From contig JACPOP010000015.1 of the NCBI GenBank assembly GCA_016191465.1, forward strand, positions 1-64,000: a DNA stretch of 64,000 nt. Reading direction: 5' to 3'. Below the pieces are notes generated by a model. It ran no database searches and was not told the DNA's origin. It saw nothing but the letters and a program-made list of their open reading frames with translations. The DNA comes from Chloroflexota bacterium. Lineage in GTDB: Bacteria > Chloroflexota > UBA6077 > CF-72. Of the stretch, positions 1 through 64,000 are shown piece after piece (the first letter of the stretch is position 1; every line of letters begins with the position of its first letter). Position numbers and translations under genes: made by a program.

Positions 1-2
1 GC

Positions 3-140
3 GGCGCCGAAGATCGCGTGTGCGTGGTGCTGTCCTACGATCCCCCGGGCGCCGCACCGGCGGCCACGGCCGACCGGCTCAACACGTACCTGTACACCAC
101 CCGCCAGGTCGGCCCGGACGACCCGAATTACAGGGGCTGA
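3..140 (+). CDS. C-terminal fragment of an unknown protein (partial)
   Basis: An open frame enters from the left edge and ends at TGA 138-140, giving 45 residues that end in DDPNYRG. The residue mix (VCVVLSYDPPG, then a helix-like stretch and LNTYLYTTRQ) looks like genuine protein, and the frame is more convincing than the overlapping one in another register. No start, domain or family can be recognised because the gene begins outside the window. It reads toward rpmB, about 290 bases downstream, and is probably a separate transcription unit. Confidence 0.5.
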   Translation, partial: GAEDRVCVVLSYDPPGAAPAATADRLNTYLYTTRQVGPDDPNYRG

Positions 141-431
141 GACGCCTGACGGATGCCGCCGGCAGCGTGACTCTTCTGGGCGAGAGCACCGATGGCACGA
201 ACACCCTGGTCTTGGCACCACCACGCCAGACGAACAGGGGGCAGCACCAGCCGAGCGGGTGAGCCGCGGGGCGCAGGGTTTGAGTAGCCGCGCCGGATGC
301 ACTTCGGGTAAGGTGCGTTCACTCGCTCGACCGGTCCGGTGTTCGCGCACGGCGCGTCGCGGGCGGAGCGTTCTCGGCGGCGGCAATCGGGCCGCGTACG
401 CCTCGTGCCTATCCCTGAACCTGGAGTCCTA

Positions 432-623
432 ATGGCCAATCGCTGCGCTCTGTGCGGCAAGGGCGTGACCTTCGGTCACAACGTGAGCCACTCGAATCGA
501 AAGACGAACCGCCGCTGGCTGCCGAACATCCAGAAGACCCTGGTTTCCGTGAACGGCGCACAACGCCGCGTGGACGCCTGCACCCGCTGCATCCGCACGC
601 TGCGGAAGCAGGCGGTCGCCTGA
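432..623 (+). CDS. rpmB: 50S ribosomal protein L28
   Basis: This 63-residue protein has the L28 signature: [20 protein letters not shown] at the N terminus, then R-rich [11 protein letters not shown] and a closing CTRCIRTL. The paired Cys-x2-Cys motifs make it the zinc-ribbon form. L28 is a late-assembling large-subunit protein near the E site. ATG at 432 was chosen because it begins the family consensus; the same frame is open further upstream, but that extension (with poly-Arg/Ser) resembles no ribosomal protein. It is alone on the plus strand, convergent with the minus-strand rpe. Confidence 0.93.
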
Positions 624-688
624 CCGCCGCGCCGACGCGGAGTTGATCCACGAGGGCGGCGGGGTCATTCCTCCACCCCATAAACACG

Positions 689-1354
689 TCAGGCGAGGGT
701 CTGGCGAAGCGCCACGAGGTTCGCGGCCGGTCCCTCTCCGCCCTGGTACACGAAGGAGCCTGCTACGAGCACGTCGGCGCCCGCATCGGTCGCCGCGCGG
801 GCGTTGTGCAGCTTGATGCCGCCGTCCACCTCCAGGGCGCAGGCCGGGTTGATGGCGTCGATCAGCGCGCGCGCCTGACGCAGCTTGCGCAGCGCTCGCG
901 GGATGAATGCCTGGCCGCCAAAGCCGGGGTTCACCGACATCACCAGCAACAGGTCGAGGTCCTCGACGAGATCCTCGGCGAGCGCCACCGGGGAGCCCGG
1001 GTTTAGCGCCAGGCCTGCCTGGCTGCCGCGCGCACGGATCTCTGACAGCGTGCGGTGGGGATGCCGATCCGCCTCCAGGTGGATCGTCAGCACGTTCGCA
1101 CCGGCGTCGACGAAGCTGCCGACGTACCGGCGCGGCTCTGCCACCATCAGGTGTACGTCCAGCGGGAGACTGGTAGCGCGTCGGATGGCCTGGACCACCA
1201 TGGGGCCCAGGGTGATGTTCGGGACGAACGTGCCGTCCATGACGTCCACGTGAATCCAGTCGGCACCGCCCGCCTCGGCGGCCTGGATCTCGGCGGCCAG
1301 ACGGCCAAAATCGGCGTTGAGGAGGGAGGGAGCGAGTCGAACCCGGGCAGCCAC
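689..1354 (-). CDS. rpe: Ribulose-phosphate 3-epimerase
   Basis: Rpe interconverts ribulose 5-phosphate and xylulose 5-phosphate in the cytosolic pentose phosphate pathway. The 221 residues form a TIM barrel with the family landmarks in order: LAPSLLNADF at the N terminus, the metal-site HVDVMDG near 35-41, VHLMV near 67, MSVNPGFGGQ near 139-148, and the second metal Asp in EVDGGI near 175. The GTG start is preceded on the coding strand by a CACAAT-like -10 only about 6 bases away, so a very short leader is possible. It lies downstream of rlmN on the same strand. Confidence 0.94.
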   Translation of the reverse strand: MAARVRLAPSLLNADFGRLAAEIQAAEAGGADWIHVDVMDGTFVPNITLGPMVVQAIRRATSLPLDVHLMVAEPRRYVGSFVDAGANVLTIHLEADRHPHRTLSEIRARGSQAGLALNPGSPVALAEDLVEDLDLLLVMSVNPGFGGQAFIPRALRKLRQARALIDAINPACALEVDGGIKLHNARAATDAGADVLVAGSFVYQGGEGPAANLVALRQTLA

Positions 1355-1412
1355 GCCTCTATTGTGGCGGGTGCTCAGCCGCCGGCGGGCGCTGGGCGGA
1401 GGCGAGCGAGTC

Positions 1413-2546
1413 TCACGATGAAGCGGCGAGCGCCTGGTTGCGCCGGCGCTCCGTGAGGCGCAACTGGCCGCACGCGGCCAGGATGTCGCGACCGCGGTTC
1501 ACACGAACCGTGGCCCTCATACCGGCGCGGTCCAGGCGCCGCTGGAAGGACCGGGCGCGCTCCATGCTGGGCGCGCGCAGGCTCGGGTCCTCCGTGGGGT
1601 TCAATGGGATGAGATTGACGTGGGCCAGCCGCCCCTGGAGCAGCCGGGCGAGCGCGTCCGCCTGCTCGTCGGCATCGTTGACCCCGTCCATCAGCGTGTA
1701 CTCGTAGCTCACGCGTCGACCCGTGAGCGATGCGTAGGCGTCGGCCGCGGCGAGCACCTCGCGGATCGGCCAGCGCTTGTTCACCGGCATTAGGCTGCTC
1801 CGGAGCGCATCGTCGGGCGCGTGGAGCGAGATGGCCAGGCCGACCTGGAGCCCTTCGGTGGCCAGGCGGCGGATTTGGGGCACCAGCCCCGAGGTGGAGA
1901 TGGTGATCCGCCGCGCGCCGAGGTGCAGCCCCTCTGGGTGGGTGAGCAGGCGTACGGCGCGCAGCACCTCGTCGTAGTTCGCCATCGGCTCGCCCATGCC
2001 CATGAAGACCACGTTCGTCACGGGCCGGCCAGCGCGCTGGAACCGCAGCACCTGCTCTACGATCTCGCCCGCTTCCAGGTTGCGGGCAAAGCCAAACTGG
2101 CCTGTTACACAGAACACGCACGCCATGGCGCAGCCGGCCTGCGAGGACACGCAGATCGTCTTGCGTCCCTCTGGATCGCCTTCGGGTCGCGTGTTCATCT
2201 CCACGGCCTCGATCTCCTGGCTGTCGCCCAGGCTGAGCAGCAGCTTGCGGGTCAGGGTGTCGGCAGACTGCAGGGTGCGGATCACCTGGCCGGGGGTGAC
2301 CGGGGGCGCCGAGCGCAGGGCCTGCCGCAGCGAGGCCGGCAGGTCGGTCATCTGATCGAGATCAAACTCCTGGCGCTGATGGAGCCAGTGGAACACCTGC
2401 AACGCTCGGTAGCGCGGCTGCCCCATGTCGCCGAGCAGCGCGGCAAGCTCTTCGGGAAACATGCCCAGCAGGGTCCGCGCTGGCCGCGCTGGGCGCTGTT
2501 CGGCGATTTCGATGACGGATGGAGGAGCGGCTGGGGGTGCGGACAT
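1413..2546 (-). CDS. rlmN: Dual-specificity 23S rRNA/tRNA adenine-C2 methyltransferase
   Basis: RlmN is a radical-SAM enzyme that methylates C2 of 23S rRNA A2503 and, in studied species, tRNA A37. The sequence shows the radical-SAM cysteines in AGCAMACVFCVTGQFGF, the GMGEPMANYDEVLRA motif, SLHAPDD, and the C-terminal catalytic Cys in AACGQLRL. ATG at 2546 (MSAPPAAPP) gives 377 residues; an upstream in-frame start at 2585 would add 13 residues with no family similarity. It lies between fmt and rpe, all on the minus strand, about 95 bases after fmt, and is probably co-transcribed with it. Confidence 0.93.
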   Translation of the reverse strand: MSAPPAAPPSVIEIAEQRPARPARTLLGMFPEELAALLGDMGQPRYRALQVFHWLHQRQEFDLDQMTDLPASLRQALRSAPPVTPGQVIRTLQSADTLTRKLLLSLGDSQEIEAVEMNTRPEGDPEGRKTICVSSQAGCAMACVFCVTGQFGFARNLEAGEIVEQVLRFQRAGRPVTNVVFMGMGEPMANYDEVLRAVRLLTHPEGLHLGARRITISTSGLVPQIRRLATEGLQVGLAISLHAPDDALRSSLMPVNKRWPIREVLAAADAYASLTGRRVSYEYTLMDGVNDADEQADALARLLQGRLAHVNLIPLNPTEDPSLRAPSMERARSFQRRLDRAGMRATVRVNRGRDILAACGQLRLTERRRNQALAASS

Positions 2547-2642
2547 GGACAGGTGGATGGCTCGACCGAGGTGATGGGTGCACACGGAGTGCCGCGCGTG
2601 CGCTGGACCTGATCGAAACAGACTGTACGGCGCCCCCGCGGG

Positions 2643-3572
2643 TCAGGTGCCGAGATACGCCGTTGCCAGGGCTGGATAGCCGCGCAGCAGCTCCGACCCC
2701 GAGATTGGGCGCTTCCCTTCCAGTTGCACCTCATCGAGACGGAGCATCCCCTCGCCGGTCCCGACCGTTGGCTGTCCGAGATCGGAGGACACGGCGCCTG
2801 GCGCGGCGATCGCCGCGCCAGGCGCGGCGATCGCGCGCAGCACCTTGAGCAGCCGCCCATCCCAGGTGGTGAAAGCCTGGGGCCAGCCGCGCAGGGCGCG
2901 GACCTGCCGTTCGATGTCCACCGCCGGGCGTAACCAGTCGATATGGCCATCCTCCCGCTCCAGCTTGCGGCAGTAGGTGGCAGAGGCCTCGTCCTGCGCG
3001 GTCGGGCGCACCGAGCCGTCGGCTACGCCGGCCAAGGCTTTCACCAGCAGGCCCGCGCCGAGCTCCGCCAGGGTTGGCTCTAGCGACAGGTAATCGTCCT
3101 CGGACGTGATGGGCTGCCGCGCCTGGACGAGCACGGGGCCGGCATCCATCGCCGCGACGAGGCGGATGATGGTGACGCCGGTCTCCGTATCGCCGGCGAG
3201 CAAAGCCGACTGGATGGGCGCGGCACCTCGCCAGCGCGGGAGCAGCGATGGGTGGACGTTCAGGATGCCCAGCGGCGGGATCGCCAGGACGGACGGCGGG
3301 ATAAGGGCGGCGTACGCCGCGAGCGCCATGGCTTCCGCGCCGACCGAGCGGAGCCGGTCTGCCGCCGCTTCGCCCCGAACAGAAGCTGTCTCCCAGACGG
3401 CCAGGCCGCGCTCGGCGGCGAATCTGCCGACCGCCGTGGACTGCACCGGCCTTCCCCGCCCGGCGGGCCGGGCCGGCTGCGTGACCACCAGTGGCATCTC
3501 GTGGCCGGCGTCCAGGAGCGCCCGCAGGCTGGGCACCGCGAACACGGGGCTACCGAAGAAGACCAGTCGCAC
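2643..3572 (-). CDS. fmt: Methionyl-tRNA formyltransferase
   Basis: Fmt formylates initiator Met-tRNA using 10-formyl-tetrahydrofolate. The 309-residue product has the N-terminal Rossmann half (LVFFGSPVFAVPSL), the catalytic region ILNVHPSLLPRWRGAAPI near 104-121, the MDAGPVL motif, and the C-terminal anticodon-binding-like half (GWPQAFTTWDGRLLKVL). GTG is the start. Around residue 250 the peptide AIAAPGA is duplicated in tandem, encoded over a perfect DNA palindrome at 2794-2825. The usual partner def is not in the window. Confidence 0.93.
   Translation of the reverse strand: MRLVFFGSPVFAVPSLRALLDAGHEMPLVVTQPARPAGRGRPVQSTAVGRFAAERGLAVWETASVRGEAAADRLRSVGAEAMALAAYAALIPPSVLAIPPLGILNVHPSLLPRWRGAAPIQSALLAGDTETGVTIIRLVAAMDAGPVLVQARQPITSEDDYLSLEPTLAELGAGLLVKALAGVADGSVRPTAQDEASATYCRKLEREDGHIDWLRPAVDIERQVRALRGWPQAFTTWDGRLLKVLRAIAAPGAAIAAPGAVSSDLGQPTVGTGEGMLRLDEVQLEGKRPISGSELLRGYPALATAYLGT
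2794..2825. repeat. Perfect 32-bp palindrome inside fmt
   Basis: The two 16-base halves meeting at 2809/2810 are exact reverse complements with no loop. They cover codons for Ala, Ile and Pro, and the first half recurs partly at 2820-2836, producing the tandem AIAAPGA peptide. The reading frame of fmt is intact across it. Confidence 0.85.
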
Positions 3573-3756
3573 GTGTACCCGCCATGTCTCGCTGTCGAGT
3601 GCATCGTACCGGGGCCACCAGCTCTGGGCCGGCGCTCACGAGAACGTTCCTTCGCGTCGAGACGGTGCAGGGTGTGTATCATTACGCAAGAATGTTGTGT
3701 GCTCGGCAAGTGAGCACAACTCCGGCATCTTTCCGCGGAAGGAATGCCCGTGCTGA

Positions 3757-3837
3757 GAGCGCCTAACACAACTGCCACCGTCGTGCTGCCCGGGCCATCG
3801 CTGCCGAGGTCGACCCGCGAGCTTGTGTTAGGCACTC
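3757..3837. repeat. 81-bp element with 15-bp terminal inverted repeats
   Basis: The left end (GAGCGCCTAACACAA, 3757-3771) and right end (TTGTGTTAGGCACTC, 3823-3837) are inverted repeats with one mismatch. They enclose 51 GC-rich bases. The element lies between the divergently transcribed fmt and the vapBC-like pair. It has no open frame of its own. It could be a small non-autonomous mobile element or a strong hairpin in the antitoxin leader. Confidence 0.6.
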
Positions 3838-3885
3838 TTAGCAGTGTTGAAGCTTAAGCACGAAGTACCCAGGGAGGGTGAGCCA

Positions 3886-4101
3886 GTGGCGCTCGCGCGC
3901 AAGAACCTTGTCGTTGATCCCGAACGGGTGCGGGCGCTTGCTCAGCGGCGAGGCACCAGCGAGTCCGCTGCCGTTCGCGAGGCCGTCGAGGTTGCGCTGG
4001 CAGCTGAGGAGGTCATGTCTGTGATTCGCGATCTCCACGATCGGGATGCCTTCGCTGATGCCGAGGCGTGGTATGCGCGCCTGGAAGAGCAAGCGGACTA
4101 G
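3886..4101 (+). CDS. Ribbon-helix-helix-like antitoxin (VapB type)
   Basis: This 71-residue protein sits immediately before a PIN-domain toxin, the usual antitoxin-toxin order. The N-terminal part (KNLVVDPERVRALAQRRGTS followed by ESAAVREAVEVAL) fits a beta strand plus two helices of the ribbon-helix-helix DNA-binding class; the acidic tail (AFADAEAWYARLEEQAD) would be the toxin-masking region. GTG at 3886 is preferred because AGGGAGGGTG lies about five bases upstream; an in-frame GTG at 3844 lacks such a site. By analogy it would repress its own operon. Confidence 0.72.
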   Translation: MALARKNLVVDPERVRALAQRRGTSESAAVREAVEVALAAEEVMSVIRDLHDRDAFADAEAWYARLEEQAD

Positions 4102-4116
4102 CGGCCTCGTCCGCCC

Positions 4117-4560
4117 GTGGCCCGTCCGCTGGTCCCTGATACAACCGCGTTCATCTCGGTATTCCGCCACCCCGAGCTGTGGCCTGCGCTCGAACGGCCG
4201 CTGCGGGCGGGCCGAGTCTGGCTTTCCAGTGTCGTCGTGGCCGAGCTACTCGCGGGGACACGCGATGTCGCTGAAGCACGCCACGTCGACAGGCTCGTCT
4301 CGGCGATGCGCGAGATTCCGCCAGATGGACGGATCTTGACCCCGACCCCGCGGGAGTGGGCGATGGCCGGCCGCCTTCTCGCACGGAGAAGTCGCTTGTA
4401 CGGTGCGGTCGAGCCGCGAAACCACCTGGCAGACGTGCTGATCTTGCTCTCCGCGGCGCGCATTGGGGCCGAGATCCAGACCGCGAACCTGCGCCATTTC
4501 CAGGCGTGGGAACGTCTCGCACGGGCGGGCGGGCTGGATGTCGTCGTCGCTGGCGTCTAG
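4117..4560 (+). CDS. PIN-domain ribonuclease toxin (VapC type)
   Basis: This 147-residue protein has PIN-fold acidic residues in the expected order: Asp in PLVPDTTAF near residue 8, Glu in VVVAELLAGT near 43, Asp in HLADVLILLSA near 109, and TANLRHF near 126. VapC proteins cleave tRNA or rRNA in a Mg2+-dependent way and are held inactive by the partner encoded 15 bases upstream. The start is GTG. Base composition matches its neighbours, so a recent arrival is not obvious. Confidence 0.85.
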   Translation: MARPLVPDTTAFISVFRHPELWPALERPLRAGRVWLSSVVVAELLAGTRDVAEARHVDRLVSAMREIPPDGRILTPTPREWAMAGRLLARRSRLYGAVEPRNHLADVLILLSAARIGAEIQTANLRHFQAWERLARAGGLDVVVAGV

Positions 4561-4662
4561 GGGTAAGCGGCGCCGGGAGACGAGGCGCCCAAACGCCGGG
4601 GGCGCGCGACTGCCAGACCTTCGGGCCGGCGCTCGCTCCTGATCAGGGATCCGGCGGGTGGC

Positions 4663-4668
4663 TATAAT
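4663..4668 (+). promoter_or_regulatory. Candidate -10 box TATAAT before radC
   Basis: A perfect TATAAT lies between the vapC-like stop and radC. No good -35 hexamer is seen 16-18 bases upstream. If used, transcription would start near 4675, leaving a leader of about 155 bases before the chosen radC start. Confidence 0.45.
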
Positions 4669-4831
4669 CGCGCCGCCGCGGGCGATCTGCCCACGTGCGT
4701 TTCGAATCCTTCATCCTGGACGCCTGATTTCCGCTCCCGTGTCGAGGCGCCTTCCCGCCCTCACTGCCAAACGCTCGGGCCGGAATAGTGGCATCGCGGA
4801 GCTGGGCACCGAGGACGCCTACCGAATCGGC

Positions 4832-5524
4832 GTGAAGGACCTGCCGCCGGACCAGCGGCCGCGCGAGCGCCTGAAAGCGCGCGGAGCCCGCGACCTGCCC
4901 GATGCGGAGCTCCTGGCGATCATCCTCCGGGAGGGATCGAGCAAATACAACGCGGTCGACACGGGCATCTTGCTCCTCAACGGGCATGGAGGACTCCCGG
5001 GCATCGACAGCGCCACCCTCGACGACCTGCGGGTCTTTGGCGTCGGCGAGGTCAAGGCTATCCAGATCAAGGCGGCGCTGGAGCTGGGGAAGCGGGTGGC
5101 GACCATGCACCCGGGCCACCGCGCCCAGGTGAAGTCACCGCTCGATATCTTCAACCTTGTCCAGGGAGATATGAGCACACTGGAGCAAGAGCACCTGCGT
5201 GTGCTGCTGATGGACACCAAGAACCGCGTGATTACGAGTAAGAACCTGTACGTGGGAACGCTCAACAGCACCACGGTGCGGGTGGGCGAGCTGTTCCGTG
5301 AGGCGATCCGCGCCAACGCGGCGGCGATCGCCCTGGTGCACAACCACCCCAGCGGCGACCCCACGCCATCGCCGCAGGACGTCGAGCTGACCCGCGACGC
5401 GGCGAAAGCGGGACAGTTGTTAGACGTGGATGTGCTGGACCACGTGGTCGTTGGGCGTGGCCCCAACAACTACGTCAGCCTGAGAGAGCGCGGACTGGGC
5501 TTTCCACCGCGAGGAAGCGGATAG
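4832..5524 (+). CDS. radC: RadC/JAB-domain DNA repair-associated protein
   Basis: The 230-residue product follows the RadC plan: RPRERLKARGARDLPDAELL at the N terminus, a helix-hairpin-helix-like region (LRVFGVGEVKAIQIKAALEL), and a C-terminal JAMM metalloprotease-like domain with HNHPSGDPTPSPQDVELT near residue 170. Its enzymatic role is unproven in the family; the repair link is historical. GTG at 4832 gives the conserved N terminus; the frame is open back to 4658 but those residues do not resemble RadC. It is next to mreB, a neighbourhood common in bacteria. Confidence 0.88.
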   Translation: MKDLPPDQRPRERLKARGARDLPDAELLAIILREGSSKYNAVDTGILLLNGHGGLPGIDSATLDDLRVFGVGEVKAIQIKAALELGKRVATMHPGHRAQVKSPLDIFNLVQGDMSTLEQEHLRVLLMDTKNRVITSKNLYVGTLNSTTVRVGELFREAIRANAAAIALVHNHPSGDPTPSPQDVELTRDAAKAGQLLDVDVLDHVVVGRGPNNYVSLRERGLGFPPRGSG

Positions 5525-5531
5525 GAAACCT

Positions 5532-6605
5532 GTGAGCTTGCTTGGATCCATGATGGGCGTGTTTTCACGCGACATCGGCATTGACCTCGGAACCGCCAAC
5601 ACCCTGGTGCTGGTCCGGGGCAAGGGCATTGTCATCAACGAACCGTCTGTCGTCGCGATCGATGCCAAGACCAAGAAGCCGCTGGCGGTCGGCTCGGACG
5701 CCAAACGCATGGTCGGCCGAACGCCGGCGAACATCGTGGCCGTGCGGCCCTTGAAGGATGGCGTTATCAGCGACTTCGACGTGACTGAGCTGATGCTCCA
5801 CCACTTCATCCGCAAGGTGCACGAGAAGTTTGCGATCGTTCCCAAGCCGCGGGTGGTGGTGGGCATCCCGTCCGGGGTGACCGAGGTGGAGCGCCGCGCG
5901 GTCCACGATGCCGCGATCAACGCCGGCGCCCGCGAAGCGCACCTGATCGAGGAGCCGATGGCGGCGGCGATTGGCTCAGGTCTGCCGATCACCGAACCCG
6001 CTGGCTGCATGATTGTCGATATCGGGGGTGGCACCACCGAGGTGGCGGTGATCTCGCTGGGCGGCATCGTCGTGTCGCGCAGCATTCGTATCGCCGGCGA
6101 CGAGATGGACGAGAACATCGTCGCCTACATGCGCCAGCGCCACAACTTGCTCATCGGCGATCGCATGGCCGAAGAGGTCAAGATCGCCGCGGGGAATGCC
6201 TACTACGCCCTGAACGGTGAGTACCCCGAGCAACGGGTCCTGGTGCGCGGGCGCGACCTGGTAACGGGACTGCCGTCCCAGATCGAAGTGACCGGCGACG
6301 AGATCCGGGAAGCGATCCAGGTCTCGGTCAACCAGATCGTCGATGCCGTGACGGACACCATCGAGGAGACACCCCCCGAGCTTGTGGCCGATATGATGGT
6401 GCGCGGCATCACCCTGGCGGGAGGCGGATCGCTACTCCCAGGGCTTGCTGACCTTGTGGCGCAGCGGACGAAAATGCAGGTCCATCTCGCGGAAGATCCG
6501 CTGGGTTGCGTGGTGCGCGGCACGGGAAAGGTCTTGAACGAGTTGGAAGTTCTGCGTAAGGTGCTTGTAGATCCGCACGGAGGACGCCCCTTATACCGAC
6601 GATGA
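5532..6605 (+). CDS. mreB: Rod-shape-determining actin homologue MreB
   Basis: MreB polymerises under the inner membrane and guides lateral wall synthesis. The 357 residues carry the actin-fold nucleotide motifs: phosphate 1 in DIGIDLGTANTLV near 14-26, phosphate 2 in IVDIGGGTTEVAVISLGGI, and the adenosine motif in TLAGGGSLLPGL. GTG at 5532 follows AGGAAACC; an inner ATG at 5550 is an alternative. It is eight bases after radC and overlaps mreC by four bases (ATGA), so the mre genes are probably translationally coupled. Confidence 0.96.
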   Translation: MSLLGSMMGVFSRDIGIDLGTANTLVLVRGKGIVINEPSVVAIDAKTKKPLAVGSDAKRMVGRTPANIVAVRPLKDGVISDFDVTELMLHHFIRKVHEKFAIVPKPRVVVGIPSGVTEVERRAVHDAAINAGAREAHLIEEPMAAAIGSGLPITEPAGCMIVDIGGGTTEVAVISLGGIVVSRSIRIAGDEMDENIVAYMRQRHNLLIGDRMAEEVKIAAGNAYYALNGEYPEQRVLVRGRDLVTGLPSQIEVTGDEIREAIQVSVNQIVDAVTDTIEETPPELVADMMVRGITLAGGGSLLPGLADLVAQRTKMQVHLAEDPLGCVVRGTGKVLNELEVLRKVLVDPHGGRPLYRR

Positions 6606-7429
6606 TCGGCGGAGAGCCAAAGCGACGACAGGTGCCGCGCTGGGTCAGTACGGTGACCGTGCTGGTTGTGGCGGCGGTTCTGCTCGCTCCAGGCCCTTGG
6701 CGAGAGGTCGAGAAGTTGAGTACCACGGTGCTCGCGCCAATCCAGATGGGTGTCTCTGGCACCCTCGGTGAGGTTGGCGACGTCTTCGGCACGTTTCAGC
6801 GCGTCCGCGATCTGGCCGGGCAGAACACCGAGTTCCGGGACGAGATCGACCGCCTCCAGTCCGAGCTTGTGCGCATGCGCGAGCTCGAGGTGGAGAACCG
6901 CGATCTGCGAAACCTGCTCAGCTTGAAGGAGCGGACGGGGCCCGGCACGTTGCTCCCCGTGGCGGTCATTGGGCGGGACGATTCGCCCTACGTGCAAGCC
7001 GTCACGATTGACCGGGGCCAGACGGGCGGCGTCCAAAAGGGCAGCATCGTGGTCACCAACAAGGGGCTTGTCGGCCGCGTGGAGAGCGCCAACCCGGCCT
7101 CGGCCAAGGTTCGGCTGATCACAGACCTCAATAGCGCGGTGGCGATCCGCCTACAAACCGAGTCGCGCACCACCGGGGTCCTGCGCGGCCAGGCGTCGGG
7201 GAATGCGCTCATCATCGACTTCATCCCGCAGCAGGATCAGGTGCAGACTGGGGACATGGTGATCACCTCTGGCATGGGCGAGGTGTTCCCCGAGGGCCTG
7301 GTGGTGGGGCGTGTCTTGCGCACCCAGCGCAAGGATGCGGATCCTTTCCAGATGGCAGCCGTCGAGCCCGCCGTCGACATGAACAAGTTGGAACGGCTGT
7401 ACGTCCTGGTAGAGAACCCGGACCGCTAA
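6602..7429 (+). CDS. mreC: Rod-shape-determining protein MreC
   Basis: MreC links the MreB filament to the periplasmic side of the elongation machinery. The 275 residues begin with a short cytosolic segment, one membrane helix (VLVVAAVLLAPGPW near 18-32), a coiled coil around 60-115 (EFRDEIDRLQSELVRMRELE), then the twin beta-barrel region with VTIDRGQTGGVQKG and GDMVITSGMGEVFPEGLVVG. Length and order match the family. The start overlaps the mreB stop. Confidence 0.94.
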   Translation: MIGGEPKRRQVPRWVSTVTVLVVAAVLLAPGPWREVEKLSTTVLAPIQMGVSGTLGEVGDVFGTFQRVRDLAGQNTEFRDEIDRLQSELVRMRELEVENRDLRNLLSLKERTGPGTLLPVAVIGRDDSPYVQAVTIDRGQTGGVQKGSIVVTNKGLVGRVESANPASAKVRLITDLNSAVAIRLQTESRTTGVLRGQASGNALIIDFIPQQDQVQTGDMVITSGMGEVFPEGLVVGRVLRTQRKDADPFQMAAVEPAVDMNKLERLYVLVENPDR

Positions 7430-7457
7430 ACCAGGCTCACGGGCGCGCGGCGCCCGC

Positions 7458-7997
7458 GTGGCCCTGCGCTCCCTCCTCACCTTCTGTCACATCGTGCGCT
7501 TTCTTACAGCTTTCGCCTTCCTCACCATCGCGGTGGCGCTCCAGTCGGTCCTGGCCCTTCGCCTTCCCGTGGGCAGCGTGCGGCCGGACCTGCCGCTCGT
7601 GATCGTGCTCGCGTGGGCGATGTTGCGCGGCTCGAACGAAGCCGCCGCGGTGGGGTTCCTCGCCGGGGTGCTGCTTGATTCGGCGAGCGCGACGCCCTTC
7701 GGCGTCAACGCGGCGCTGCTGGGGATCGCGGGGTTTCTCACCGGCCTCGGCGAAACGAATCTCTACCGGGGCAATGTGGCCTTCTTTCTCGGGACTGGCG
7801 CGGTGGCGACCGCGGCCTACCACCTGCTGGAGTACCTGCTGCTCCAGGCGATGGGGGTTGGGCTTCCGTCCTTCTTGAGCGCCGTCCTTGCGTCTGTCCC
7901 AGCAGCCGTCCTCAATGCGCTCTTGCTGGTGCCCGCCTTCCTCCTCGTGCGGCACACCCTGCGCGCGCTCACCGGCTGGCGCGAGCTGCGGATCTAA
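7458..7997 (+). CDS. mreD: Rod-shape-determining protein MreD
   Basis: This 179-residue, very hydrophobic protein lies between mreC and rodA, the canonical MreD position. About five membrane segments are visible, including FLTAFAFLTIAVALQSVLAL near the N terminus and the motif RPDLPLVIVLAWAML-RGS that marks the family, followed by GFLAGVLLDSASATPFGVNA. It starts at GTG. MreD is an integral part of the elongasome; sequence conservation is low, so context carries much of the call. Confidence 0.9.
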   Translation: MALRSLLTFCHIVRFLTAFAFLTIAVALQSVLALRLPVGSVRPDLPLVIVLAWAMLRGSNEAAAVGFLAGVLLDSASATPFGVNAALLGIAGFLTGLGETNLYRGNVAFFLGTGAVATAAYHLLEYLLLQAMGVGLPSFLSAVLASVPAAVLNALLLVPAFLLVRHTLRALTGWRELRI

Positions 7998-8006
7998 CGG
8001 GCGCCC

Positions 8007-9140
8007 GTGCGCGAAAACCGACTCCAGCAGTTTGATTTTGCCCTTGTGGGCGTGGTCGTTGCGCTGATGGTGATTGGGGTGGGCATGATCCACAGCGCAA
8101 CCTGTGGGACCCCCTGCCCGGGCCTCCTCCCGCTGAGCGGGTATGCCGCCCGACAGGGGACGTTTGCCATCCTGGGGTTGGCTGTCCTGGTTCTCGTGAG
8201 CCTGCTGGATTACCGGCTGTACCGCGTGTACGCCTATCACCTCTTTGGCTTCGCTCTGTTCCTGCTGGTCGTCGTGCTGGTCATTGGGCGCGGGGGCGCC
8301 GACAACGACTACGGGGCACGGCGCTGGATCTACCTGGGCTTCTTTGATCTGCAGCCCTCGGAAGTGGCGAAAATCGCCGTGCTGATCGTGCTGGCGCGCG
8401 TTCTCAGCGACAAGCCCGAAGGGCCGCTCTCGCTCCGGCGCTTGCTGGCCTCGCTGCTCTTCATCGCCGTGCCATTTGCGCTGGTCTTCGCTGAACCAGA
8501 CCTGGGCACGTCGGTGTCGTTCGTCGTCATCTGGCTGGTGCTGGCGCTCGTCGCGGGAATCCAGGGTCGACACATGCTGCTCCTGGGACTCGCCGCTGTT
8601 GCATCCCTCCCGCTGGGCTGGCTGCTGATGCGGGAGTACATGCGCCAGCGCATCGTGACGTTCATCGGCACGCTGGTAGACCTCGAGCATGCCGCGTTCG
8701 ACGAGGGGTACAACGTGCTGCAGGCGCGGATCAGCATTGGCTCCGGAGGGCTGCTGGGGCGCGGCTACATGGAAGGTACCCAGACGCAGCTCGATTACCT
8801 GCGCATCAAGCAATCGGACTTCATCTTCTCGGCCTTTGCCGAGGAACTCGGCTTCATTGGGGCGATGGTGCTGTTCGGGCTTTTCCTCTTCCTGTTGTTT
8901 CGTATCACCCGGGCCGCTGATCGCTCGCGGGACGAGTTCGGGCGGTACCTGGCGTTCGGCGTCGGGGCGATGCTGCTGTTCCAGGCCGTGGCCAACCTCG
9001 GCGCCAACCTGACGCTGCTGCCCGTAACGGGCATACCACTGCCGTTCCTCAGCTACGGGCGGACCGCGCTCCTGGTCAACCTCGTGGCGCTGGGGGTCGT
9101 CGAAAGCGTGCTGCTGTACCGCCTGCGTTACCGGTATTGA
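8007..9140 (+). CDS. rodA: SEDS peptidoglycan polymerase RodA
   Basis: RodA is the glycosyltransferase of the rod complex, polymerising lipid II with a class B penicillin-binding protein. The 377-residue protein has about ten membrane helices and the SEDS signatures: ARRWIYLGFFDLQPSEVAKI, the loop IKQSDFIFSAFAEELGFIG with the likely catalytic Asp near 270, and TGIPLPFLSYGRTALLVNL near the end. GTG start, ten bases after mreD. The penicillin-binding partner that often precedes rodA (mrdA) is not present here. Confidence 0.95.
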   Translation: MRENRLQQFDFALVGVVVALMVIGVGMIHSATCGTPCPGLLPLSGYAARQGTFAILGLAVLVLVSLLDYRLYRVYAYHLFGFALFLLVVVLVIGRGGADNDYGARRWIYLGFFDLQPSEVAKIAVLIVLARVLSDKPEGPLSLRRLLASLLFIAVPFALVFAEPDLGTSVSFVVIWLVLALVAGIQGRHMLLLGLAAVASLPLGWLLMREYMRQRIVTFIGTLVDLEHAAFDEGYNVLQARISIGSGGLLGRGYMEGTQTQLDYLRIKQSDFIFSAFAEELGFIGAMVLFGLFLFLLFRITRAADRSRDEFGRYLAFGVGAMLLFQAVANLGANLTLLPVTGIPLPFLSYGRTALLVNLVALGVVESVLLYRLRYRY

Positions 9141-9190
9141 CGGCCGGGCAGGCGTCCGGCTGTCCGTCGGCGTTCCAGCGCCCGGCCGTC
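9141..9190 (+). terminator. Hairpin after rodA
   Basis: A perfect 10-bp inverted repeat (ACGGCCGGGC at 9141-9150, GCCCGGCCGT at 9181-9190) begins directly after the rodA stop, with a 30-base loop. It lacks a T-run, so it would be at best a weak or Rho-assisted terminator. Confidence 0.35.
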
Positions 9191-9284
9191 CTCGCCGAGC
9201 ACGCCGCGCGATTCAGCCGCGCTGACACCGGCTGAGCACCGCCGGCATTCCCGTCAACTGGGACGCTGCTTCACCGCGCGTACG

Positions 9285-9290
9285 TACAAT
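9285..9290 (+). promoter_or_regulatory. Candidate -10 box TACAAT before the slipin gene
   Basis: TACAAT ends ten bases before the GTG of the slipin gene. Transcription would start about at the start codon or a few bases before it, so a leaderless or near-leaderless message is possible. No clear -35 element is seen. Confidence 0.4.
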
Positions 9291-9300
9291 CCGCGGCACC

Positions 9301-10176
9301 GTGGAGGATTTCGGCGTGCCACCGTTTGCCATCGCGATCGCGGTCCTGGTGATTGTGTTCCTGTTTTTGAGCTCATCGATTCGGGTGGTGCAGGAGTACG
9401 AGCGCGGCGTGGTGTTCCGGCTCGGCCGGCTGGTCGGTGCACGCGGCCCCGGTTTGTTCCTGCTGATCCCGGGCATCGAGGCCATGCGCAAGGTGGACCT
9501 TCGCATTGTCACCTTGGACGTGCCGTCCCAGGAGGTCATTACACGCGACAACGTCACCATGAAGGTCAACGCGGTGGTTTACTTCCGCGTGGTCAACCCG
9601 GAGGACGCGGTGGTGAAGGTGCTGGACTTCTTGCGCGCCACGTCGCTGATTGCCCAGACGACGCTGCGGAGCGTGTTGGGACAGTCGGACCTGGACCAGC
9701 TCTTGAGCGAGCGAGAGAACATCAACGCGCAGTTGCAGAAGGTCATTGATGAGCAGACCGATGCCTGGGGCGTAAAGGTCACCAGCGTGGAAGTGCGCGA
9801 CGTGGAGCTGCCGCAGACGATGCAGCGAGCCATGGCCCGTCAGGCCGAGGCAGAACGGGAGAAGCGCGCCAAGATTATCCATGCCGAGGGTGAGTTCACC
9901 GCCAGCCAGCAACTGGCAAATGCGGCCCAGGTGATCGGCACCCAGCCCGCTGCATTGCAGTTGCGCTATCTCCAGACGCTGACGGAGATCGCCGCGGAGA
10001 AGAACAGCACGATCGTCTTCCCCCTGCCGATCGAAATGCTGAACACGCTGCTGGCGCGCCTGGGACCAGGCTCTGCGCCCGCGCCTCTTCCCATCCCCAC
10101 CGGGGCGCCGGCCTCGATCCCAGGTGTGGCCGCACCCGGCGCGGTCACACCCCCTCCTGGCGCCGAGCCCGCCTGA
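9301..10176 (+). CDS. Slipin / stomatin-like SPFH membrane protein
   Basis: The 291-residue product has an N-terminal membrane segment ([19 protein letters not shown]), then an SPFH/band-7 domain: [27 protein letters not shown], a charged helix [20 protein letters not shown], and the stomatin-type end [19 protein letters not shown] Pro/Ala-rich tail of about 35 residues follows. Slipins form membrane-associated oligomers thought to organise microdomains. No nfeD protease partner is adjacent. GTG start; it appears to be a single-gene unit before rpoB. Confidence 0.9.
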
Positions 10177-10580
10177 CCGATCAACGCGGGCGGCACATCT
10201 TCCCCCTGGCCCCGCCCGGAAAGCGCTATACTGGGCCCTTGCGGCGTGTGCAATTCGCGCGGGCCCGCTTATAGCGCCGACTCGAGCGCCGATCCCGGAC
10301 GAAGGAGTTCAGGGATCTGGGCGCTGTTGCGCGTTTATGGCGGCGCCAGGGTTGCACGCACGTATACTCCAGGCCCTTCGTCGAACGAACTTCCACTGAC
10401 CACGTCCCGGCGCGAATCTCGCGCCCCCTTCTGAATTCCCCCTCGCTCATCGTCGCCTGACCGGCGGTGAGCGTGCGTCGTGTCCGTCCGTTGGCGTGGT
10501 GTCTCGGCCGGCTCGTCGCCCTTACACGGCGTCAGGTCATTCCTTCCGTCTGCACAGACCGCGGAGGCTGCCGCATCCCT
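10177..10580 (+). promoter_or_regulatory. rpoB leader region (404 bases)
   Basis: No gene is seen here. Two TATACT hexamers (10227-10232 and 10363-10368) are possible -10 boxes; neither has a good -35 partner at 16-18 bases. The frame of rpoB is open back to 10467, but that N-terminal extension is Arg/Cys-rich and unlike RpoB. The usual rplK-rplA-rplJ-rplL genes and their L10-binding leader are absent upstream. Confidence 0.45.
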
Positions 10581-14177
<3,597 letters not shown>

Positions 14178-14180
14178 AGC

Positions 14181-14280
14181 GAGTTATCAGTTGTCAGTTT
14201 TCAGTTGTCGGGAGACGAGAGTTCCCGGACTACTTGAAACTTGGAGCTCGTCTGACAACTGAACACTGACAACTCGTCTC
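14181..14280. repeat. Heptamer-repeat palindrome between rpoB and rpoC
   Basis: The left arm (14181-14219) is a tandem of AGTTNTC heptamers ending in GGGAGACGAG. The right arm (about 14248-14276) reads CTCGTCTGACAACTGAACAC and continues with GACAACTC, the reverse complement of the left apart from a few bases. A heptamer pair of the AGTTTCA type lies in the loop. It fills nearly all of the rpoB-rpoC gap and should fold into a long hairpin in the message. Confidence 0.85.
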
Positions 14281-14292
14281 AAAGGAAACGCA

Positions 14293-18717
<4,425 letters not shown>

Positions 18718-18783
18718 GCTGCCTCCCAGATTTCCCGAACCGGTGGTTCCGGAGGCCCGCGGCCCCGGAACTACCGCCATCAT

Positions 18784-18812
18784 TTGCCGCATGGCGGGTA
18801 GCTCGGTAGAAT
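18784..18812 (+). promoter_or_regulatory. Promoter for rpsL operon
   Basis: TTGCCG (18784-18789) and TAGAAT (18807-18812) are separated by 17 bases, a good housekeeping-sigma arrangement. The predicted start near 18819 lies 33 bases before the rpsL GTG, which is preceded by AAAAGGA. Confidence 0.65.
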
Positions 18813-18851
18813 CCCGCTTCGGTGCCTTTCAACGGAAGGTAAAAGGACTTC

Positions 18852-19283
18852 GTGCCCACGATCAGTCAACTCGTCCGCCATGGACGCGAGAAGCTCAGAA
18901 AGAAGACGGCCGCTCCGGCGCTGCGGTTCAACTACAACGCCCTGCGCCAGAAGCGATACGCCATCTCGAAGGGCAACCCGCTGAAGCGCGGCGTGTGCGT
19001 CCAGGTGCGGACCATGACCCCGAAGAAGCCGAACTCGGCCCTTCGGAAGATTGCCCGCGTGCGCCTGACGAACGGCATGGAGGTCACGGCCTACATTCCG
19101 GGCGAAGGGCACAACCTGCAGGAGCACTCGGTCGTGCTGGTGCGGGGCGGACGTGTCAAGGACTTGCCCGGCGTGCGCTACCACATCGTGCGCGGTGCGC
19201 TCGATGCAGGCGGTGTGAAGGATCGCAAGCAGGGCCGATCGAAGTACGGGGCGAAGGCCCCGAAGGTTCCGGGAGCAAAGTAG
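18852..19283 (+). CDS. rpsL: 30S ribosomal protein S12
   Basis: S12 lies at the decoding centre. The 143 residues contain [17 protein letters not shown], which holds the lysine changed in streptomycin resistance (here the sensitive-type Lys), then [20 protein letters not shown] and the C-terminal [10 protein letters not shown]. It has the extra 13-16 residues after PAL ([14 protein letters not shown]) seen in Bacillus-type S12 rather than the short E. coli type. GTG start with AAGGA upstream. First gene of an rpsL-rpsG-fusA-tuf block. Confidence 0.97.
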
Positions 19284-19642
19284 CTCCCACGGCTCGGCCG
19301 GTTTGCTGCCGAGCTGCCCATATTCGGGTCGGGAGGCCGGCCCTATTCAGCGGCGGCGCGCCGGCCCGTTTTGTACGGCCGGCGGGTCGAGAGAGTCATA
19401 TTGGGAGCCCAACCCCGTTCCACGGGGACGCTGGGCCAAGGCTTGAGCAAAGCCGGTACGCACACGAACGCCAGCAGCGAATTCAGTTCGCCGAGGCGGT
19501 CCTCTGTACCGCTTGAACAGGGCTCGTTCTTCATAGTGACGCGGGTCATGGGCCAGAGGCTATGGGTCCATGCGCACGCAGCCCCTCGGGCTGTGTGCGG
19601 TCCGCGTTGGCATTCATGGCCTGTTACCCCATCGGAGTTTCC
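19284..19642 (+). promoter_or_regulatory. rpsL-rpsG intercistronic region (359 bases) with hairpin
   Basis: No gene is supported here. A strong hairpin is formed by GCACGCAGCCC (19574-19584) and GGGCTGTGTGC (19588-19598), ten Watson-Crick pairs and one G-U around a CTC loop. It ends 44 bases before the rpsG ATG. In E. coli the rpsL-rpsG gap is the S7 repressor-binding site; a similar autoregulatory role here is inference from position only. Confidence 0.4.
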
Positions 19643-20113
19643 ATGCCCAGGCGCGCACGCGTAGACAAGCGAGAGGTTGCCCCGGACAGCAAGTACGGGA
19701 GCAAAACGCTGACCCGCTTCACCAACAAGCTGATGTACGGCGGCAAAAAGAGCACCGCGGAAGGTGTCGTATATGGCGCCCTCACGCGTATCGAGGTGCA
19801 GGCGCGCCGCGATCCGCTCGAAGTCTTCGACCAGGCGCTGCGTAACGTCACGCCTTTGCTGGAAGTCAAGCCGCGGCGCGTGGGCGGTGCCACCTACCAG
19901 GTGCCTGTCGAGATCAAGGGTGAGCGCAAGCAGTCGCTGGCCATGCGCTGGCTGATCAATGCCGCCCGCGCGCGCAACGGCAAGAGCATGCAGGAGAAGC
20001 TCGCGGGCGAGCTCCTCGATGCGTTCAACAACACGGGCGCCACAATCCGCAAGCGCGATGAAACACACCGCATGGCCGAGGCCAACCGGGCGTTCTCGCA
20101 TTACCGCTGGTAA
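19643..20113 (+). CDS. rpsG: 30S ribosomal protein S7
   Basis: S7 starts assembly of the small-subunit head. The product is 156 residues, the standard length, with [12 protein letters not shown] at the N terminus, [33 protein letters not shown], and the closing [18 protein letters not shown] at 19643 matches the family start; the frame is open upstream to 19562 but without similarity. It is followed by fusA across a repeat-bearing gap. Confidence 0.97.
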
Positions 20114-20114
20114 C

Positions 20115-20217
20115 GAGTTGTCAGTGCTCAGTTACCCGTTGTCAGTGGGACGCCATACCCGCGCCGTGCTCACGTCCCCTGGCAACTTTGAACTGACAAC
20201 TCTGAACCGACAACGCT
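20115..20217. repeat. Heptamer-repeat palindrome between rpsG and fusA
   Basis: The left arm has GAGTTGTCAGTGCTCAGTT, then GTTGTCAGTGGGACG. The right arm has CACGTCCCCTGGCAACTTTG followed by AACTGACAACTC, AACCGACAACG and CTGAACTG. The GGGACG/CGTCCC core and flanking heptamers match the element between rpoB and rpoC, although the core differs by one base. It fills the gap between the rpsG stop and the fusA start. Confidence 0.75.
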
Positions 20218-20237
20218 GAACTGTGAACTTACCGCTC

Positions 20238-22310
<2,073 letters not shown>

Positions 22311-22374
22311 GCGGCCTCGCGGACCGTTCAGCCGTCCAGTTGCTCTCAGAGCACTCCAGTAAAAGGGGTTCCCA

Positions 22375-23574
<1,200 letters not shown>

Positions 23575-23589
23575 GCCAGGCTCTCTCAG

Positions 23590-23898
23590 ATGGCAAAACA
23601 GCGCATTCGCATTCGACTGAAGGCGTTCGACCACAAGATCCTGGACCAATCTGCTCAGCAGATTGTGGAAACGGCCGAGCGGACGGGGGCGGTCGTCGCC
23701 GGCCCCGTTCCTCTGCCGACCAGGATCGAAAAGTTCACGGTGATCCGCAGTCCGTTCATCGACAAGGATTCGCGGGAGCAGTTCGAGATGCGAACGCACA
23801 AGCGGCTCATTGACGTGCTTGAACCCACGTCGAAAACCGTGGACGCGCTGATGCGCCTGAACGTCCCCGCGGGCGTGGACATCGAAATCAAGCTGTAA
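23590..23898 (+). CDS. rpsJ: 30S ribosomal protein S10
   Basis: S10 (102 residues) is a small-subunit head protein and, in E. coli, the NusE antitermination factor. It reads [20 protein letters not shown], with [34 protein letters not shown] and a closing [12 protein letters not shown], all family-typical. It is the first gene of the S10 ribosomal operon, set closely after tuf, and is separated from rplC by a long heptamer palindrome. Confidence 0.97.
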
Positions 23899-23899
23899 A

Positions 23900-24016
23900 C
23901 GAGTTGCAAGTTGCAAGTTCCAAGGAGACGGGCGACGTGCCTTTCGGCTGCGGCCACAGGATGACACCCGTGCTCGTCTCCACTTGAAACTTTGAACTTG
24001 CAACTTGGAACTCGGA
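23900..24016. repeat. Heptamer-repeat palindrome between rpsJ and rplC
   Basis: The left arm starts GAGTTGCAAGTTGCAAGTTC and continues into CAAGGAGACGGGCGACG. The right arm reads GCTCGTCTCCACTTGAAAC, then TTTGAACTTGCAACTTGGAACTC, broken by a few mismatches from the left. Here the heptamer is AGTTGCA/AGTTCCA rather than AGTTGTC, but the GGAGACG/CGTCTCC core is the same as at rpoB-rpoC. It occupies almost the whole gap. Confidence 0.85.
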
Positions 24017-24027
24017 AACAGGTAACC

Positions 24028-24666
24028 ATGATCCAAGGCATTCTTGGTCGGAAACTCGGTATGACCCGTGTCTTCGACGAAAACGGCGTTGTTACTGCCA
24101 CCACGCTGGTGGAGGCGGGACCTTGCTTCATCACGCAGTTGAAAACGTTGGAGCGTGACGGTTACACGGCCGCGCAGTTGGGCTTCGACGAAAAGAAGCG
24201 GCCGAACAGCCCGGAGCGCGGCGCTCTGAAGGCGGCGGGCCTCGACACCAAGAAGGGTCTCCGGTTTCACCGAGAGGTACCCGTCGACACGACCGATGAC
24301 CTGGAGCTTGGCTCTCGCGTGGACGCCGCGATCTTCGTCCGCGGCGAGGTGGTCGACGTGGTCGGCACATCCAAAGGGCGCGGCTTCGCGGGTGTGGTGA
24401 AGCGACATAACTTTAGTGGTGGTCCCAAGACCCACGGACAGTCAGACCGGTGGCGGCGTGGCGGCTCCATCGGCTCGGGCACGACCCCAGGGCGCGTGTG
24501 GAAGAACATGCGCATGCCGGGCCAGATGGGCAACGAGCGCGTCACCGTACGCAACCTGCGCGTGCTGCAGGTGGACCCCGAGCGCAACATCGTGGCGCTG
24601 CGCGGTGCCATTCCCGGCCCGAACGGCGGTCTCGTCATGATCCGCAAGATTCGCCAGGACGACTAG
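24028..24666 (+). CDS. rplC: 50S ribosomal protein L3
   Basis: L3 nucleates large-subunit assembly. The 212-residue product starts MIQGILGRKLGMTRVFDENG and has the central extension GTSKGRGFAGVVKRHNFSGG with HGQSDRWRRGGSIGSGTTPG, plus MPGQMGNERVTVRNL. ATG at 24028 follows GGTAACC at the end of the palindrome; the frame is open upstream only through repeat sequence. It is separated by 16 bases from rplD. Confidence 0.96.
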   Translation: MIQGILGRKLGMTRVFDENGVVTATTLVEAGPCFITQLKTLERDGYTAAQLGFDEKKRPNSPERGALKAAGLDTKKGLRFHREVPVDTTDDLELGSRVDAAIFVRGEVVDVVGTSKGRGFAGVVKRHNFSGGPKTHGQSDRWRRGGSIGSGTTPGRVWKNMRMPGQMGNERVTVRNLRVLQVDPERNIVALRGAIPGPNGGLVMIRKIRQDD

Positions 24667-24682
24667 GAGCGATACGACACTC

Positions 24683-25414
24683 ATGCAAGCAAACGTCCTG
24701 AATCTCAGCGGCGAGGTCGTCCGCACCATCGACCTTGACGAGCGCGTGTTTGGCATCCGCCCCAACCGGTCGGTCGTCCATCAAGCCGTGGTGACCCAGC
24801 AGGCGAACGCTCGCCAGGGGACCCACGATACGAAGACGCGCGCCGAAGTGGCCGGCGGTGGCAAGAAGCCGTACCGGCAGAAGGGCACCGGCAACGCCCG
24901 CCAGGGCTCGATACGGGCGCCGCACTACCGAAAGGGTGGCATCGTGTTTGGGCCGCACCCGCGTTCCCACGCGCTGGCACTGCCTCGCAAGATGCGGCGC
25001 CTGGCGCTGCGCTCTGTCCTCTCGGCCAGGGTTGCCGAGCAGAACCTCATCGTGGTCGATTCGTTCGGCGTGGATGGTGGCAAGACCAGGGGCCTGATCG
25101 AGGTGCTCGCCCGCATTGGTGCGGCCGACGGTGCACTCGTGGTGCTTGGCACCCGCGACAACCTCGTGCTGCGAGCCGCCAGGAACCTGGAGACCGTGCA
25201 CGCGGTGACCCCGAACGGCATGAACCTGCTGGACATGCTGCGCCTGCCGCGGATGATTCTTGACACCGCGGCGGTGGAGGTATTGACGAAGATTCTCACC
25301 AGCGACCTCGCCTTTCACATGCCGGGGGAGCCTGCAACGCCTGCCCGGGCTGCTGCGACCGCCACGGAGCCTGGGGCTCCGCGCGCCCAGTTGGCATCGG
25401 CCGACACCGAGTAA
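24683..25414 (+). CDS. rplD: 50S ribosomal protein L4
   Basis: L4 lines the exit tunnel and in E. coli also represses the S10 operon. The 243 residues include VHQAVVTQQANARQGTHDTK, the loop GGGKKPYRQKGTGNARQGSI and FGPHPRSHALALPRKMRRLA. The core ends near 215; the remaining 25-30 residues are Ala/Pro/Thr-rich (PATPARAAATATEPGAPRAQ) and are an extension beyond the usual length. Next gene rplW starts 20 bases later. Confidence 0.95.
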   Translation: MQANVLNLSGEVVRTIDLDERVFGIRPNRSVVHQAVVTQQANARQGTHDTKTRAEVAGGGKKPYRQKGTGNARQGSIRAPHYRKGGIVFGPHPRSHALALPRKMRRLALRSVLSARVAEQNLIVVDSFGVDGGKTRGLIEVLARIGAADGALVVLGTRDNLVLRAARNLETVHAVTPNGMNLLDMLRLPRMILDTAAVEVLTKILTSDLAFHMPGEPATPARAAATATEPGAPRAQLASADTE

Positions 25415-25434
25415 CGCGGAGGACGCCAGCAGCC

Positions 25435-25737
25435 ATGTCAGCGCTTACCAGCTACACCACCATCATTCGGCCGGTTATCTCAGAAAAGAGCACCGTGCTG
25501 GGTGACCAGGGCAAGTACGTCTTCGAGGTTGCCTCGGATGCGAACAAGATCCAGGTGAAGAAGGCCATCGAAGAGGTCTTTGCAAACAAGAAGATCCAGG
25601 TGCAGTCGGTGCACATTGTGAATGTGCCCGGCAAGATGCGCCGTCTTGGCAAACACGCCGGGATGACGCGCACCTGGAAGAAGGCGATCGTGACGCTCAA
25701 GGCCGGGCACAGCCTGGACCTGTTCGAAGGCGTCTAG
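25435..25737 (+). CDS. rplW: 50S ribosomal protein L23
   Basis: L23 sits at the tunnel exit and docks trigger factor and SRP. The 100 residues read [20 protein letters not shown], then [20 protein letters not shown] and a basic loop with [20 protein letters not shown]. Length and order match the family. It is in the standard S10-operon position between rplD and rplB. Confidence 0.96.
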
Positions 25738-25759
25738 TCAGGACAGGGAACGCCAGGCC

Positions 25760-26587
25760 ATGCCAGTCAAGCTGTACAACCCCACCTCTCCCGGACGGCG
25801 CGGTATGTCCGCGTCGACGTTCGAGGAGATCACGAAGACGGAACCCGAGCGGGCGCTCACCGAGCCTCTCAAGAGGAACGCCGGTCGGAACAACAACGGG
25901 CGCATCACCACCCGCCACCGTGGCGGCGGACACAAGCGGCTGTACCGGGTGATCGATTGGAAGCGGAACAAGCTTGGCATCCCCGCCACCGTCATCGCGA
26001 TCGAGTACGACCCGAACCGAACAGCGCGGATCGCCCTGCTCGAGTACGAGGACGGCGAACGGCGCTACATCGTGGCGCCGGCCGGCGTAGGGGTCGGCCA
26101 GCGGCTCAGCTCCGGTTCAGAGGCCGACCTTTCGCCAGGGAACGCCCTGGCTTTGCGAGACATCCCCGTAGGATCTGTGATCCACAACGTGGAGCTCAAG
26201 CCCGGTCGCGGCGGTCAGATGGTCCGCGGTGCCGGCGGTGGAGCGCAACTAATGGCCAAAGACGGCGAGTGGGCGCAGGTCCGCTTGCCGTCTGGTGAAG
26301 TGCGCCGCATCCACGTGACCTGCATGGCCACGCTGGGCCAGGTGGGTAACTCGGAGCACGGCACGATCAAGATCGGCAAGGCCGGCCGGACCCGTCACAT
26401 GGGCTTCCGCCCGACGGTCCGCGGCTCGGTGATGAACCCGCGCGACCATCCCCATGGTGGTGGTGAGGGCAAGGCGCCCATCGGCGGCCAGCCGCAGACA
26501 AAGTGGGGGAAGCTTGCCATGGGGAAGAAGACCCGCAACAACAAGGCCACCACGAAGTTCATCGTACGGTCCCGAAAGAGCAAGTAA
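25760..26587 (+). CDS. rplB: 50S ribosomal protein L2
   Basis: L2 is a primary 23S rRNA-binding protein needed for subunit joining. The 275-residue product begins [17 protein letters not shown] and has [20 protein letters not shown], the SH3-like core, and the C-terminal GVVMNP-like segment ([20 protein letters not shown]) that includes the conserved His of the peptidyl-transferase region. It ends with [20 protein letters not shown]. Standard position and length. Confidence 0.97.
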
Positions 26588-26601
26588 AGGAACACTGAGC
26601 T

Positions 26602-26883
26602 ATGAGTCGAAGCCTGAAAAAGGGCCCGTACGTGGATGCCAAGCTGCTGAAGAAGTTGCAGGCGATGAACGATTCCGGGAAGAAGGAGGTCCTGAAGACC
26701 TGGTCTCGGGATTCCACCGTCTTCCCGGACATGGTGGGGCACACCATTGGCGTACACGACGGGCGACGCCACGTACCGATCTACATCACCGAGAACATGG
26801 TGGGGCACAAGCTGGGCGAGTTCGCCCTGACCCGCCTGTTCCGCGGCCATACCGCTCGTGGCGAGAAGTCCACGGGGCGATAG
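26602..26883 (+). CDS. rpsS: 30S ribosomal protein S19
   Basis: S19 (93 residues) lies in the small-subunit head with S13. [40 protein letters not shown] and [20 protein letters not shown] are family hallmarks. It follows rplB by 14 bases and precedes rplV by 18, in the conserved order. Confidence 0.97.
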
Positions 26884-26901
26884 GCAGAGGAGCACACCCG
26901 C

Positions 26902-27249
26902 ATGGCAGGAGTTGAAGTCCGCGCCGTCGAGAAGGGCATCCGCATGTCCGCGCAGAAGGTGCGACTGGTGCTCGAGACGGTGAAGGGGAAGCCCGTCACC
27001 GAGGCGTTGGCCATACTGCGGTTCCTGCCGCAGCGTGCGGCAAAGCCCGTGGCAAAGGCCGTCAAATCAGCGGCGGCCAACGCCGAAAACAATTTCAACA
27101 TGGATCCGGAAGAGCTGGTGATCACCCGGGTGGCGGCGGATGAGGGACGAACCCTCAAGCGCTGGCGCCCGCGTGCCCGCGGCCGCGTCAACCAGATCTT
27201 GAAGCGCTCCGCCCACATTACCGTGGTCGTCGCAGAGAAGGGAGCCTAG
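26902..27249 (+). CDS. rplV: 50S ribosomal protein L22
   Basis: L22 forms part of the exit-tunnel constriction. The 115 residues include VRAVEKGIRMSAQKVRLVLE, AVKSAAANAENNFNMDPEEL and the beta-hairpin tip TLKRWRPRARGRVNQILKRS, which carries no insertion of the kind linked to macrolide resistance. It is tightly spaced between rpsS and rpsC. Confidence 0.96.
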   Translation: MAGVEVRAVEKGIRMSAQKVRLVLETVKGKPVTEALAILRFLPQRAAKPVAKAVKSAAANAENNFNMDPEELVITRVAADEGRTLKRWRPRARGRVNQILKRSAHITVVVAEKGA

Positions 27250-27258
27250 GGAAACCGT

Positions 27259-28146
27259 ATGGGCCAGAAAGTCCACCCGATTGGCTTCCGCCTCGGGGTG
27301 AAGGTCGGCGACCGCTCTGTCAAGGATTGGCAGGGGCGCTGGTTCGCCACCGGCAAGGAATTCGCCACGCTGCTGCTGGAGGACGTGCGCGTTCGCCAGC
27401 ACATCATGAAGAAGATGGCCGACGCGGGCGTCTCCAAGGTGGAGATCGAGCGGTCGGCGAACCAACTCACCGCCACCATCCATGCCGCGAAGCCGGGCAT
27501 CGTCATCGGCAAGAGCGGCGTCAAGGTGGAGGAGCTCCGGCGCACGCTGGAAGCGATGACGGGGAAGAAAATCCGCGTCACCATCACGGAAATCCGGCAG
27601 CCTGAAATTGACGCGTACCTGGTTTCGCGATCGATAGCGGAGCAGCTCGAGAAGCGCGTGGCATTCCGCCGCGCCATGAAGCAGGCTGTGCAGCGGGCGC
27701 AGCGCTTCGGGGCGAAAGGCGTGCGCGTACAGGTATCGGGCCGCCTGGGCGGCTCGGAGATGAGCCGTCGCGAGTGGGACCGCTGGGGCCGCGTACCCCT
27801 GCACACCCTGCGCGCGGACATTGACTACGCCCAATCTGAGGCACACACCACCTACGGGATCATTGGCGTCAAGGTATGGATCTACCGCGGCAACTACACG
27901 GCCGACGGACGAAGCCCCGAGGACGTGGCCACCGAGGCCCGGCAGGCGCAGCCTCGGCCACCGCGGCCCACGGTGCGCGCCGAAGTACCGGCGGAGGCGC
28001 AGCCCGCGGCCGTCGCCGAGGCGGCTCCCGAGGTGGACTACTCGCAGGGCGGCGTGTTCGAGCCAGATGGCGATGCTGCCGAGCTGTCGGCGACGGCCGC
28101 GGCGGCCGCCCAACCGACGATCCCGGGCGCCGGGACAGGCGCGTAG
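27259..28146 (+). CDS. rpsC: 30S ribosomal protein S3 with long C-terminal extension
   Basis: S3 lines the mRNA entry channel. The core (about residues 1-215) has [15 protein letters not shown], the KH-domain loop [19 protein letters not shown], and [20 protein letters not shown] with [13 protein letters not shown]. Beyond this the protein runs to 295 residues with a Pro/Ala/Glu-rich tail ([20 protein letters not shown], then Ala runs), about 60 residues longer than the E. coli protein and probably disordered. Neighbours are rplV and rplP as usual. Confidence 0.96.
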
Positions 28147-28164
28147 GGAGCGCGAGGCACGACC

Positions 28165-28620
28165 ATGTTGCAGCCAAAACGTACCAAGTTTCGCAAGATG
28201 CACAAAGGGACCCACGGATCGAAAGGTCCCGCCACCCGTGGGAACACCGTCGCGTTCGGCGAGTTCGCCATTCGGACGCTCGAACCTGGATGGATCACCT
28301 CGCGTCAGATCGAAGCCGCGCGGCGGGCCATTACCCATCACCTGAAGCGCGGCGGCAAAGTCTGGATCCGCATCTTTCCCGACAAGGTCATCACCGCCAA
28401 GCCGGCCGAGACCCGCATGGGCTCGGGTAAGGGTGCACCAGATCACTGGGTGGCCGTCGTCAAGCCCGGCCATGTGCTATTTGAGGTGGGTGGCGTCCGG
28501 GAGGACCTTGCCAAAGAGGCACTTCTACGCGCCGCTCACAAGCTTCCCGTAGAAACCAAGTTCATGCTGAAGGAGGGCTTTGAAGGTGGCGGAGAAGAAG
28601 CAGCAGCGGGCGCGGCCTAA
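28165..28620 (+). CDS. rplP: 50S ribosomal protein L16
   Basis: L16 contacts the A-site tRNA elbow. The 151 residues start [20 protein letters not shown] and include [60 protein letters not shown] and LAAHKLP-like [13 protein letters not shown]. The last 12-13 codons overlap the start of rpmC, and the Shine-Dalgarno of rpmC (AGGAGG) lies inside this gene, suggesting coupled translation. Confidence 0.96.
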
Positions 28621-28867
28621 GAAGGCTGCCCAGCGCAAAGGCGCAAGCGAGTCGATCCACGAGATCGCTGATCCCCTGGCGCGTGTTGCTGAGCTGGAAC
28701 AGGAGATGTTTCACATCCGCTTCCAGCTGGCGACCCGCCAGACGACGAATACGGCCCGCATTCGGGACCTCCGGCGCACCATCGCGCGGCTGAAGACCGT
28801 GGACCACCAGCGCAAGCTGGGGGCCGCCATGGAAGCCGCGCTCGCCGCAGCCGAGGGGGCCAGGTAG
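28586..28867 (+). CDS. rpmC: 50S ribosomal protein L29
   Basis: L29 sits at the tunnel exit beside L23. The family part lies in the second half: a helical hairpin with [20 protein letters not shown] and [16 protein letters not shown]. An N-terminal Lys/Arg/Ala-rich extension of about 20 residues precedes it, giving 93 residues against the usual 60-70. GTG at 28586 is chosen because AGGAGG ends nine bases before it; a TTG at 28580 is the alternative. Both overlap rplP by over 30 bases. Confidence 0.88.
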
Positions 28868-28875
28868 GACATCCC

Positions 28876-29241
28876 ATGGCAGAGCGAAAGAACGAGACGG
28901 CGGGAGGCGAGGGTGCCTCCCCAGCAAGCGCCCCCGGCCCGCGAACGACCGTCGACGGCCGTAAGCCGCGGCGGACGATGACCGGTCGCGTGGTGAGCGA
29001 CAAGATGGACAAGACGATCGTGGTGTCCGTTGAGCGCGTGACCCAGCACCGCCTGTACGGGCGGACCGTGCGGAGCACGAAGCGCTTCAAGGCCCACGAT
29101 GAGGCCAACGCTTGCGTGATCGGCGACTCGGTGATCATCGAGGAGTCGCGCCCCCTGAGCAAGGACAAGCACTGGAACCTCCAGCGCATTCTTCGCAAGG
29201 GGACGGGCGAGGCCGTCGCGATCCAGGAAGTCGAGGCGTAG
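28876..29241 (+). CDS. rpsQ: 30S ribosomal protein S17 with N-terminal extension
   Basis: S17 is an OB-fold 16S rRNA-binding protein. The core begins near residue 32 ([20 protein letters not shown]) and has [20 protein letters not shown], then [21 protein letters not shown]. The first 30 residues are Gly/Ala/Pro-rich ([20 protein letters not shown]) and extra to the family. ATG at 28876 follows rpmC by eight bases. Confidence 0.93.
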
Positions 29242-29251
29242 GAGAGCAGCC

Positions 29252-29620
29252 ATGATCATGCCCCAGACCCGGCTCAAGGTGGCCGACAACACGGGCGCCC
29301 GTGAGCTGATGTGCATTCGCGTCGTCGCCGGCGGGTCCAAGTTCGAAGCGTCCGTGGGCGATGTGATCGTCGCCTCGGTCAAGGAAGCGACGCCCGGCGG
29401 CTCGGTGAAGAAGGGCGACGTGGTCAAGGCGGTCATCGTGCGGCAGGCGAAGGAGTACGGGCGGGCCGACGGCTCGTACATCCGCTTCGACGAGAACGCC
29501 GCGGTCATTCTCCAGGACAAGAACAACCCGAAGGGCACCCGTATCTTCGGACCAGTGGCTCGGGAGCTGCGTGAGAAGAATTACATGAAAATCATCTCGC
29601 TTGCCCCGGAGGTGCTGTAG
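29252..29620 (+). CDS. rplN: 50S ribosomal protein L14
   Basis: L14 lies at the subunit interface. The 122-residue product starts [20 protein letters not shown] and includes [40 protein letters not shown] and [20 protein letters not shown]. Length and sequence are standard, and it follows rpsQ by ten bases. Confidence 0.97.
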
Positions 29621-29623
29621 GCC

Positions 29624-29947
29624 ATGGCACTGGCACGCATTCGGAAAGGCGATACCGTGGTGGTCCTGTCCGGGCGCGAGAAGGGCAAGACGGGAACCGT
29701 GCGCGAGGTGCGGGTGGAGGCCGGTAAGGCCATCGTCCAGGACGTCAACATCAGCAAGCGCCACTTCAAGCCCGGCCGGGGAACACAGACGGGCATCGTG
29801 GACATCGAGCAGCCGATCCAGCTCTCCAACCTGGCGCCCATCGACCCGAAGACGAACAAGCCGACGCGCGTTCGTGCGAAGACCCTCGGCGGTGGCACGA
29901 AAGTCCGCGTCGCCGTGGGCTCCGGCGAGCAGATCGGCAAGGAGTAA
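29624..29947 (+). CDS. rplX: 50S ribosomal protein L24
   Basis: L24 is an early assembly protein with a KOW motif. The 107 residues contain [40 protein letters not shown] and [20 protein letters not shown]. It starts three bases after the rplN stop, so the two are probably translationally coupled. Confidence 0.96.
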
Positions 29948-29955
29948 GCGAACGA

Positions 29956-30585
29956 ATGGCAAAGAATTCTGCCGCGCCGGGTGCCGTGAGTGACGGCACC
30001 GCGCCCGCGGCCGCACCCGCCACGCGCGAGCCCTCGCGGATGGAGCAGAAGTACCGCCGCGAGGCTGTGCCGACCCTCACCAGCGAATTCGCGTACGACA
30101 ACGTGATGCGGGTTCCGCGCATCGCGAAGGTGTCCGTCAACGTGGGCGTCGGGGAGGCCAAGGACAACGCCAAGGCGCTGGATGCGACCGTCCGCGATAT
30201 CTCGCGCATCACTGGCCAGAAGCCGGTCGTGAAGAAGGCTCGGAAATCCATTGCGCAGTTCAAGCTGCGTGAGGGGCAGAACGTCGGCGTCATGGTCACG
30301 TTGCGCGGCCAGCGCATGTGGGAGTTCCTGGACCGCCTGATCAACATCGCACTCCCGCGAACGCGCGATTTCCGCGGCGTCCCGAGCAAGTCGTTCGACG
30401 GCCGGGGGAATTACACGCTGGGGCTGTCCGAGCAGTTGATCTTTCCCGAGATCAGCTACGACGAGATTGACAAGACCCGCGGCCTCGAGGTGTCTATTGT
30501 CACCACGGCCGCAACCGACCAGGAAGCGCGGCGGCTGCTGGACCTGATGGGGATGCCCTTTCAGAAGGAAGGCGACCGTCGGTAA
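29956..30585 (+). CDS. rplE: 50S ribosomal protein L5
   Basis: L5 binds 5S rRNA and contacts the P-site tRNA. The core has [60 protein letters not shown], then [20 protein letters not shown] and [10 protein letters not shown]. The product is 209 residues; the first 25-30 ([20 protein letters not shown]) are an Ala/Pro-rich extra segment before the usual start of homology. Confidence 0.95.
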
Positions 30586-30693
30586 CGCGGGTTCCGTAGA
30601 CTACACACGCTTCACCCCGGCTCCCCACGCGGAGCCAGGTGCCGTGTCGAAAGGCTCCGCCGTGGGCGGAGGACCTCACACTGGAGGGCCACC

Positions 30694-30879
30694 ATGGCCA
30701 AGAAATCGATGATCGCGAAGGCGAACCGGCCTGCCCGGTTCGCCACGCAGCAGCACAACCGATGCCGCCTGTGCGGCCGTCCGCGGGCGTTCATCCGCCG
30801 CTTCGGTTTATGCCGCATCTGCTTCCGCCGGCTGGCCCTGACGGGCGAGATCCCCGGTGTGACGAAGAGCAGTTGGTAG
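30694..30879 (+). CDS. rpsZ: 30S ribosomal protein S14, zinc type
   Basis: This 61-residue S14 is the short zinc-binding form: [20 protein letters not shown] holds both Cys-x2-Cys pairs, followed by [18 protein letters not shown]. It starts [16 protein letters not shown]. The short form is the ancestral-type S14 found in many phyla; the long zinc-free form is not in the window. It is preceded by 108 bases after rplE with AGGGCCACC before the ATG. Confidence 0.96.
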
Positions 30880-30889
30880 GAGGCGCACC

Positions 30890-31297
30890 ATGAGCATGAG
30901 CGATCCCATCGCGGACATGTTGACCCGGGTCCGGAACGCATCCCTGGCGCGCCACTCCAGCGTCGAGATGCCCGCGTCCAAGGTGAAGCGGGCGATTGCC
31001 GAGGTTCTCCGCGACGAGGGCTATATCGACGCCTTCGAGGAACGGGGTGAAGGCGCCACGCGCGTGTTGCGCCTGACCCTGCGGTACGCCGTTGGCACCC
31101 GTGGACGCGACCCGGTTCTCTCCGGGCTCCGGCGGATCAGCCGGCCTGGGCTGCGCGTCTACACGAAGTCAGACGCCATGCCACGGGTGTATGGCGGGCT
31201 GGGCACGGCGATCGTTTCCACCCCCCGCGGGGTGATGAGCGGCGATCGAGCGCGGCGTATGAAGGTTGGCGGGGAAGTCCTCGCCCACGTGTGGTAG
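30890..31297 (+). CDS. rpsH: 30S ribosomal protein S8
   Basis: S8 is a central 16S rRNA-binding protein and in E. coli represses the spc operon. The 135 residues include MSDPIADMLTRVRNASLARH, VKRAIAEVLRDEGYIDAF, ISRPGLRVYTKSDAMPRVYG and GTAIVSTPRGVMSGDRARRM. Two in-frame ATGs (30890 and 30896) are close; the first is used. It follows the S14 gene by ten bases. Confidence 0.96.
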   Translation: MSMSDPIADMLTRVRNASLARHSSVEMPASKVKRAIAEVLRDEGYIDAFEERGEGATRVLRLTLRYAVGTRGRDPVLSGLRRISRPGLRVYTKSDAMPRVYGGLGTAIVSTPRGVMSGDRARRMKVGGEVLAHVW

Positions 31298-31313
31298 GAG
31301 GCCAGAGACTGCC

Positions 31314-31856
31314 ATGTCACGCATAGGCAAGCAGCCCATCACGGTCCCCTCCAGTGTCACGCTCGACGTGGCCGGCGACGAGGTTCGCGTGAAAGGGCCG
31401 AAGGGCGAGTTGTCCCGGAGGATCCCCCCCGCGATCACCCTGCGGCGGGAGAGCGATACGGTCTTCGTCGAGCGCGCCACGGATTCCAACACGGACCGCT
31501 CGCTGCATGGCCTCACCCGGACGCTCGTCGCCAACATGGTGACCGGGGTCAGCGAGGGCTTCACGCGGCGGCTCGAGATCAACGGCGTTGGCTACCGCGC
31601 CGCGACGAATGGGACGATGCTCACCCTCCAGGTGGGCTTCTCGCACCCCGTCATCTACCCCGCACCCGCGGGCGTGACCTTCGCGGTGCAGGGGAACGCG
31701 CTCACCATCAGTGGCTCGAACAAAGAGCAGGTTGGCGAGATAGCGGCCCAGATTCGGCGCGTACGGCCGCCGGAGCCCTATAAGGGCAAGGGAATCAAGT
31801 ACGCCGAGGAAGTCATTCGTCGCAAGGCCGGCAAGGCCGGGTCAAAGAAGAAGTAG
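31314..31856 (+). CDS. rplF: 50S ribosomal protein L6
   Basis: L6 lies near the factor-binding site. The 180-residue product begins MSRIGKQPITVPSSVTLDVA and has VKGPKGELSRRIPPAI, LHGLTRTLVANMVTGVSEGF, and the C-terminal RVRPPEPYKGKGIKYAEEVI. ATG at 31314 matches the family start; the frame is open upstream within the end of rpsH. Confidence 0.96.
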   Translation: MSRIGKQPITVPSSVTLDVAGDEVRVKGPKGELSRRIPPAITLRRESDTVFVERATDSNTDRSLHGLTRTLVANMVTGVSEGFTRRLEINGVGYRAATNGTMLTLQVGFSHPVIYPAPAGVTFAVQGNALTISGSNKEQVGEIAAQIRRVRPPEPYKGKGIKYAEEVIRRKAGKAGSKKK

Positions 31857-31873
31857 GAGGGTAGGAGCGGCCA

Positions 31874-32239
31874 ATGTACAAGCCATTCGATCGCCGCGCT
31901 GCCCGTGCACGGCGCCACCGGCGAGTGCGGGTGCACCTTGTTGGGACCGCGGGGCGGCCACGTCTGAACGTGTTCCGCAGCCTGCAGCATGTGTATGCCC
32001 AGGTCATCGACGACGTGGCTGGCGTCACGATCGCCGCCGCTAGCACGAACGAGCCAGAAACACGCGGGAGCCTCGGTGGCACGAAGAGCGAACGCGCGCG
32101 TGAAATAGGCCGCCTGGTGGCGGAACGGGCCCGGGCCCGGGGTATCGAAGCGGTGGTCTTCGATCGCGGCGGGTACCTGTACCACGGCCGCGTGAAGGCC
32201 GTCGCCGACGGCGCCCGCGGCGCGGGCCTGGATTTCTAA
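31874..32239 (+). CDS. rplR: 50S ribosomal protein L18
   Basis: L18 binds 5S rRNA with L5. The 121 residues start with a basic segment ([20 protein letters not shown]), then [40 protein letters not shown] and [20 protein letters not shown]. The order and length match the family. It lies 17 bases after rplF. Confidence 0.96.
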
Positions 32240-32262
32240 GCTACGAGGAGCTGCGCACACAT

Positions 32263-32898
32263 ATGGCGCGAAACGAACAGACGGTGAATGGACTCACCCT
32301 CGAAGAAAAGGTGGTCCAGGTCAACCGCGTGGCCAAAGTAGTCAAGGGCGGCCGCCGCTTCAGCTTTAGCGCCGTGGTGGTGGTGGGCGATGGCCAGGGC
32401 CACGTGGGCGTAGGGCTGGGCAAAGCGAACGAGGTGCCCGATTCCATTCGCAAGGGCGTGGAGCGCGCGCGCAAGAACCTGATCAAGGTGCCGATGGCGG
32501 GCTCCACCATCCCCCATCCCATCCTGCAGAAGTTCGGGGCCGCGAAGGTCATGCTCAAGCCGGCAGCGCCGGGAACCGGGGTGATCGCGGGGGGCGCCGT
32601 GCGCGCGGTGGTCGAGGCCGCGGGCATCAAGGACATTCTTTCCAAGTCGCTGGGAAGCTCCAACCCCATTAACGTGGTCCAGGCCACGATCGCCGCGCTG
32701 ACCAACCTGCGCGACCCGCAGCAAGTTGCCGCCGCGCGGCGCCGGGTGAATCCCGAGCCAAAGCAGTCGGCCGCTGCTCACGCGGCGCCCATCGCACCGG
32801 TTGCCGCTCCGGTCGCTAGGCCCGCTGCGCCAGCGGCTGCCCCAGCGGCTGCCCCAGCGGCGGCGCCAGTGGCGGTGCCAGCAAGTGAGGCGAAGTAA
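32263..32898 (+). CDS. rpsE: 30S ribosomal protein S5 with Ala/Pro-rich tail
   Basis: S5 helps maintain decoding fidelity and mRNA helicase activity. The N-terminal half has [40 protein letters not shown] and [20 protein letters not shown]; the C-terminal half has [20 protein letters not shown] and [20 protein letters not shown]. After about residue 165 comes a repetitive tail ([20 protein letters not shown]), absent from the E. coli protein. Its DNA is a set of imperfect tandem repeats around 32825-32880. Confidence 0.96.
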
Positions 32899-32902
32899 CA
32901 CC

Positions 32903-33136
32903 GTGACACAGAGCACGACCGCCCCCATCGAGGGGGCCCGTGTGCGCATCACGCTGGTCAAAAGCCCCATCGGCTACAACCAGCGGCAGCGGGACACCGT
33001 CCGTTCGCTGGGGCTGCGCCGGCTGCACCAGGTGGTGGAGCAGAAGGATTCCGCCGTCTTGCGCGGCATGGTGGACAGCGTCAGCCACCTGGTGCGGGTT
33101 GTCGAACCCACCGCCGACACGGCAGTGAAAGAGTAG
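32903..33136 (+). CDS. rpmD: 50S ribosomal protein L30
   Basis: L30 (77 residues) has VRITLVKSPIGYNQRQRDTV, RSLGLRRLHQVVEQKDSAVL and RGMVDSVSHLVRVVE, the whole family core. GTG at 32903 is chosen; the frame is open further back through the rpsE tail, but that part is not L30. It sits in the standard place between rpsE and rplO. Confidence 0.94.
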   Translation: MTQSTTAPIEGARVRITLVKSPIGYNQRQRDTVRSLGLRRLHQVVEQKDSAVLRGMVDSVSHLVRVVEPTADTAVKE

Positions 33137-33150
33137 GCAGGACACCAGCT

Positions 33151-33630
33151 ATGCGACTGCACGATTTATCGCCCACGTATGGTGCCGCGAGCCCGCGCAC
33201 CCGCATCGGGCGCGGCCACGGGAGCGGCAAGGTCAAGACCGCCGGCAAGGGCACGAAAGGCCAGAATGCTCGCGCCGGCGGCGGCGTCCCGGCGTATTTC
33301 GAGGGCGGCCAGCTACCGCTGGTACGGAAGCTTCCGTACCGCCGCGGTTTCAGCAATCCGTTCCGCAAGGAGTACCGCGTCGTCAATGTGCGCGATCTCG
33401 GGGAGTTCCCCGTTGGCGCCATCATCGGCCCTGAGGAGCTCGAAGTGATGGGCGTCCTGTACGGCCGAAAGGGCGAGGTGAAAGTGCTCGGCGACGGCGA
33501 GCTCGCCGTGGCCCTGACCGTCCGGGCCCACAAGTTCACGCGCTCCGCGCGGCAAAAGATCGAAGCGGCGGGCGGAACGGTCGAGGAGATCAATGCCCGC
33601 CCCGAGGGGCCAACAGACGTCGAGGCCTGA
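33151..33630 (+). CDS. rplO: 50S ribosomal protein L15
   Basis: L15 is a late-assembly protein of the large subunit. The 159 residues start MRLHDLSPTYGAASPRTRIG and have the Gly-rich RGHGSGKVKTAGKGTKGQNA, GGGVPAYFEGGQLPLVRKLP, YRRGFSNPFRKEYRVVNVRD and a final VTLTVRAHKFTRSA-like helix region. It precedes secY by 51 bases. Confidence 0.95.
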   Translation: MRLHDLSPTYGAASPRTRIGRGHGSGKVKTAGKGTKGQNARAGGGVPAYFEGGQLPLVRKLPYRRGFSNPFRKEYRVVNVRDLGEFPVGAIIGPEELEVMGVLYGRKGEVKVLGDGELAVALTVRAHKFTRSARQKIEAAGGTVEEINARPEGPTDVEA

Positions 33631-33681
33631 GCGGGCCGGCGGTCTGGCTCAGGCCTGCACGACCGTCACCGAGGTACACCC

Positions 33682-34998
33682 ATGACCAACGCTCCACTCC
33701 TGACAGCGGCGGTAGACGCCTTTAAGATCCCAGACCTGCGGCGCAAGCTGCTGTTCACGCTGGCAATGCTGGTGGGGTTCCGCTTCATTGCGCACATCCC
33801 CGTTCCAGGTGCGGACGTCGCTGCCCTCCAGCGCGTGTTCGAGACGAACCAGTTGGCGGGCTTCTTCGATCTGTTCTCGGGTGGTGCGCTCTCCAGCCTC
33901 TCGATCGCCGCGCTCGGGGTGTACCCCTACATCACCGCGCAGATCATCATGCAGATCATGCAGCCCGTGATCCCGAGGCTCCAGGAGATTGGGCGAGAGG
34001 GAGAGAGCGGGCGCATGAAGATCAACCAGTGGACCCACTGGCTGACCGTACCGCTGGCGGCTGTGCAGGCCTATGGCACCCCAAACCTGATCAACATCAC
34101 CACGGGTGGGACGCCCATCATTCGCGACTTTGGCTTCGACGTAAACCCGCTGGGCACGCTCGCGATCATCGTCTCCATGGTGGCCGGCACGATGCTGCTC
34201 ATCTGGGTGGGAGAGCTGATCACGCAATACGGCGTGGGCCAGGGAATCTCCATCATCATTTTCGGTGGCATCCTCGCCCGTCTTCCGTTCAAGTTGTTCC
34301 AGGCCTTCGCGGCGGAGGTGAACTTCGTTCAGCTCTTCCTGTTTGCCATTGTGGCCCTGGTCACCATTGTGGCGATCATCTACGTGTACGAGGGCCAGCG
34401 GCGGATCCCGGTACAGATCTCCAAGCAGATCCGGGGCAATCGGGTCATGGGCGGAGGGACCACCCACATCCCGCTTAAGGTGAACTCCGCGGGCATGATC
34501 CCGCTGATCTTCGCCAGCAGCATGCTGCTGCTCCCGAGCGTGCTCGCGAGCTACCTGGTCAGCAACGAGAACCCCTGGATCTCCGGTCCGGCCACGTGGG
34601 TGTACAGCACTTTTAACGCGGGGACGAGTCCGGTGTACTGGACGCTGTACTTCGTGATGGTGGTGGCGTTCACCTTCTTTTATGCGATGGTCATGTTCCA
34701 GCAGCAGAACATCGCCGAGAGCCTGCAACGGCAGAATGGCTTCATCCCCGGTATTCGCCCGGGCAAGCCCACGGACGTGTACCTGTCGAACGTGCTCATC
34801 CGCATCACGGTCGCTGGGGCGCTCTTCCTGGGAATCGTGGCGGTGCTGCCATTCGTGGTGCGGAGCTTCACGGGGTTCCAAACGCTCACCGTGCAGAGCA
34901 CCGCGTTGCTGATCGTGGTGGGCGTCGCGCTCGACACAATGCGGCAGCTCGAGGCCCAGTTGATCATGCGCAATTACCGCGGCTTCATCAGTCGATAG
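33682..34998 (+). CDS. secY: Protein translocase subunit SecY
   Basis: SecY is the channel of the Sec translocon. The 438 residues carry ten membrane helices, the first after KIPDLRRKLLFTLAMLVGFR, with the plug region (ASLSIAALGVYPYITAQI-like SSLSIAALGVYPYITAQIIM) near 75-95, the cytosolic loop QRRIPVQISKQIRGNRVMGG, and the C-terminal loop NGFIPGIRPGKPTDVYLSNV that binds the ribosome and SecA. In many bacteria adk, map and infA follow; here a HicAB-like pair does. Confidence 0.97.
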   Translation: MTNAPLLTAAVDAFKIPDLRRKLLFTLAMLVGFRFIAHIPVPGADVAALQRVFETNQLAGFFDLFSGGALSSLSIAALGVYPYITAQIIMQIMQPVIPRLQEIGREGESGRMKINQWTHWLTVPLAAVQAYGTPNLINITTGGTPIIRDFGFDVNPLGTLAIIVSMVAGTMLLIWVGELITQYGVGQGISIIIFGGILARLPFKLFQAFAAEVNFVQLFLFAIVALVTIVAIIYVYEGQRRIPVQISKQIRGNRVMGGGTTHIPLKVNSAGMIPLIFASSMLLLPSVLASYLVSNENPWISGPATWVYSTFNAGTSPVYWTLYFVMVVAFTFFYAMVMFQQQNIAESLQRQNGFIPGIRPGKPTDVYLSNVLIRITVAGALFLGIVAVLPFVVRSFTGFQTLTVQSTALLIVVGVALDTMRQLEAQLIMRNYRGFISR

Positions 34999-35154
34999 CC
35001 ATTACCGACTCACGGCTCACGGCCTCCAGCGCGCCGTCGCCGTTTCGGTCGAGCTGTGCCGGAACCTCGGTGCCCACGAACGGCGCGCCGGTCGCGTTTA
35101 CCTGGTCCAGGGAAGGCTCACCGGATTTCTGCTGCATTCGACCATGCAGTATCA

Positions 35155-35167
35155 ATAGTGCTACTAT
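35155..35167 (+). promoter_or_regulatory. Palindromic operator over -10 box of hicAB-like operon
   Basis: ATAGT-GCT-ACTAT (35155-35167) is a perfect inverted repeat with a three-base centre. Its right half overlaps TACTAT (35162-35167), a -10 hexamer that ends six bases before the GTG of the toxin gene. A ribbon-helix-helix antitoxin binding here would block the polymerase. No good -35 is evident. The spacing implies a leaderless message. Confidence 0.5.
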
Positions 35168-35173
35168 GATGCA

Positions 35174-35422
35174 GTGGCGAACCTGGCGAAGATGCTCGCA
35201 GCGATGCGGGCTCATCCGACCTCGGTACGGTTCGCGGACCTCGAACGAATATGTGAGCACTACTTCGGGCCGCCCCGGCACAAGGGCACGTCGCACCAGG
35301 TGTACCGGATGCCGTGGGCCGGGGACCCGCGGGTAAACATCCAGGACGACCACGGCAAGGCGAAGGCGTACCAGGTGCGGCAGGTCCTCGCCGCAATCAA
35401 TAAGCTGGAGGAGGAACGGTGA
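35174..35422 (+). CDS. HicA-like mRNA interferase toxin
   Basis: This 82-residue protein resembles HicA, a small dsRBD-fold ribonuclease whose catalytic His lies in a G-[TS]-[SG]-H motif; here HKGTSHQVYRMPW near 36-48 gives that His. The C-terminal KAKAYQVRQVLAAINKLE matches the family's final helix. The upstream half (MANLAKMLAAMRAHPTSVRF) is longer than in the smallest HicA proteins. It starts at GTG directly after a -10-like box and overlaps the next gene by four bases. Confidence 0.75.
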   Translation: MANLAKMLAAMRAHPTSVRFADLERICEHYFGPPRHKGTSHQVYRMPWAGDPRVNIQDDHGKAKAYQVRQVLAAINKLEEER

Positions 35423-35748
35423 ACGTCGCAGAGCACTACACCTACCGGGTTCGCTGGTCGACGGAGGATGGCGAGTACGTCGGGACGGTGGCAGAGCTGC
35501 CGTCGCTGTCGTGGCTCGCGGCCGATCGGCACGAAGCGTTCGACGGCATCCAGCGGCTCGTCGCGGAGACCGTCGAGGAGATGGCCGCGAACGGTGAGGA
35601 GCCGCCGGCCGCGCTCGCTGACCGCACGTATTCGGGCAAGTTTGTCGTCCGAGTCCCGCCAGAGGTCCATCGCGAGTTGGCCCTTGAAGCCGCCGAGCAG
35701 GGCGTCTCCCTCAACCGCCTCGCCTCGTCCCGCCTTGTCGGCGCATAA
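35419..35748 (+). CDS. HicB-like antitoxin with ribbon-helix-helix tail
   Basis: The 109-residue protein has a partial RNase H-like N-terminal fold (YTYRVRWSTEDGEYVGTVAE, then LPSLSWLAADRHEAFDGIQR) typical of HicB, and a C-terminal DNA-binding segment FVVRVPPEVHRELALEAAEQ followed by GVSLNRLASSRL. Toxin-first order and the GTGA overlap fit HicAB operons. It would neutralise the preceding toxin and bind the palindromic operator upstream. It sits inside the ribosomal protein super-operon. Confidence 0.82.
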   Translation: MNVAEHYTYRVRWSTEDGEYVGTVAELPSLSWLAADRHEAFDGIQRLVAETVEEMAANGEEPPAALADRTYSGKFVVRVPPEVHRELALEAAEQGVSLNRLASSRLVGA

Positions 35749-35948
35749 GCACAGGGACCGGAAACGGTCGTCTCGGGTCGAGATGGTGGGCGGTGGGTCA
35801 CCGGGAACGGACCGGTTGGCGGAGGATCGTGGGGAGCTTGGCCGCTTCGGGTGTTCGGGCGGCGCTGCGGTAGATCTCGTGGTTATCGGCGTTGAACGTG
35901 CGTTCTTACGTGTCGCAACAACGGTGGGGAGGACCGCACCCATTCTGA

Positions 35949-35978
35949 TACAATGGGTCAATGCCGCCTTCGGGCGGC
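35949..35978 (+). promoter_or_regulatory. Candidate -10 (TACAAT) and UUCG hairpin before rpmJ
   Basis: TACAAT (35949-35954, with TGA just before it) may be the -10 of a promoter for rpmJ-rpsM onward. Nine bases later GCCGCC-TTCG-GGCGGC (35963-35978) forms a stable tetraloop hairpin in the predicted leader, 60 bases before the rpmJ ATG. No -35 is clear. The hairpin lacks a T-run, so it is more likely a stabiliser or attenuator than a terminator. Confidence 0.4.
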
Positions 35979-36038
35979 GCTTGGCTGTTAACGGTTTGAT
36001 CCGAAGCCAGAACTGAAACGAGAAGAACAACACTGTCC

Positions 36039-36152
36039 ATGAAGGTCCGAGCATCCGTAAAACCACGCTGTGAGCGCTGCAAGGTGATCCGCCGCAATGG
36101 CGCGGTCATGGTCATTTGCTCGAACCCGAAGCACAAGCAGAGGCAGGGCTAG
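36039..36152 (+). CDS. rpmJ: 50S ribosomal protein L36
   Basis: L36 is 37 residues: [20 protein letters not shown] then [17 protein letters not shown]. The Cys-x2-Cys, Cys and His residues make it the zinc-binding form. In many genomes it follows infA and precedes rpsM; here infA is missing and rpsM begins ten bases later. The gene has AGAAG some way upstream but no strong Shine-Dalgarno. Confidence 0.95.
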
Positions 36153-36161
36153 GCGCACATC

Positions 36162-36545
36162 ATGGCACGTATCGCAGGCGTGGACATCCCGCGCGACAAG
36201 CAGGTGTGGGTGTCGTTGACCTACATCTACGGTATTGGACCCACGACCTCCCGCAAGATCATCGCACGCACGTCGATCAAGCCTGACCGGCGGGTGCGGG
36301 ACCTGAGTGAGGAAGAGGTCAACCGCCTCCGCGAGCTCATCGACCGGGAAGTCCGGACGGAAGGTGATCTGCGGCGCGAAGTGAACCTGAATATCAAGCG
36401 GCTGATGGAGATCGGCTGCTACCGCGGCGTGCGGCATCGGCGCGGATTGCCCGTCCACGGGCAGCGCACTCGCACCAATGCACGGACCCGAAAGGGCCCC
36501 AAGAAGACGGTTGCCGGGCGCAAGAAGGCCGCGGCGAAGAAGTAA
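36162..36545 (+). CDS. rpsM: 30S ribosomal protein S13
   Basis: S13 lies in the head and contacts the P-site tRNA. The 127 residues read [40 protein letters not shown], then the rRNA-binding [20 protein letters not shown] and [20 protein letters not shown]. Standard length and place between rpmJ and rpsK. Confidence 0.97.
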
Positions 36546-36690
36546 CGAGACAGTTTTGGCGGCAGCCAAGCCATCCGTCGGGTCCGTTCTGGAGACACTT
36601 CCAGGCACGGTGCTCCGGACCGGCTTTGCTGTCTGCCTGCTGGCGATGAGTTAGCGGTCGCCCGAGGGCCGCCGCTGAGGAGCAGCACGA

Positions 36691-37095
36691 GTGGCAGAGA
36701 AGAGAAAAGTAGCCGTTGCGGCACGCGCGCGGCGACGCGAACGGAAGAGCGTTCCGCGCGGAACCGTGTATATCCAGTCCAGCTTCAATAACACCATCGT
36801 CACAATCACGGACCTCGACGGGAACGTGCTGACGTGGAGCAGCTCTGGCGCCGCAGGATTCAAAGGCTCGAGGAAGAGCACGCCCTATGCCGCCAGCCTG
36901 GCCGCGGATTCCGCGGCGAAGAAGGCGATGGAGCAGGGTATGCGCCAGGTCCAGGTCTTCGTGAAGGGGCCGGGCTCGGGTCGGGAGGCGGCGATTCGCT
37001 CCCTCCAGGCTGCCGGACTGGATGTCTCTAGCATCGTCGATCGAACGCCCATCCCGCACAACGGCTGCCGCCCGCCCAAGAAGCGGCGCGTCTAA
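36691..37095 (+). CDS. rpsK: 30S ribosomal protein S11
   Basis: S11 (134 residues) lies at the platform. It has [40 protein letters not shown] and the C-terminal [20 protein letters not shown]. It begins at GTG after AGGAGC. The gap of about 145 bases from rpsM is longer than usual for this operon and contains no gene. Confidence 0.96.
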
Positions 37096-37137
37096 CGGCC
37101 AGCCGCGGCCATATACGAGGAAAGCGCACGAAAAACC

Positions 37138-37773
37138 ATGGCACGGTATACAGGTCCCGTCTGTCGCATTTGCCGACGACAGGGGATGAAACTCTTTCTG
37201 AAGGGTGAGCGCTGCTTCACGCCCAAGTGCTCGGTGGAGCGCCGCCCCACCCCTCCCGGTATCTCTCCGACCGCTCGCCGCCGCCGCAAGGAGAGCGAGT
37301 TCGGTCTTCAGCTCAGCGAGAAGCAGAAGGCGCGCAACATCTACGGGGTGCTGGAGCGCCAGTTCCGGAAGCACTTCGCCGAAGCCGAGCGATTGCCCGG
37401 CATGACCGGCGAGAACCTGCTGCGGATCCTGGAGCTCAGAATGGACAACGTGGTGTATCGCCTGGGCCTTGCCGATTCGCGCAAGCAGGCGCGCCAGGTG
37501 GTGAACCACGGCCACGTCACCCTCAACGGGCGCCGCACCGATATCCCATCGGCGATGGTGAAGCCGGGCGACGTCATCGCGGTCCACCCGCGCAGCCGAG
37601 ACAACGAGTACTTCAAGATCGTGAGTGAGACGCTCACGCGGAAGAGCGTACCGCGCTGGCTGGAGCTGGACACTGTCGCCTTGAGCGGCAGGGTCAATGA
37701 GCGCCCCAGCCGCGGAGATATCGAAGGCATCAACGTAAACGAGGCACTGGTGGTGGAGTTTTACTCGCGCTAA
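37138..37773 (+). CDS. rpsD: 30S ribosomal protein S4, zinc type
   Basis: S4 initiates 30S assembly and often regulates the alpha operon. The 211 residues begin [20 protein letters not shown] with [16 protein letters not shown], a four-Cys zinc cluster missing from E. coli S4. The S4 RNA-binding domain follows ([10 protein letters not shown]-like [38 protein letters not shown]). It precedes rpoA by 68 bases. Confidence 0.97.
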
Positions 37774-37841
37774 GCGGGTACACACTCCAGCATCGTGTTT
37801 CCTGACCCCTCGTCCCTGCCCTCGAGAGGAGGACGCCCACT

Positions 37842-38849
37842 TTGACAGAATTGCTCAACGCCCACGTCGAAATCCTGCAGCAGTCGGGTGACTACGCCAA
37901 GTTCCAGGTGGAGCCGCTTGATCGCGGCTTTGGCCTTACCCTCGGCAATGCGCTCCGCCGCGTGCTGCTGTCTTCCCTCCGAGGGGCGGCTGTTACGGCC
38001 GTCCGCATCGAGCGCGTGTCGCATGAATTCGCCACGTTGCCCGGTGTCAAGGAGGACACCACCGAGCTGCTGCTGAACCTGAAGCAGCTCCGGATGAAGT
38101 CCCACACGGACCAGCCGGTGGCGCTGCGCCTGGAAGCGCAGGGCCCTGGAGTCGTCACCGCGGCGGACCTGATCTATCCCAGCGAGATCGAGATCGCCAA
38201 CCCCGAGCTGCAGATTGCCACCCTGGACTCGCCCGAGGCACGCCTAGACATGGAGCTGACGGTGGAGCGCGGAACGGGCTTTCTTTCCGCGGATGGCCGC
38301 GAGAACGTGCCGCTCGGCGTTATCCCGATGGACGCGGTCTTTACGCCCATCAAGCGCGTCAACTACACGGTAGAGAGTGCCCGGGTGGGCGCTCGCACGG
38401 ATCTCGACCGGCTGATCGTCGAAATCCTGACGGATGGCACCATCACCCCGACCAGCGCGCTCGTGAGCGCCTCGCGCACGCTGATTGATCAGTTCGCGCT
38501 GTTTGACGAGCTGCAGCAGCCGGCGCGCCGCTCGGACAAGCAGGGGCTGGGCTCAGGCCCCGTTCCGTCGCGTGTGTTCGACATGCCCATCGAGCAGCTC
38601 GAGCTCTCGCAGCGCACGTACAACTGCCTAAAGCGGTCGCAGATCACGAAGGTCGGACAGATCCTCACCATGAGCGAGGACGAGCTGCTTTCGCTGCGCA
38701 ACTTCGGTCAGAAATCGCTCACCGAGCTGCGCGAGAAACTGCGCGAGCATGGCGTCATCGAGGACGACGGGACCGAGGTCACCAGTCCCGCCGCGTCTGC
38801 CGAAGCGGGCGTTGACGACGACGAGGATACGGACGAGGAGGCCGGATAG
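37842..38849 (+). CDS. rpoA: DNA-directed RNA polymerase subunit alpha
   Basis: The alpha subunit (335 residues) dimerises to seed polymerase assembly and contacts activators and UP elements. The N-terminal domain has EPLDRGFGLTLGNALRRVLL and SSLRGAAVTAVRIERVSHEF; the C-terminal domain, after a linker near 235-260, has ELSQRTYNCLKRSQITKVGQ and LRNFGQKSLTELREKLREHG. An acidic tail (DDDEDTDEEAG) closes it. The start is TTG after GAGAGGAGGACG. Confidence 0.97.
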   Translation: MTELLNAHVEILQQSGDYAKFQVEPLDRGFGLTLGNALRRVLLSSLRGAAVTAVRIERVSHEFATLPGVKEDTTELLLNLKQLRMKSHTDQPVALRLEAQGPGVVTAADLIYPSEIEIANPELQIATLDSPEARLDMELTVERGTGFLSADGRENVPLGVIPMDAVFTPIKRVNYTVESARVGARTDLDRLIVEILTDGTITPTSALVSASRTLIDQFALFDELQQPARRSDKQGLGSGPVPSRVFDMPIEQLELSQRTYNCLKRSQITKVGQILTMSEDELLSLRNFGQKSLTELREKLREHGVIEDDGTEVTSPAASAEAGVDDDEDTDEEAG

Positions 38850-38852
38850 GCC

Positions 38853-39203
38853 GTGCGACATCGACAGGGAATGCGAAAGCTGGGGCGCCCCACGGGGCAC
38901 CGCCTGGCGTTGATTCGGAACCTCATGACGGACTTGATCCAGCACGAGCGGCTCCAGACTACCGCGCCCAAGGCTGTTGAGCTGAAGCGCGAAGTGGAGA
39001 AGCTTATCGGAGCCGCTCGCGCGAATGACGTGCCCGCTCGTCGCATGGTGGCCGGCACGCTCTTTACGGAGGATGCCCAGCGCAAGCTCTTCAGCGAGAT
39101 CGTGCCGCGGTACGCGGACCGCCCTGGTGGTTTTACCCGCGTTGTGAAGCTCGGGCCTCGGCGCGGTGACGGTGCAGCCATGGCACAGATCGAGTTCGTC
39201 TAG
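38853..39203 (+). CDS. rplQ: 50S ribosomal protein L17
   Basis: L17 lies near the tunnel exit. The 116 residues include MRHRQGMRKLGRPTGHRLAL, IRNLMTDLIQHERLQTTAPK and TRVVKLGPRRGDGAAMAQIE. GTG start three bases after the rpoA stop, indicating coupled translation, the normal end of the alpha operon. Confidence 0.97.
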   Translation: MRHRQGMRKLGRPTGHRLALIRNLMTDLIQHERLQTTAPKAVELKREVEKLIGAARANDVPARRMVAGTLFTEDAQRKLFSEIVPRYADRPGGFTRVVKLGPRRGDGAAMAQIEFV

Positions 39204-39339
39204 GAAGCAGGAATGAGGGAATCGCGGCCCCCGGGGTGATGGAGCGAGCATGCGGCTCCGCTCCGCTTCGCTTCCTTGCCTTGAGTGAATTGCCGTTGCG
39301 AGACACCGAGGGTGTTTCTCAGCGCACGCACCTTTCCAA

Positions 39340-40137
39340 TTGGACATTTCCTTCACCCCCCGCACACTGGAGCTGACGCTCGGGTATCGCGGAACGCGGT
39401 TCTCCGGGTGGGCCCGGCAGCCTGCCGGAAGCGGCGGCGATCGACGCACGGTTCAGGCGGCTGTCGAGGCCGCCCTGACGGCGGTGCTCGGTCACCCGGT
39501 GTCGATTGTGGCCGCGGGCCGCACCGATGCTGGGGTTCATGCCGAGGGCCAGGTGGTCTCGTTCGACACCGTCGGTTCCATCCCTCCGGGAGGGCTGCGA
39601 CGCGCCCTAAACGTGCTCTTGCCCGAGGATGTCTGGGTCGTCAGCGCTGGGGAGGCTCCGAGAGGATTTCACGCGCGTCGCTCAGCGCTCCGCCGCTGGT
39701 ACCGCTACGCGGTCTGGCAGGGCGAGGAGCCGCCCACGGAATGGCGCGGGCGGGTGCTCATCTCTCCCGACGCGCTGGACCTGCCGGCAATGCGTCGCGC
39801 CTGCCGGCATCTTTTGGGACGGCACGACATGGCGGCGCTCGTCGGCGGCTGGACGCGCGATCGCCGACCGGGACGGTCCACCTGGCGAACGGTGTTCGCG
39901 GCCGATTGGCTCGAACCGGGTGGTGAGAACCACGGCCTTGTGCTCTTCGAGGTGGGCGCCGATGCCTTCCTGCGGCAGATGGTGCGAACGATGGTGGGCA
40001 GCCTGCTCTGGGTTGGGCGAGGGAAATGGACGGAGGATGATTTCGCCGCCGCGCTGCGGATGGCGGATCGACGGAGCGGGGGACCCGCGGCACCGGCCGA
40101 GGGGCTCACGCTCTGGCGTATCGAATACGATGCCTAA
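39340..40137 (+). CDS. truA: tRNA pseudouridine(38-40) synthase
   Basis: TruA converts uridines 38-40 of tRNA anticodon arms to pseudouridine. The catalytic Asp lies in AAGRTDAGVHAEGQVVSF near residue 60; other marks are LELTLGYRGTRFSGWARQPA and GADAFLRQMVRTMVGSLLWV. The 265-residue product starts at TTG (39340). It lies between rplQ and rplM, a common place for truA. Confidence 0.94.
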   Translation: MDISFTPRTLELTLGYRGTRFSGWARQPAGSGGDRRTVQAAVEAALTAVLGHPVSIVAAGRTDAGVHAEGQVVSFDTVGSIPPGGLRRALNVLLPEDVWVVSAGEAPRGFHARRSALRRWYRYAVWQGEEPPTEWRGRVLISPDALDLPAMRRACRHLLGRHDMAALVGGWTRDRRPGRSTWRTVFAADWLEPGGENHGLVLFEVGADAFLRQMVRTMVGSLLWVGRGKWTEDDFAAALRMADRRSGGPAAPAEGLTLWRIEYDA

Positions 40138-40226
40138 TCCGCGCCGTCGCGCGGTTCGGGCGAGGCTTGTTCACAGCGATGAATGGGGCTCGCGCCGGCA
40201 GAGACAGAGGTAGATAGACCAAGAGC

Positions 40227-40799
40227 ATGGCACCACCAAAAGCACAGCGGACCTGGACTCCCAGGGCCGGCGAGGTCAACCGCGCCTGGCGCGTCGTCGA
40301 CGCCGAGGGTAAGTCGCTCGGACGGCTCGCCAGCGAAGTGGCGCAGTACTTGCGCGGTAAGCACCTGCCCACGTTCGCAGAGCACATGGATCTGGGTGAT
40401 TTCGTCATCGTGCTCAATGCGCGCCGCATTCGCGTCACGGGCAACAAGCTGCAGCAGAAGATGTACTACCGGCACTCGGGCTATCCCGGGGGGTTCAAAG
40501 CCGTGGCTCTCGGAGACATGCTGGAGCGCCACCCCGACCGCGTGGTGAAGCACGCGGTGAAGGGCATGCTGCCGCACAATGCCCTGGGGCGGAAGATCCT
40601 CCGGAAGCTGAAGATCTACGATGGCCCGACCCATCCACACGCTGGCCAGTTGAACGCCGGCACGAAGGTCGCGCGCGAAGCAACGCCGACGCCCCGGGCG
40701 GCAACAGCCGCCGCCGATAGAGATACGTCCGCCGGGAGTGCGGCTCCGGCCGATGCCGAGCCGGTTACCACGGCGTCGACCGAGGAGCCAACCGCATGA
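40227..40799 (+). CDS. rplM: 50S ribosomal protein L13 with C-terminal extension
   Basis: L13 is an early-assembly protein. The core has WRVVDAEGKSLGRLASEVAQ, LRGKHLPTFAEHMDLGDFVI, YYRHSGYPGGFKAVALGDML and AVKGMLPHNALGRKILRKLK, ending around residue 150. The last 40 residues (ATPTPRAATAAADRDTSAGS and more) are Ala/Thr-rich and extra. The stop overlaps the rpsI start (ATGA), so the pair is coupled. Confidence 0.95.
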   Translation: MAPPKAQRTWTPRAGEVNRAWRVVDAEGKSLGRLASEVAQYLRGKHLPTFAEHMDLGDFVIVLNARRIRVTGNKLQQKMYYRHSGYPGGFKAVALGDMLERHPDRVVKHAVKGMLPHNALGRKILRKLKIYDGPTHPHAGQLNAGTKVAREATPTPRAATAAADRDTSAGSAAPADAEPVTTASTEEPTA

Positions 40800-41218
40800 A
40801 GGATCGAGCCGCCGCGGCCGCGGGCAATCGCGCGGCCATGTACACGGCCGTGGGCCGCAGGAAGCGCGCGGTTGCCCGCGTGATGCTGCAGCCCGGCAAT
40901 GGCAACATCATCGTCAACGGGCTGCCCCTGGAGAAGCGCTTCCCTCGAGGAACGCACCAGGCGCTCGTGACCCTTCCGCTTCGACTGACGAACCGGCTGG
41001 GGACGCTCAACCTGCTGGCCAAGGTCATCGGCGGCGGCGAGAGCGGTCAGGCGGGCGCCATCGTCCACGCCACCAGCCGGGCTCTCCTGAAGGTGGACGA
41101 GGCCAACAAAGCCGTCCTCCGCGAGGCGGGCCTTCTCACGCGCGATGCGCGCGAGAAAGAGCGGAAGAAGTACGGCCTCAAGCGCGCCCGAAAGGCGCCG
41201 CAGTACACCAAGCGCTAA
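40796..41218 (+). CDS. rpsI: 30S ribosomal protein S9
   Basis: S9 touches the P-site tRNA with its C-terminal tail. The 140 residues have YTAVGRRKRAVARVMLQPGN, GLPLEKRFPRGTHQALVTLP, RALLKVDEANKAVLREAGLL, and the closing KKYGLKRARKAPQYTKR with the essential Lys-Arg end. ATG at 40796 has GAGGAG upstream and overlaps rplM; an inner ATG at 40838 would fit family length but has no ribosome-binding site. Confidence 0.95.
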   Translation: MKDRAAAAAGNRAAMYTAVGRRKRAVARVMLQPGNGNIIVNGLPLEKRFPRGTHQALVTLPLRLTNRLGTLNLLAKVIGGGESGQAGAIVHATSRALLKVDEANKAVLREAGLLTRDAREKERKKYGLKRARKAPQYTKR

Positions 41219-41220
41219 GC

Positions 41221-41288
41221 CGAGTTGTCAGTTGTCAGTTGTCAGGAGACGGACATGGACCGCTCCTGGCAACTGAAACCCTGGAGAT
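41221..41288. repeat. Heptamer-repeat palindrome between rpsI and rpsP
   Basis: The left arm is CGAGTTGTCAGTTGTCAGTT followed by GTCAGGAGACGG, three perfect AGTTGTC heptamers plus the GGAGACG core. The right arm CCGCTCCTGGCAACTGAAAC matches its reverse complement at about 14 of 17 positions. It is shorter and less symmetrical than the rpoB-rpoC copy. The rpsP Shine-Dalgarno (GGAG at 41283-41286) lies at its end. Confidence 0.75.
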
Positions 41289-41294
41289 ACCGCA

Positions 41295-41564
41295 TTGCTG
41301 AAGATTCGCCTGCGCCGGGTTGGCGCGAAGAAGAAGCCCCAGTACCGGGTGGTCGTCACGGACGCGCGTGCGCCCCGGGACGGGTCGTTCATCGAGATCC
41401 TGGGGCAATACAACCCCCGAACAGAACCGACAACGTTTACCGTGGACGGCGACAAGGTCCTCGATTGGATACGGAAGGGCGCTCAGCCCACGGATCGGGT
41501 CGCTCGGCTGCTCGCCAACAGCGGCATCATCGAAAGCTCGCCCGCCCCACGGCCGGCGAGCTAG
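41295..41564 (+). CDS. rpsP: 30S ribosomal protein S16
   Basis: S16 (89 residues) is a small-subunit assembly protein. [40 protein letters not shown] and [19 protein letters not shown] are family-typical, with the final ASSGIIE-like LLANSGIIE. The start is TTG at 41295, eight bases after GGAG. It heads an rpsP-khpA-rimM run. Confidence 0.95.
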
Positions 41565-41586
41565 GTAGGGAGGTAGAGAGACCTCT

Positions 41587-41916
41587 ATGGGCGAGAACGG
41601 GCTAACCCCGAGCGAGGCGGATCTGGCGCCTGCCCCCGAAGGCGGGGCCGAGGACGAAGTCGGCGAGTACGACGACCTGGAGCCAGATTTGAAGGGCCTC
41701 GTCGAATACGTGGCCCGGGCGCTGGTCGACAAGCCTGATGCCGTGAAGGTGGACGAGGTCCAGGACGGCAACACGACCGTCTTTGAGCTTGAAGTGGACG
41801 AGGAAGACATTGGCAAGGTTATCGGACGCCAGGGCCGTGTCGTGCGGGGCATCCGAGCCCTCGTCAAGGCCGCCGCGACTCGCAAGGGAATCCGCGTCGA
41901 CCTCGACGTCGTCTGA
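41587..41916 (+). CDS. khpA: KH-domain RNA-binding protein
   Basis: KhpA-type proteins are small RNA chaperones found beside rpsP and rimM. The 109-residue product has an acidic N-terminal extension of about 25 residues, then LKGLVEYVARALVDKPDAVK and the KH GxxG loop in DIGKVIGRQGRVVRGIRALV. It starts 22 bases after rpsP. Its RNA targets cannot be told from sequence. Confidence 0.92.
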   Translation: MGENGLTPSEADLAPAPEGGAEDEVGEYDDLEPDLKGLVEYVARALVDKPDAVKVDEVQDGNTTVFELEVDEEDIGKVIGRQGRVVRGIRALVKAAATRKGIRVDLDVV

Positions 41917-42034
41917 GGGATCGGGCTGGGAATCCGGGGCCGGGCAGGCCCGGGGCATCCGAGCGGCGGGTCGTCCGGCGCGCTGTTCAGGTGCCGTGAT
42001 GGCTCCGAGCCTGTCCGCCGCCTGGGCAGGTTGA

Positions 42035-42709
42035 ATGGCTGCCTCTGATCCGTCCAACCCAGCCGGTGCTCTCCCCGCTGCCGCGGAGGCTGGGCCGGCA
42101 GCACCAGCGGCTCCGCGGTTCCTGGTGGTGGCGCAGGTGCTGCGCGGCCACGGCACCGAGGGCGAGCTCAAGTGCCGCGTGGTCACCGATTACCCGGACC
42201 GCTTCCGACCTCGGTTGACGCTGTACGCGGGCGAGCCGCCCGTTGCCTACCGGGTGCGATCGGTGCGTTTTCAGGGCCCGGACCTGCTCCTCGGACTGAC
42301 CGGAGTGACGACGCTGGAGCAGGCACGGGCCCTGACTGGCGCCGAGCTCACGGTCCGCGTGGAGGACGCCGTGACGCTGCCCGAGGGCCGCTTTTACTGG
42401 TACCAGGTGATCGGCTTGCAGGTGGAGACCTCCGAAGGCGAGGTGCTGGGCGAAGTAGCCGAGATCCTCTCGACCGGAGCAAACGACGTCTACGTCGTGC
42501 GTGGCGGGGAGCGCGGTGAAATCCTGATCCCGGTCATCTCAGAGGTGGTACAAGCCATAGAGCCGGAGTCTGGGCGGGTGACGGTTCATCTCCTGCCAGG
42601 ACTGCTCCCGGACCCGCCGAAGCCGCGGGTGAAGTTCCGCCACCCGCGTCGCATTCGGCGGACCGAGCGTTCGCCAGATGCGCCTCCGCTGGCCGAACCC
42701 ACGACCTGA
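42035..42709 (+). CDS. rimM: 16S rRNA processing protein RimM
   Basis: RimM assists maturation of the 30S head, binding S19. The 224 residues have the N-terminal RimM barrel (FLVVAQVLRGHGTEGELKCR) and the C-terminal PRC-barrel part with PEGRFYWYQVIGLQVETSEG, EVLGEVAEILSTGANDVYVV and IPVISEVVQAIEPESGRVTV. The first 25 residues are Ala/Pro-rich and extra. trmD, often next in this operon, lies far away at 57.2 kb. Confidence 0.93.
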   Translation: MAASDPSNPAGALPAAAEAGPAAPAAPRFLVVAQVLRGHGTEGELKCRVVTDYPDRFRPRLTLYAGEPPVAYRVRSVRFQGPDLLLGLTGVTTLEQARALTGAELTVRVEDAVTLPEGRFYWYQVIGLQVETSEGEVLGEVAEILSTGANDVYVVRGGERGEILIPVISEVVQAIEPESGRVTVHLLPGLLPDPPKPRVKFRHPRRIRRTERSPDAPPLAEPTT

Positions 42710-42735
42710 CCTCTCGCCCCATCGTCCCCCTAACC

Positions 42736-43509
42736 ATGGCCCGTCCTCGTCTCTACCGCACCCCGGCCGTCGTGTTGAAACGCATGGACCTCGGCGAGGC
42801 GGATCGCATCATCACGCTGTATACGCGGTTGCACGGCAAGCTCCGCGCCGTGGGCAAGGGCGTTCGCCGGACGACCAGCCGGTCCGCGGGACACCTGGAG
42901 CCGTTCACGCTCGTCGACGTGTTACTGGCCACGGGGCGGGAGCTTGAAGTGGTATCGCAAGCAGACACCATCTCGGCGTTCCGCCGGGTCCGTGAAGACG
43001 TGAACCTCACGTCGCACGCCTACTACCTTGCCGAGTTGACGGACCTGCTGACGGAGGACCGATCCGAGAATCAGGGCCTCTTCCTGGCACTGGCGGGCAG
43101 CCTTGAGGCGCTCGAGGAGGGCGAGGACCCGCGCACCGTCGTCGTGAGCTATCAGCTCCAACTCCTGAGTGTGCTGGGCTACCGGCCGCAACTGCGCGAG
43201 TGCCTACGCTGTACGGCCCCGATCGAGCCGGGCACGAACCAGTTCTCGGCGCACCTCGGGGGCGTGGTGTGCTCGCGGTGCGGTTCCATGGAGGCGAGCG
43301 CCCGGCCGATCCAGACCGACGTGCTGAAGCTGCTCCGGCACCTGCAGCAAGCGGCCGGTACGACGCGAGTCCCGTCCGTCCCGGAGGCCGTCTCGCGTGA
43401 CGCGGAGCTGCTGATGCGCGACTACGCGGAGCAGATTGTCGAGAAGCACCTCAGAACCCCGGCCCTCATCGCGCGCGTTCAGCAGGCAACCGGAGCAGCC
43501 GGGCCTTAG
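42736..43509 (+). CDS. recO: DNA repair protein RecO
   Basis: RecO anneals single strands and, with RecR, loads RecA onto SSB-coated DNA. The 257 residues have the OB-fold part (RTPAVVLKRMDLGEADRIIT, LYTRLHGKLRAVGKGVRRTT) and a helical part with a Cys4 zinc site: CLRCTAP near 155 and VVCSRCGSM near 178. It is 26 bases after rimM and next to dnaX and recR, a natural recombination-mediator cluster. Confidence 0.92.
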   Translation: MARPRLYRTPAVVLKRMDLGEADRIITLYTRLHGKLRAVGKGVRRTTSRSAGHLEPFTLVDVLLATGRELEVVSQADTISAFRRVREDVNLTSHAYYLAELTDLLTEDRSENQGLFLALAGSLEALEEGEDPRTVVVSYQLQLLSVLGYRPQLRECLRCTAPIEPGTNQFSAHLGGVVCSRCGSMEASARPIQTDVLKLLRHLQQAAGTTRVPSVPEAVSRDAELLMRDYAEQIVEKHLRTPALIARVQQATGAAGP

Positions 43510-43526
43510 ACTACCCGCACCCAGCC

Positions 43527-45377
43527 ATGGACCTCTTTGGAGACGACCCAGCCCTGGCGGCGCCGCAGCCCGTGGCCGTGCCAGAGCCCGCGGCGGAGGT
43601 AGCCAGGGGGGCATCCACGGACCGCGCCGACGGTACTCACCGGGCCCTGTACTTGCGCTGGCGCCCAACCACCTTCAGCGACGTGGTGGGCCAGGAGCAC
43701 GTGACGCGCACCCTGCGGAACGCCGTGATGCGCAAGACGCTGGCCCATGCATACCTGTTCACAGGCCCCCGCGGCACCGGCAAGACGAGCTGCGCGCGGA
43801 TCCTGTACCGAGCCGCGAGCTGCCCAAACGCGCGAGAGGGCGACCCGTGCAACCGCTGTCCCCTGTGTGTCGCGGCGCTCGAAGGCCGTGCCATGGACCT
43901 CACCGAGATCGACGCCGCCTCAAACCGTGGGATCGAGGACATCCGCGACCTGCGGGATCGGGTGGCCTACCGGCCGTCCGACGGTCCGTACCGCGTGTAC
44001 ATCATCGACGAGGCACACGAGCTCACGCCGGCTGCCTGGGATGCATTTCTCAAGACGCTGGAGGAGCCGCCCGAGCACATCATCTTTGTCCTGGCTACCA
44101 CCGAGGCTCACAAGGTGCCGGCCACCATCGTCTCGCGCTGCCAGCGGTTCGACTTCCGACGCATCCCGTTCGAGGCAACCCGAGAGCAGCTCCGTCGGGT
44201 GAGCGAAGCCGAGGGCCTGGACGTGGATCCTCAAGTGCTGGAGCGGCTGGCGCGCGTGGCCCGGGGCGGCCTGCGGGATGCCCTCAGCCTGCTGGACCAG
44301 GTCGGCGCCTTTTCAGGCGGCCACGTGGACATGGACGTGGCGCGCGCGGTCCTCGGCTTACCGGCGGTGGAGACGGTGCGCCAGTGCCTGGAGGCGCTCG
44401 GCGCCCGCGACGGCGCGACGCTGATGGGGTTGCTCGCGGACGTCTCCGAGGGGGGCGCCGACCTGCGCCAGTTCACGGATGAGCTGGTGGCCCAGTTGCG
44501 GGCCCTTCTCCTGGTGCGCGCAGGGTCGGAAGCGGCCCTCGCTGCCGAGATGGCCTCGGAGGACGTGGCCTTTCTGCGCGGCCAGCGCGACGCCTGGAGC
44601 ATCGGCGCCTTGCTGCGCCTCGTCGGCGAGCTCAGTACCGTCCTGGCCCGGGTGCGGGATCCACAGCAGTTCCAGGTCCAGGTGGAGCTGGCCTTGCTGA
44701 GCGCCTGCGTCGAGGGCGAGGTGTCCGTCGCCCGCGCGATGGACCCGCCGCGTCGCGCGCCCGCCGGTCCGACGGCGCCACCCCGTGCCGTGACAGCCCC
44801 GCCCGTTCTCTCGCCCCCGGGCGCACCTGTTCAGCCCGTGGTCGCGTCCCGGCATGCGCTGGCGGATGCGCCCGCGGCGCTTGTACCGTCCCCGGGTTCC
44901 GTGGGTGGATCCTTCGAGCGGGCCGACCCCGGGGTGGGCCTACCGGCCACGCTTCAGCCTCATGACGCTCCGCCGGGCACCGCGGCGCCAGCCTCCGTGG
45001 TGCCCGGGCCTGGGGCCGAGCTCGACCTCACCTTCATTCGCCAGCGCTGGCCCGATGTGCTCGAGTGGGTATGTGATCGGAAGCGGTTTGTTGGGTCGCT
45101 GTTGCAGACAGCCGAGCCGGTGCGCCTGGAAAGCAATGGTCTAGTAGTGGTCTTCAGCAGCGCGTTCAATCGTAAAAGGGCGGAGAGTCGCGAGAACCGC
45201 GCCTTGATCGAAGAGGCGTTTGAGCATGCGTTCGGGCGGCGACTCGCACTTCGGAGCACCGCTGATTCCACGGAGAGCGGGGCTCCCAGCCTGCTCGAGG
45301 ACCCCGTCATCAAGTTTGCCGCCAAGACCTTTGGCGGCCAGCCGCGCAGGATCGAGGAAGGAGAAGCCGCCTTCTAA
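43527..45377 (+). CDS. dnaX: DNA polymerase III subunit gamma/tau
   Basis: DnaX is the clamp-loader ATPase and organises the replicase. The 616 residues contain the Walker A motif GPRGTGKTSCARILYRAASC, the zinc site CPNAREGDPCNRCPLC, Walker B-like YIIDEAHELTPAAWDAFLK, and sensor-region ATTEAHKVPATIVSRCQRFD. After about residue 390 comes a Pro/Ala-rich linker and a C-terminal domain (FIRQRWPDVLEWVCDRKRFV) like the tau region. No frameshift signal of the E. coli kind is evident. Confidence 0.95.
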   Translation: MDLFGDDPALAAPQPVAVPEPAAEVARGASTDRADGTHRALYLRWRPTTFSDVVGQEHVTRTLRNAVMRKTLAHAYLFTGPRGTGKTSCARILYRAASCPNAREGDPCNRCPLCVAALEGRAMDLTEIDAASNRGIEDIRDLRDRVAYRPSDGPYRVYIIDEAHELTPAAWDAFLKTLEEPPEHIIFVLATTEAHKVPATIVSRCQRFDFRRIPFEATREQLRRVSEAEGLDVDPQVLERLARVARGGLRDALSLLDQVGAFSGGHVDMDVARAVLGLPAVETVRQCLEALGARDGATLMGLLADVSEGGADLRQFTDELVAQLRALLLVRAGSEAALAAEMASEDVAFLRGQRDAWSIGALLRLVGELSTVLARVRDPQQFQVQVELALLSACVEGEVSVARAMDPPRRAPAGPTAPPRAVTAPPVLSPPGAPVQPVVASRHALADAPAALVPSPGSVGGSFERADPGVGLPATLQPHDAPPGTAAPASVVPGPGAELDLTFIRQRWPDVLEWVCDRKRFVGSLLQTAEPVRLESNGLVVVFSSAFNRKRAESRENRALIEEAFEHAFGRRLALRSTADSTESGAPSLLEDPVIKFAAKTFGGQPRRIEEGEAAF

Positions 45378-45502
45378 CCGTGCGCTCAATGGCGATCGAG
45401 GCCGCAGTATGAAGGGGAAAATGGCCGAAATTGGGTACAATTCCCCTGGCTCCGGCGAGTCGCCTTCTCGCCCCTGCCTACCGAACGGAGTGCCGCCAAC
45501 CC

Positions 45503-45823
45503 ATGATGAACCAGGCTGAGCTCATGCGCCAGATGCAGGCGCGTATCCAGAAGATGCAGCAGGATCTGGCGGAGCAGACGGTCGAGGGAACCGCGGGCGG
45601 CGGGGTAGTAACGGTCGTCGTCTCGGACATTGGCATGGGGCCGGCCCAGGCGAAGATCCAGTCGATCAAGATCGATCGCGAGGCGGTGGACCCGGAGGAT
45701 GTGGAGACGCTCGAGGACCTTGTGCTCGCCGCCACCAATGAAGCGCTGGCGAAGGCGCAAGCGCTGGCTGGCTCCAAGATGTCCGCCATGACCGGCGGGA
45801 TGCGGATCCCCGGCCTCTTCTAA
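45503..45823 (+). CDS. YbaB/EbfC nucleoid-associated protein
   Basis: The 106-residue product fits the YbaB/EbfC family of small DNA-binding dimers encoded between dnaX and recR in very many bacteria. It has an N-terminal helix (QAELMRQMQARIQKMQQDLA), a beta part with GGGVVTVVVSDIG, and the family ending GSKMSAMTGGMRIPGLF. ATG at 45503 (MMNQ) is chosen; a second ATG follows at once. Confidence 0.92.
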   Translation: MMNQAELMRQMQARIQKMQQDLAEQTVEGTAGGGVVTVVVSDIGMGPAQAKIQSIKIDREAVDPEDVETLEDLVLAATNEALAKAQALAGSKMSAMTGGMRIPGLF

Positions 45824-45925
45824 CGAACGATCCGGCAGGAGGCTCGGACCCGCGGCACTCGCTCCAGCGTTCCGACCTGGCGAGCAGCACGAAGCTTTCG
45901 CCCCCAGGTGTCGCACGCTGATGCC

Positions 45926-45955
45926 TGCGCCACTGACAACTGTGAACTGAGAACG
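45926..45955. repeat. Half copy of the heptamer repeat before recR
   Basis: CACTGACAACTGTGAACTGA followed by GAACG resembles the right arm only of the heptamer palindromes seen at rpoB-rpoC and rpsG-fusA. No matching left arm or GGAGACG core is found in the 100 bases upstream. It may be a decayed copy. Confidence 0.5.
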
Positions 45956-45966
45956 CATCACTCGCC

Positions 45967-46569
45967 ATGCAAGTCACTATTGAACCCATCTCGAAGGTTG
46001 TGGAGGCGTTCGCGAGTCTGCCGGGCATCGGCCCGAAGACTGCCCAGCGCCTCACGTACTTCCTGCTCCGCGCGCCTGAAGAAACCGCTCGCAGCCTCGC
46101 GGAAGCCATCACCGAGATGAAAGGCGCGGTGCGTTTCTGCACCCTGTGCTGGACCATTACGGATGTTGAGCCGTGCATGATCTGCACGTCGCCCGCGCGC
46201 GACCAGGCGATGCTGTGCGTGGTGGAGGAACCGCTGGACATCCTGGCCCTGGAGCGTACGCGCGTGTTCAAGGGCGTGTACCACGTCCTGCATGGTGCGT
46301 TGGACCCGCTCCATGGGATCTCCGTGGACGACCTGAAGATCCCGCAGCTCCTGCGGCGCCTGGAAGGCGAGTCGCCGGTGCGCGAGGTGATCCTGGCCAC
46401 CAACCCCAATGTCGAGGGCGACGCAACCGCTGGCTACCTGGAACGATTACTCAGGCCGCTGGGCCTGCAGGTGACGAGAATCGCTCGGGGGCTACCCGTC
46501 GGCGGCGATCTGGAGTACGCTGATGAGGTCACCCTGGCGCGGGCGCTTGAAGGCCGACGCAGCGCGTAA
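45967..46569 (+). CDS. recR: Recombination protein RecR
   Basis: RecR forms a ring clamp that works with RecO and RecF in gap repair. The 200 residues show the helix-hairpin-helix LPGIGPKTAQRLTYFLLRAP, the zinc finger FCTLCWTITDVEPCMIC, and the Toprim domain with VVEEPLDILALERTRVFKGV and TNPNVEGDATAGYLERLL. All catalytic-fold residues are present. It is the last gene of the recO-dnaX-ybaB-recR run. Confidence 0.96.
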   Translation: MQVTIEPISKVVEAFASLPGIGPKTAQRLTYFLLRAPEETARSLAEAITEMKGAVRFCTLCWTITDVEPCMICTSPARDQAMLCVVEEPLDILALERTRVFKGVYHVLHGALDPLHGISVDDLKIPQLLRRLEGESPVREVILATNPNVEGDATAGYLERLLRPLGLQVTRIARGLPVGGDLEYADEVTLARALEGRRSA

Positions 46570-46636
46570 GCTTTTGCGCGGCGCTGACGGAGCCTATCAA
46601 GCGCGACTGCAGCCAGGAGACAGATACCACGTGCCG

Positions 46637-46642
46637 TATACT
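46637..46642 (+). promoter_or_regulatory. Candidate -10 box TATACT before the S1-domain gene
   Basis: TATACT lies 38 bases before the chosen ATG (46681) and 17 bases before the in-frame TTG at 46660. No -35 of note is seen. The same hexamer appears at other promoters in this window. Confidence 0.4.
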
Positions 46643-46680
46643 GGCGCGTACTTCGGACGTTGGCGGTAGCTTTGAACGGA

Positions 46681-47949
46681 ATGGAAGAGGGCGGACAGGG
46701 CCCCGAGGAGCAGACGCGGACAGCTTCTACCCCTGAATCGACACAGCAGCAGAACCAGGCGACGGCATCGAACCCCGCACTGGACATGGGCGCGTTGCTC
46801 GAACAGTACGAGCAGGATTCGCAGCGCGCACAGGTGCGACGGAACGACTTTGTCGAGGGCACCGTGGTCATGGTGGACCGCGACGGTGTGCTGGTCGATA
46901 TCGGCGGAAAGATGGAAGCGGTCATTCCTCGCGGGGAGATTCCGCTCGAGGATGACGAGATCCCTCTCAAACGGGGCGATCACATTGGGGCAGTGGTCAT
47001 CGCCGGGGAGAACAGTGAAGGCCGCCCGGTTCTGTCCATCCACCGCGCCAAGGCCGAGGTCGGCTGGCGTGATCTGCAAACGAAGTTCGACACCGGCGAG
47101 ATCCTCGACGGCGAAGTGGTCGACTACAACAAGGGCGGCCTGATTGTGCTGGTCGATGGCGTCCGCGGGTTCGTGCCCCTCAGCCAGATCGTGGATCTGA
47201 AGCGGGGCGGCAGCGAGGAGCAGGTGGACGAGAAGCTGAAGGCCATGCGTGGCCAGCAGTTGTTCCTCAAGGTCATCGAGATCCAGCGGCGCCGCAATCG
47301 GCTGATCCTCTCGGAGCGCGCGGCCAGCCAGGAGCGCCGCTCGCAGCTCAAGGACCAGTTACTCGCGGAGCTGCAGCAGGGCGAAATCCGGCACGGTCGG
47401 GTGTCCAGTCTGACGGACTTTGGCGCCTTTGTGGACCTGGGTGGGGCCGACGGCCTGATTCACCTGAGCGAGCTGTCCTGGGGCCAGGTGGTGCACCCGA
47501 GCCAGGTGCTCAAGGTCGGCCAGGATGTGGACGTTCGGGTGGTGGGCGTCGATCGCGACAACAAGAAGATCGCGCTCAGCCTCAAGCAGGTCGAGGAGAA
47601 CCCCTGGAGCCGCATCGAGGAGAAGTACCACATTGGCGACACCGTGACCGCGAAGGTCACCAAGCTGGCGCAGTTTGGGGCGTTCGCGGAGATCGAGCCG
47701 GGCGTGGAGGGGCTGGTCCATATCTCGGAGCTGTCCGAAGAGCGGATCACCCATCCCAAGCAGGTGGTGCGGGAGGGCGAGGACGTCCAGGTGAAGGTCA
47801 TCAAGATCGACTCACAGCGGCACCGCATCGGCCTCAGCCTGCGCCAGGTGGAGTACGCCGCGGGCGACGACGAGTTCGGCGCTTTCGAGGATTGGGGCGA
47901 TGCGCCCGACACCTCGGCCGCCGGGGATGCAGCTCAGGCTACGGCCTAG
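46681..47949 (+). CDS. rpsA: 30S ribosomal protein S1-like protein with four S1 domains
   Basis: The 422-residue protein has four OB-fold S1 repeats, starting around residues 50 (FVEGTVVMVDRDGVLVDIGG), 135 (ILDGEVVDYNKGGLIVLVDG), 230 (IRHGRVSSLTDFGAFVDLGG) and 315 (TVTAKVTKLAQFGAFAEIEP). S1 helps recruit mRNA to the 30S subunit; four-domain forms are common outside Proteobacteria. The N-terminal 45 residues are acidic and Gln-rich. TTG at 46660 is an alternative start. A strong hairpin follows the stop. Confidence 0.9.
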   Translation: MEEGGQGPEEQTRTASTPESTQQQNQATASNPALDMGALLEQYEQDSQRAQVRRNDFVEGTVVMVDRDGVLVDIGGKMEAVIPRGEIPLEDDEIPLKRGDHIGAVVIAGENSEGRPVLSIHRAKAEVGWRDLQTKFDTGEILDGEVVDYNKGGLIVLVDGVRGFVPLSQIVDLKRGGSEEQVDEKLKAMRGQQLFLKVIEIQRRRNRLILSERAASQERRSQLKDQLLAELQQGEIRHGRVSSLTDFGAFVDLGGADGLIHLSELSWGQVVHPSQVLKVGQDVDVRVVGVDRDNKKIALSLKQVEENPWSRIEEKYHIGDTVTAKVTKLAQFGAFAEIEPGVEGLVHISELSEERITHPKQVVREGEDVQVKVIKIDSQRHRIGLSLRQVEYAAGDDEFGAFEDWGDAPDTSAAGDAAQATA

Positions 47950-47994
47950 GCGGTCGGTCGCGCGGCACACGCGAGCACCAGTCTGTGGACGATG

Positions 47995-48023
47995 GACGGC
48001 CCCGGGATTGACCCGGGGCCGTC
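47995..48023 (+). terminator. Hairpin terminator after the S1-domain gene
   Basis: GACGGCCCCGGG (47995-48006) pairs perfectly with CCCGGGGCCGTC (48012-48023) around ATTGA. The following TCGTGCTTTCG is only moderately T-rich. Position 45 bases after the rpsA-like stop and before clpC supports termination. Confidence 0.7.
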
Positions 48024-48059
48024 TCGTGCTTTCGCGGCGGGGCTGGGTCGGAGCGGGGG

Positions 48060-48065
48060 TATACT
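48060..48065 (+). promoter_or_regulatory. Candidate -10 box TATACT before clpC
   Basis: TATACT lies 108 bases before the clpC ATG, just after the terminator hairpin. No convincing -35 or CtsR/HrcA-type operator is seen, so heat regulation of clpC cannot be inferred from this region. Confidence 0.4.
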
Positions 48066-48173
48066 GAGACTGCTGAGAGCGATTGGTCTCTCGCACGCGC
48101 GGGGTCAGGCGTCATGCAGGGTGTCGCGCGCGGGAGACCCGTTACTCGCTCTCGCGGAGATAGGTAGCAGCCC

Positions 48174-50681
48174 ATGGCCGATCGTTTCGACAAATTTACC
48201 GAGCGCGCGCGGAAGGTCCTTCAGCTTGCGCAGGAAGAGGCCCAGCGCTTCAACCACAACTACATCGGGACCGAGCACTTGCTCCTGGGCCTGGTGCGAG
48301 AGGGTGAGGGGGTTGCTGCCAAAGTTCTTGGCAACCTCGGTGTCGAGCTCAACAAGGTCCGCAGCGCCGTTGAGTTCATCATTGGCCGGGGCGACCGTAC
48401 GGTTGCCGGCGACATCGGCCTGACCCCGCGTGCCAAGAAGGTGATCGAGCTGAGCGTCGATGAGGCTCGTCGGCTGAACCACCATTACATCGGCACGGAG
48501 CACCTGCTGCTGGGACTTGTGCGCGAGGGCGAGGGCATCGCCGCTGGCGTCCTCGAGTCGCTGGGCGTCAGCCTCGACAAGGTCCGCTCGCAGGTCATCT
48601 ACGTCCTCAATCAATCTGCCGCGTACTCGCAGCAGGAGGGCGGCAGCGCACACCCCACCGGCAAGGGCAGCAAAACGCCCGTGGTAGATCAGCTTGGCAT
48701 GGATCTCACCGCGGCAGCGCGGGCAGGGAAGCTCGACCCCGTCATCGGCCGCGCCAAAGAGATCGAGCGCGTGGTGCAGATCCTCAGCCGCCGGACGAAG
48801 AACAACCCTGCCTTGATCGGCGAGCCGGGCGTTGGCAAGACCGCGATCGTGGAGGGGCTGGCTCAGCGGATCGCCAGCGGCGACGTGCCCGAGACGCTGA
48901 TGGGCAAGCGGTTGCTCACGCTCGACATCGGCTCGCTGGTTGCTGGAACCAAGTACCGCGGCGAATTTGAAGAGCGCCTGAAGAAGATCATTGAAGAAGT
49001 CAAGTCCAGCGGCAATTGCGTGCTGTTTATCGACGAGCTGCACACGCTGGTTGGAGCAGGCGCGGCCGAAGGCGCGGTGGATGCCGCCAATATCCTCAAG
49101 CCGAGCCTGGCGCGCGGCGAGCTCCAGACCATCGGCGCCACCACGCTGGACGAGTTCCGCAAGTACATCGAGCGCGATGCCGCCCTTGAACGCCGCTTCC
49201 AGCCGGTCCTCGTCGAAGAGCCGTCCATCGAGGACACGATCGAGATCCTGAAAGGCATCAAGGAGCGGTACGAGCAGCACCACCGACTGGAGATTTCCGA
49301 CGAGGCGTTGAAGGCCGCGGCCGAGCTTGGCTCGCGCTACGTGCCGGACCGTTTCATGCCCGACAAGGCCATCGACCTGGTCGACGAGGCTGCCTCACGC
49401 GTGCGCATGCAGCGCGCTTCCGCGCCGCCCTCCCTCAAGGAGGTCATGCGGTCGCTGGAGAGCGTTCAGAACGAGAAGGAATCGGCCATCGCGGCGCAGC
49501 AGTACGAGCTCGCCGCCGAGTACCGCGATCGGGAAGCGCAGTTGCGCACCAAGCTCGAGACACTCGAGCAGGGCTGGCAAACGGAGCAGGGCCGGGAAAA
49601 GGCCGTGGTCGGTCCCGAAGACATTGCGCATGTGGTGGCCATGTGGACGGGCATTCCCGTGATGCAGATCGCCGAGGAAGAGAGCGCGCGTCTCCTGAAG
49701 ATGGAAGACGCGCTTCGCGTGCGCGTGAAGGGCCAGGACGAGGCGGTGGTGGCAGTGGCAAAAGCCGTCCGCCGGGCCCGCGCGGGCCTCGGCGATCCGC
49801 GCAAGCCAAACGGTTCCTTCATCTTCCTGGGGCCCACCGGCGTCGGAAAGACGGAGCTGGTGCGTGCGCTCGCGGAGTTCATGTTCGGCACCGAAGAGTC
49901 GCTCATCAAGATCGACATGTCGGAGTTCATGGAGCGTCACTCCGTGGCCCGCCTGGTCGGCGCGCCTCCCGGCTACATCGGGTACGAAGAGGGCGGCCAG
50001 CTCACCGAAGCCGTGCGCCGGAAGCCGTACTCCGTGGTGCTGCTCGACGAGATCGAGAAGGCACACCCGGAGGTCTTCAACATCCTCCTGCAGATCATGG
50101 ACGACGGTCGTCTCACGGACGCGAAGGGCCGCAAGGTCGACTTCCGGAACACGATCATCATCATGACCTCGAACGCCGGTGCCGAGCTGATCCGTCGGGA
50201 GACGGGCCTGGGGTTCATGAAGTCCGAGAGCCAGCAAACGCTGCAGGAGCAGTACGAGCGCATGAAGGACAAGGTGCTGCAAGAGATGAAGAAGCTCTTC
50301 CGCCCCGAGTTCCTCAACCGGATCGATGCGACGGTGGTGTTCCGCGCCCTGGGGCGCGAGCAGATCCGCGACATCGTGGACCTGATGCTCGGCCGCACCC
50401 AGAAGCAGTTGACCGAGCAGCGCCTGGTGATGGAAGTCACGGACGCCGCGAAGGACCTGATGGTGGAGAAGGGTTTCGATCATGTGTATGGGGCGCGGCC
50501 CATGCGGCGCACCATCCAGAACCTGATCGAGGACCCGCTTGCCGAGGGCCTGCTGCACGGGCGGTTCCGTCCCGGCGATGTGGTGATGATCGATCGGGTC
50601 GGCGACGATCTGACCCTGGAGAACCGGCCAGGTACGCCAGCCCTGGCCGCGCCCGAAATGGTCGAGGCCGCGACTGTCTAA
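48174..50681 (+). CDS. clpC: ATP-dependent Clp protease ATP-binding subunit ClpC
   Basis: ClpC is a Hsp100 unfoldase that feeds ClpP. The 835 residues hold two N-terminal repeats ([20 protein letters not shown] and [20 protein letters not shown]), the first AAA+ module ([18 protein letters not shown]), a UVR-like middle domain ([20 protein letters not shown]), and the second AAA+ module ([17 protein letters not shown]). The adaptor genes mcsA/mcsB and repressor ctsR are absent nearby. Its last eight bases overlap the proposed radA start. Confidence 0.96.
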
Positions 50682-52083
50682 GGCACGCACCGAATATCTC
50701 TGCCGTGAGTGCGGCTACCGCACCCCGCGGCCATTAGGGAGGTGCCCCACGTGCGATGCGTGGGGCACCTTTGACGCCGTCGCGGAGCAGCGCGCTACGC
50801 CCCCGGCGCGCCGGGCGGCGAACGGCGCCACGGCCGGTGGGGGCGTCCAGTTTGGCCGGCCAGGCACGGGTCCTGTGGGCCTCGATGAGATCGAGGTCTC
50901 TGGCTTCGAGCGCCTGGCGCTCCCAATGGACGAGTTCGCTCGAGTCCTCGGCGGAGGGGTGGTGCGCGGCTCGCTGGTGCTCGTCGGCGGCGACCCGGGC
51001 GTTGGCAAATCCACGCTGCTCACCCAGGTGGCGAACCTCGTAGCCGGCACGTCCGGCAGCGCCCTGTATATCTCTGGTGAGGAGTCGCTGTCTCAGGTTG
51101 GCCTTCGCGTCCGGCGCATGGGCCTCCAGGCGCGCGGCCTCCGTTTCGCCAGCGAGACCGACCTGGACACCATCCTGGGCATCATCCAGCACAGCGACGC
51201 GCGGCTGGTGGTCATCGATTCCATCCAGAGCGTCATGTCCGCCAACGTGGATTCGCTGCCGGGGAGCGTCAGCCAACTGCGTGAGTGCACGCTTCGGTTC
51301 ATGCAGCTGGCAAAGGCCACCGGCGTGGCGATCTTCCTGGTGGGCCACGTGACGAAGGAAGGCGCCATCGCCGGCCCCAAGGTGCTGGAGCACATGGTCG
51401 ACGCGGTTCTGTACCTGGAGGGCGAGCGCTTCAACGCTTTCAGGCTGCTGCGGAGCACGAAGAACCGCTTTGGCCCCACCCATGAGGTGGGCGTGTTTGA
51501 GATGCACGAGGAGGGGCTCGTGGAGGTGGACAACCCCTCGGCGCTGTTCCTCGCGGAGCGCGGCGAGGCGGCTCCCGGATCGGTGGTGACCGTGACGCTG
51601 GAAGGGACGCGGCCAATCATGGTGGAGGTGCAGGCCCTCGCCAGCAAGAGCAGCCTCGCACAGCCCAGGCGCACCGCGAATGGCTTTGATACCAACCGCC
51701 TCCACCTGGTAGCAGCGGTCATCTCCAAACGCCTGGCGGTGCCGTTGTGGGAGCAGGACCTGTACCTCAACGTCGTCGGCGGGCTGCGCATCGACGAGCC
51801 AGCGGCGGACCTGGCCGCGGCGCTGGCGATCGTGTCGAGCGCGCGCGACCGAGCTGTGCCAAATGACCTGGTTGCCTTCGGCGAGCTCGGCCTGGCGGGC
51901 GAGCTACGGAGCGTCGGCCAGGTGGAGCGGCGGCTACGCGAGGCCGGCAAGCTCGGCTTCGCGCGGGCGCTCGTTCCCGAACCCGCTGGTGCTACGGGGC
52001 GGCGCGCGTTCCCGAAGGACCTGGGAGTGGAGGTGCTGACCGTGTCCACGCTGCGTGAGGCCACCCGAGTCCTGGGGCTCTAG
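50674..52083 (+). CDS. radA: DNA repair protein RadA, apparent CTG start
   Basis: RadA/Sms is a RecA-like branch-migration helicase. The 469 residues run: zinc finger CRECGYRTPRPLGRCPTC near 10-27, Walker A LVGGDPGVGKSTLLTQVANL near 105, the RadA motif KNRFGPTHEVGVFEM near 262, and a C-terminal Lon-like domain. The frame between the in-frame stop at 50611 and the zinc finger has no ATG, GTG or TTG; the first plausible start is CTG at 50674 ([14 protein letters not shown] aligns with family M-[AS]-K-x-K-T-x-[YF]-x-C), six bases after GAGG. A GTG at 50875 would lose the zinc finger. Confidence 0.88.
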   Translation: MSKARTEYLCRECGYRTPRPLGRCPTCDAWGTFDAVAEQRATPPARRAANGATAGGGVQFGRPGTGPVGLDEIEVSGFERLALPMDEFARVLGGGVVRGSLVLVGGDPGVGKSTLLTQVANLVAGTSGSALYISGEESLSQVGLRVRRMGLQARGLRFASETDLDTILGIIQHSDARLVVIDSIQSVMSANVDSLPGSVSQLRECTLRFMQLAKATGVAIFLVGHVTKEGAIAGPKVLEHMVDAVLYLEGERFNAFRLLRSTKNRFGPTHEVGVFEMHEEGLVEVDNPSALFLAERGEAAPGSVVTVTLEGTRPIMVEVQALASKSSLAQPRRTANGFDTNRLHLVAAVISKRLAVPLWEQDLYLNVVGGLRIDEPAADLAAALAIVSSARDRAVPNDLVAFGELGLAGELRSVGQVERRLREAGKLGFARALVPEPAGATGRRAFPKDLGVEVLTVSTLREATRVLGL

Positions 52084-52232
52084 TGGTCCGCCACACGAGC
52101 TTCGCCGAGTTGTCATCCTGAGCGGAGCGAAGGATCCGTGCTCGTACGCGGCAGACGGATCCTTCGCTCCGCTCAGGATGACAGGGGTTGGTGCCCGGCG
52201 ATCCCCGCAGACCTGCCGTGGCGGTCCACTAG
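52080..52232. mobile_element. 153-bp MITE-like element at the radA stop codon
   Basis: The ends CTAGTGGTCCGCCAC (52080-52094) and GTGGCGGTCCACTAG (52218-52232) are inverted repeats with one mismatch. Inside is a perfect 29-bp inverted repeat (52111-52139 and 52155-52183, TGTCATCCTGAGCGGAGCGA and on) with a 15-base loop. There is no coding capacity. The left end supplies the TAG stop of radA. The CTAG edges may be target sequence or part of the repeat. Confidence 0.65.
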
Positions 52233-52490
52233 GCTACGGCTCGGCGCAACAAGCCAGAGAGTGTGTTCACCTGTTTCGCGTCCGAGATGGTGAGGACCTG
52301 CTGAGAGCGGGTACCACAGTTGTACGGCGCTGAGCAGTGTCGCCGCGAAGATCGCCACCTGGCTGGCGCCTTACCGGCCAGCAGCTCACGACCGAAACCC
52401 CCATTCACACCACGTTCGATGCCGAGTAGGAGCGCCTTGAGGCCCTCGTGGGCGAAGGCACGGCCATCCGGTCGGGTGAGGATATTGGGA
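52233..52490. other. Non-coding gap, possibly with a gene remnant
   Basis: No intact gene is seen in these 258 bases between the MITE-like element and the second vapBC-like promoter. On the minus strand a frame through about 52229-52470 gives gene-like sequence (GRAFAHEGLKALLLGIERGV and ISDAKQVNTLSGLLRR) without a start, so a decayed gene is possible but unproven. Confidence 0.3.
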
Positions 52491-52496
52491 TATACT
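52491..52496 (+). promoter_or_regulatory. Candidate -10 box TATACT of second vapBC-like operon
   Basis: TATACT ends six bases before the ATG at 52503, so the transcript would start at or next to the start codon. There is no Shine-Dalgarno between, which supports leaderless translation. No -35 is clear. Confidence 0.5.
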
Positions 52497-52502
52497 GGCA
52501 GC

Positions 52503-52772
52503 ATGGTCAAGGTACTGGTATCGCTCGATGAACGGCTTCTGGAGCGAATGGACCAGGAGGCTCGGACGCGGGGCCTCTCGCGGAGCGCGCTGATCGCGGA
52601 GATGGCGAACGACCGGCTCGGGCAGGAGCTTGGGCCAGGGGCGCGCCCCGAAGTGCAGGAGGCGCTGCGCAACCTCAAGGAGCTCTTCCGCGACGTGGAC
52701 GATCCGGTGGACTCGACCCAGGTCATCCGGGAGATGCGGGACGCGCGCTGGGGCACCCTCGACGATTCTTAA
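52503..52772 (+). CDS. Ribbon-helix-helix antitoxin (CopG/VapB type)
   Basis: This 89-residue protein begins MVKVLVSLDERLLERMDQEA with TRGLSRSALIAEMANDRLG, a textbook beta-helix-helix DNA-binding fold. The acidic tail (ELFRDVDDPVDSTQVIREMR) would mask the toxin encoded 41 bases downstream. ATG is chosen; no ribosome-binding site precedes it. Confidence 0.85.
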   Translation: MVKVLVSLDERLLERMDQEARTRGLSRSALIAEMANDRLGQELGPGARPEVQEALRNLKELFRDVDDPVDSTQVIREMRDARWGTLDDS

Positions 52773-52813
52773 AGATTCTTAAAGATGCGCTGCCGTGGGG
52801 ACAGGGTCAGGCG

Positions 52814-53227
52814 GTGGTGAGAGAGCTGGTTGTGGACACGTCGGTCCTGGTGAAGTGGTTCAGCGACGCGGAAGAAGTGCTGCATGCAGAAGCGCGCGCA
52901 CTCGAGGATGGCTATACCGCGGGTGTACTGGCCATCACCGTCCCACCGCTCGCCTTCCTGGAGCTCCTCAACGTGGCCGCTCGCCGCTGGAGGTGGGGTG
53001 CGGACCGCCTGGACCGAATGGCAGAGCGACTCGACAGGACCGGCTTCAGAGTTCAGCAGCCCGACCTGCGAAACGCAGCCCGCTGGGTGAGCCAGGGATT
53101 GAGCGCCTATGACGCCTCCTATGTGGCGCTCGCCGAGGAGCGGCGCACCGTGGTGGTGAGCGCGGACCATCGCTTGCTATCCGTGGCAGGGCTGCTCGCC
53201 GAGCCGCTGGCCGGCTTCCGCTTCTGA
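52814..53227 (+). CDS. PIN-domain ribonuclease toxin (VapC type)
   Basis: The 137-residue product has the PIN acidic residues: Asp in LVVDTSVLVKWF near 7, Glu in LAFLELLNVAAR near 53, and the Asp pair in SAYDASYVALAEE and VVVSADHRLLSVAG near 100-120. GTG start with a second GTG codon next. It follows its antitoxin and is unlike the first VapC-like protein in detail, so the two modules are not a recent duplication. Confidence 0.86.
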   Translation: MVRELVVDTSVLVKWFSDAEEVLHAEARALEDGYTAGVLAITVPPLAFLELLNVAARRWRWGADRLDRMAERLDRTGFRVQQPDLRNAARWVSQGLSAYDASYVALAEERRTVVVSADHRLLSVAGLLAEPLAGFRF

Positions 53228-53427
53228 GCGCCCCAGTTCTTAGCCCGAGGGAGCGGGGCGAACCAACCGAGAGCAGGCCAGGCAAGCGGAGCAGACCCCG
53301 CTGAGGGTTACCCTGTACGGTGAACCATGGGCCGCGCGCTACTCGTCGCAGAGCGCGCTCCGCGCGGCATGAATCCAGTGGAACGGCGAACCGTCGGCGC
53401 ATGCCTGGCCCTGAATGAGGTAATCGG

Positions 53428-54525
53428 GTGACACTCGAAACCGCGCTGCGTTTCATCGGCGGCGTCCTGGGCGGTCTGGCCGCCTGGGAGGTGGGGCTGT
53501 CGCTGCTCTCGGCCCAGCCTTCGGTTGAACCGGCCTCGCTGCTGGTGGCGCTGTTCGTGATCGTCGGCGCGAGCTTCGGGATCCTCTTCATGGTCACGCC
53601 CTACCTGACCACTCGCCCGTTCTTTTACGTGCTGGAGCACCTGACGCACGCTCCCGCCGGCGACGTCGTGGGTGGCGTGGCGGGATTAGTGGCGGGATTG
53701 CTGATAGCGGCGCTGCTAGCCGCGCCGCTCTCCGCGCTCCCGTGGGTCTTCGGATGGACACTGCCGCTGATTGCCAGCCTCACCTTCGGGTACCTGGGCG
53801 CCCTGGTGGGGGTGAACCAGCGGCGCGAGATCCTGGCCCATTTCGGCCTGCCCTGGGGTCCGGGGCACGGGGATGGGGGATCCACGGCGGCGAGCCGGCG
53901 GGTGCTGCTGGACACCAGCGCCATCATCGACGGGCGGGTCGCCGACGTGGCTCGGACGGGTTTCCTGCCGGGGCCGCTCATCGTGCCCCGCTTCGTCCTT
54001 GCCGAGCTCCAGCGGGTGGCAGATTCGCCCGACCCGATCCGCCGCCAGCGGGGACGGCGCGGTTTGGAGATGCTCGCCAGGCTACAGAAGGACGCCTCGG
54101 TGCCCGTGGAGTTGATCGAAGGTGACGTGGACCTCGACGGACCGCTCGACGTGGACGCGCAGCTCCTCGTGCTTGCGCAATCGCTGCGCTGTCCGATCCT
54201 GACGAACGACTACAACCTGAACCGCGTGGCGGGAATCCAGGGGATCGCCGTGCTCAACGTGAACGAGCTGGCAAACGCCGTCAAGACGGTCGTGCTGCCT
54301 GGCGAGCTTCTCACTGTCAAGGTGATCCAGGAAGGGAAAGAGTTCGGCCAGGGGGTGGGCTACCTGGACGATGGGACCATGGTGGTGATCGAGAACGGAC
54401 GGCCGCTCCTCAACAGCCAGGCAGACGTCGTGGTGAATCGGGTGATTCAAACGGTGGCCGGCCGAATGGTGTTCGCCCAGCCCAGGCAGGGGCTGACCGC
54501 GGCACCGGCCGCAACCCGGGGGTAA
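53428..54525 (+). CDS. Membrane PIN-TRAM domain protein (YacL-like)
   Basis: The 365 residues start with about four membrane helices (LRFIGGVLGGLAAWEVGLSL, LVALFVIVGASFGILFMVTP, GVAGLVAGLLIAALLAAPLS, LPLIASLTFGYLGALVGV), then a cytosolic PIN domain (RVLLDTSAIIDGRVADVART, ILTNDYNLNRVA) and a C-terminal TRAM domain (GELLTVKVIQEGKEFGQGVG). This layout matches the YacL family, of unsettled function, often beside cysS or radA as here. GTG start. Confidence 0.9.
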   Translation: MTLETALRFIGGVLGGLAAWEVGLSLLSAQPSVEPASLLVALFVIVGASFGILFMVTPYLTTRPFFYVLEHLTHAPAGDVVGGVAGLVAGLLIAALLAAPLSALPWVFGWTLPLIASLTFGYLGALVGVNQRREILAHFGLPWGPGHGDGGSTAASRRVLLDTSAIIDGRVADVARTGFLPGPLIVPRFVLAELQRVADSPDPIRRQRGRRGLEMLARLQKDASVPVELIEGDVDLDGPLDVDAQLLVLAQSLRCPILTNDYNLNRVAGIQGIAVLNVNELANAVKTVVLPGELLTVKVIQEGKEFGQGVGYLDDGTMVVIENGRPLLNSQADVVVNRVIQTVAGRMVFAQPRQGLTAAPAATRG

Positions 54526-54579
54526 TGCTTCGGTAGCTGGTCTTACCCCGCTCGGGGCCAAGCGGCTGAGAGCAGCCCG

Positions 54580-54585
54580 TATCCT
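54580..54585 (+). promoter_or_regulatory. Candidate -10 box TATCCT before cysS
   Basis: TATCCT ends eight bases before the TTG start of cysS. A leaderless transcript or one with a leader of one or two bases would result. The absence of any Shine-Dalgarno in the gap agrees. No -35 stands out. Confidence 0.4.
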
Positions 54586-54593
54586 ATGCCGCT

Positions 54594-56009
54594 TTGACCG
54601 TCCGCATTTACTCGACCCTCACCGGCCGCGAAGAACCCCTCGTTCCGATCAGTGCCGATGGCACCGTGCGGATGTACGTGTGCGGGATGACGCCGAAGTA
54701 CCACCCGCATGTGGGCCACGCCCGCCTGTTCGTGGCCATGGACATGATCCGGCGCTACCTGGAATACCGCGGCTACGCGGTGAAGCACGTCCAGAACTTC
54801 ACCGACATCGACGACAAAATCATCCAGCGCGCCCAGCGCGAGGGTCGGGACGCCTTTGCGACAGCAAAGGCGTACAGCGAGTCGTACTTCACCTCTATGG
54901 ACCGCCTGAACGTCCAGCGCGCGCACGTGTACCCCACGGTCACAGGGTCGATGGGGCACATCATCGATTTCGTGCAGGGGCTGATTGACTCGGGGCACGC
55001 CTATGAGGCGGAGGGCGACGTGTACTTCGGCGTGGCCACTTTTCCGGACTACGGGAAGCTCTCGCACCGCGACCTGAACAGCCAACTGGTGGCGGCACGC
55101 AAGGAGCTGGAGCCCGGCAAGCGCGACCCGCGCGACTTCGCGCTCTGGAAGCGGGCAAAGCCCGGCGAGCCCGCGTGGGAGAGTCCCTGGGGCGCGGGCC
55201 GGCCCGGCTGGCACATCGAGTGCTCGACGATGGTGCGCGACACGCTGGGCGACCAGATTGACATTCACGGCGGCGGCGCCGACCTGATCTTTCCGCACCA
55301 CGAGAACGAGATCGCCCAGAGTGAGGCGCTGCTCGGCAAGACATTCTCCCAGCACTGGGTCCACGCCGGCGTCCTGACCATCGGCAGCGAGAAGATGGCC
55401 CACTCGCTGGAAAACTTCACCACGATCAACGACGTGCTGGACCGCTATGAGCCGGCTGCGGTGCGACTGTTCCTGCTCGGCGGGCACTATCGTCAACCCA
55501 TGGCATTCGTGCTGGAGGACGGCGAAACGGGCGCGGTGGCGGTGCAAGCGCGGGGCATCGAGGATGCGCGGGCGGGGCTGACGCGGCTTCGGACCGCCGT
55601 GGGCGACGAGCCGCTCCAGCACGAAGGGGCACTGGCCGAGGACGCCGTCGCCCGCTTCGAGGCGGCCATGGATGCCGATTTCAATACCCCCGACGCCCTG
55701 GCGGCGATTTACGACCTGGCACGCGAGGTGAACCGGCGCAGGGCCGCGGGCCACGAGGCGCTCGACGCTGGACGGCGGACGATCGTGCGCCTCCTTGGGG
55801 TGCTGGGGATCGACCTGCTCGGAGGCGAACGGGTGCGGCCAGCGGACGGCGCTGAGCCGTTCGTGGACCTGCTCCTGGAGGTCCGGCAGAAGATGCGGGA
55901 GGCAAAGCAGTGGGCGCTGGCGGACGAGATTCGCGACCGGCTCGGGACCCTCGGCGTAGCCGTGGAGGACAAGCCCGGCAACCAGTCGACCTGGCGCTGG
56001 AGCGACTAG
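54594..56009 (+). CDS. cysS: Cysteine-tRNA ligase with atypical KMSKS loop
   Basis: CysRS charges tRNA-Cys. The 471 residues show the HIGH motif as HVGH in YVCGMTPKYHPHVGHARLF near 26-40, zinc ligands in IECSTM and FPHHENEIAQSEAL, and a KMSKS-position sequence that reads EKMAHSLENF (near 267) in place of KMSKSLGNF. The second Lys is His and the Gly is Glu. The rest, including the anticodon-binding C terminus, is normal. It is the only cysS in the window. TTG start. Confidence 0.92.
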   Translation: MTVRIYSTLTGREEPLVPISADGTVRMYVCGMTPKYHPHVGHARLFVAMDMIRRYLEYRGYAVKHVQNFTDIDDKIIQRAQREGRDAFATAKAYSESYFTSMDRLNVQRAHVYPTVTGSMGHIIDFVQGLIDSGHAYEAEGDVYFGVATFPDYGKLSHRDLNSQLVAARKELEPGKRDPRDFALWKRAKPGEPAWESPWGAGRPGWHIECSTMVRDTLGDQIDIHGGGADLIFPHHENEIAQSEALLGKTFSQHWVHAGVLTIGSEKMAHSLENFTTINDVLDRYEPAAVRLFLLGGHYRQPMAFVLEDGETGAVAVQARGIEDARAGLTRLRTAVGDEPLQHEGALAEDAVARFEAAMDADFNTPDALAAIYDLAREVNRRRAAGHEALDAGRRTIVRLLGVLGIDLLGGERVRPADGAEPFVDLLLEVRQKMREAKQWALADEIRDRLGTLGVAVEDKPGNQSTWRWSD

Positions 56010-56071
56010 GCGAGCCAAGATCGAGAGGCGGTAGCCGCCCGCCAGCGAACGGGGAGCGCCTTCCGCGGCCC

Positions 56072-56830
56072 TTGCTGGCGCGTGCCGTGGAGTACCTCTA
56101 CGGGCGGAACCCCGTGGCGGAGATGCTCCAGGCAGGCCGGCGGCAGGTTGCGCGCTTGCTGCTGGCAGAAGGGGCCCACGGCGAATCTATCGGCAGCATC
56201 CTCGCTCAGGCACGGACGCGGCGTATCCCGCAACAGGTCGTCGCGCGTCGTGAGCTCGACCGCATGGTGGGCGAGCATCACCAGGGTATCGTGGCGGAAG
56301 TTTCGCCGTATCCGTATGCCGACCTGGATACCCTGCTGGATGAGGCTGATTCGCGCGGCGAGCCACCCCTGCTGCTGCTGCTCGATGGTCTTCAGGACCC
56401 GCAGAACTTCGGTACGCTCATGCGCACGGCGCTTGCCAGCGGGGTACACGGGGTGGTGATTCCGGAGCACCGCGCGGTGGGCGTGACACCAGCGGTGAGC
56501 AAGGCGTCGTCTGGAGCCGTCGAGCGCTTACTGGTGGCCCAGGTCACGAACCTGGCGCGCACAATCGGAGCCCTGAAGGCGCGGAACGTGTGGGTCTACG
56601 GACTGGCCGCGGACGCGCCGCGGGACTTCTGGCAGCCAGACTGGGCCAGCCCGGTGGCGATCGTGGTGGGCGCCGAAGGCAGCGGCCTGGCGCGCCTCAC
56701 CCGCGACACGTGCGATGGGCTGGTGCGCATCCCCATGGCGGCGGAGGCGTTGGAGTCGCTCAACGCCGCCACCGCGGGATCGCTGGTGGTCTACGAAGCG
56801 TTCCGCCAGCGACAGAAGGCGCTGTCGTAA
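56072..56830 (+). CDS. rlmB: 23S rRNA 2'-O-methyltransferase of the TrmH/RlmB family
   Basis: This SPOUT methyltransferase probably modifies G2251 of 23S rRNA. It starts LARAVEYLYGRNPVAEMLQA, the N-terminal RNA-binding part, and continues to the knot domain with LLLDGLQDPQNFGTLMRTAL, VVGAEGSGLARLTRDTCDGL and VRIPMAAEALESLNAATAGS. TTG at 56072 gives 252 residues; a GTG at 56087 is nearly as good. cysS-rlmB neighbourhood is common. Exact target is family inference. Confidence 0.9.
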   Translation: MLARAVEYLYGRNPVAEMLQAGRRQVARLLLAEGAHGESIGSILAQARTRRIPQQVVARRELDRMVGEHHQGIVAEVSPYPYADLDTLLDEADSRGEPPLLLLLDGLQDPQNFGTLMRTALASGVHGVVIPEHRAVGVTPAVSKASSGAVERLLVAQVTNLARTIGALKARNVWVYGLAADAPRDFWQPDWASPVAIVVGAEGSGLARLTRDTCDGLVRIPMAAEALESLNAATAGSLVVYEAFRQRQKALS

Positions 56831-56970
56831 TCAGGCCGGCACGTCTGGCTCCCGGCCACGCCAGGAGATTCGCGAGCGCGAGTATCCGAGCTTTACGAGC
56901 GGCTCGGGTGGGATGCCGAGCGCCACGTATGTGCGCCCGCGAGGCTGGCAGCGAACCGAAGTTCGTCCGG

Positions 56971-57060
56971 CGGAGGGGGAGGGATTCGAACCCTCGAGGG
57001 ACCTCAACAGCCCCAACCCGCTTAGCAGGCGGGCGCACTAGACCACTATGCGACCCCCCC
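56971..57060 (-). tRNA. tRNA-Ser (anticodon GCU)
   Basis: On the minus strand a 90-base cloverleaf forms: acceptor GGGGGGG with CCCCTCC (one G-U), anticodon arm CCCGC-CTGCTAA-GCGGG with GCT, the long class II variable arm, and a T-arm GAGGG-TTCGAAT-CCCTC. CCA is not encoded. It lies 69 bases downstream of the other tRNA-Ser. Confidence 0.93.
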
Positions 57061-57084
57061 GGAACCCAAGCCAGGAGCGCGGCC

Positions 57085-57090
57085 AGTATA
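57085..57090 (-). promoter_or_regulatory. Candidate -10 box TATACT for tRNA-Ser(GCU)
   Basis: TATACT on the minus strand lies 24 bases before the tRNA 5' end. A weak TCGGCA lies 17 bases further upstream. The two tRNA-Ser genes may also be read through together. Confidence 0.4.
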
Positions 57091-57129
57091 CGCCATCGCC
57101 CCAGGACTGCCGATGCTCCGAAGCCACGG

Positions 57130-57213
57130 CGGAGGGAGAGGGATTCGAACCCCCGGACCTTGTCGGTCTCCCGTTTTCAAGACGGGTGCAATCGGCCGCT
57201 CTGCCATCCCTCC
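57130..57213 (-). tRNA. tRNA-Ser (anticodon UGA)
   Basis: An 84-base minus-strand cloverleaf: acceptor GGAGGGA with TCCCTCC, anticodon arm CCCGT-CTTGAAA-ACGGG with TGA, a class II variable arm (GAGACCGACAAGGTC) and T-arm GGGGG-TTCGAAT-CCCTC with one G-U pair. CCA is not encoded. It starts 13 bases after the trmD stop. Confidence 0.94.
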
Positions 57214-57225
57214 GTGGGCTTGTCA

Positions 57226-57231
57226 ATTATA
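57226..57231 (-). promoter_or_regulatory. Candidate -10 box TATAAT for tRNA-Ser(UGA)
   Basis: TATAAT on the minus strand overlaps the trmD stop codon and lies 12 bases before the tRNA 5' end, giving a leader of about six bases. The -35 region (CAAGAA) is poor. Confidence 0.5.
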
Positions 57232-57973
57232 GGGAGGGCTCCGGAGGCTTCTTGTGTCTCGAGGGTTTGGGCGGCGGATGCAGCTCCAGCAGGTGGGCCG
57301 GCGTCAGCAGGTCCGGGCGACGCTCCAGGGTGCGTTCGAGCGCCTGGCGGCGGCGCCAGGCGGCGACCTGGCCGTGGTGGCCGGAGAGCAGCACGTCGGG
57401 TGTACGCAGACCTCGGTACTCGGGCGGGCGGGTGTACTGCGGGTACTCCAGCAACCCTTCCGTGTGCGACTCGTCGCGCCATGACTCGGTGGTGCTCAGC
57501 ACGCCCGGCAGCAGGCGCACTACCGCGTCGATGACCACCATGGCCGCTAGCTCGCCGCCGGTCAGGACGAAGTCGCCCACGGATATCTCCTCGGCGTCCG
57601 TGAGCAGGCGCACCCGTTCGTCGATACCCTCGTACCGGCCGCATACGAACACCAGGTGCGCGGCGATAGAGAGCTCGTGGGCCAGCGCGTGGTCGAACCG
57701 GCGCCCCGCTGGCGAGAGCAGGAGCAGCCGCGAATCGGCTCCGCGGACGGATTCGATCGCCTCCACCAACGGACCGGGCCGCATCACCATGCCCGGGCCG
57801 CCTCCATACGGGTAGTCGTCCACGGTGCGATGCCGATCAAGGGCAAAGGCGCGTGGATCGACCGTGCCCAGCGACCACTGCCCTTCCGTCAGCGCCCGGC
57901 CGGTGATGCTGGCGCCCAGCGGGCCCGGAAAGAGGTCCGGGAAGATGGAGATGACGTCGACGCGGAGCGCCAT
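57227..57973 (-). CDS. trmD: tRNA (guanine37-N1)-methyltransferase
   Basis: TrmD makes m1G37 in tRNA, preventing +1 frameshifts. The 248-residue SPOUT protein has [15 protein letters not shown], the SAM-binding knot with [20 protein letters not shown] and [11 protein letters not shown], then [20 protein letters not shown] and [20 protein letters not shown], all standard. It is apart from rimM and rpsP but beside two tRNA genes. Its start touches the stop of the metallopeptidase gene. Confidence 0.95.
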
Positions 57974-58428
57974 CAGCGGCGCGCGCGCTGGCGCCCTTCG
58001 AGACGGTCGAGCTCCGCGTCGCCGATCCCAAAATGATGGGCAACCTCGTGAATGATGGTGCGCCGAATCTCGTCCTCCACGGCCAGTGTCGAGGCGTACG
58101 GACCGACCTCCTGGAGAATCGGCAGCCGGTACAGCGTGATCCGGTCGGGGACCACGAGGTGGTAGCCGCCCGCCCGCTCGGTCTTCGGAACCCCTTCGTA
58201 CAGGCCCAGCAGCTCCTGGTCTTCGGCAAACCCGAGCGAGCTCACGCGAACGCGGCCCGGACGATCCTCCACCACGACAGCCACGTTGTCCATGCGCTCG
58301 GCAACGTACGGCGGGAGCCGGTCCAGCGCGCGTGCGACCAATGCCTCGAACGCCCTGGGCGAGCCGCGTGGGGAGCCCTGCTCCCGCGCACCACGGTAGC
58401 GGTCCAGGCGCTCAGCACGGGACGACAC
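57973..58428 (-). CDS. Metallopeptidase family protein (zincin fold)
   Basis: The 151-residue product contains [14 protein letters not shown] near its end, an HExxHxxGxxD zinc-binding motif of the small zincin family, preceded by [12 protein letters not shown]. The N-terminal part has [20 protein letters not shown] and [11 protein letters not shown], both typical. Substrate and role are unknown. GTG at 58428 is preferred; an open frame continues upstream to 58578 but over the tiny membrane gene. The start region overlaps trmD by one base at its end. Confidence 0.85.
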
Positions 58429-58454
58429 AGGCCGGGGCCCTTCTGGCGGAGGCG

Positions 58455-58544
58455 TCAGCGGGCCGGCGGCGGCAGCATGGCCAGCACCATGCTCGCCACG
58501 ATCAGGAGGCCCACCACGAGGTAGACGATCTGAAGCTTCGTCAT
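58455..58544 (-). CDS. Possible tiny single-span membrane protein
   Basis: A 29-residue frame reads MTKLQIVYLVVGLLIVASMV then LAMLPPPAR, a short basic start plus one membrane helix. It lies 26 bases upstream of the metallopeptidase gene on the same strand. No family is recognised. Low-complexity proteins of this kind can be real or chance; the clean charge-helix-polar layout favours a gene. Confidence 0.4.
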   Translation of the reverse strand: MTKLQIVYLVVGLLIVASMVLAMLPPPAR

Positions 58545-58582
58545 GCCGTCGATCATACCGATGACGGCCGCTCGGCATGCGT

Positions 58583-58641
58583 GCTCAGCCCGTGCCCACA
58601 GATCCGTAGCCCTAAGCCGGATCTGTGGGCACGGGCTGAGC
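58583..58641. repeat. Perfect 24-bp inverted repeat
   Basis: GCTCAGCCCGTGCCCACAGA-TCCG (58583-58606) and its exact reverse complement (58618-58641) flank an 11-base loop. It lies between the CorC-like gene and the tiny membrane frame, both on the minus strand. A hairpin of this strength could terminate or protect the upstream message, but there is no T-run. It may be a dispersed palindrome. Confidence 0.85.
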
Positions 58642-58683
58642 AATTCACACGACGAAGCACGAACTGCTCAGCGCCGGCAGGAC

Positions 58684-59961
58684 TCAGGGGCGTGCGGGTC
58701 GCTCGGCTGCTCCCGGCTCCGTCAGGGATTTGACGGCCCGAACCTTCTTGATCCGCCTACCGGCTGTCTGGAGCACCGTGATGGTCAGCGGGCCAGCCAC
58801 TACCTGGTCACCTACCACCGGCACCTTGCGGATCTGGTGGTAGAGCAGGCCGCCGATGGTGTCGAAGTCCTCGTCGTCGATGTCCACGTCGAGGGCATCG
58901 TTCACGTCTCGGATGGACACCCGGGCGTCGAACAGGGCCTCGGTGGCAGAGACCTGCTCAATGGGCGCCTCTTCCAGATCGTATTCGTCCTGAATCTCGC
59001 CGACGATCTCCTCGATGAGGTCTTCAATCGTGATGAGGCCGGCCGTGCCGCCGTACTCGTCGGCCACGATGGCCATGTGGGTGCGGCGGGTGCGCATCTC
59101 CTGCAGCAGCTCGTCCACCTTCTTGGTCTCAGGGACGAAGAGCGGCTCGCGCGCCAGTGCGGCGACCGAGTCCATCGCAGCACCGTCGCGCAGATGGCGC
59201 AGCAGGTCTTTGGCGTACAACATTCCCGTGACGTTGTCGATGGACTCGGCGAACAGGGGGATCCGCGAATGGCCGGTGTCGATGATGCGGTCCATCGCTT
59301 CGCGGATGGTAGCGCTGGCCGGGAGCGCCTTGATGTCAATGCGCGGGACCATCACCTCGCGCACCGGCTCATCCCCCAGCTCGATCACGCTGGCGATCAT
59401 GTCCCGCTCGTCCTCCTCGAGCTCGCTGGTGTCTTCTACGAGGTGGCGGAGCCGTTCCTCGGCCTCGGCCGGGGTGGTACTGCGCCGGAGTCCCAACGCC
59501 CGGACCAGGAGTCGTTCGAAGGCAAGCAGCGGGATCAAGATGAACGCGAACACCCTGGACAGGAGCTCCACCGGCCGCACGAAGGCGAGGGCGACGCGCT
59601 CAGGCCGCGAGACTGCCACCAGGCGGCCGACGAACTGGATCAGCAAAAGGAACAGGAAGCCGATCACCAGGAGCACGATGGCCACCACGCGGTTCGGGTC
59701 CCACCATGCCTGCACGATGGCCATACCGCTGGCCGTGGCAGCCACCAGGCAGAAGGTATAGACGAGGAGGACCGTGGACAGCGTGGACGTAGGTGCATCC
59801 AGCAGCTCGGCGAGGGCGCTGGCCCGCGGCGTGCCCGTTTCCACGAGGTGCCGCAGCCGAGCACGGTCGATGTAGACGAGCGCAGCTTGGGCGGCGGCGG
59901 TCAGAAGCAGCACGAGCGCGCTCAGCGCGAAGCCCCAGGCCGCCAACGAATAGGCGTCCAC
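58684..59961 (-). CDS. CorC/HlyC-type membrane protein with CBS domains
   Basis: The 425-residue product has an N-terminal DUF21-type membrane region (about four helices, such as FALSALVLLLTAAAQAALVY and IVLLVIGFLFLLLIQFVGRL), a pair of CBS domains from about 190 (MIASVIELGDEPVREVMVPR, then RRTHMAIVADEYGGTAGLIT), and a C-terminal CorC/HlyC domain (DFDTIGGLLYHQIRKVPVVG). Members are linked to Mg2+/Co2+ efflux; hemolysin is a historical name. GTG at 59961 starts five bases after the glmU stop. Confidence 0.85.
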   Translation of the reverse strand: MDAYSLAAWGFALSALVLLLTAAAQAALVYIDRARLRHLVETGTPRASALAELLDAPTSTLSTVLLVYTFCLVAATASGMAIVQAWWDPNRVVAIVLLVIGFLFLLLIQFVGRLVAVSRPERVALAFVRPVELLSRVFAFILIPLLAFERLLVRALGLRRSTTPAEAEERLRHLVEDTSELEEDERDMIASVIELGDEPVREVMVPRIDIKALPASATIREAMDRIIDTGHSRIPLFAESIDNVTGMLYAKDLLRHLRDGAAMDSVAALAREPLFVPETKKVDELLQEMRTRRTHMAIVADEYGGTAGLITIEDLIEEIVGEIQDEYDLEEAPIEQVSATEALFDARVSIRDVNDALDVDIDDEDFDTIGGLLYHQIRKVPVVGDQVVAGPLTITVLQTAGRRIKKVRAVKSLTEPGAAERPARP

Positions 59962-59966
59962 GAGCG

Positions 59967-61373
59967 CTACGGAGCGTCTTTCGGTGACAGGCGGCGGGCT
60001 GGAACGCCGGCCCACACCTCGCCGTCGGGCACGTCGTGGATCACCACGGCGCCCGCGCCGGTCCGGGCTGCCTTCCCAACCCGAATGGGCGCGCGCAGCA
60101 GCGTGTCGCTGCCGATGAAGGCGTCGTCGCCAACGACCGTCCGATGTTTCACCCGACCGTCGTAGTTCATCGTGATGATCCCGGCGCTCAGGTTGACGCG
60201 CTCCCCGATATCTGCATCACCCACGTAGCTGAAGTGGTGCTGCTTCGTGCCTCGGCCAATCCGGCTGCCCTTGACCTCCGCATAGTTGCCCAGCTCCACG
60301 TCGTCTTCGATCGTCGCGCCGCCTCGGACGTGGGCGTATGGCCCGACCCGGACATGGTTGCCCAGGGTGGAGTCCTCGACGGTGGAGCGTACAACCCGCG
60401 TGCCTTCGCCCACTCGAGCATTGAACAGGTCCGTGTCCGGGCCGATCACGCAGCCTGTGGCGATGCGCGTGCGGCCCCTGAGGAAGCAGCCGGGGTAGAT
60501 GACCGTGTCTTCGCCCACCTCCACGTCCGAATCGATGTACGTGCGCGCGGGGTCCAGGATCGTGACACCCGCCTGCATCAATCGCTCCGCGGTTCGCCGC
60601 CACAGGATCGCGTTCGCCTGCGCTAGTTGCGCGCGGTCGTTGACGCCGTGGACCTCGTCGGCCGAAGGCGCCTCCACGGCGAGGACCTTGAGGCCCGCGC
60701 CACGGGCAAGGTTCACCAGGTCTGGTAAGTAGTATTCGCCTTTCGCGCGCGGCTCGAGCTGCCAGAGCTGCTCCCAGACCCAGGGTGCCCAGGCAACCAG
60801 CAAGCCGCTCCAGATCTCGTTCACCTGGCGCTGCTCGTCGGTGGCCTCGGACTCCTCCACCATGCCGGCCACCGTGCCATCGGCGGCACGCAGCACGCGG
60901 CCGTAGCCGTACGGGTTGGGCAGGCGCGCGGTCAGGAGCGCGATTGGCACATCAGGCGCCACAGGTTGGTTCACGAGCTGGCGGAGTGTCGAGGGCTCAA
61001 CCAGCGCCGTATCGCCGTACAGGACCAGGAGCCTGTCCGCGCCATCCTGGCGCAGCAGGTCCGCCGCCACCTGTACGGCGTGGCCGGTGCCGCGCTGCGG
61101 CTCCTGGACCACGGTCCGGGTGGAAGGCGGAAGGACCGCGCGCACCTGTTCCGGCAGGTGTCCGAGCACGACCACAGGATCGTCGGCACCAACGCCGACC
61201 GCCAGATCGAGCGCCCGCTGGATGAGCGGCTTGCCCCCCACGGGGTGCAGCACCTTGTGCAGCGCCGAGCGCATGCGGGTGCCCTGGCCGGCGGCCAGCA
61301 CGACCGCCGAGATTCGGGGCGCCGCGCCGGCATGGCTCGGGCCGGGTGGCGGGGAGGATGGGCTGGTGGTCAC
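59967..61373 (-). CDS. glmU: Bifunctional GlcNAc-1-P uridyltransferase / GlcN-1-P acetyltransferase
   Basis: GlmU makes UDP-GlcNAc for peptidoglycan. The 468 residues have the uridyltransferase P-loop-like AVVLAAGQGTRMRSALHKVL, YGDTALVEPSTL, and the left-handed beta-helix acetyltransferase part with GEDTVIYPGCFLRGRTRIAT, GNYAEVKGSRIGRGTKQHHF and SYVGDADIGERVNLSAGIIT. All are canonical. GTG start. It lies between tRNA-Gln and the CorC-like gene, on the minus strand. Confidence 0.95.
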   Translation of the reverse strand: MTTSPSSPPPGPSHAGAAPRISAVVLAAGQGTRMRSALHKVLHPVGGKPLIQRALDLAVGVGADDPVVVLGHLPEQVRAVLPPSTRTVVQEPQRGTGHAVQVAADLLRQDGADRLLVLYGDTALVEPSTLRQLVNQPVAPDVPIALLTARLPNPYGYGRVLRAADGTVAGMVEESEATDEQRQVNEIWSGLLVAWAPWVWEQLWQLEPRAKGEYYLPDLVNLARGAGLKVLAVEAPSADEVHGVNDRAQLAQANAILWRRTAERLMQAGVTILDPARTYIDSDVEVGEDTVIYPGCFLRGRTRIATGCVIGPDTDLFNARVGEGTRVVRSTVEDSTLGNHVRVGPYAHVRGGATIEDDVELGNYAEVKGSRIGRGTKQHHFSYVGDADIGERVNLSAGIITMNYDGRVKHRTVVGDDAFIGSDTLLRAPIRVGKAARTGAGAVVIHDVPDGEVWAGVPARRLSPKDAP

Positions 61374-61407
61374 CGCGTGGCGATGGGCGCGCGGAACGGC
61401 AGGTGGG

Positions 61408-61478
61408 CTGCCCGGCCAGGATTCGAACCTGGATAGCCAGTTCCAAAGGCTGGAGTCCTACCGTTGGACGACCGAGCA
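61408..61478 (-). tRNA. tRNA-Gln (anticodon UUG)
   Basis: A 71-base minus-strand cloverleaf: acceptor TGCTCGG with CCGGGCA, D-arm GTCC/GGAC, anticodon arm CCAGC-CTTTGGA-ACTGG with TTG (C31-A39 mismatch), T-arm CCAGG-TTCGAAT-CCTGG. CCA is not encoded. It lies between glmU and a tyrosine recombinase; the recombinase is on its 5' side. Confidence 0.92.
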
Positions 61479-61488
61479 TCGAGCGAGC

Positions 61489-61521
61489 CAGATTCGTTCT
61501 CACCAAAGTTGGCCGAATCTG
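61489..61521. promoter_or_regulatory. Inverted repeat between tRNA-Gln and recombinase
   Basis: CAGATTCG (61489-61496) and CGAATCTG (61514-61521) are a perfect 8-bp inverted repeat with a 17-base spacer, in the 70-base divergent gap. It could be a recombinase-binding or regulatory site. The gap must also hold both divergent promoters. Confidence 0.4.
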
Positions 61522-61548
61522 CGTTATCTGAATCTCTAGACCGCAAGG

Positions 61549-62463
61549 ATGGAGCCGATGCGACTGCTGGAAGCACGAGATGGGTGGTTGTTAGACGTAC
61601 AGGCGCGGCGCCGCACGCCGCGGACCCTGGAATGGTACCGCGTCACGATCACACCGTTCCTACAGTATTGTAGTGAGGCAGGTGCCGAGACGATAGAGGG
61701 CCTCACGGCGGGCCATCTCCGCGGCTACATTGTCACCGCCCTGGCCCACCTGGCACCTGATACGCAGCATAACCGTGTGGCGTGCATCAAGAACTTCAGC
61801 CACTGGCTGTACGAGCAGGAGCTGCTGCCGCGCGACCCGTTCGAGCGCGTCAAGCGGCCTGCCATCGCCGCCGAGCGGCGCTCACGCGCCCTCACCCCGC
61901 GGCAGGTGGCCGACATCCTGGCACGCTACGACACCAAGGACCCCTTCGAGCGCCGCGACCTGGTCATCCTGCGGCTCGTGCTGGACACGGGCCTGCGCCG
62001 CGGCGAGGTCTGCTCGGCCCGCCTGGAGGACTTTGACCAGGCCAGTCAGTCCCTGTGGGTGCTTGGGAAGGGTCGTAAGCGGCGGCGTGTGCCGCTCTCT
62101 GCCGAGACCGTGAACGCCGTCTGGAAGTACCTGCACCGCGACCGTGCAAAGCTGGCGGTCCCAGGGTCGGAGTGGCTCTTTCTGAGCCGCTCGGGCGGCC
62201 AGGTCAGTGGGAACCACCTTGGCCATACCTTCCATCAGAAGGCCGCCGCGGCGGGTATCCAGGCACGGTTCCATGACCTGCGCCACACCGCGGCCACCTG
62301 GACGCTGCGGGCTGGCATGCCCAAGGAGCGCGTCAGTCGCCTCCTGGGCCACGCCAACGACAGCATCACGTCGCTCTACGAGCACCTGGAGTTTGAGGAC
62401 ATTCAGGCGGCGCACAGCCAGGCCGCGCATCTGCGGCCGTTAGGTTTTGGGCGGCAGCTATAG
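61549..62463 (+). CDS. Tyrosine recombinase / integrase (XerC/D-like)
   Basis: The 304-residue protein has a SAM-like N-terminal core-binding domain (RTPRTLEWYRVTITPFLQYC) and a C-terminal catalytic domain with every active residue: Arg in DTGLRRGEVCSARL near 150, HxxR in FHDLRHTAATWTLR near 240, LGH in VSRLLGHANDS, and the nucleophilic Tyr in ITSLYEHLEF near 280. Its position at a tRNA gene with AT-richer DNA beyond suggests a mobile element integrase rather than host XerCD. ATG at 61549 or 61558. Confidence 0.92.
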   Translation: MEPMRLLEARDGWLLDVQARRRTPRTLEWYRVTITPFLQYCSEAGAETIEGLTAGHLRGYIVTALAHLAPDTQHNRVACIKNFSHWLYEQELLPRDPFERVKRPAIAAERRSRALTPRQVADILARYDTKDPFERRDLVILRLVLDTGLRRGEVCSARLEDFDQASQSLWVLGKGRKRRRVPLSAETVNAVWKYLHRDRAKLAVPGSEWLFLSRSGGQVSGNHLGHTFHQKAAAAGIQARFHDLRHTAATWTLRAGMPKERVSRLLGHANDSITSLYEHLEFEDIQAAHSQAAHLRPLGFGRQL

Positions 62464-62522
62464 CATCGGCACCACACGTCTCCCTGTAGAGGGAAACACC
62501 ACACCACCACCACCGCTCCATG

Positions 62523-62549
62523 AGGGGACCTTCGGGTCCCCTTCTTTGT
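62523..62549 (+). terminator. Intrinsic terminator after the recombinase gene
   Basis: AGGGGACC-TTCG-GGTCCCCT (62523-62542) is a perfect eight-pair stem with a UUCG loop, followed by TCTTTGT. It lies 60 bases past the recombinase stop. It is the clearest factor-independent terminator in the window. Confidence 0.85.
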
Positions 62550-62574
62550 GTCCTGCACACCTGTCCCTGCTCTG

Positions 62575-62618
62575 AGATGGAACCAAAACCCCCCACAAGA
62601 TGCACAGATGGAACCAAA
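62575..62618. repeat. Two 13-bp direct repeats
   Basis: AGATGGAACCAAA occurs at 62575-62587 and again at 62606-62618, 31 bases apart. The spacing is close to three helical turns. They may be recombinase arm sites or part of an element end. Confidence 0.6.
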
Positions 62619-62768
62619 GGATAGGACAAGTTCAGACGAGACAAGACGGGTGGGAGTAGGGCAAGCCAGGGCAAGACCTCTCTCTGGCGGCTGAGTGGCT
62701 GTGGGTGCCTCCACCACCCCACTTGCATGGGTAGTCCTTTACGCCTATGATGCTTCTATATGCCACCC

Positions 62769-62880
62769 ATTCTCCTCGATTACTTCGGACGGATTCTCCT
62801 ATATTGTGAGTAGTGATACCGCTGCTCCCGACGGGTGAGCTAGGACCTAGAGACGTGCTTGATTGAGCACGAATTCTCCT
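62769..62880. repeat. ATTCTCCT direct repeats and a hairpin
   Basis: ATTCTCCT is found at 62769, 62793 and 62873; the last two share ACG[GA]ATTCTCCTA. CGTGCT (62854-62859) and AGCACG (62866-62871) form a hairpin beside the third copy. The stretch is AT-richer than the rest of the window. Confidence 0.5.
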
Positions 62881-63645
62881 ACTCGCCGTGAGACGCGCAT
62901 GCACCACGAGCGGATTAGTTCTCTGCGCGTCCCGTTGGGGACGGATTGAACGAAAGGCACGCGGTGCAGACAGAAGCGCGCGGTCGTTGTGGCGTATCCA
63001 ACAAACACAGACCCGTGCAGGGATTGACCTGCTCGGCGTAGGCGAGTTACCGACATGACAGGCACCTAGCTAGCCCTGTTCAGAACAGGGGGGCGACGGC
63101 TCACATGCCTCTAGGTGTATGGCGTCAGGGAACGCGGAAGCGTGATCGCATGCGGCGGATTCTGTTAGAGCAGTAGCGCGACACTGGCCCCATAGCCACG
63201 GTCGCCACACTGGCAGCCGCGTAGGCACCCCATCGGGCGCCCCACGCGCGGCGGCTGGAGAATGGCGAGACCGTAAGAATGGCGGGACTAGCAACCCCAC
63301 CATGGCAGGTGAGTCGGTGTTATCCGAAAGGAAGCGTGAATGGCGACGGGACAATGCGCGCGAGCGCACACCCTGAGAATGCGGGTCGCGACGGCCACGA
63401 CTAGTTCTCGGCTTAGGGTGTGGTGGGTGAGTTCCCCAACATGTTGTCGAGCATACGGTGAAAGACCGACAAACACTACGTCGCCCCATAAACGAAGTCA
63501 CAATTCCGCCGTTCCGATACGTCCCGAGCACGGGACGCGACCGAAGAAGGCCCCGCCTATCGGATTCAGCGTATGCGTGGCGAGTTTTGGTCAACGCCTG
63601 AATAGTTCAGACGCTGACGAAAGCTCGGCACAAGGGAGTTTCGGT

Positions 63646-63888
63646 ATGGATTACGTCGTTCTCGCACAGTCCAGGGATTATGCAGCGGTTCTTCAAGCGC
63701 AGGATGCGCTAACCCTCGGGCGGACCCAATTGCAGGATGCGGACCCGAACCGACGCACCTGGACAATCGATTCTCTCAAAGCCGCGCGCCGCTGGTGGCG
63801 CCTTGAAGCACGTGACCTTGAATTGGACGGCCGCGCGGAAGTAGTCGAGATTGACGCAATTCTAAAGGAGCTAACCCGCGACAACTAA
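63646..63888 (+). CDS. Hypothetical 80-residue protein
   Basis: The frame reads MDYVVLAQSRDYAAVLQAQD, then helical, charged sequence (LKAARRWWRLEARDLELDGR and AEVVEIDAILKELTRDN). AGGGAG lies eight to nine bases before the ATG. The product looks real, alpha-helical and soluble, but no family is recognised. An open frame extends upstream to 63340, but that part looks non-coding. It may belong to the integrated element. Confidence 0.6.
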   Translation: MDYVVLAQSRDYAAVLQAQDALTLGRTQLQDADPNRRTWTIDSLKAARRWWRLEARDLELDGRAEVVEIDAILKELTRDN

Positions 63889-63965
63889 GCGAGAACAGTG
63901 CCATCCGATAGTCCGTTCAAGCGCCAATTGGGCAATCCTGTCCGCACCCATAGGAGCACACCATC

Positions 63966-64000
63966 GTGACACCGTCCTTCATTCTCACCCGTGGCGACGT
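63966..64000 (+). CDS. Start of an unknown gene (partial)
   Basis: GTG at 63966 is preceded by AGGAG nine bases upstream and begins VTPSFILTRGD before the window ends. The ribosome-binding site and the short gap from the previous gene suggest a real start in the same operon. Nothing more can be said. Confidence 0.45.
   Translation, partial: MTPSFILTRGD

Follow-up and report, generated by a model that had tools for sequence, protein, structure and literature searches.

A palindromic pair of AGTTNNN heptamer arrays between rpsJ and rplC, probably a copy of a dispersed, lineage-specific DNA repeat

The window (the whole 64,000-nt stretch that was analysed, part of a 2.15 Mb host assembly estimated to be 78% complete) holds a long palindromic element in the gap between rpsJ, identified by its S10 Pfam match, and rplC. 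The rpsJ stop codon TAA lies at 23896–23898 on the forward strand; the element starts 1 base past it and has the layout CG(AGTTNNN)3-AGGAGACG...CGTCTCC...(NNNAACT)4-CG, with 23900–24014 reading CGAGTTGCAAGTTGCAAGTTCCA AGGAGACG ... CGTCTCC ACTTGAAACTTTGAACTTGCAACTTGGAACTCG. The left arm (23900–23922, forward strand) consists of CG and the units AGTTGCA, AGTTGCA and AGTTCCA, and is followed by the left core GGAGACG (23924–23930, forward); a decayed REP-like monomer, the reverse of TGTCATCCTGAGGCCGCAGCCGAAGG, was recognised at 23940–23966 on the reverse strand by comparing cores between elements; the right core CGTCTCC occupies 23975–23981 (forward); and the right arm (23982–24014, reverse strand) is made up of one degenerate unit plus four AACT units, ends in AACTCG, and read as AGTT units from the outside in gives CCA, GCA, CAA and TCA. 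The remaining leader, GAAACAGGTAACC (24015–24027, forward), extends to the rplC start at 24028. The sequence-only reading had placed and spelled this copy, including its left-arm units, just as we find it. The core contains GAGACG/CGTCTC (within 23924–23930 and 23975–23981), which equals the recognition sequence of BsmBI-type restriction enzymes, probably by coincidence.

Together the arms make up an inverted repeat of 32 nt at 84%. Folded as RNA, the element reached −59.6 kcal/mol at a z of −5.97, and 0 of 200 shuffles were equally stable. The exact pair GGAGACG-N20-50-CGTCTCC occurred once in the window compared to 0.05 in shuffles, and AGTTNNNAGTT occurred 15 times compared to 0.33 expected; a chance origin of the element was ruled out by the shuffled and reversed controls. 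No intrinsic terminator (G+C hairpin followed by a T run) was predicted at the element, and Rfam covariance models gave no match at the site at E ≤ 0.5; a terminator or a known RNA family was rejected as its identity, as it matched neither. Elsewhere in the window, 36139–36194 weakly resembled the Rfam model of the alpha operon ribosome binding site, scoring 22.3 bits (E 0.31), which is less than the gathering score.

Three other copies were present in the window. The one between rpoB and rpoC (genes named from position and length) has AGTTNTC arms (14180–14276, forward strand) and a core of GGAGACG (14211–14217) and CTCGTCT(GA) on the right side (CTCGTCT at 14247–14253). This copy is nested: within its GTC-type outer arms lies a short inner arm of the CCA/TCA type at 14232–14253, CGAGCTCCAAGTTTCAAGT on the reverse strand, so that the AGTTTCA-like pair previously noticed in the loop is real and represents the other heptamer type. 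The rpsG-fusA copy (20114–20229, forward) has degenerate mixed arms and the core GGGACG (20147–20152)/CGTCCC (20173–20178); the rpsI-rpsP copy (41221–41251, forward) has a left arm of three AGTTGTC units, GGAGACG on the left side only, and a decayed right arm. The earlier statement that the core is kept was exact for the GGAGACG/CGTCTCC of the rpsJ-rplC copy, and is right only loosely for the window, because the cores of its copies are alike but not identical.

We searched the host assembly with the pattern AGTTNNNAGTTNNNAGTT, which gave 265 matches, and with the reversed pattern as a control, which gave 0. Detailed annotation covered 824 kb (38%) of the assembly and provided 63 arms in 38 groups, 22 of these groups being two-armed and accompanied by single arms, compared to 8 arms in the reversed sequence. 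AGTT was constant and the following NNN variable in the annotated arms; AGTTCCA (103) and AGTTGTC (50) were the commonest units, followed by those with GCA, ATC, TCA, CCG and others. On the outer side, a CG typically stands ahead of the first AGTT and marks the end of the arm (of 58 arms, 44 have C at −2 and 43 have G at −1); this outer CG, the period of 7 nt and the tetramer AGTT itself were the steadiest features across arms. The expectation that the arms evolve in concert was borne out for unit type, where arms within one element agreed at an identity of 0.249 compared to 0.161 when permuted (p 0.0044), but with three or four mixed-arm elements as exceptions (e.g., C5:72981, C1:52932 and C1:56896), and it did not extend to a mirrored order of units between arms, which was not significant (p 0.07). 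The element at C5:42926 is nested, with an arm start of AGACGAGTT within another array.

We examined if the GGAGACG core is shared by searching within 40 nt inside each of 58 arms. The exact motif was found inside 16 of the 58, compared to 0.27 expected, and was distributed over both heptamer types (10/38 for CCA, GCA and other arms; 6/20 for GTC-type arms). The sharing of the core between heptamer types is not due to chance, because of this excess and its presence in both types, and it is independent of heptamer type. Had copies with the rpsJ-rplC heptamers lacked the core elsewhere, its sharing here would have counted as chance; GCA/CCA copies with the core were found, e.g., at C5:200061 and C5:233549. 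A near match was seen in 14 further arms, and 28 of the 58 had neither an exact nor a near match. The proposal that the core is more conserved than the unit thus survives in that the core is common to the GTC and CCA/GCA types, but GGAGACG is not the invariant part of the repeat.

A palindrome, TGTCATCCTGAGGCCGCGGCCGAAGGATCC, is found in many of the larger cores, where two copies often lie head to head, and a REP-like palindrome was present in half of the two-armed cores. Read directly, the palindrome has a TGTC tag, a stem beginning with AT and, in most copies, a CCG tail; by inspection the stem has 5–6 bp in its outer part plus an inner stem, rather than 8–9 bp with a 4–5 nt loop. The single decayed copy within the rpsJ-rplC element matched the cores of C5:21347, C5:9142 and C9:116968 over 23–24 bp at 91–96%. 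At least 18 bp were shared with another element by 15 of 32 element cores, compared to 1 control match, and the cores shared by dispersed copies were longer than heptamers, at 88–100% identity (the longest spanning 83 bp at 90%, another 55 bp at 98%). At C5 ~51425–51480 of the host genome, about eight AGTGTTC units stand just before a REP-like palindrome and represent a further heptamer family.

Local slippage could have occurred independently at each site, without dispersal, the likeness of the units being due to chance or mutational bias. The sequence of the unit does vary between copies, and an excess of heptamers is general in bacteria and has been ascribed to polymerase slippage by Mrazek, as reported in PMC4679880 and PMC4692102; but the copies have AGTT in common and differ in the remainder of the unit, and both GGAGACG and longer cores recur at unrelated sites. 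This reading, already weakened, we regard as highly improbable. The near-identical cores at distant sites, the modular nesting of arms and the conserved outer CG would also suit a non-autonomous mobile element of MITE or REP type, with a transposase recognising the CGAGTT arm ends or the REP part; four of six loose REP matches lay in or adjoining heptamer elements; margins included, those elements occupy about 1% of the sequence. The genome has one Y1 transposase gene (IS200/IS605-type, 154 aa; L215 1486–1950, C12:5918 of the host), but no heptamer array or GGAGACG was found in the 3.3 kb at this sole Y1 locus, and a link of the element to this gene was not supported, since the locus lacks these ends. 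Nor was a clear target-site duplication visible by eye at 23898/24015, or an autonomous copy with these ends in the 38% of the assembly covered (genome ~78% complete), and a mobile origin of this type seems distinctly unlikely.

Position relative to genes was assessed with gene calls from a simple codon model, which are rough. Of 37 distances measured between a stop codon and the first AGTT, 24 were 2–15 nt; at C1:23506, C5:21347 and C9:116968 the element fills almost all of the space between two convergent stop codons; and the gaps between divergent genes hold few elements. Because there is little room in operon gaps, elements that insert or grow only where they spare coding sequence and ribosome-binding sites could by that alone come to lie after stop codons. 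The tight fit between convergent stop codons could also represent a selected function at 3' ends.

A function in the transcript was considered, namely that of an intercistronic RNA hairpin affecting mRNA stability or processing, or tuning expression, where the structure is selected and the sequence is free, such that heptamers differ by lineage. The stable fold, the start of elements a few nt past stop codons, and the presence of copies in ribosomal and RNA polymerase operons agree with this, as does the recurrence in several relatives of hairpin-like rpsJ-rplC gaps of unrelated sequence, with heptamer arrays in G007 and G030. Against it, copies also occur between convergent genes and beside genes outside ribosomal operons, the site has no Rfam family or intrinsic terminator, and three genomes of the same family have no rpsJ-rplC gap at all, the two genes overlapping by 4 nt without an element. 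Stem mismatches were nearly equally G-U (5) and A-C (4), so that there is, at low power, no sign of strand-specific RNA selection. We consider a functional hairpin possible, though on the whole unlikely.

The relatives were scanned for arrays with periods of 4 to 15 in 20 genomes (~324 kb around the S10 operon). Within the host, 39 of 46 intergenic tandem arrays of at least 2.9 copies had a period of 7 or 14, and the inverted array pairs numbered 17 at period 7, 9 at period 14 and 0 at the other periods from 4 to 15. The relatives had seven inverted pairs at period 7 (five of them in G003) and others at its multiple, period 14; the sole exceptions were two period-8 pairs in G003, located at L197 480–571 (rpoB-rpoC) and 11498–11617 (rplW-rplB), with the unit GTTCGCGC. 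Homologous regions of 80 named contigs from other groups, 484 kb in all, contained no inverted array pair of any period from 4 to 15. A tree of six ribosomal proteins placed the host group beside Dehalococcoidia, Caldilineaceae and another Chloroflexi genome with a support of 1.0, from a named set that lacked several candidate phyla.

The units of the relatives differed from those of the host and from one another: CGTTCCG and GAGTCAC in G003, AGTNNTC in G005, GATTTTG in G007 (where the arrays sit in the same rpsJ-rplC gap), TTACAGG/ACAGGGG in G015, and GGGTTAA in G030. Matches of the AGTT type in relatives were mostly 0–3, with 10–17 in a few genomes. Among the genomes compared, the AGTT unit is abundant only in the host, and the architecture is common to the relatives; because period 7 or 14 recurs with differing units, the length of the unit is kept while its sequence turns over. 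Two other arrangements were noted in these genomes. The 95-nt tuf-rpsJ gap of G007 (L201), one gap upstream of rpsJ-rplC, is nearly all a near-perfect hairpin (period-7 self-similarity 0.53, z ~−10.9) with the same build and an unrelated sequence; and at 910–970 of G005 (L160), CTGCCAC tandem heptamers are directly followed by AACTGAC heptamers, placing two families side by side. The finding of the same architecture in the same operons with unrelated heptamers raises the idea that, in this group of bacteria, 7-nt arrays are laid down as inverted pairs behind genes by a process of their own or one tied to replication, which fixes the length and not the sequence; we think this unlikely.

With moderate confidence, we interpret the rpsJ-rplC element as one member of a family of non-coding DNA repeats that is specific to this lineage, dispersed and prone to slippage, and that is tolerated after stop codons. 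The repeat is a long palindrome of short, inward-pointing AGTTNNN arrays closed by an inner stem of GGAGACG and CGTCTCC, and its centre may or may not hold a REP-like palindrome. Its arms may lengthen, shorten and switch unit type by 7-nt slippage, and arms of the same or of different copies may replace each other's sequence through copying or exchange at paired or shared arrays; slippage and exchange would then be the driver. DNA-level copying or growth could have brought elements into rpsJ-rplC and many other gaps, where they would be tolerated if coding sequence and ribosome-binding sites were avoided, i.e., just after stop codons, and wherever an element is transcribed a stable hairpin would form between the cistrons, presumably without a necessary function. 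Gain in this lineage fits with the 4-nt rpsJ/rplC overlap and lack of an element in the same-family genomes, where gain versus loss at single sites is judged from distant relatives, none of the same genus. That heptamers exceed other long units has been noted since 2007, with polymerase slippage as the one proposal put forward; this group of bacteria, in which inverted arrays are almost only of period 7, units turn over between relatives and arms of an element share units, offers a clean set for testing if slippage, a switch of template or conversion of one arm by the other is at work, and for asking if hairpins that separate essential genes, such as rpoB from rpoC or rpsJ from rplC, alter expression.

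Searching the literature by unit and core sequences gave nothing on this element itself. In many bacterial genomes no other long class of repeat is as abundant as that of heptanucleotides, according to the sections of PMC4679880 and PMC4692102 dealing with them, which also cite a proposal by Mrazek that slippage linked to the polymerase footprint explains the excess. Heptamer satellites, (GATAGRA)n, are scattered in the genome of Chloroflexus aurantiacus, which may belong to the same or a neighbouring phylum; these are likewise dispersed arrays derived from heptamers, but with a different unit, and inverted pairing is not among the features given in the part of PMC6749651 that describes them. 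The cyanobacterial STRR of Calothrix are tandem heptanucleotides at many sites with several units per genome, as cited in PMC4692102, whose account of STRR, where it touches on them, does not include a two-armed design with a conserved core. TAACTGA repeats occur in marine Beggiatoaceae, Cyanobacteria and Bacteroidetes (MacGregor 2015, PMC4679880), mostly as intergenic direct repeats just upstream of start codons, some in ribosomal operons, with a single inverted case (PMC4679880). One unit found here, AGTTATC, can be obtained by rotating the reverse complement of TAACTGA, but our units are mostly of the CCA and GTC types and form inverted pairs after stop codons.

The REPs tagged with CGTC or TGTC have an 8–9 bp stem that starts with AT, a 4–5 nt loop and a CCA-like tail (Di Nocera et al. 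2013, PMC3733652). The inner TGTC-ATCCT...AGGAT-CC of our elements resembles them in its TGTC tag, AT stem start, CC tail, head-to-head dimers and occasional location inside another palindrome, and differs in having a stem of 5–6 bp plus an inner stem and in forming only the centre of some elements. The Xanthomonas GGGAATC and Nostoc GGGGA(C/T)T repeats are degenerate heptamers in which some positions are fixed and others free (Rehm et al. 2015, PMC4692102), and those of Xanthomonas are the closest described case: they are mainly intergenic, near the 3' end of the 5' gene and rare between divergent genes, and include 70–75 inverted pairs capable of forming stem-loops, for which a function was not found (PMC4692102). 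Our element differs from both in its AGTTNNN unit, which has no G-tract able to form G-quadruplexes, in its distant lineage, in the GGAGACG/CGTCTCC inner stem and REP-like palindrome between the arms, and in its nested arms of mixed type. It shares with the Xanthomonas type the 7-nt units with constant and variable positions, the convergent inverted arrays, the location at gene 3' ends and the rarity between divergent genes, and it belongs to this already described kind of heptamer repeat rather than to a new kind.
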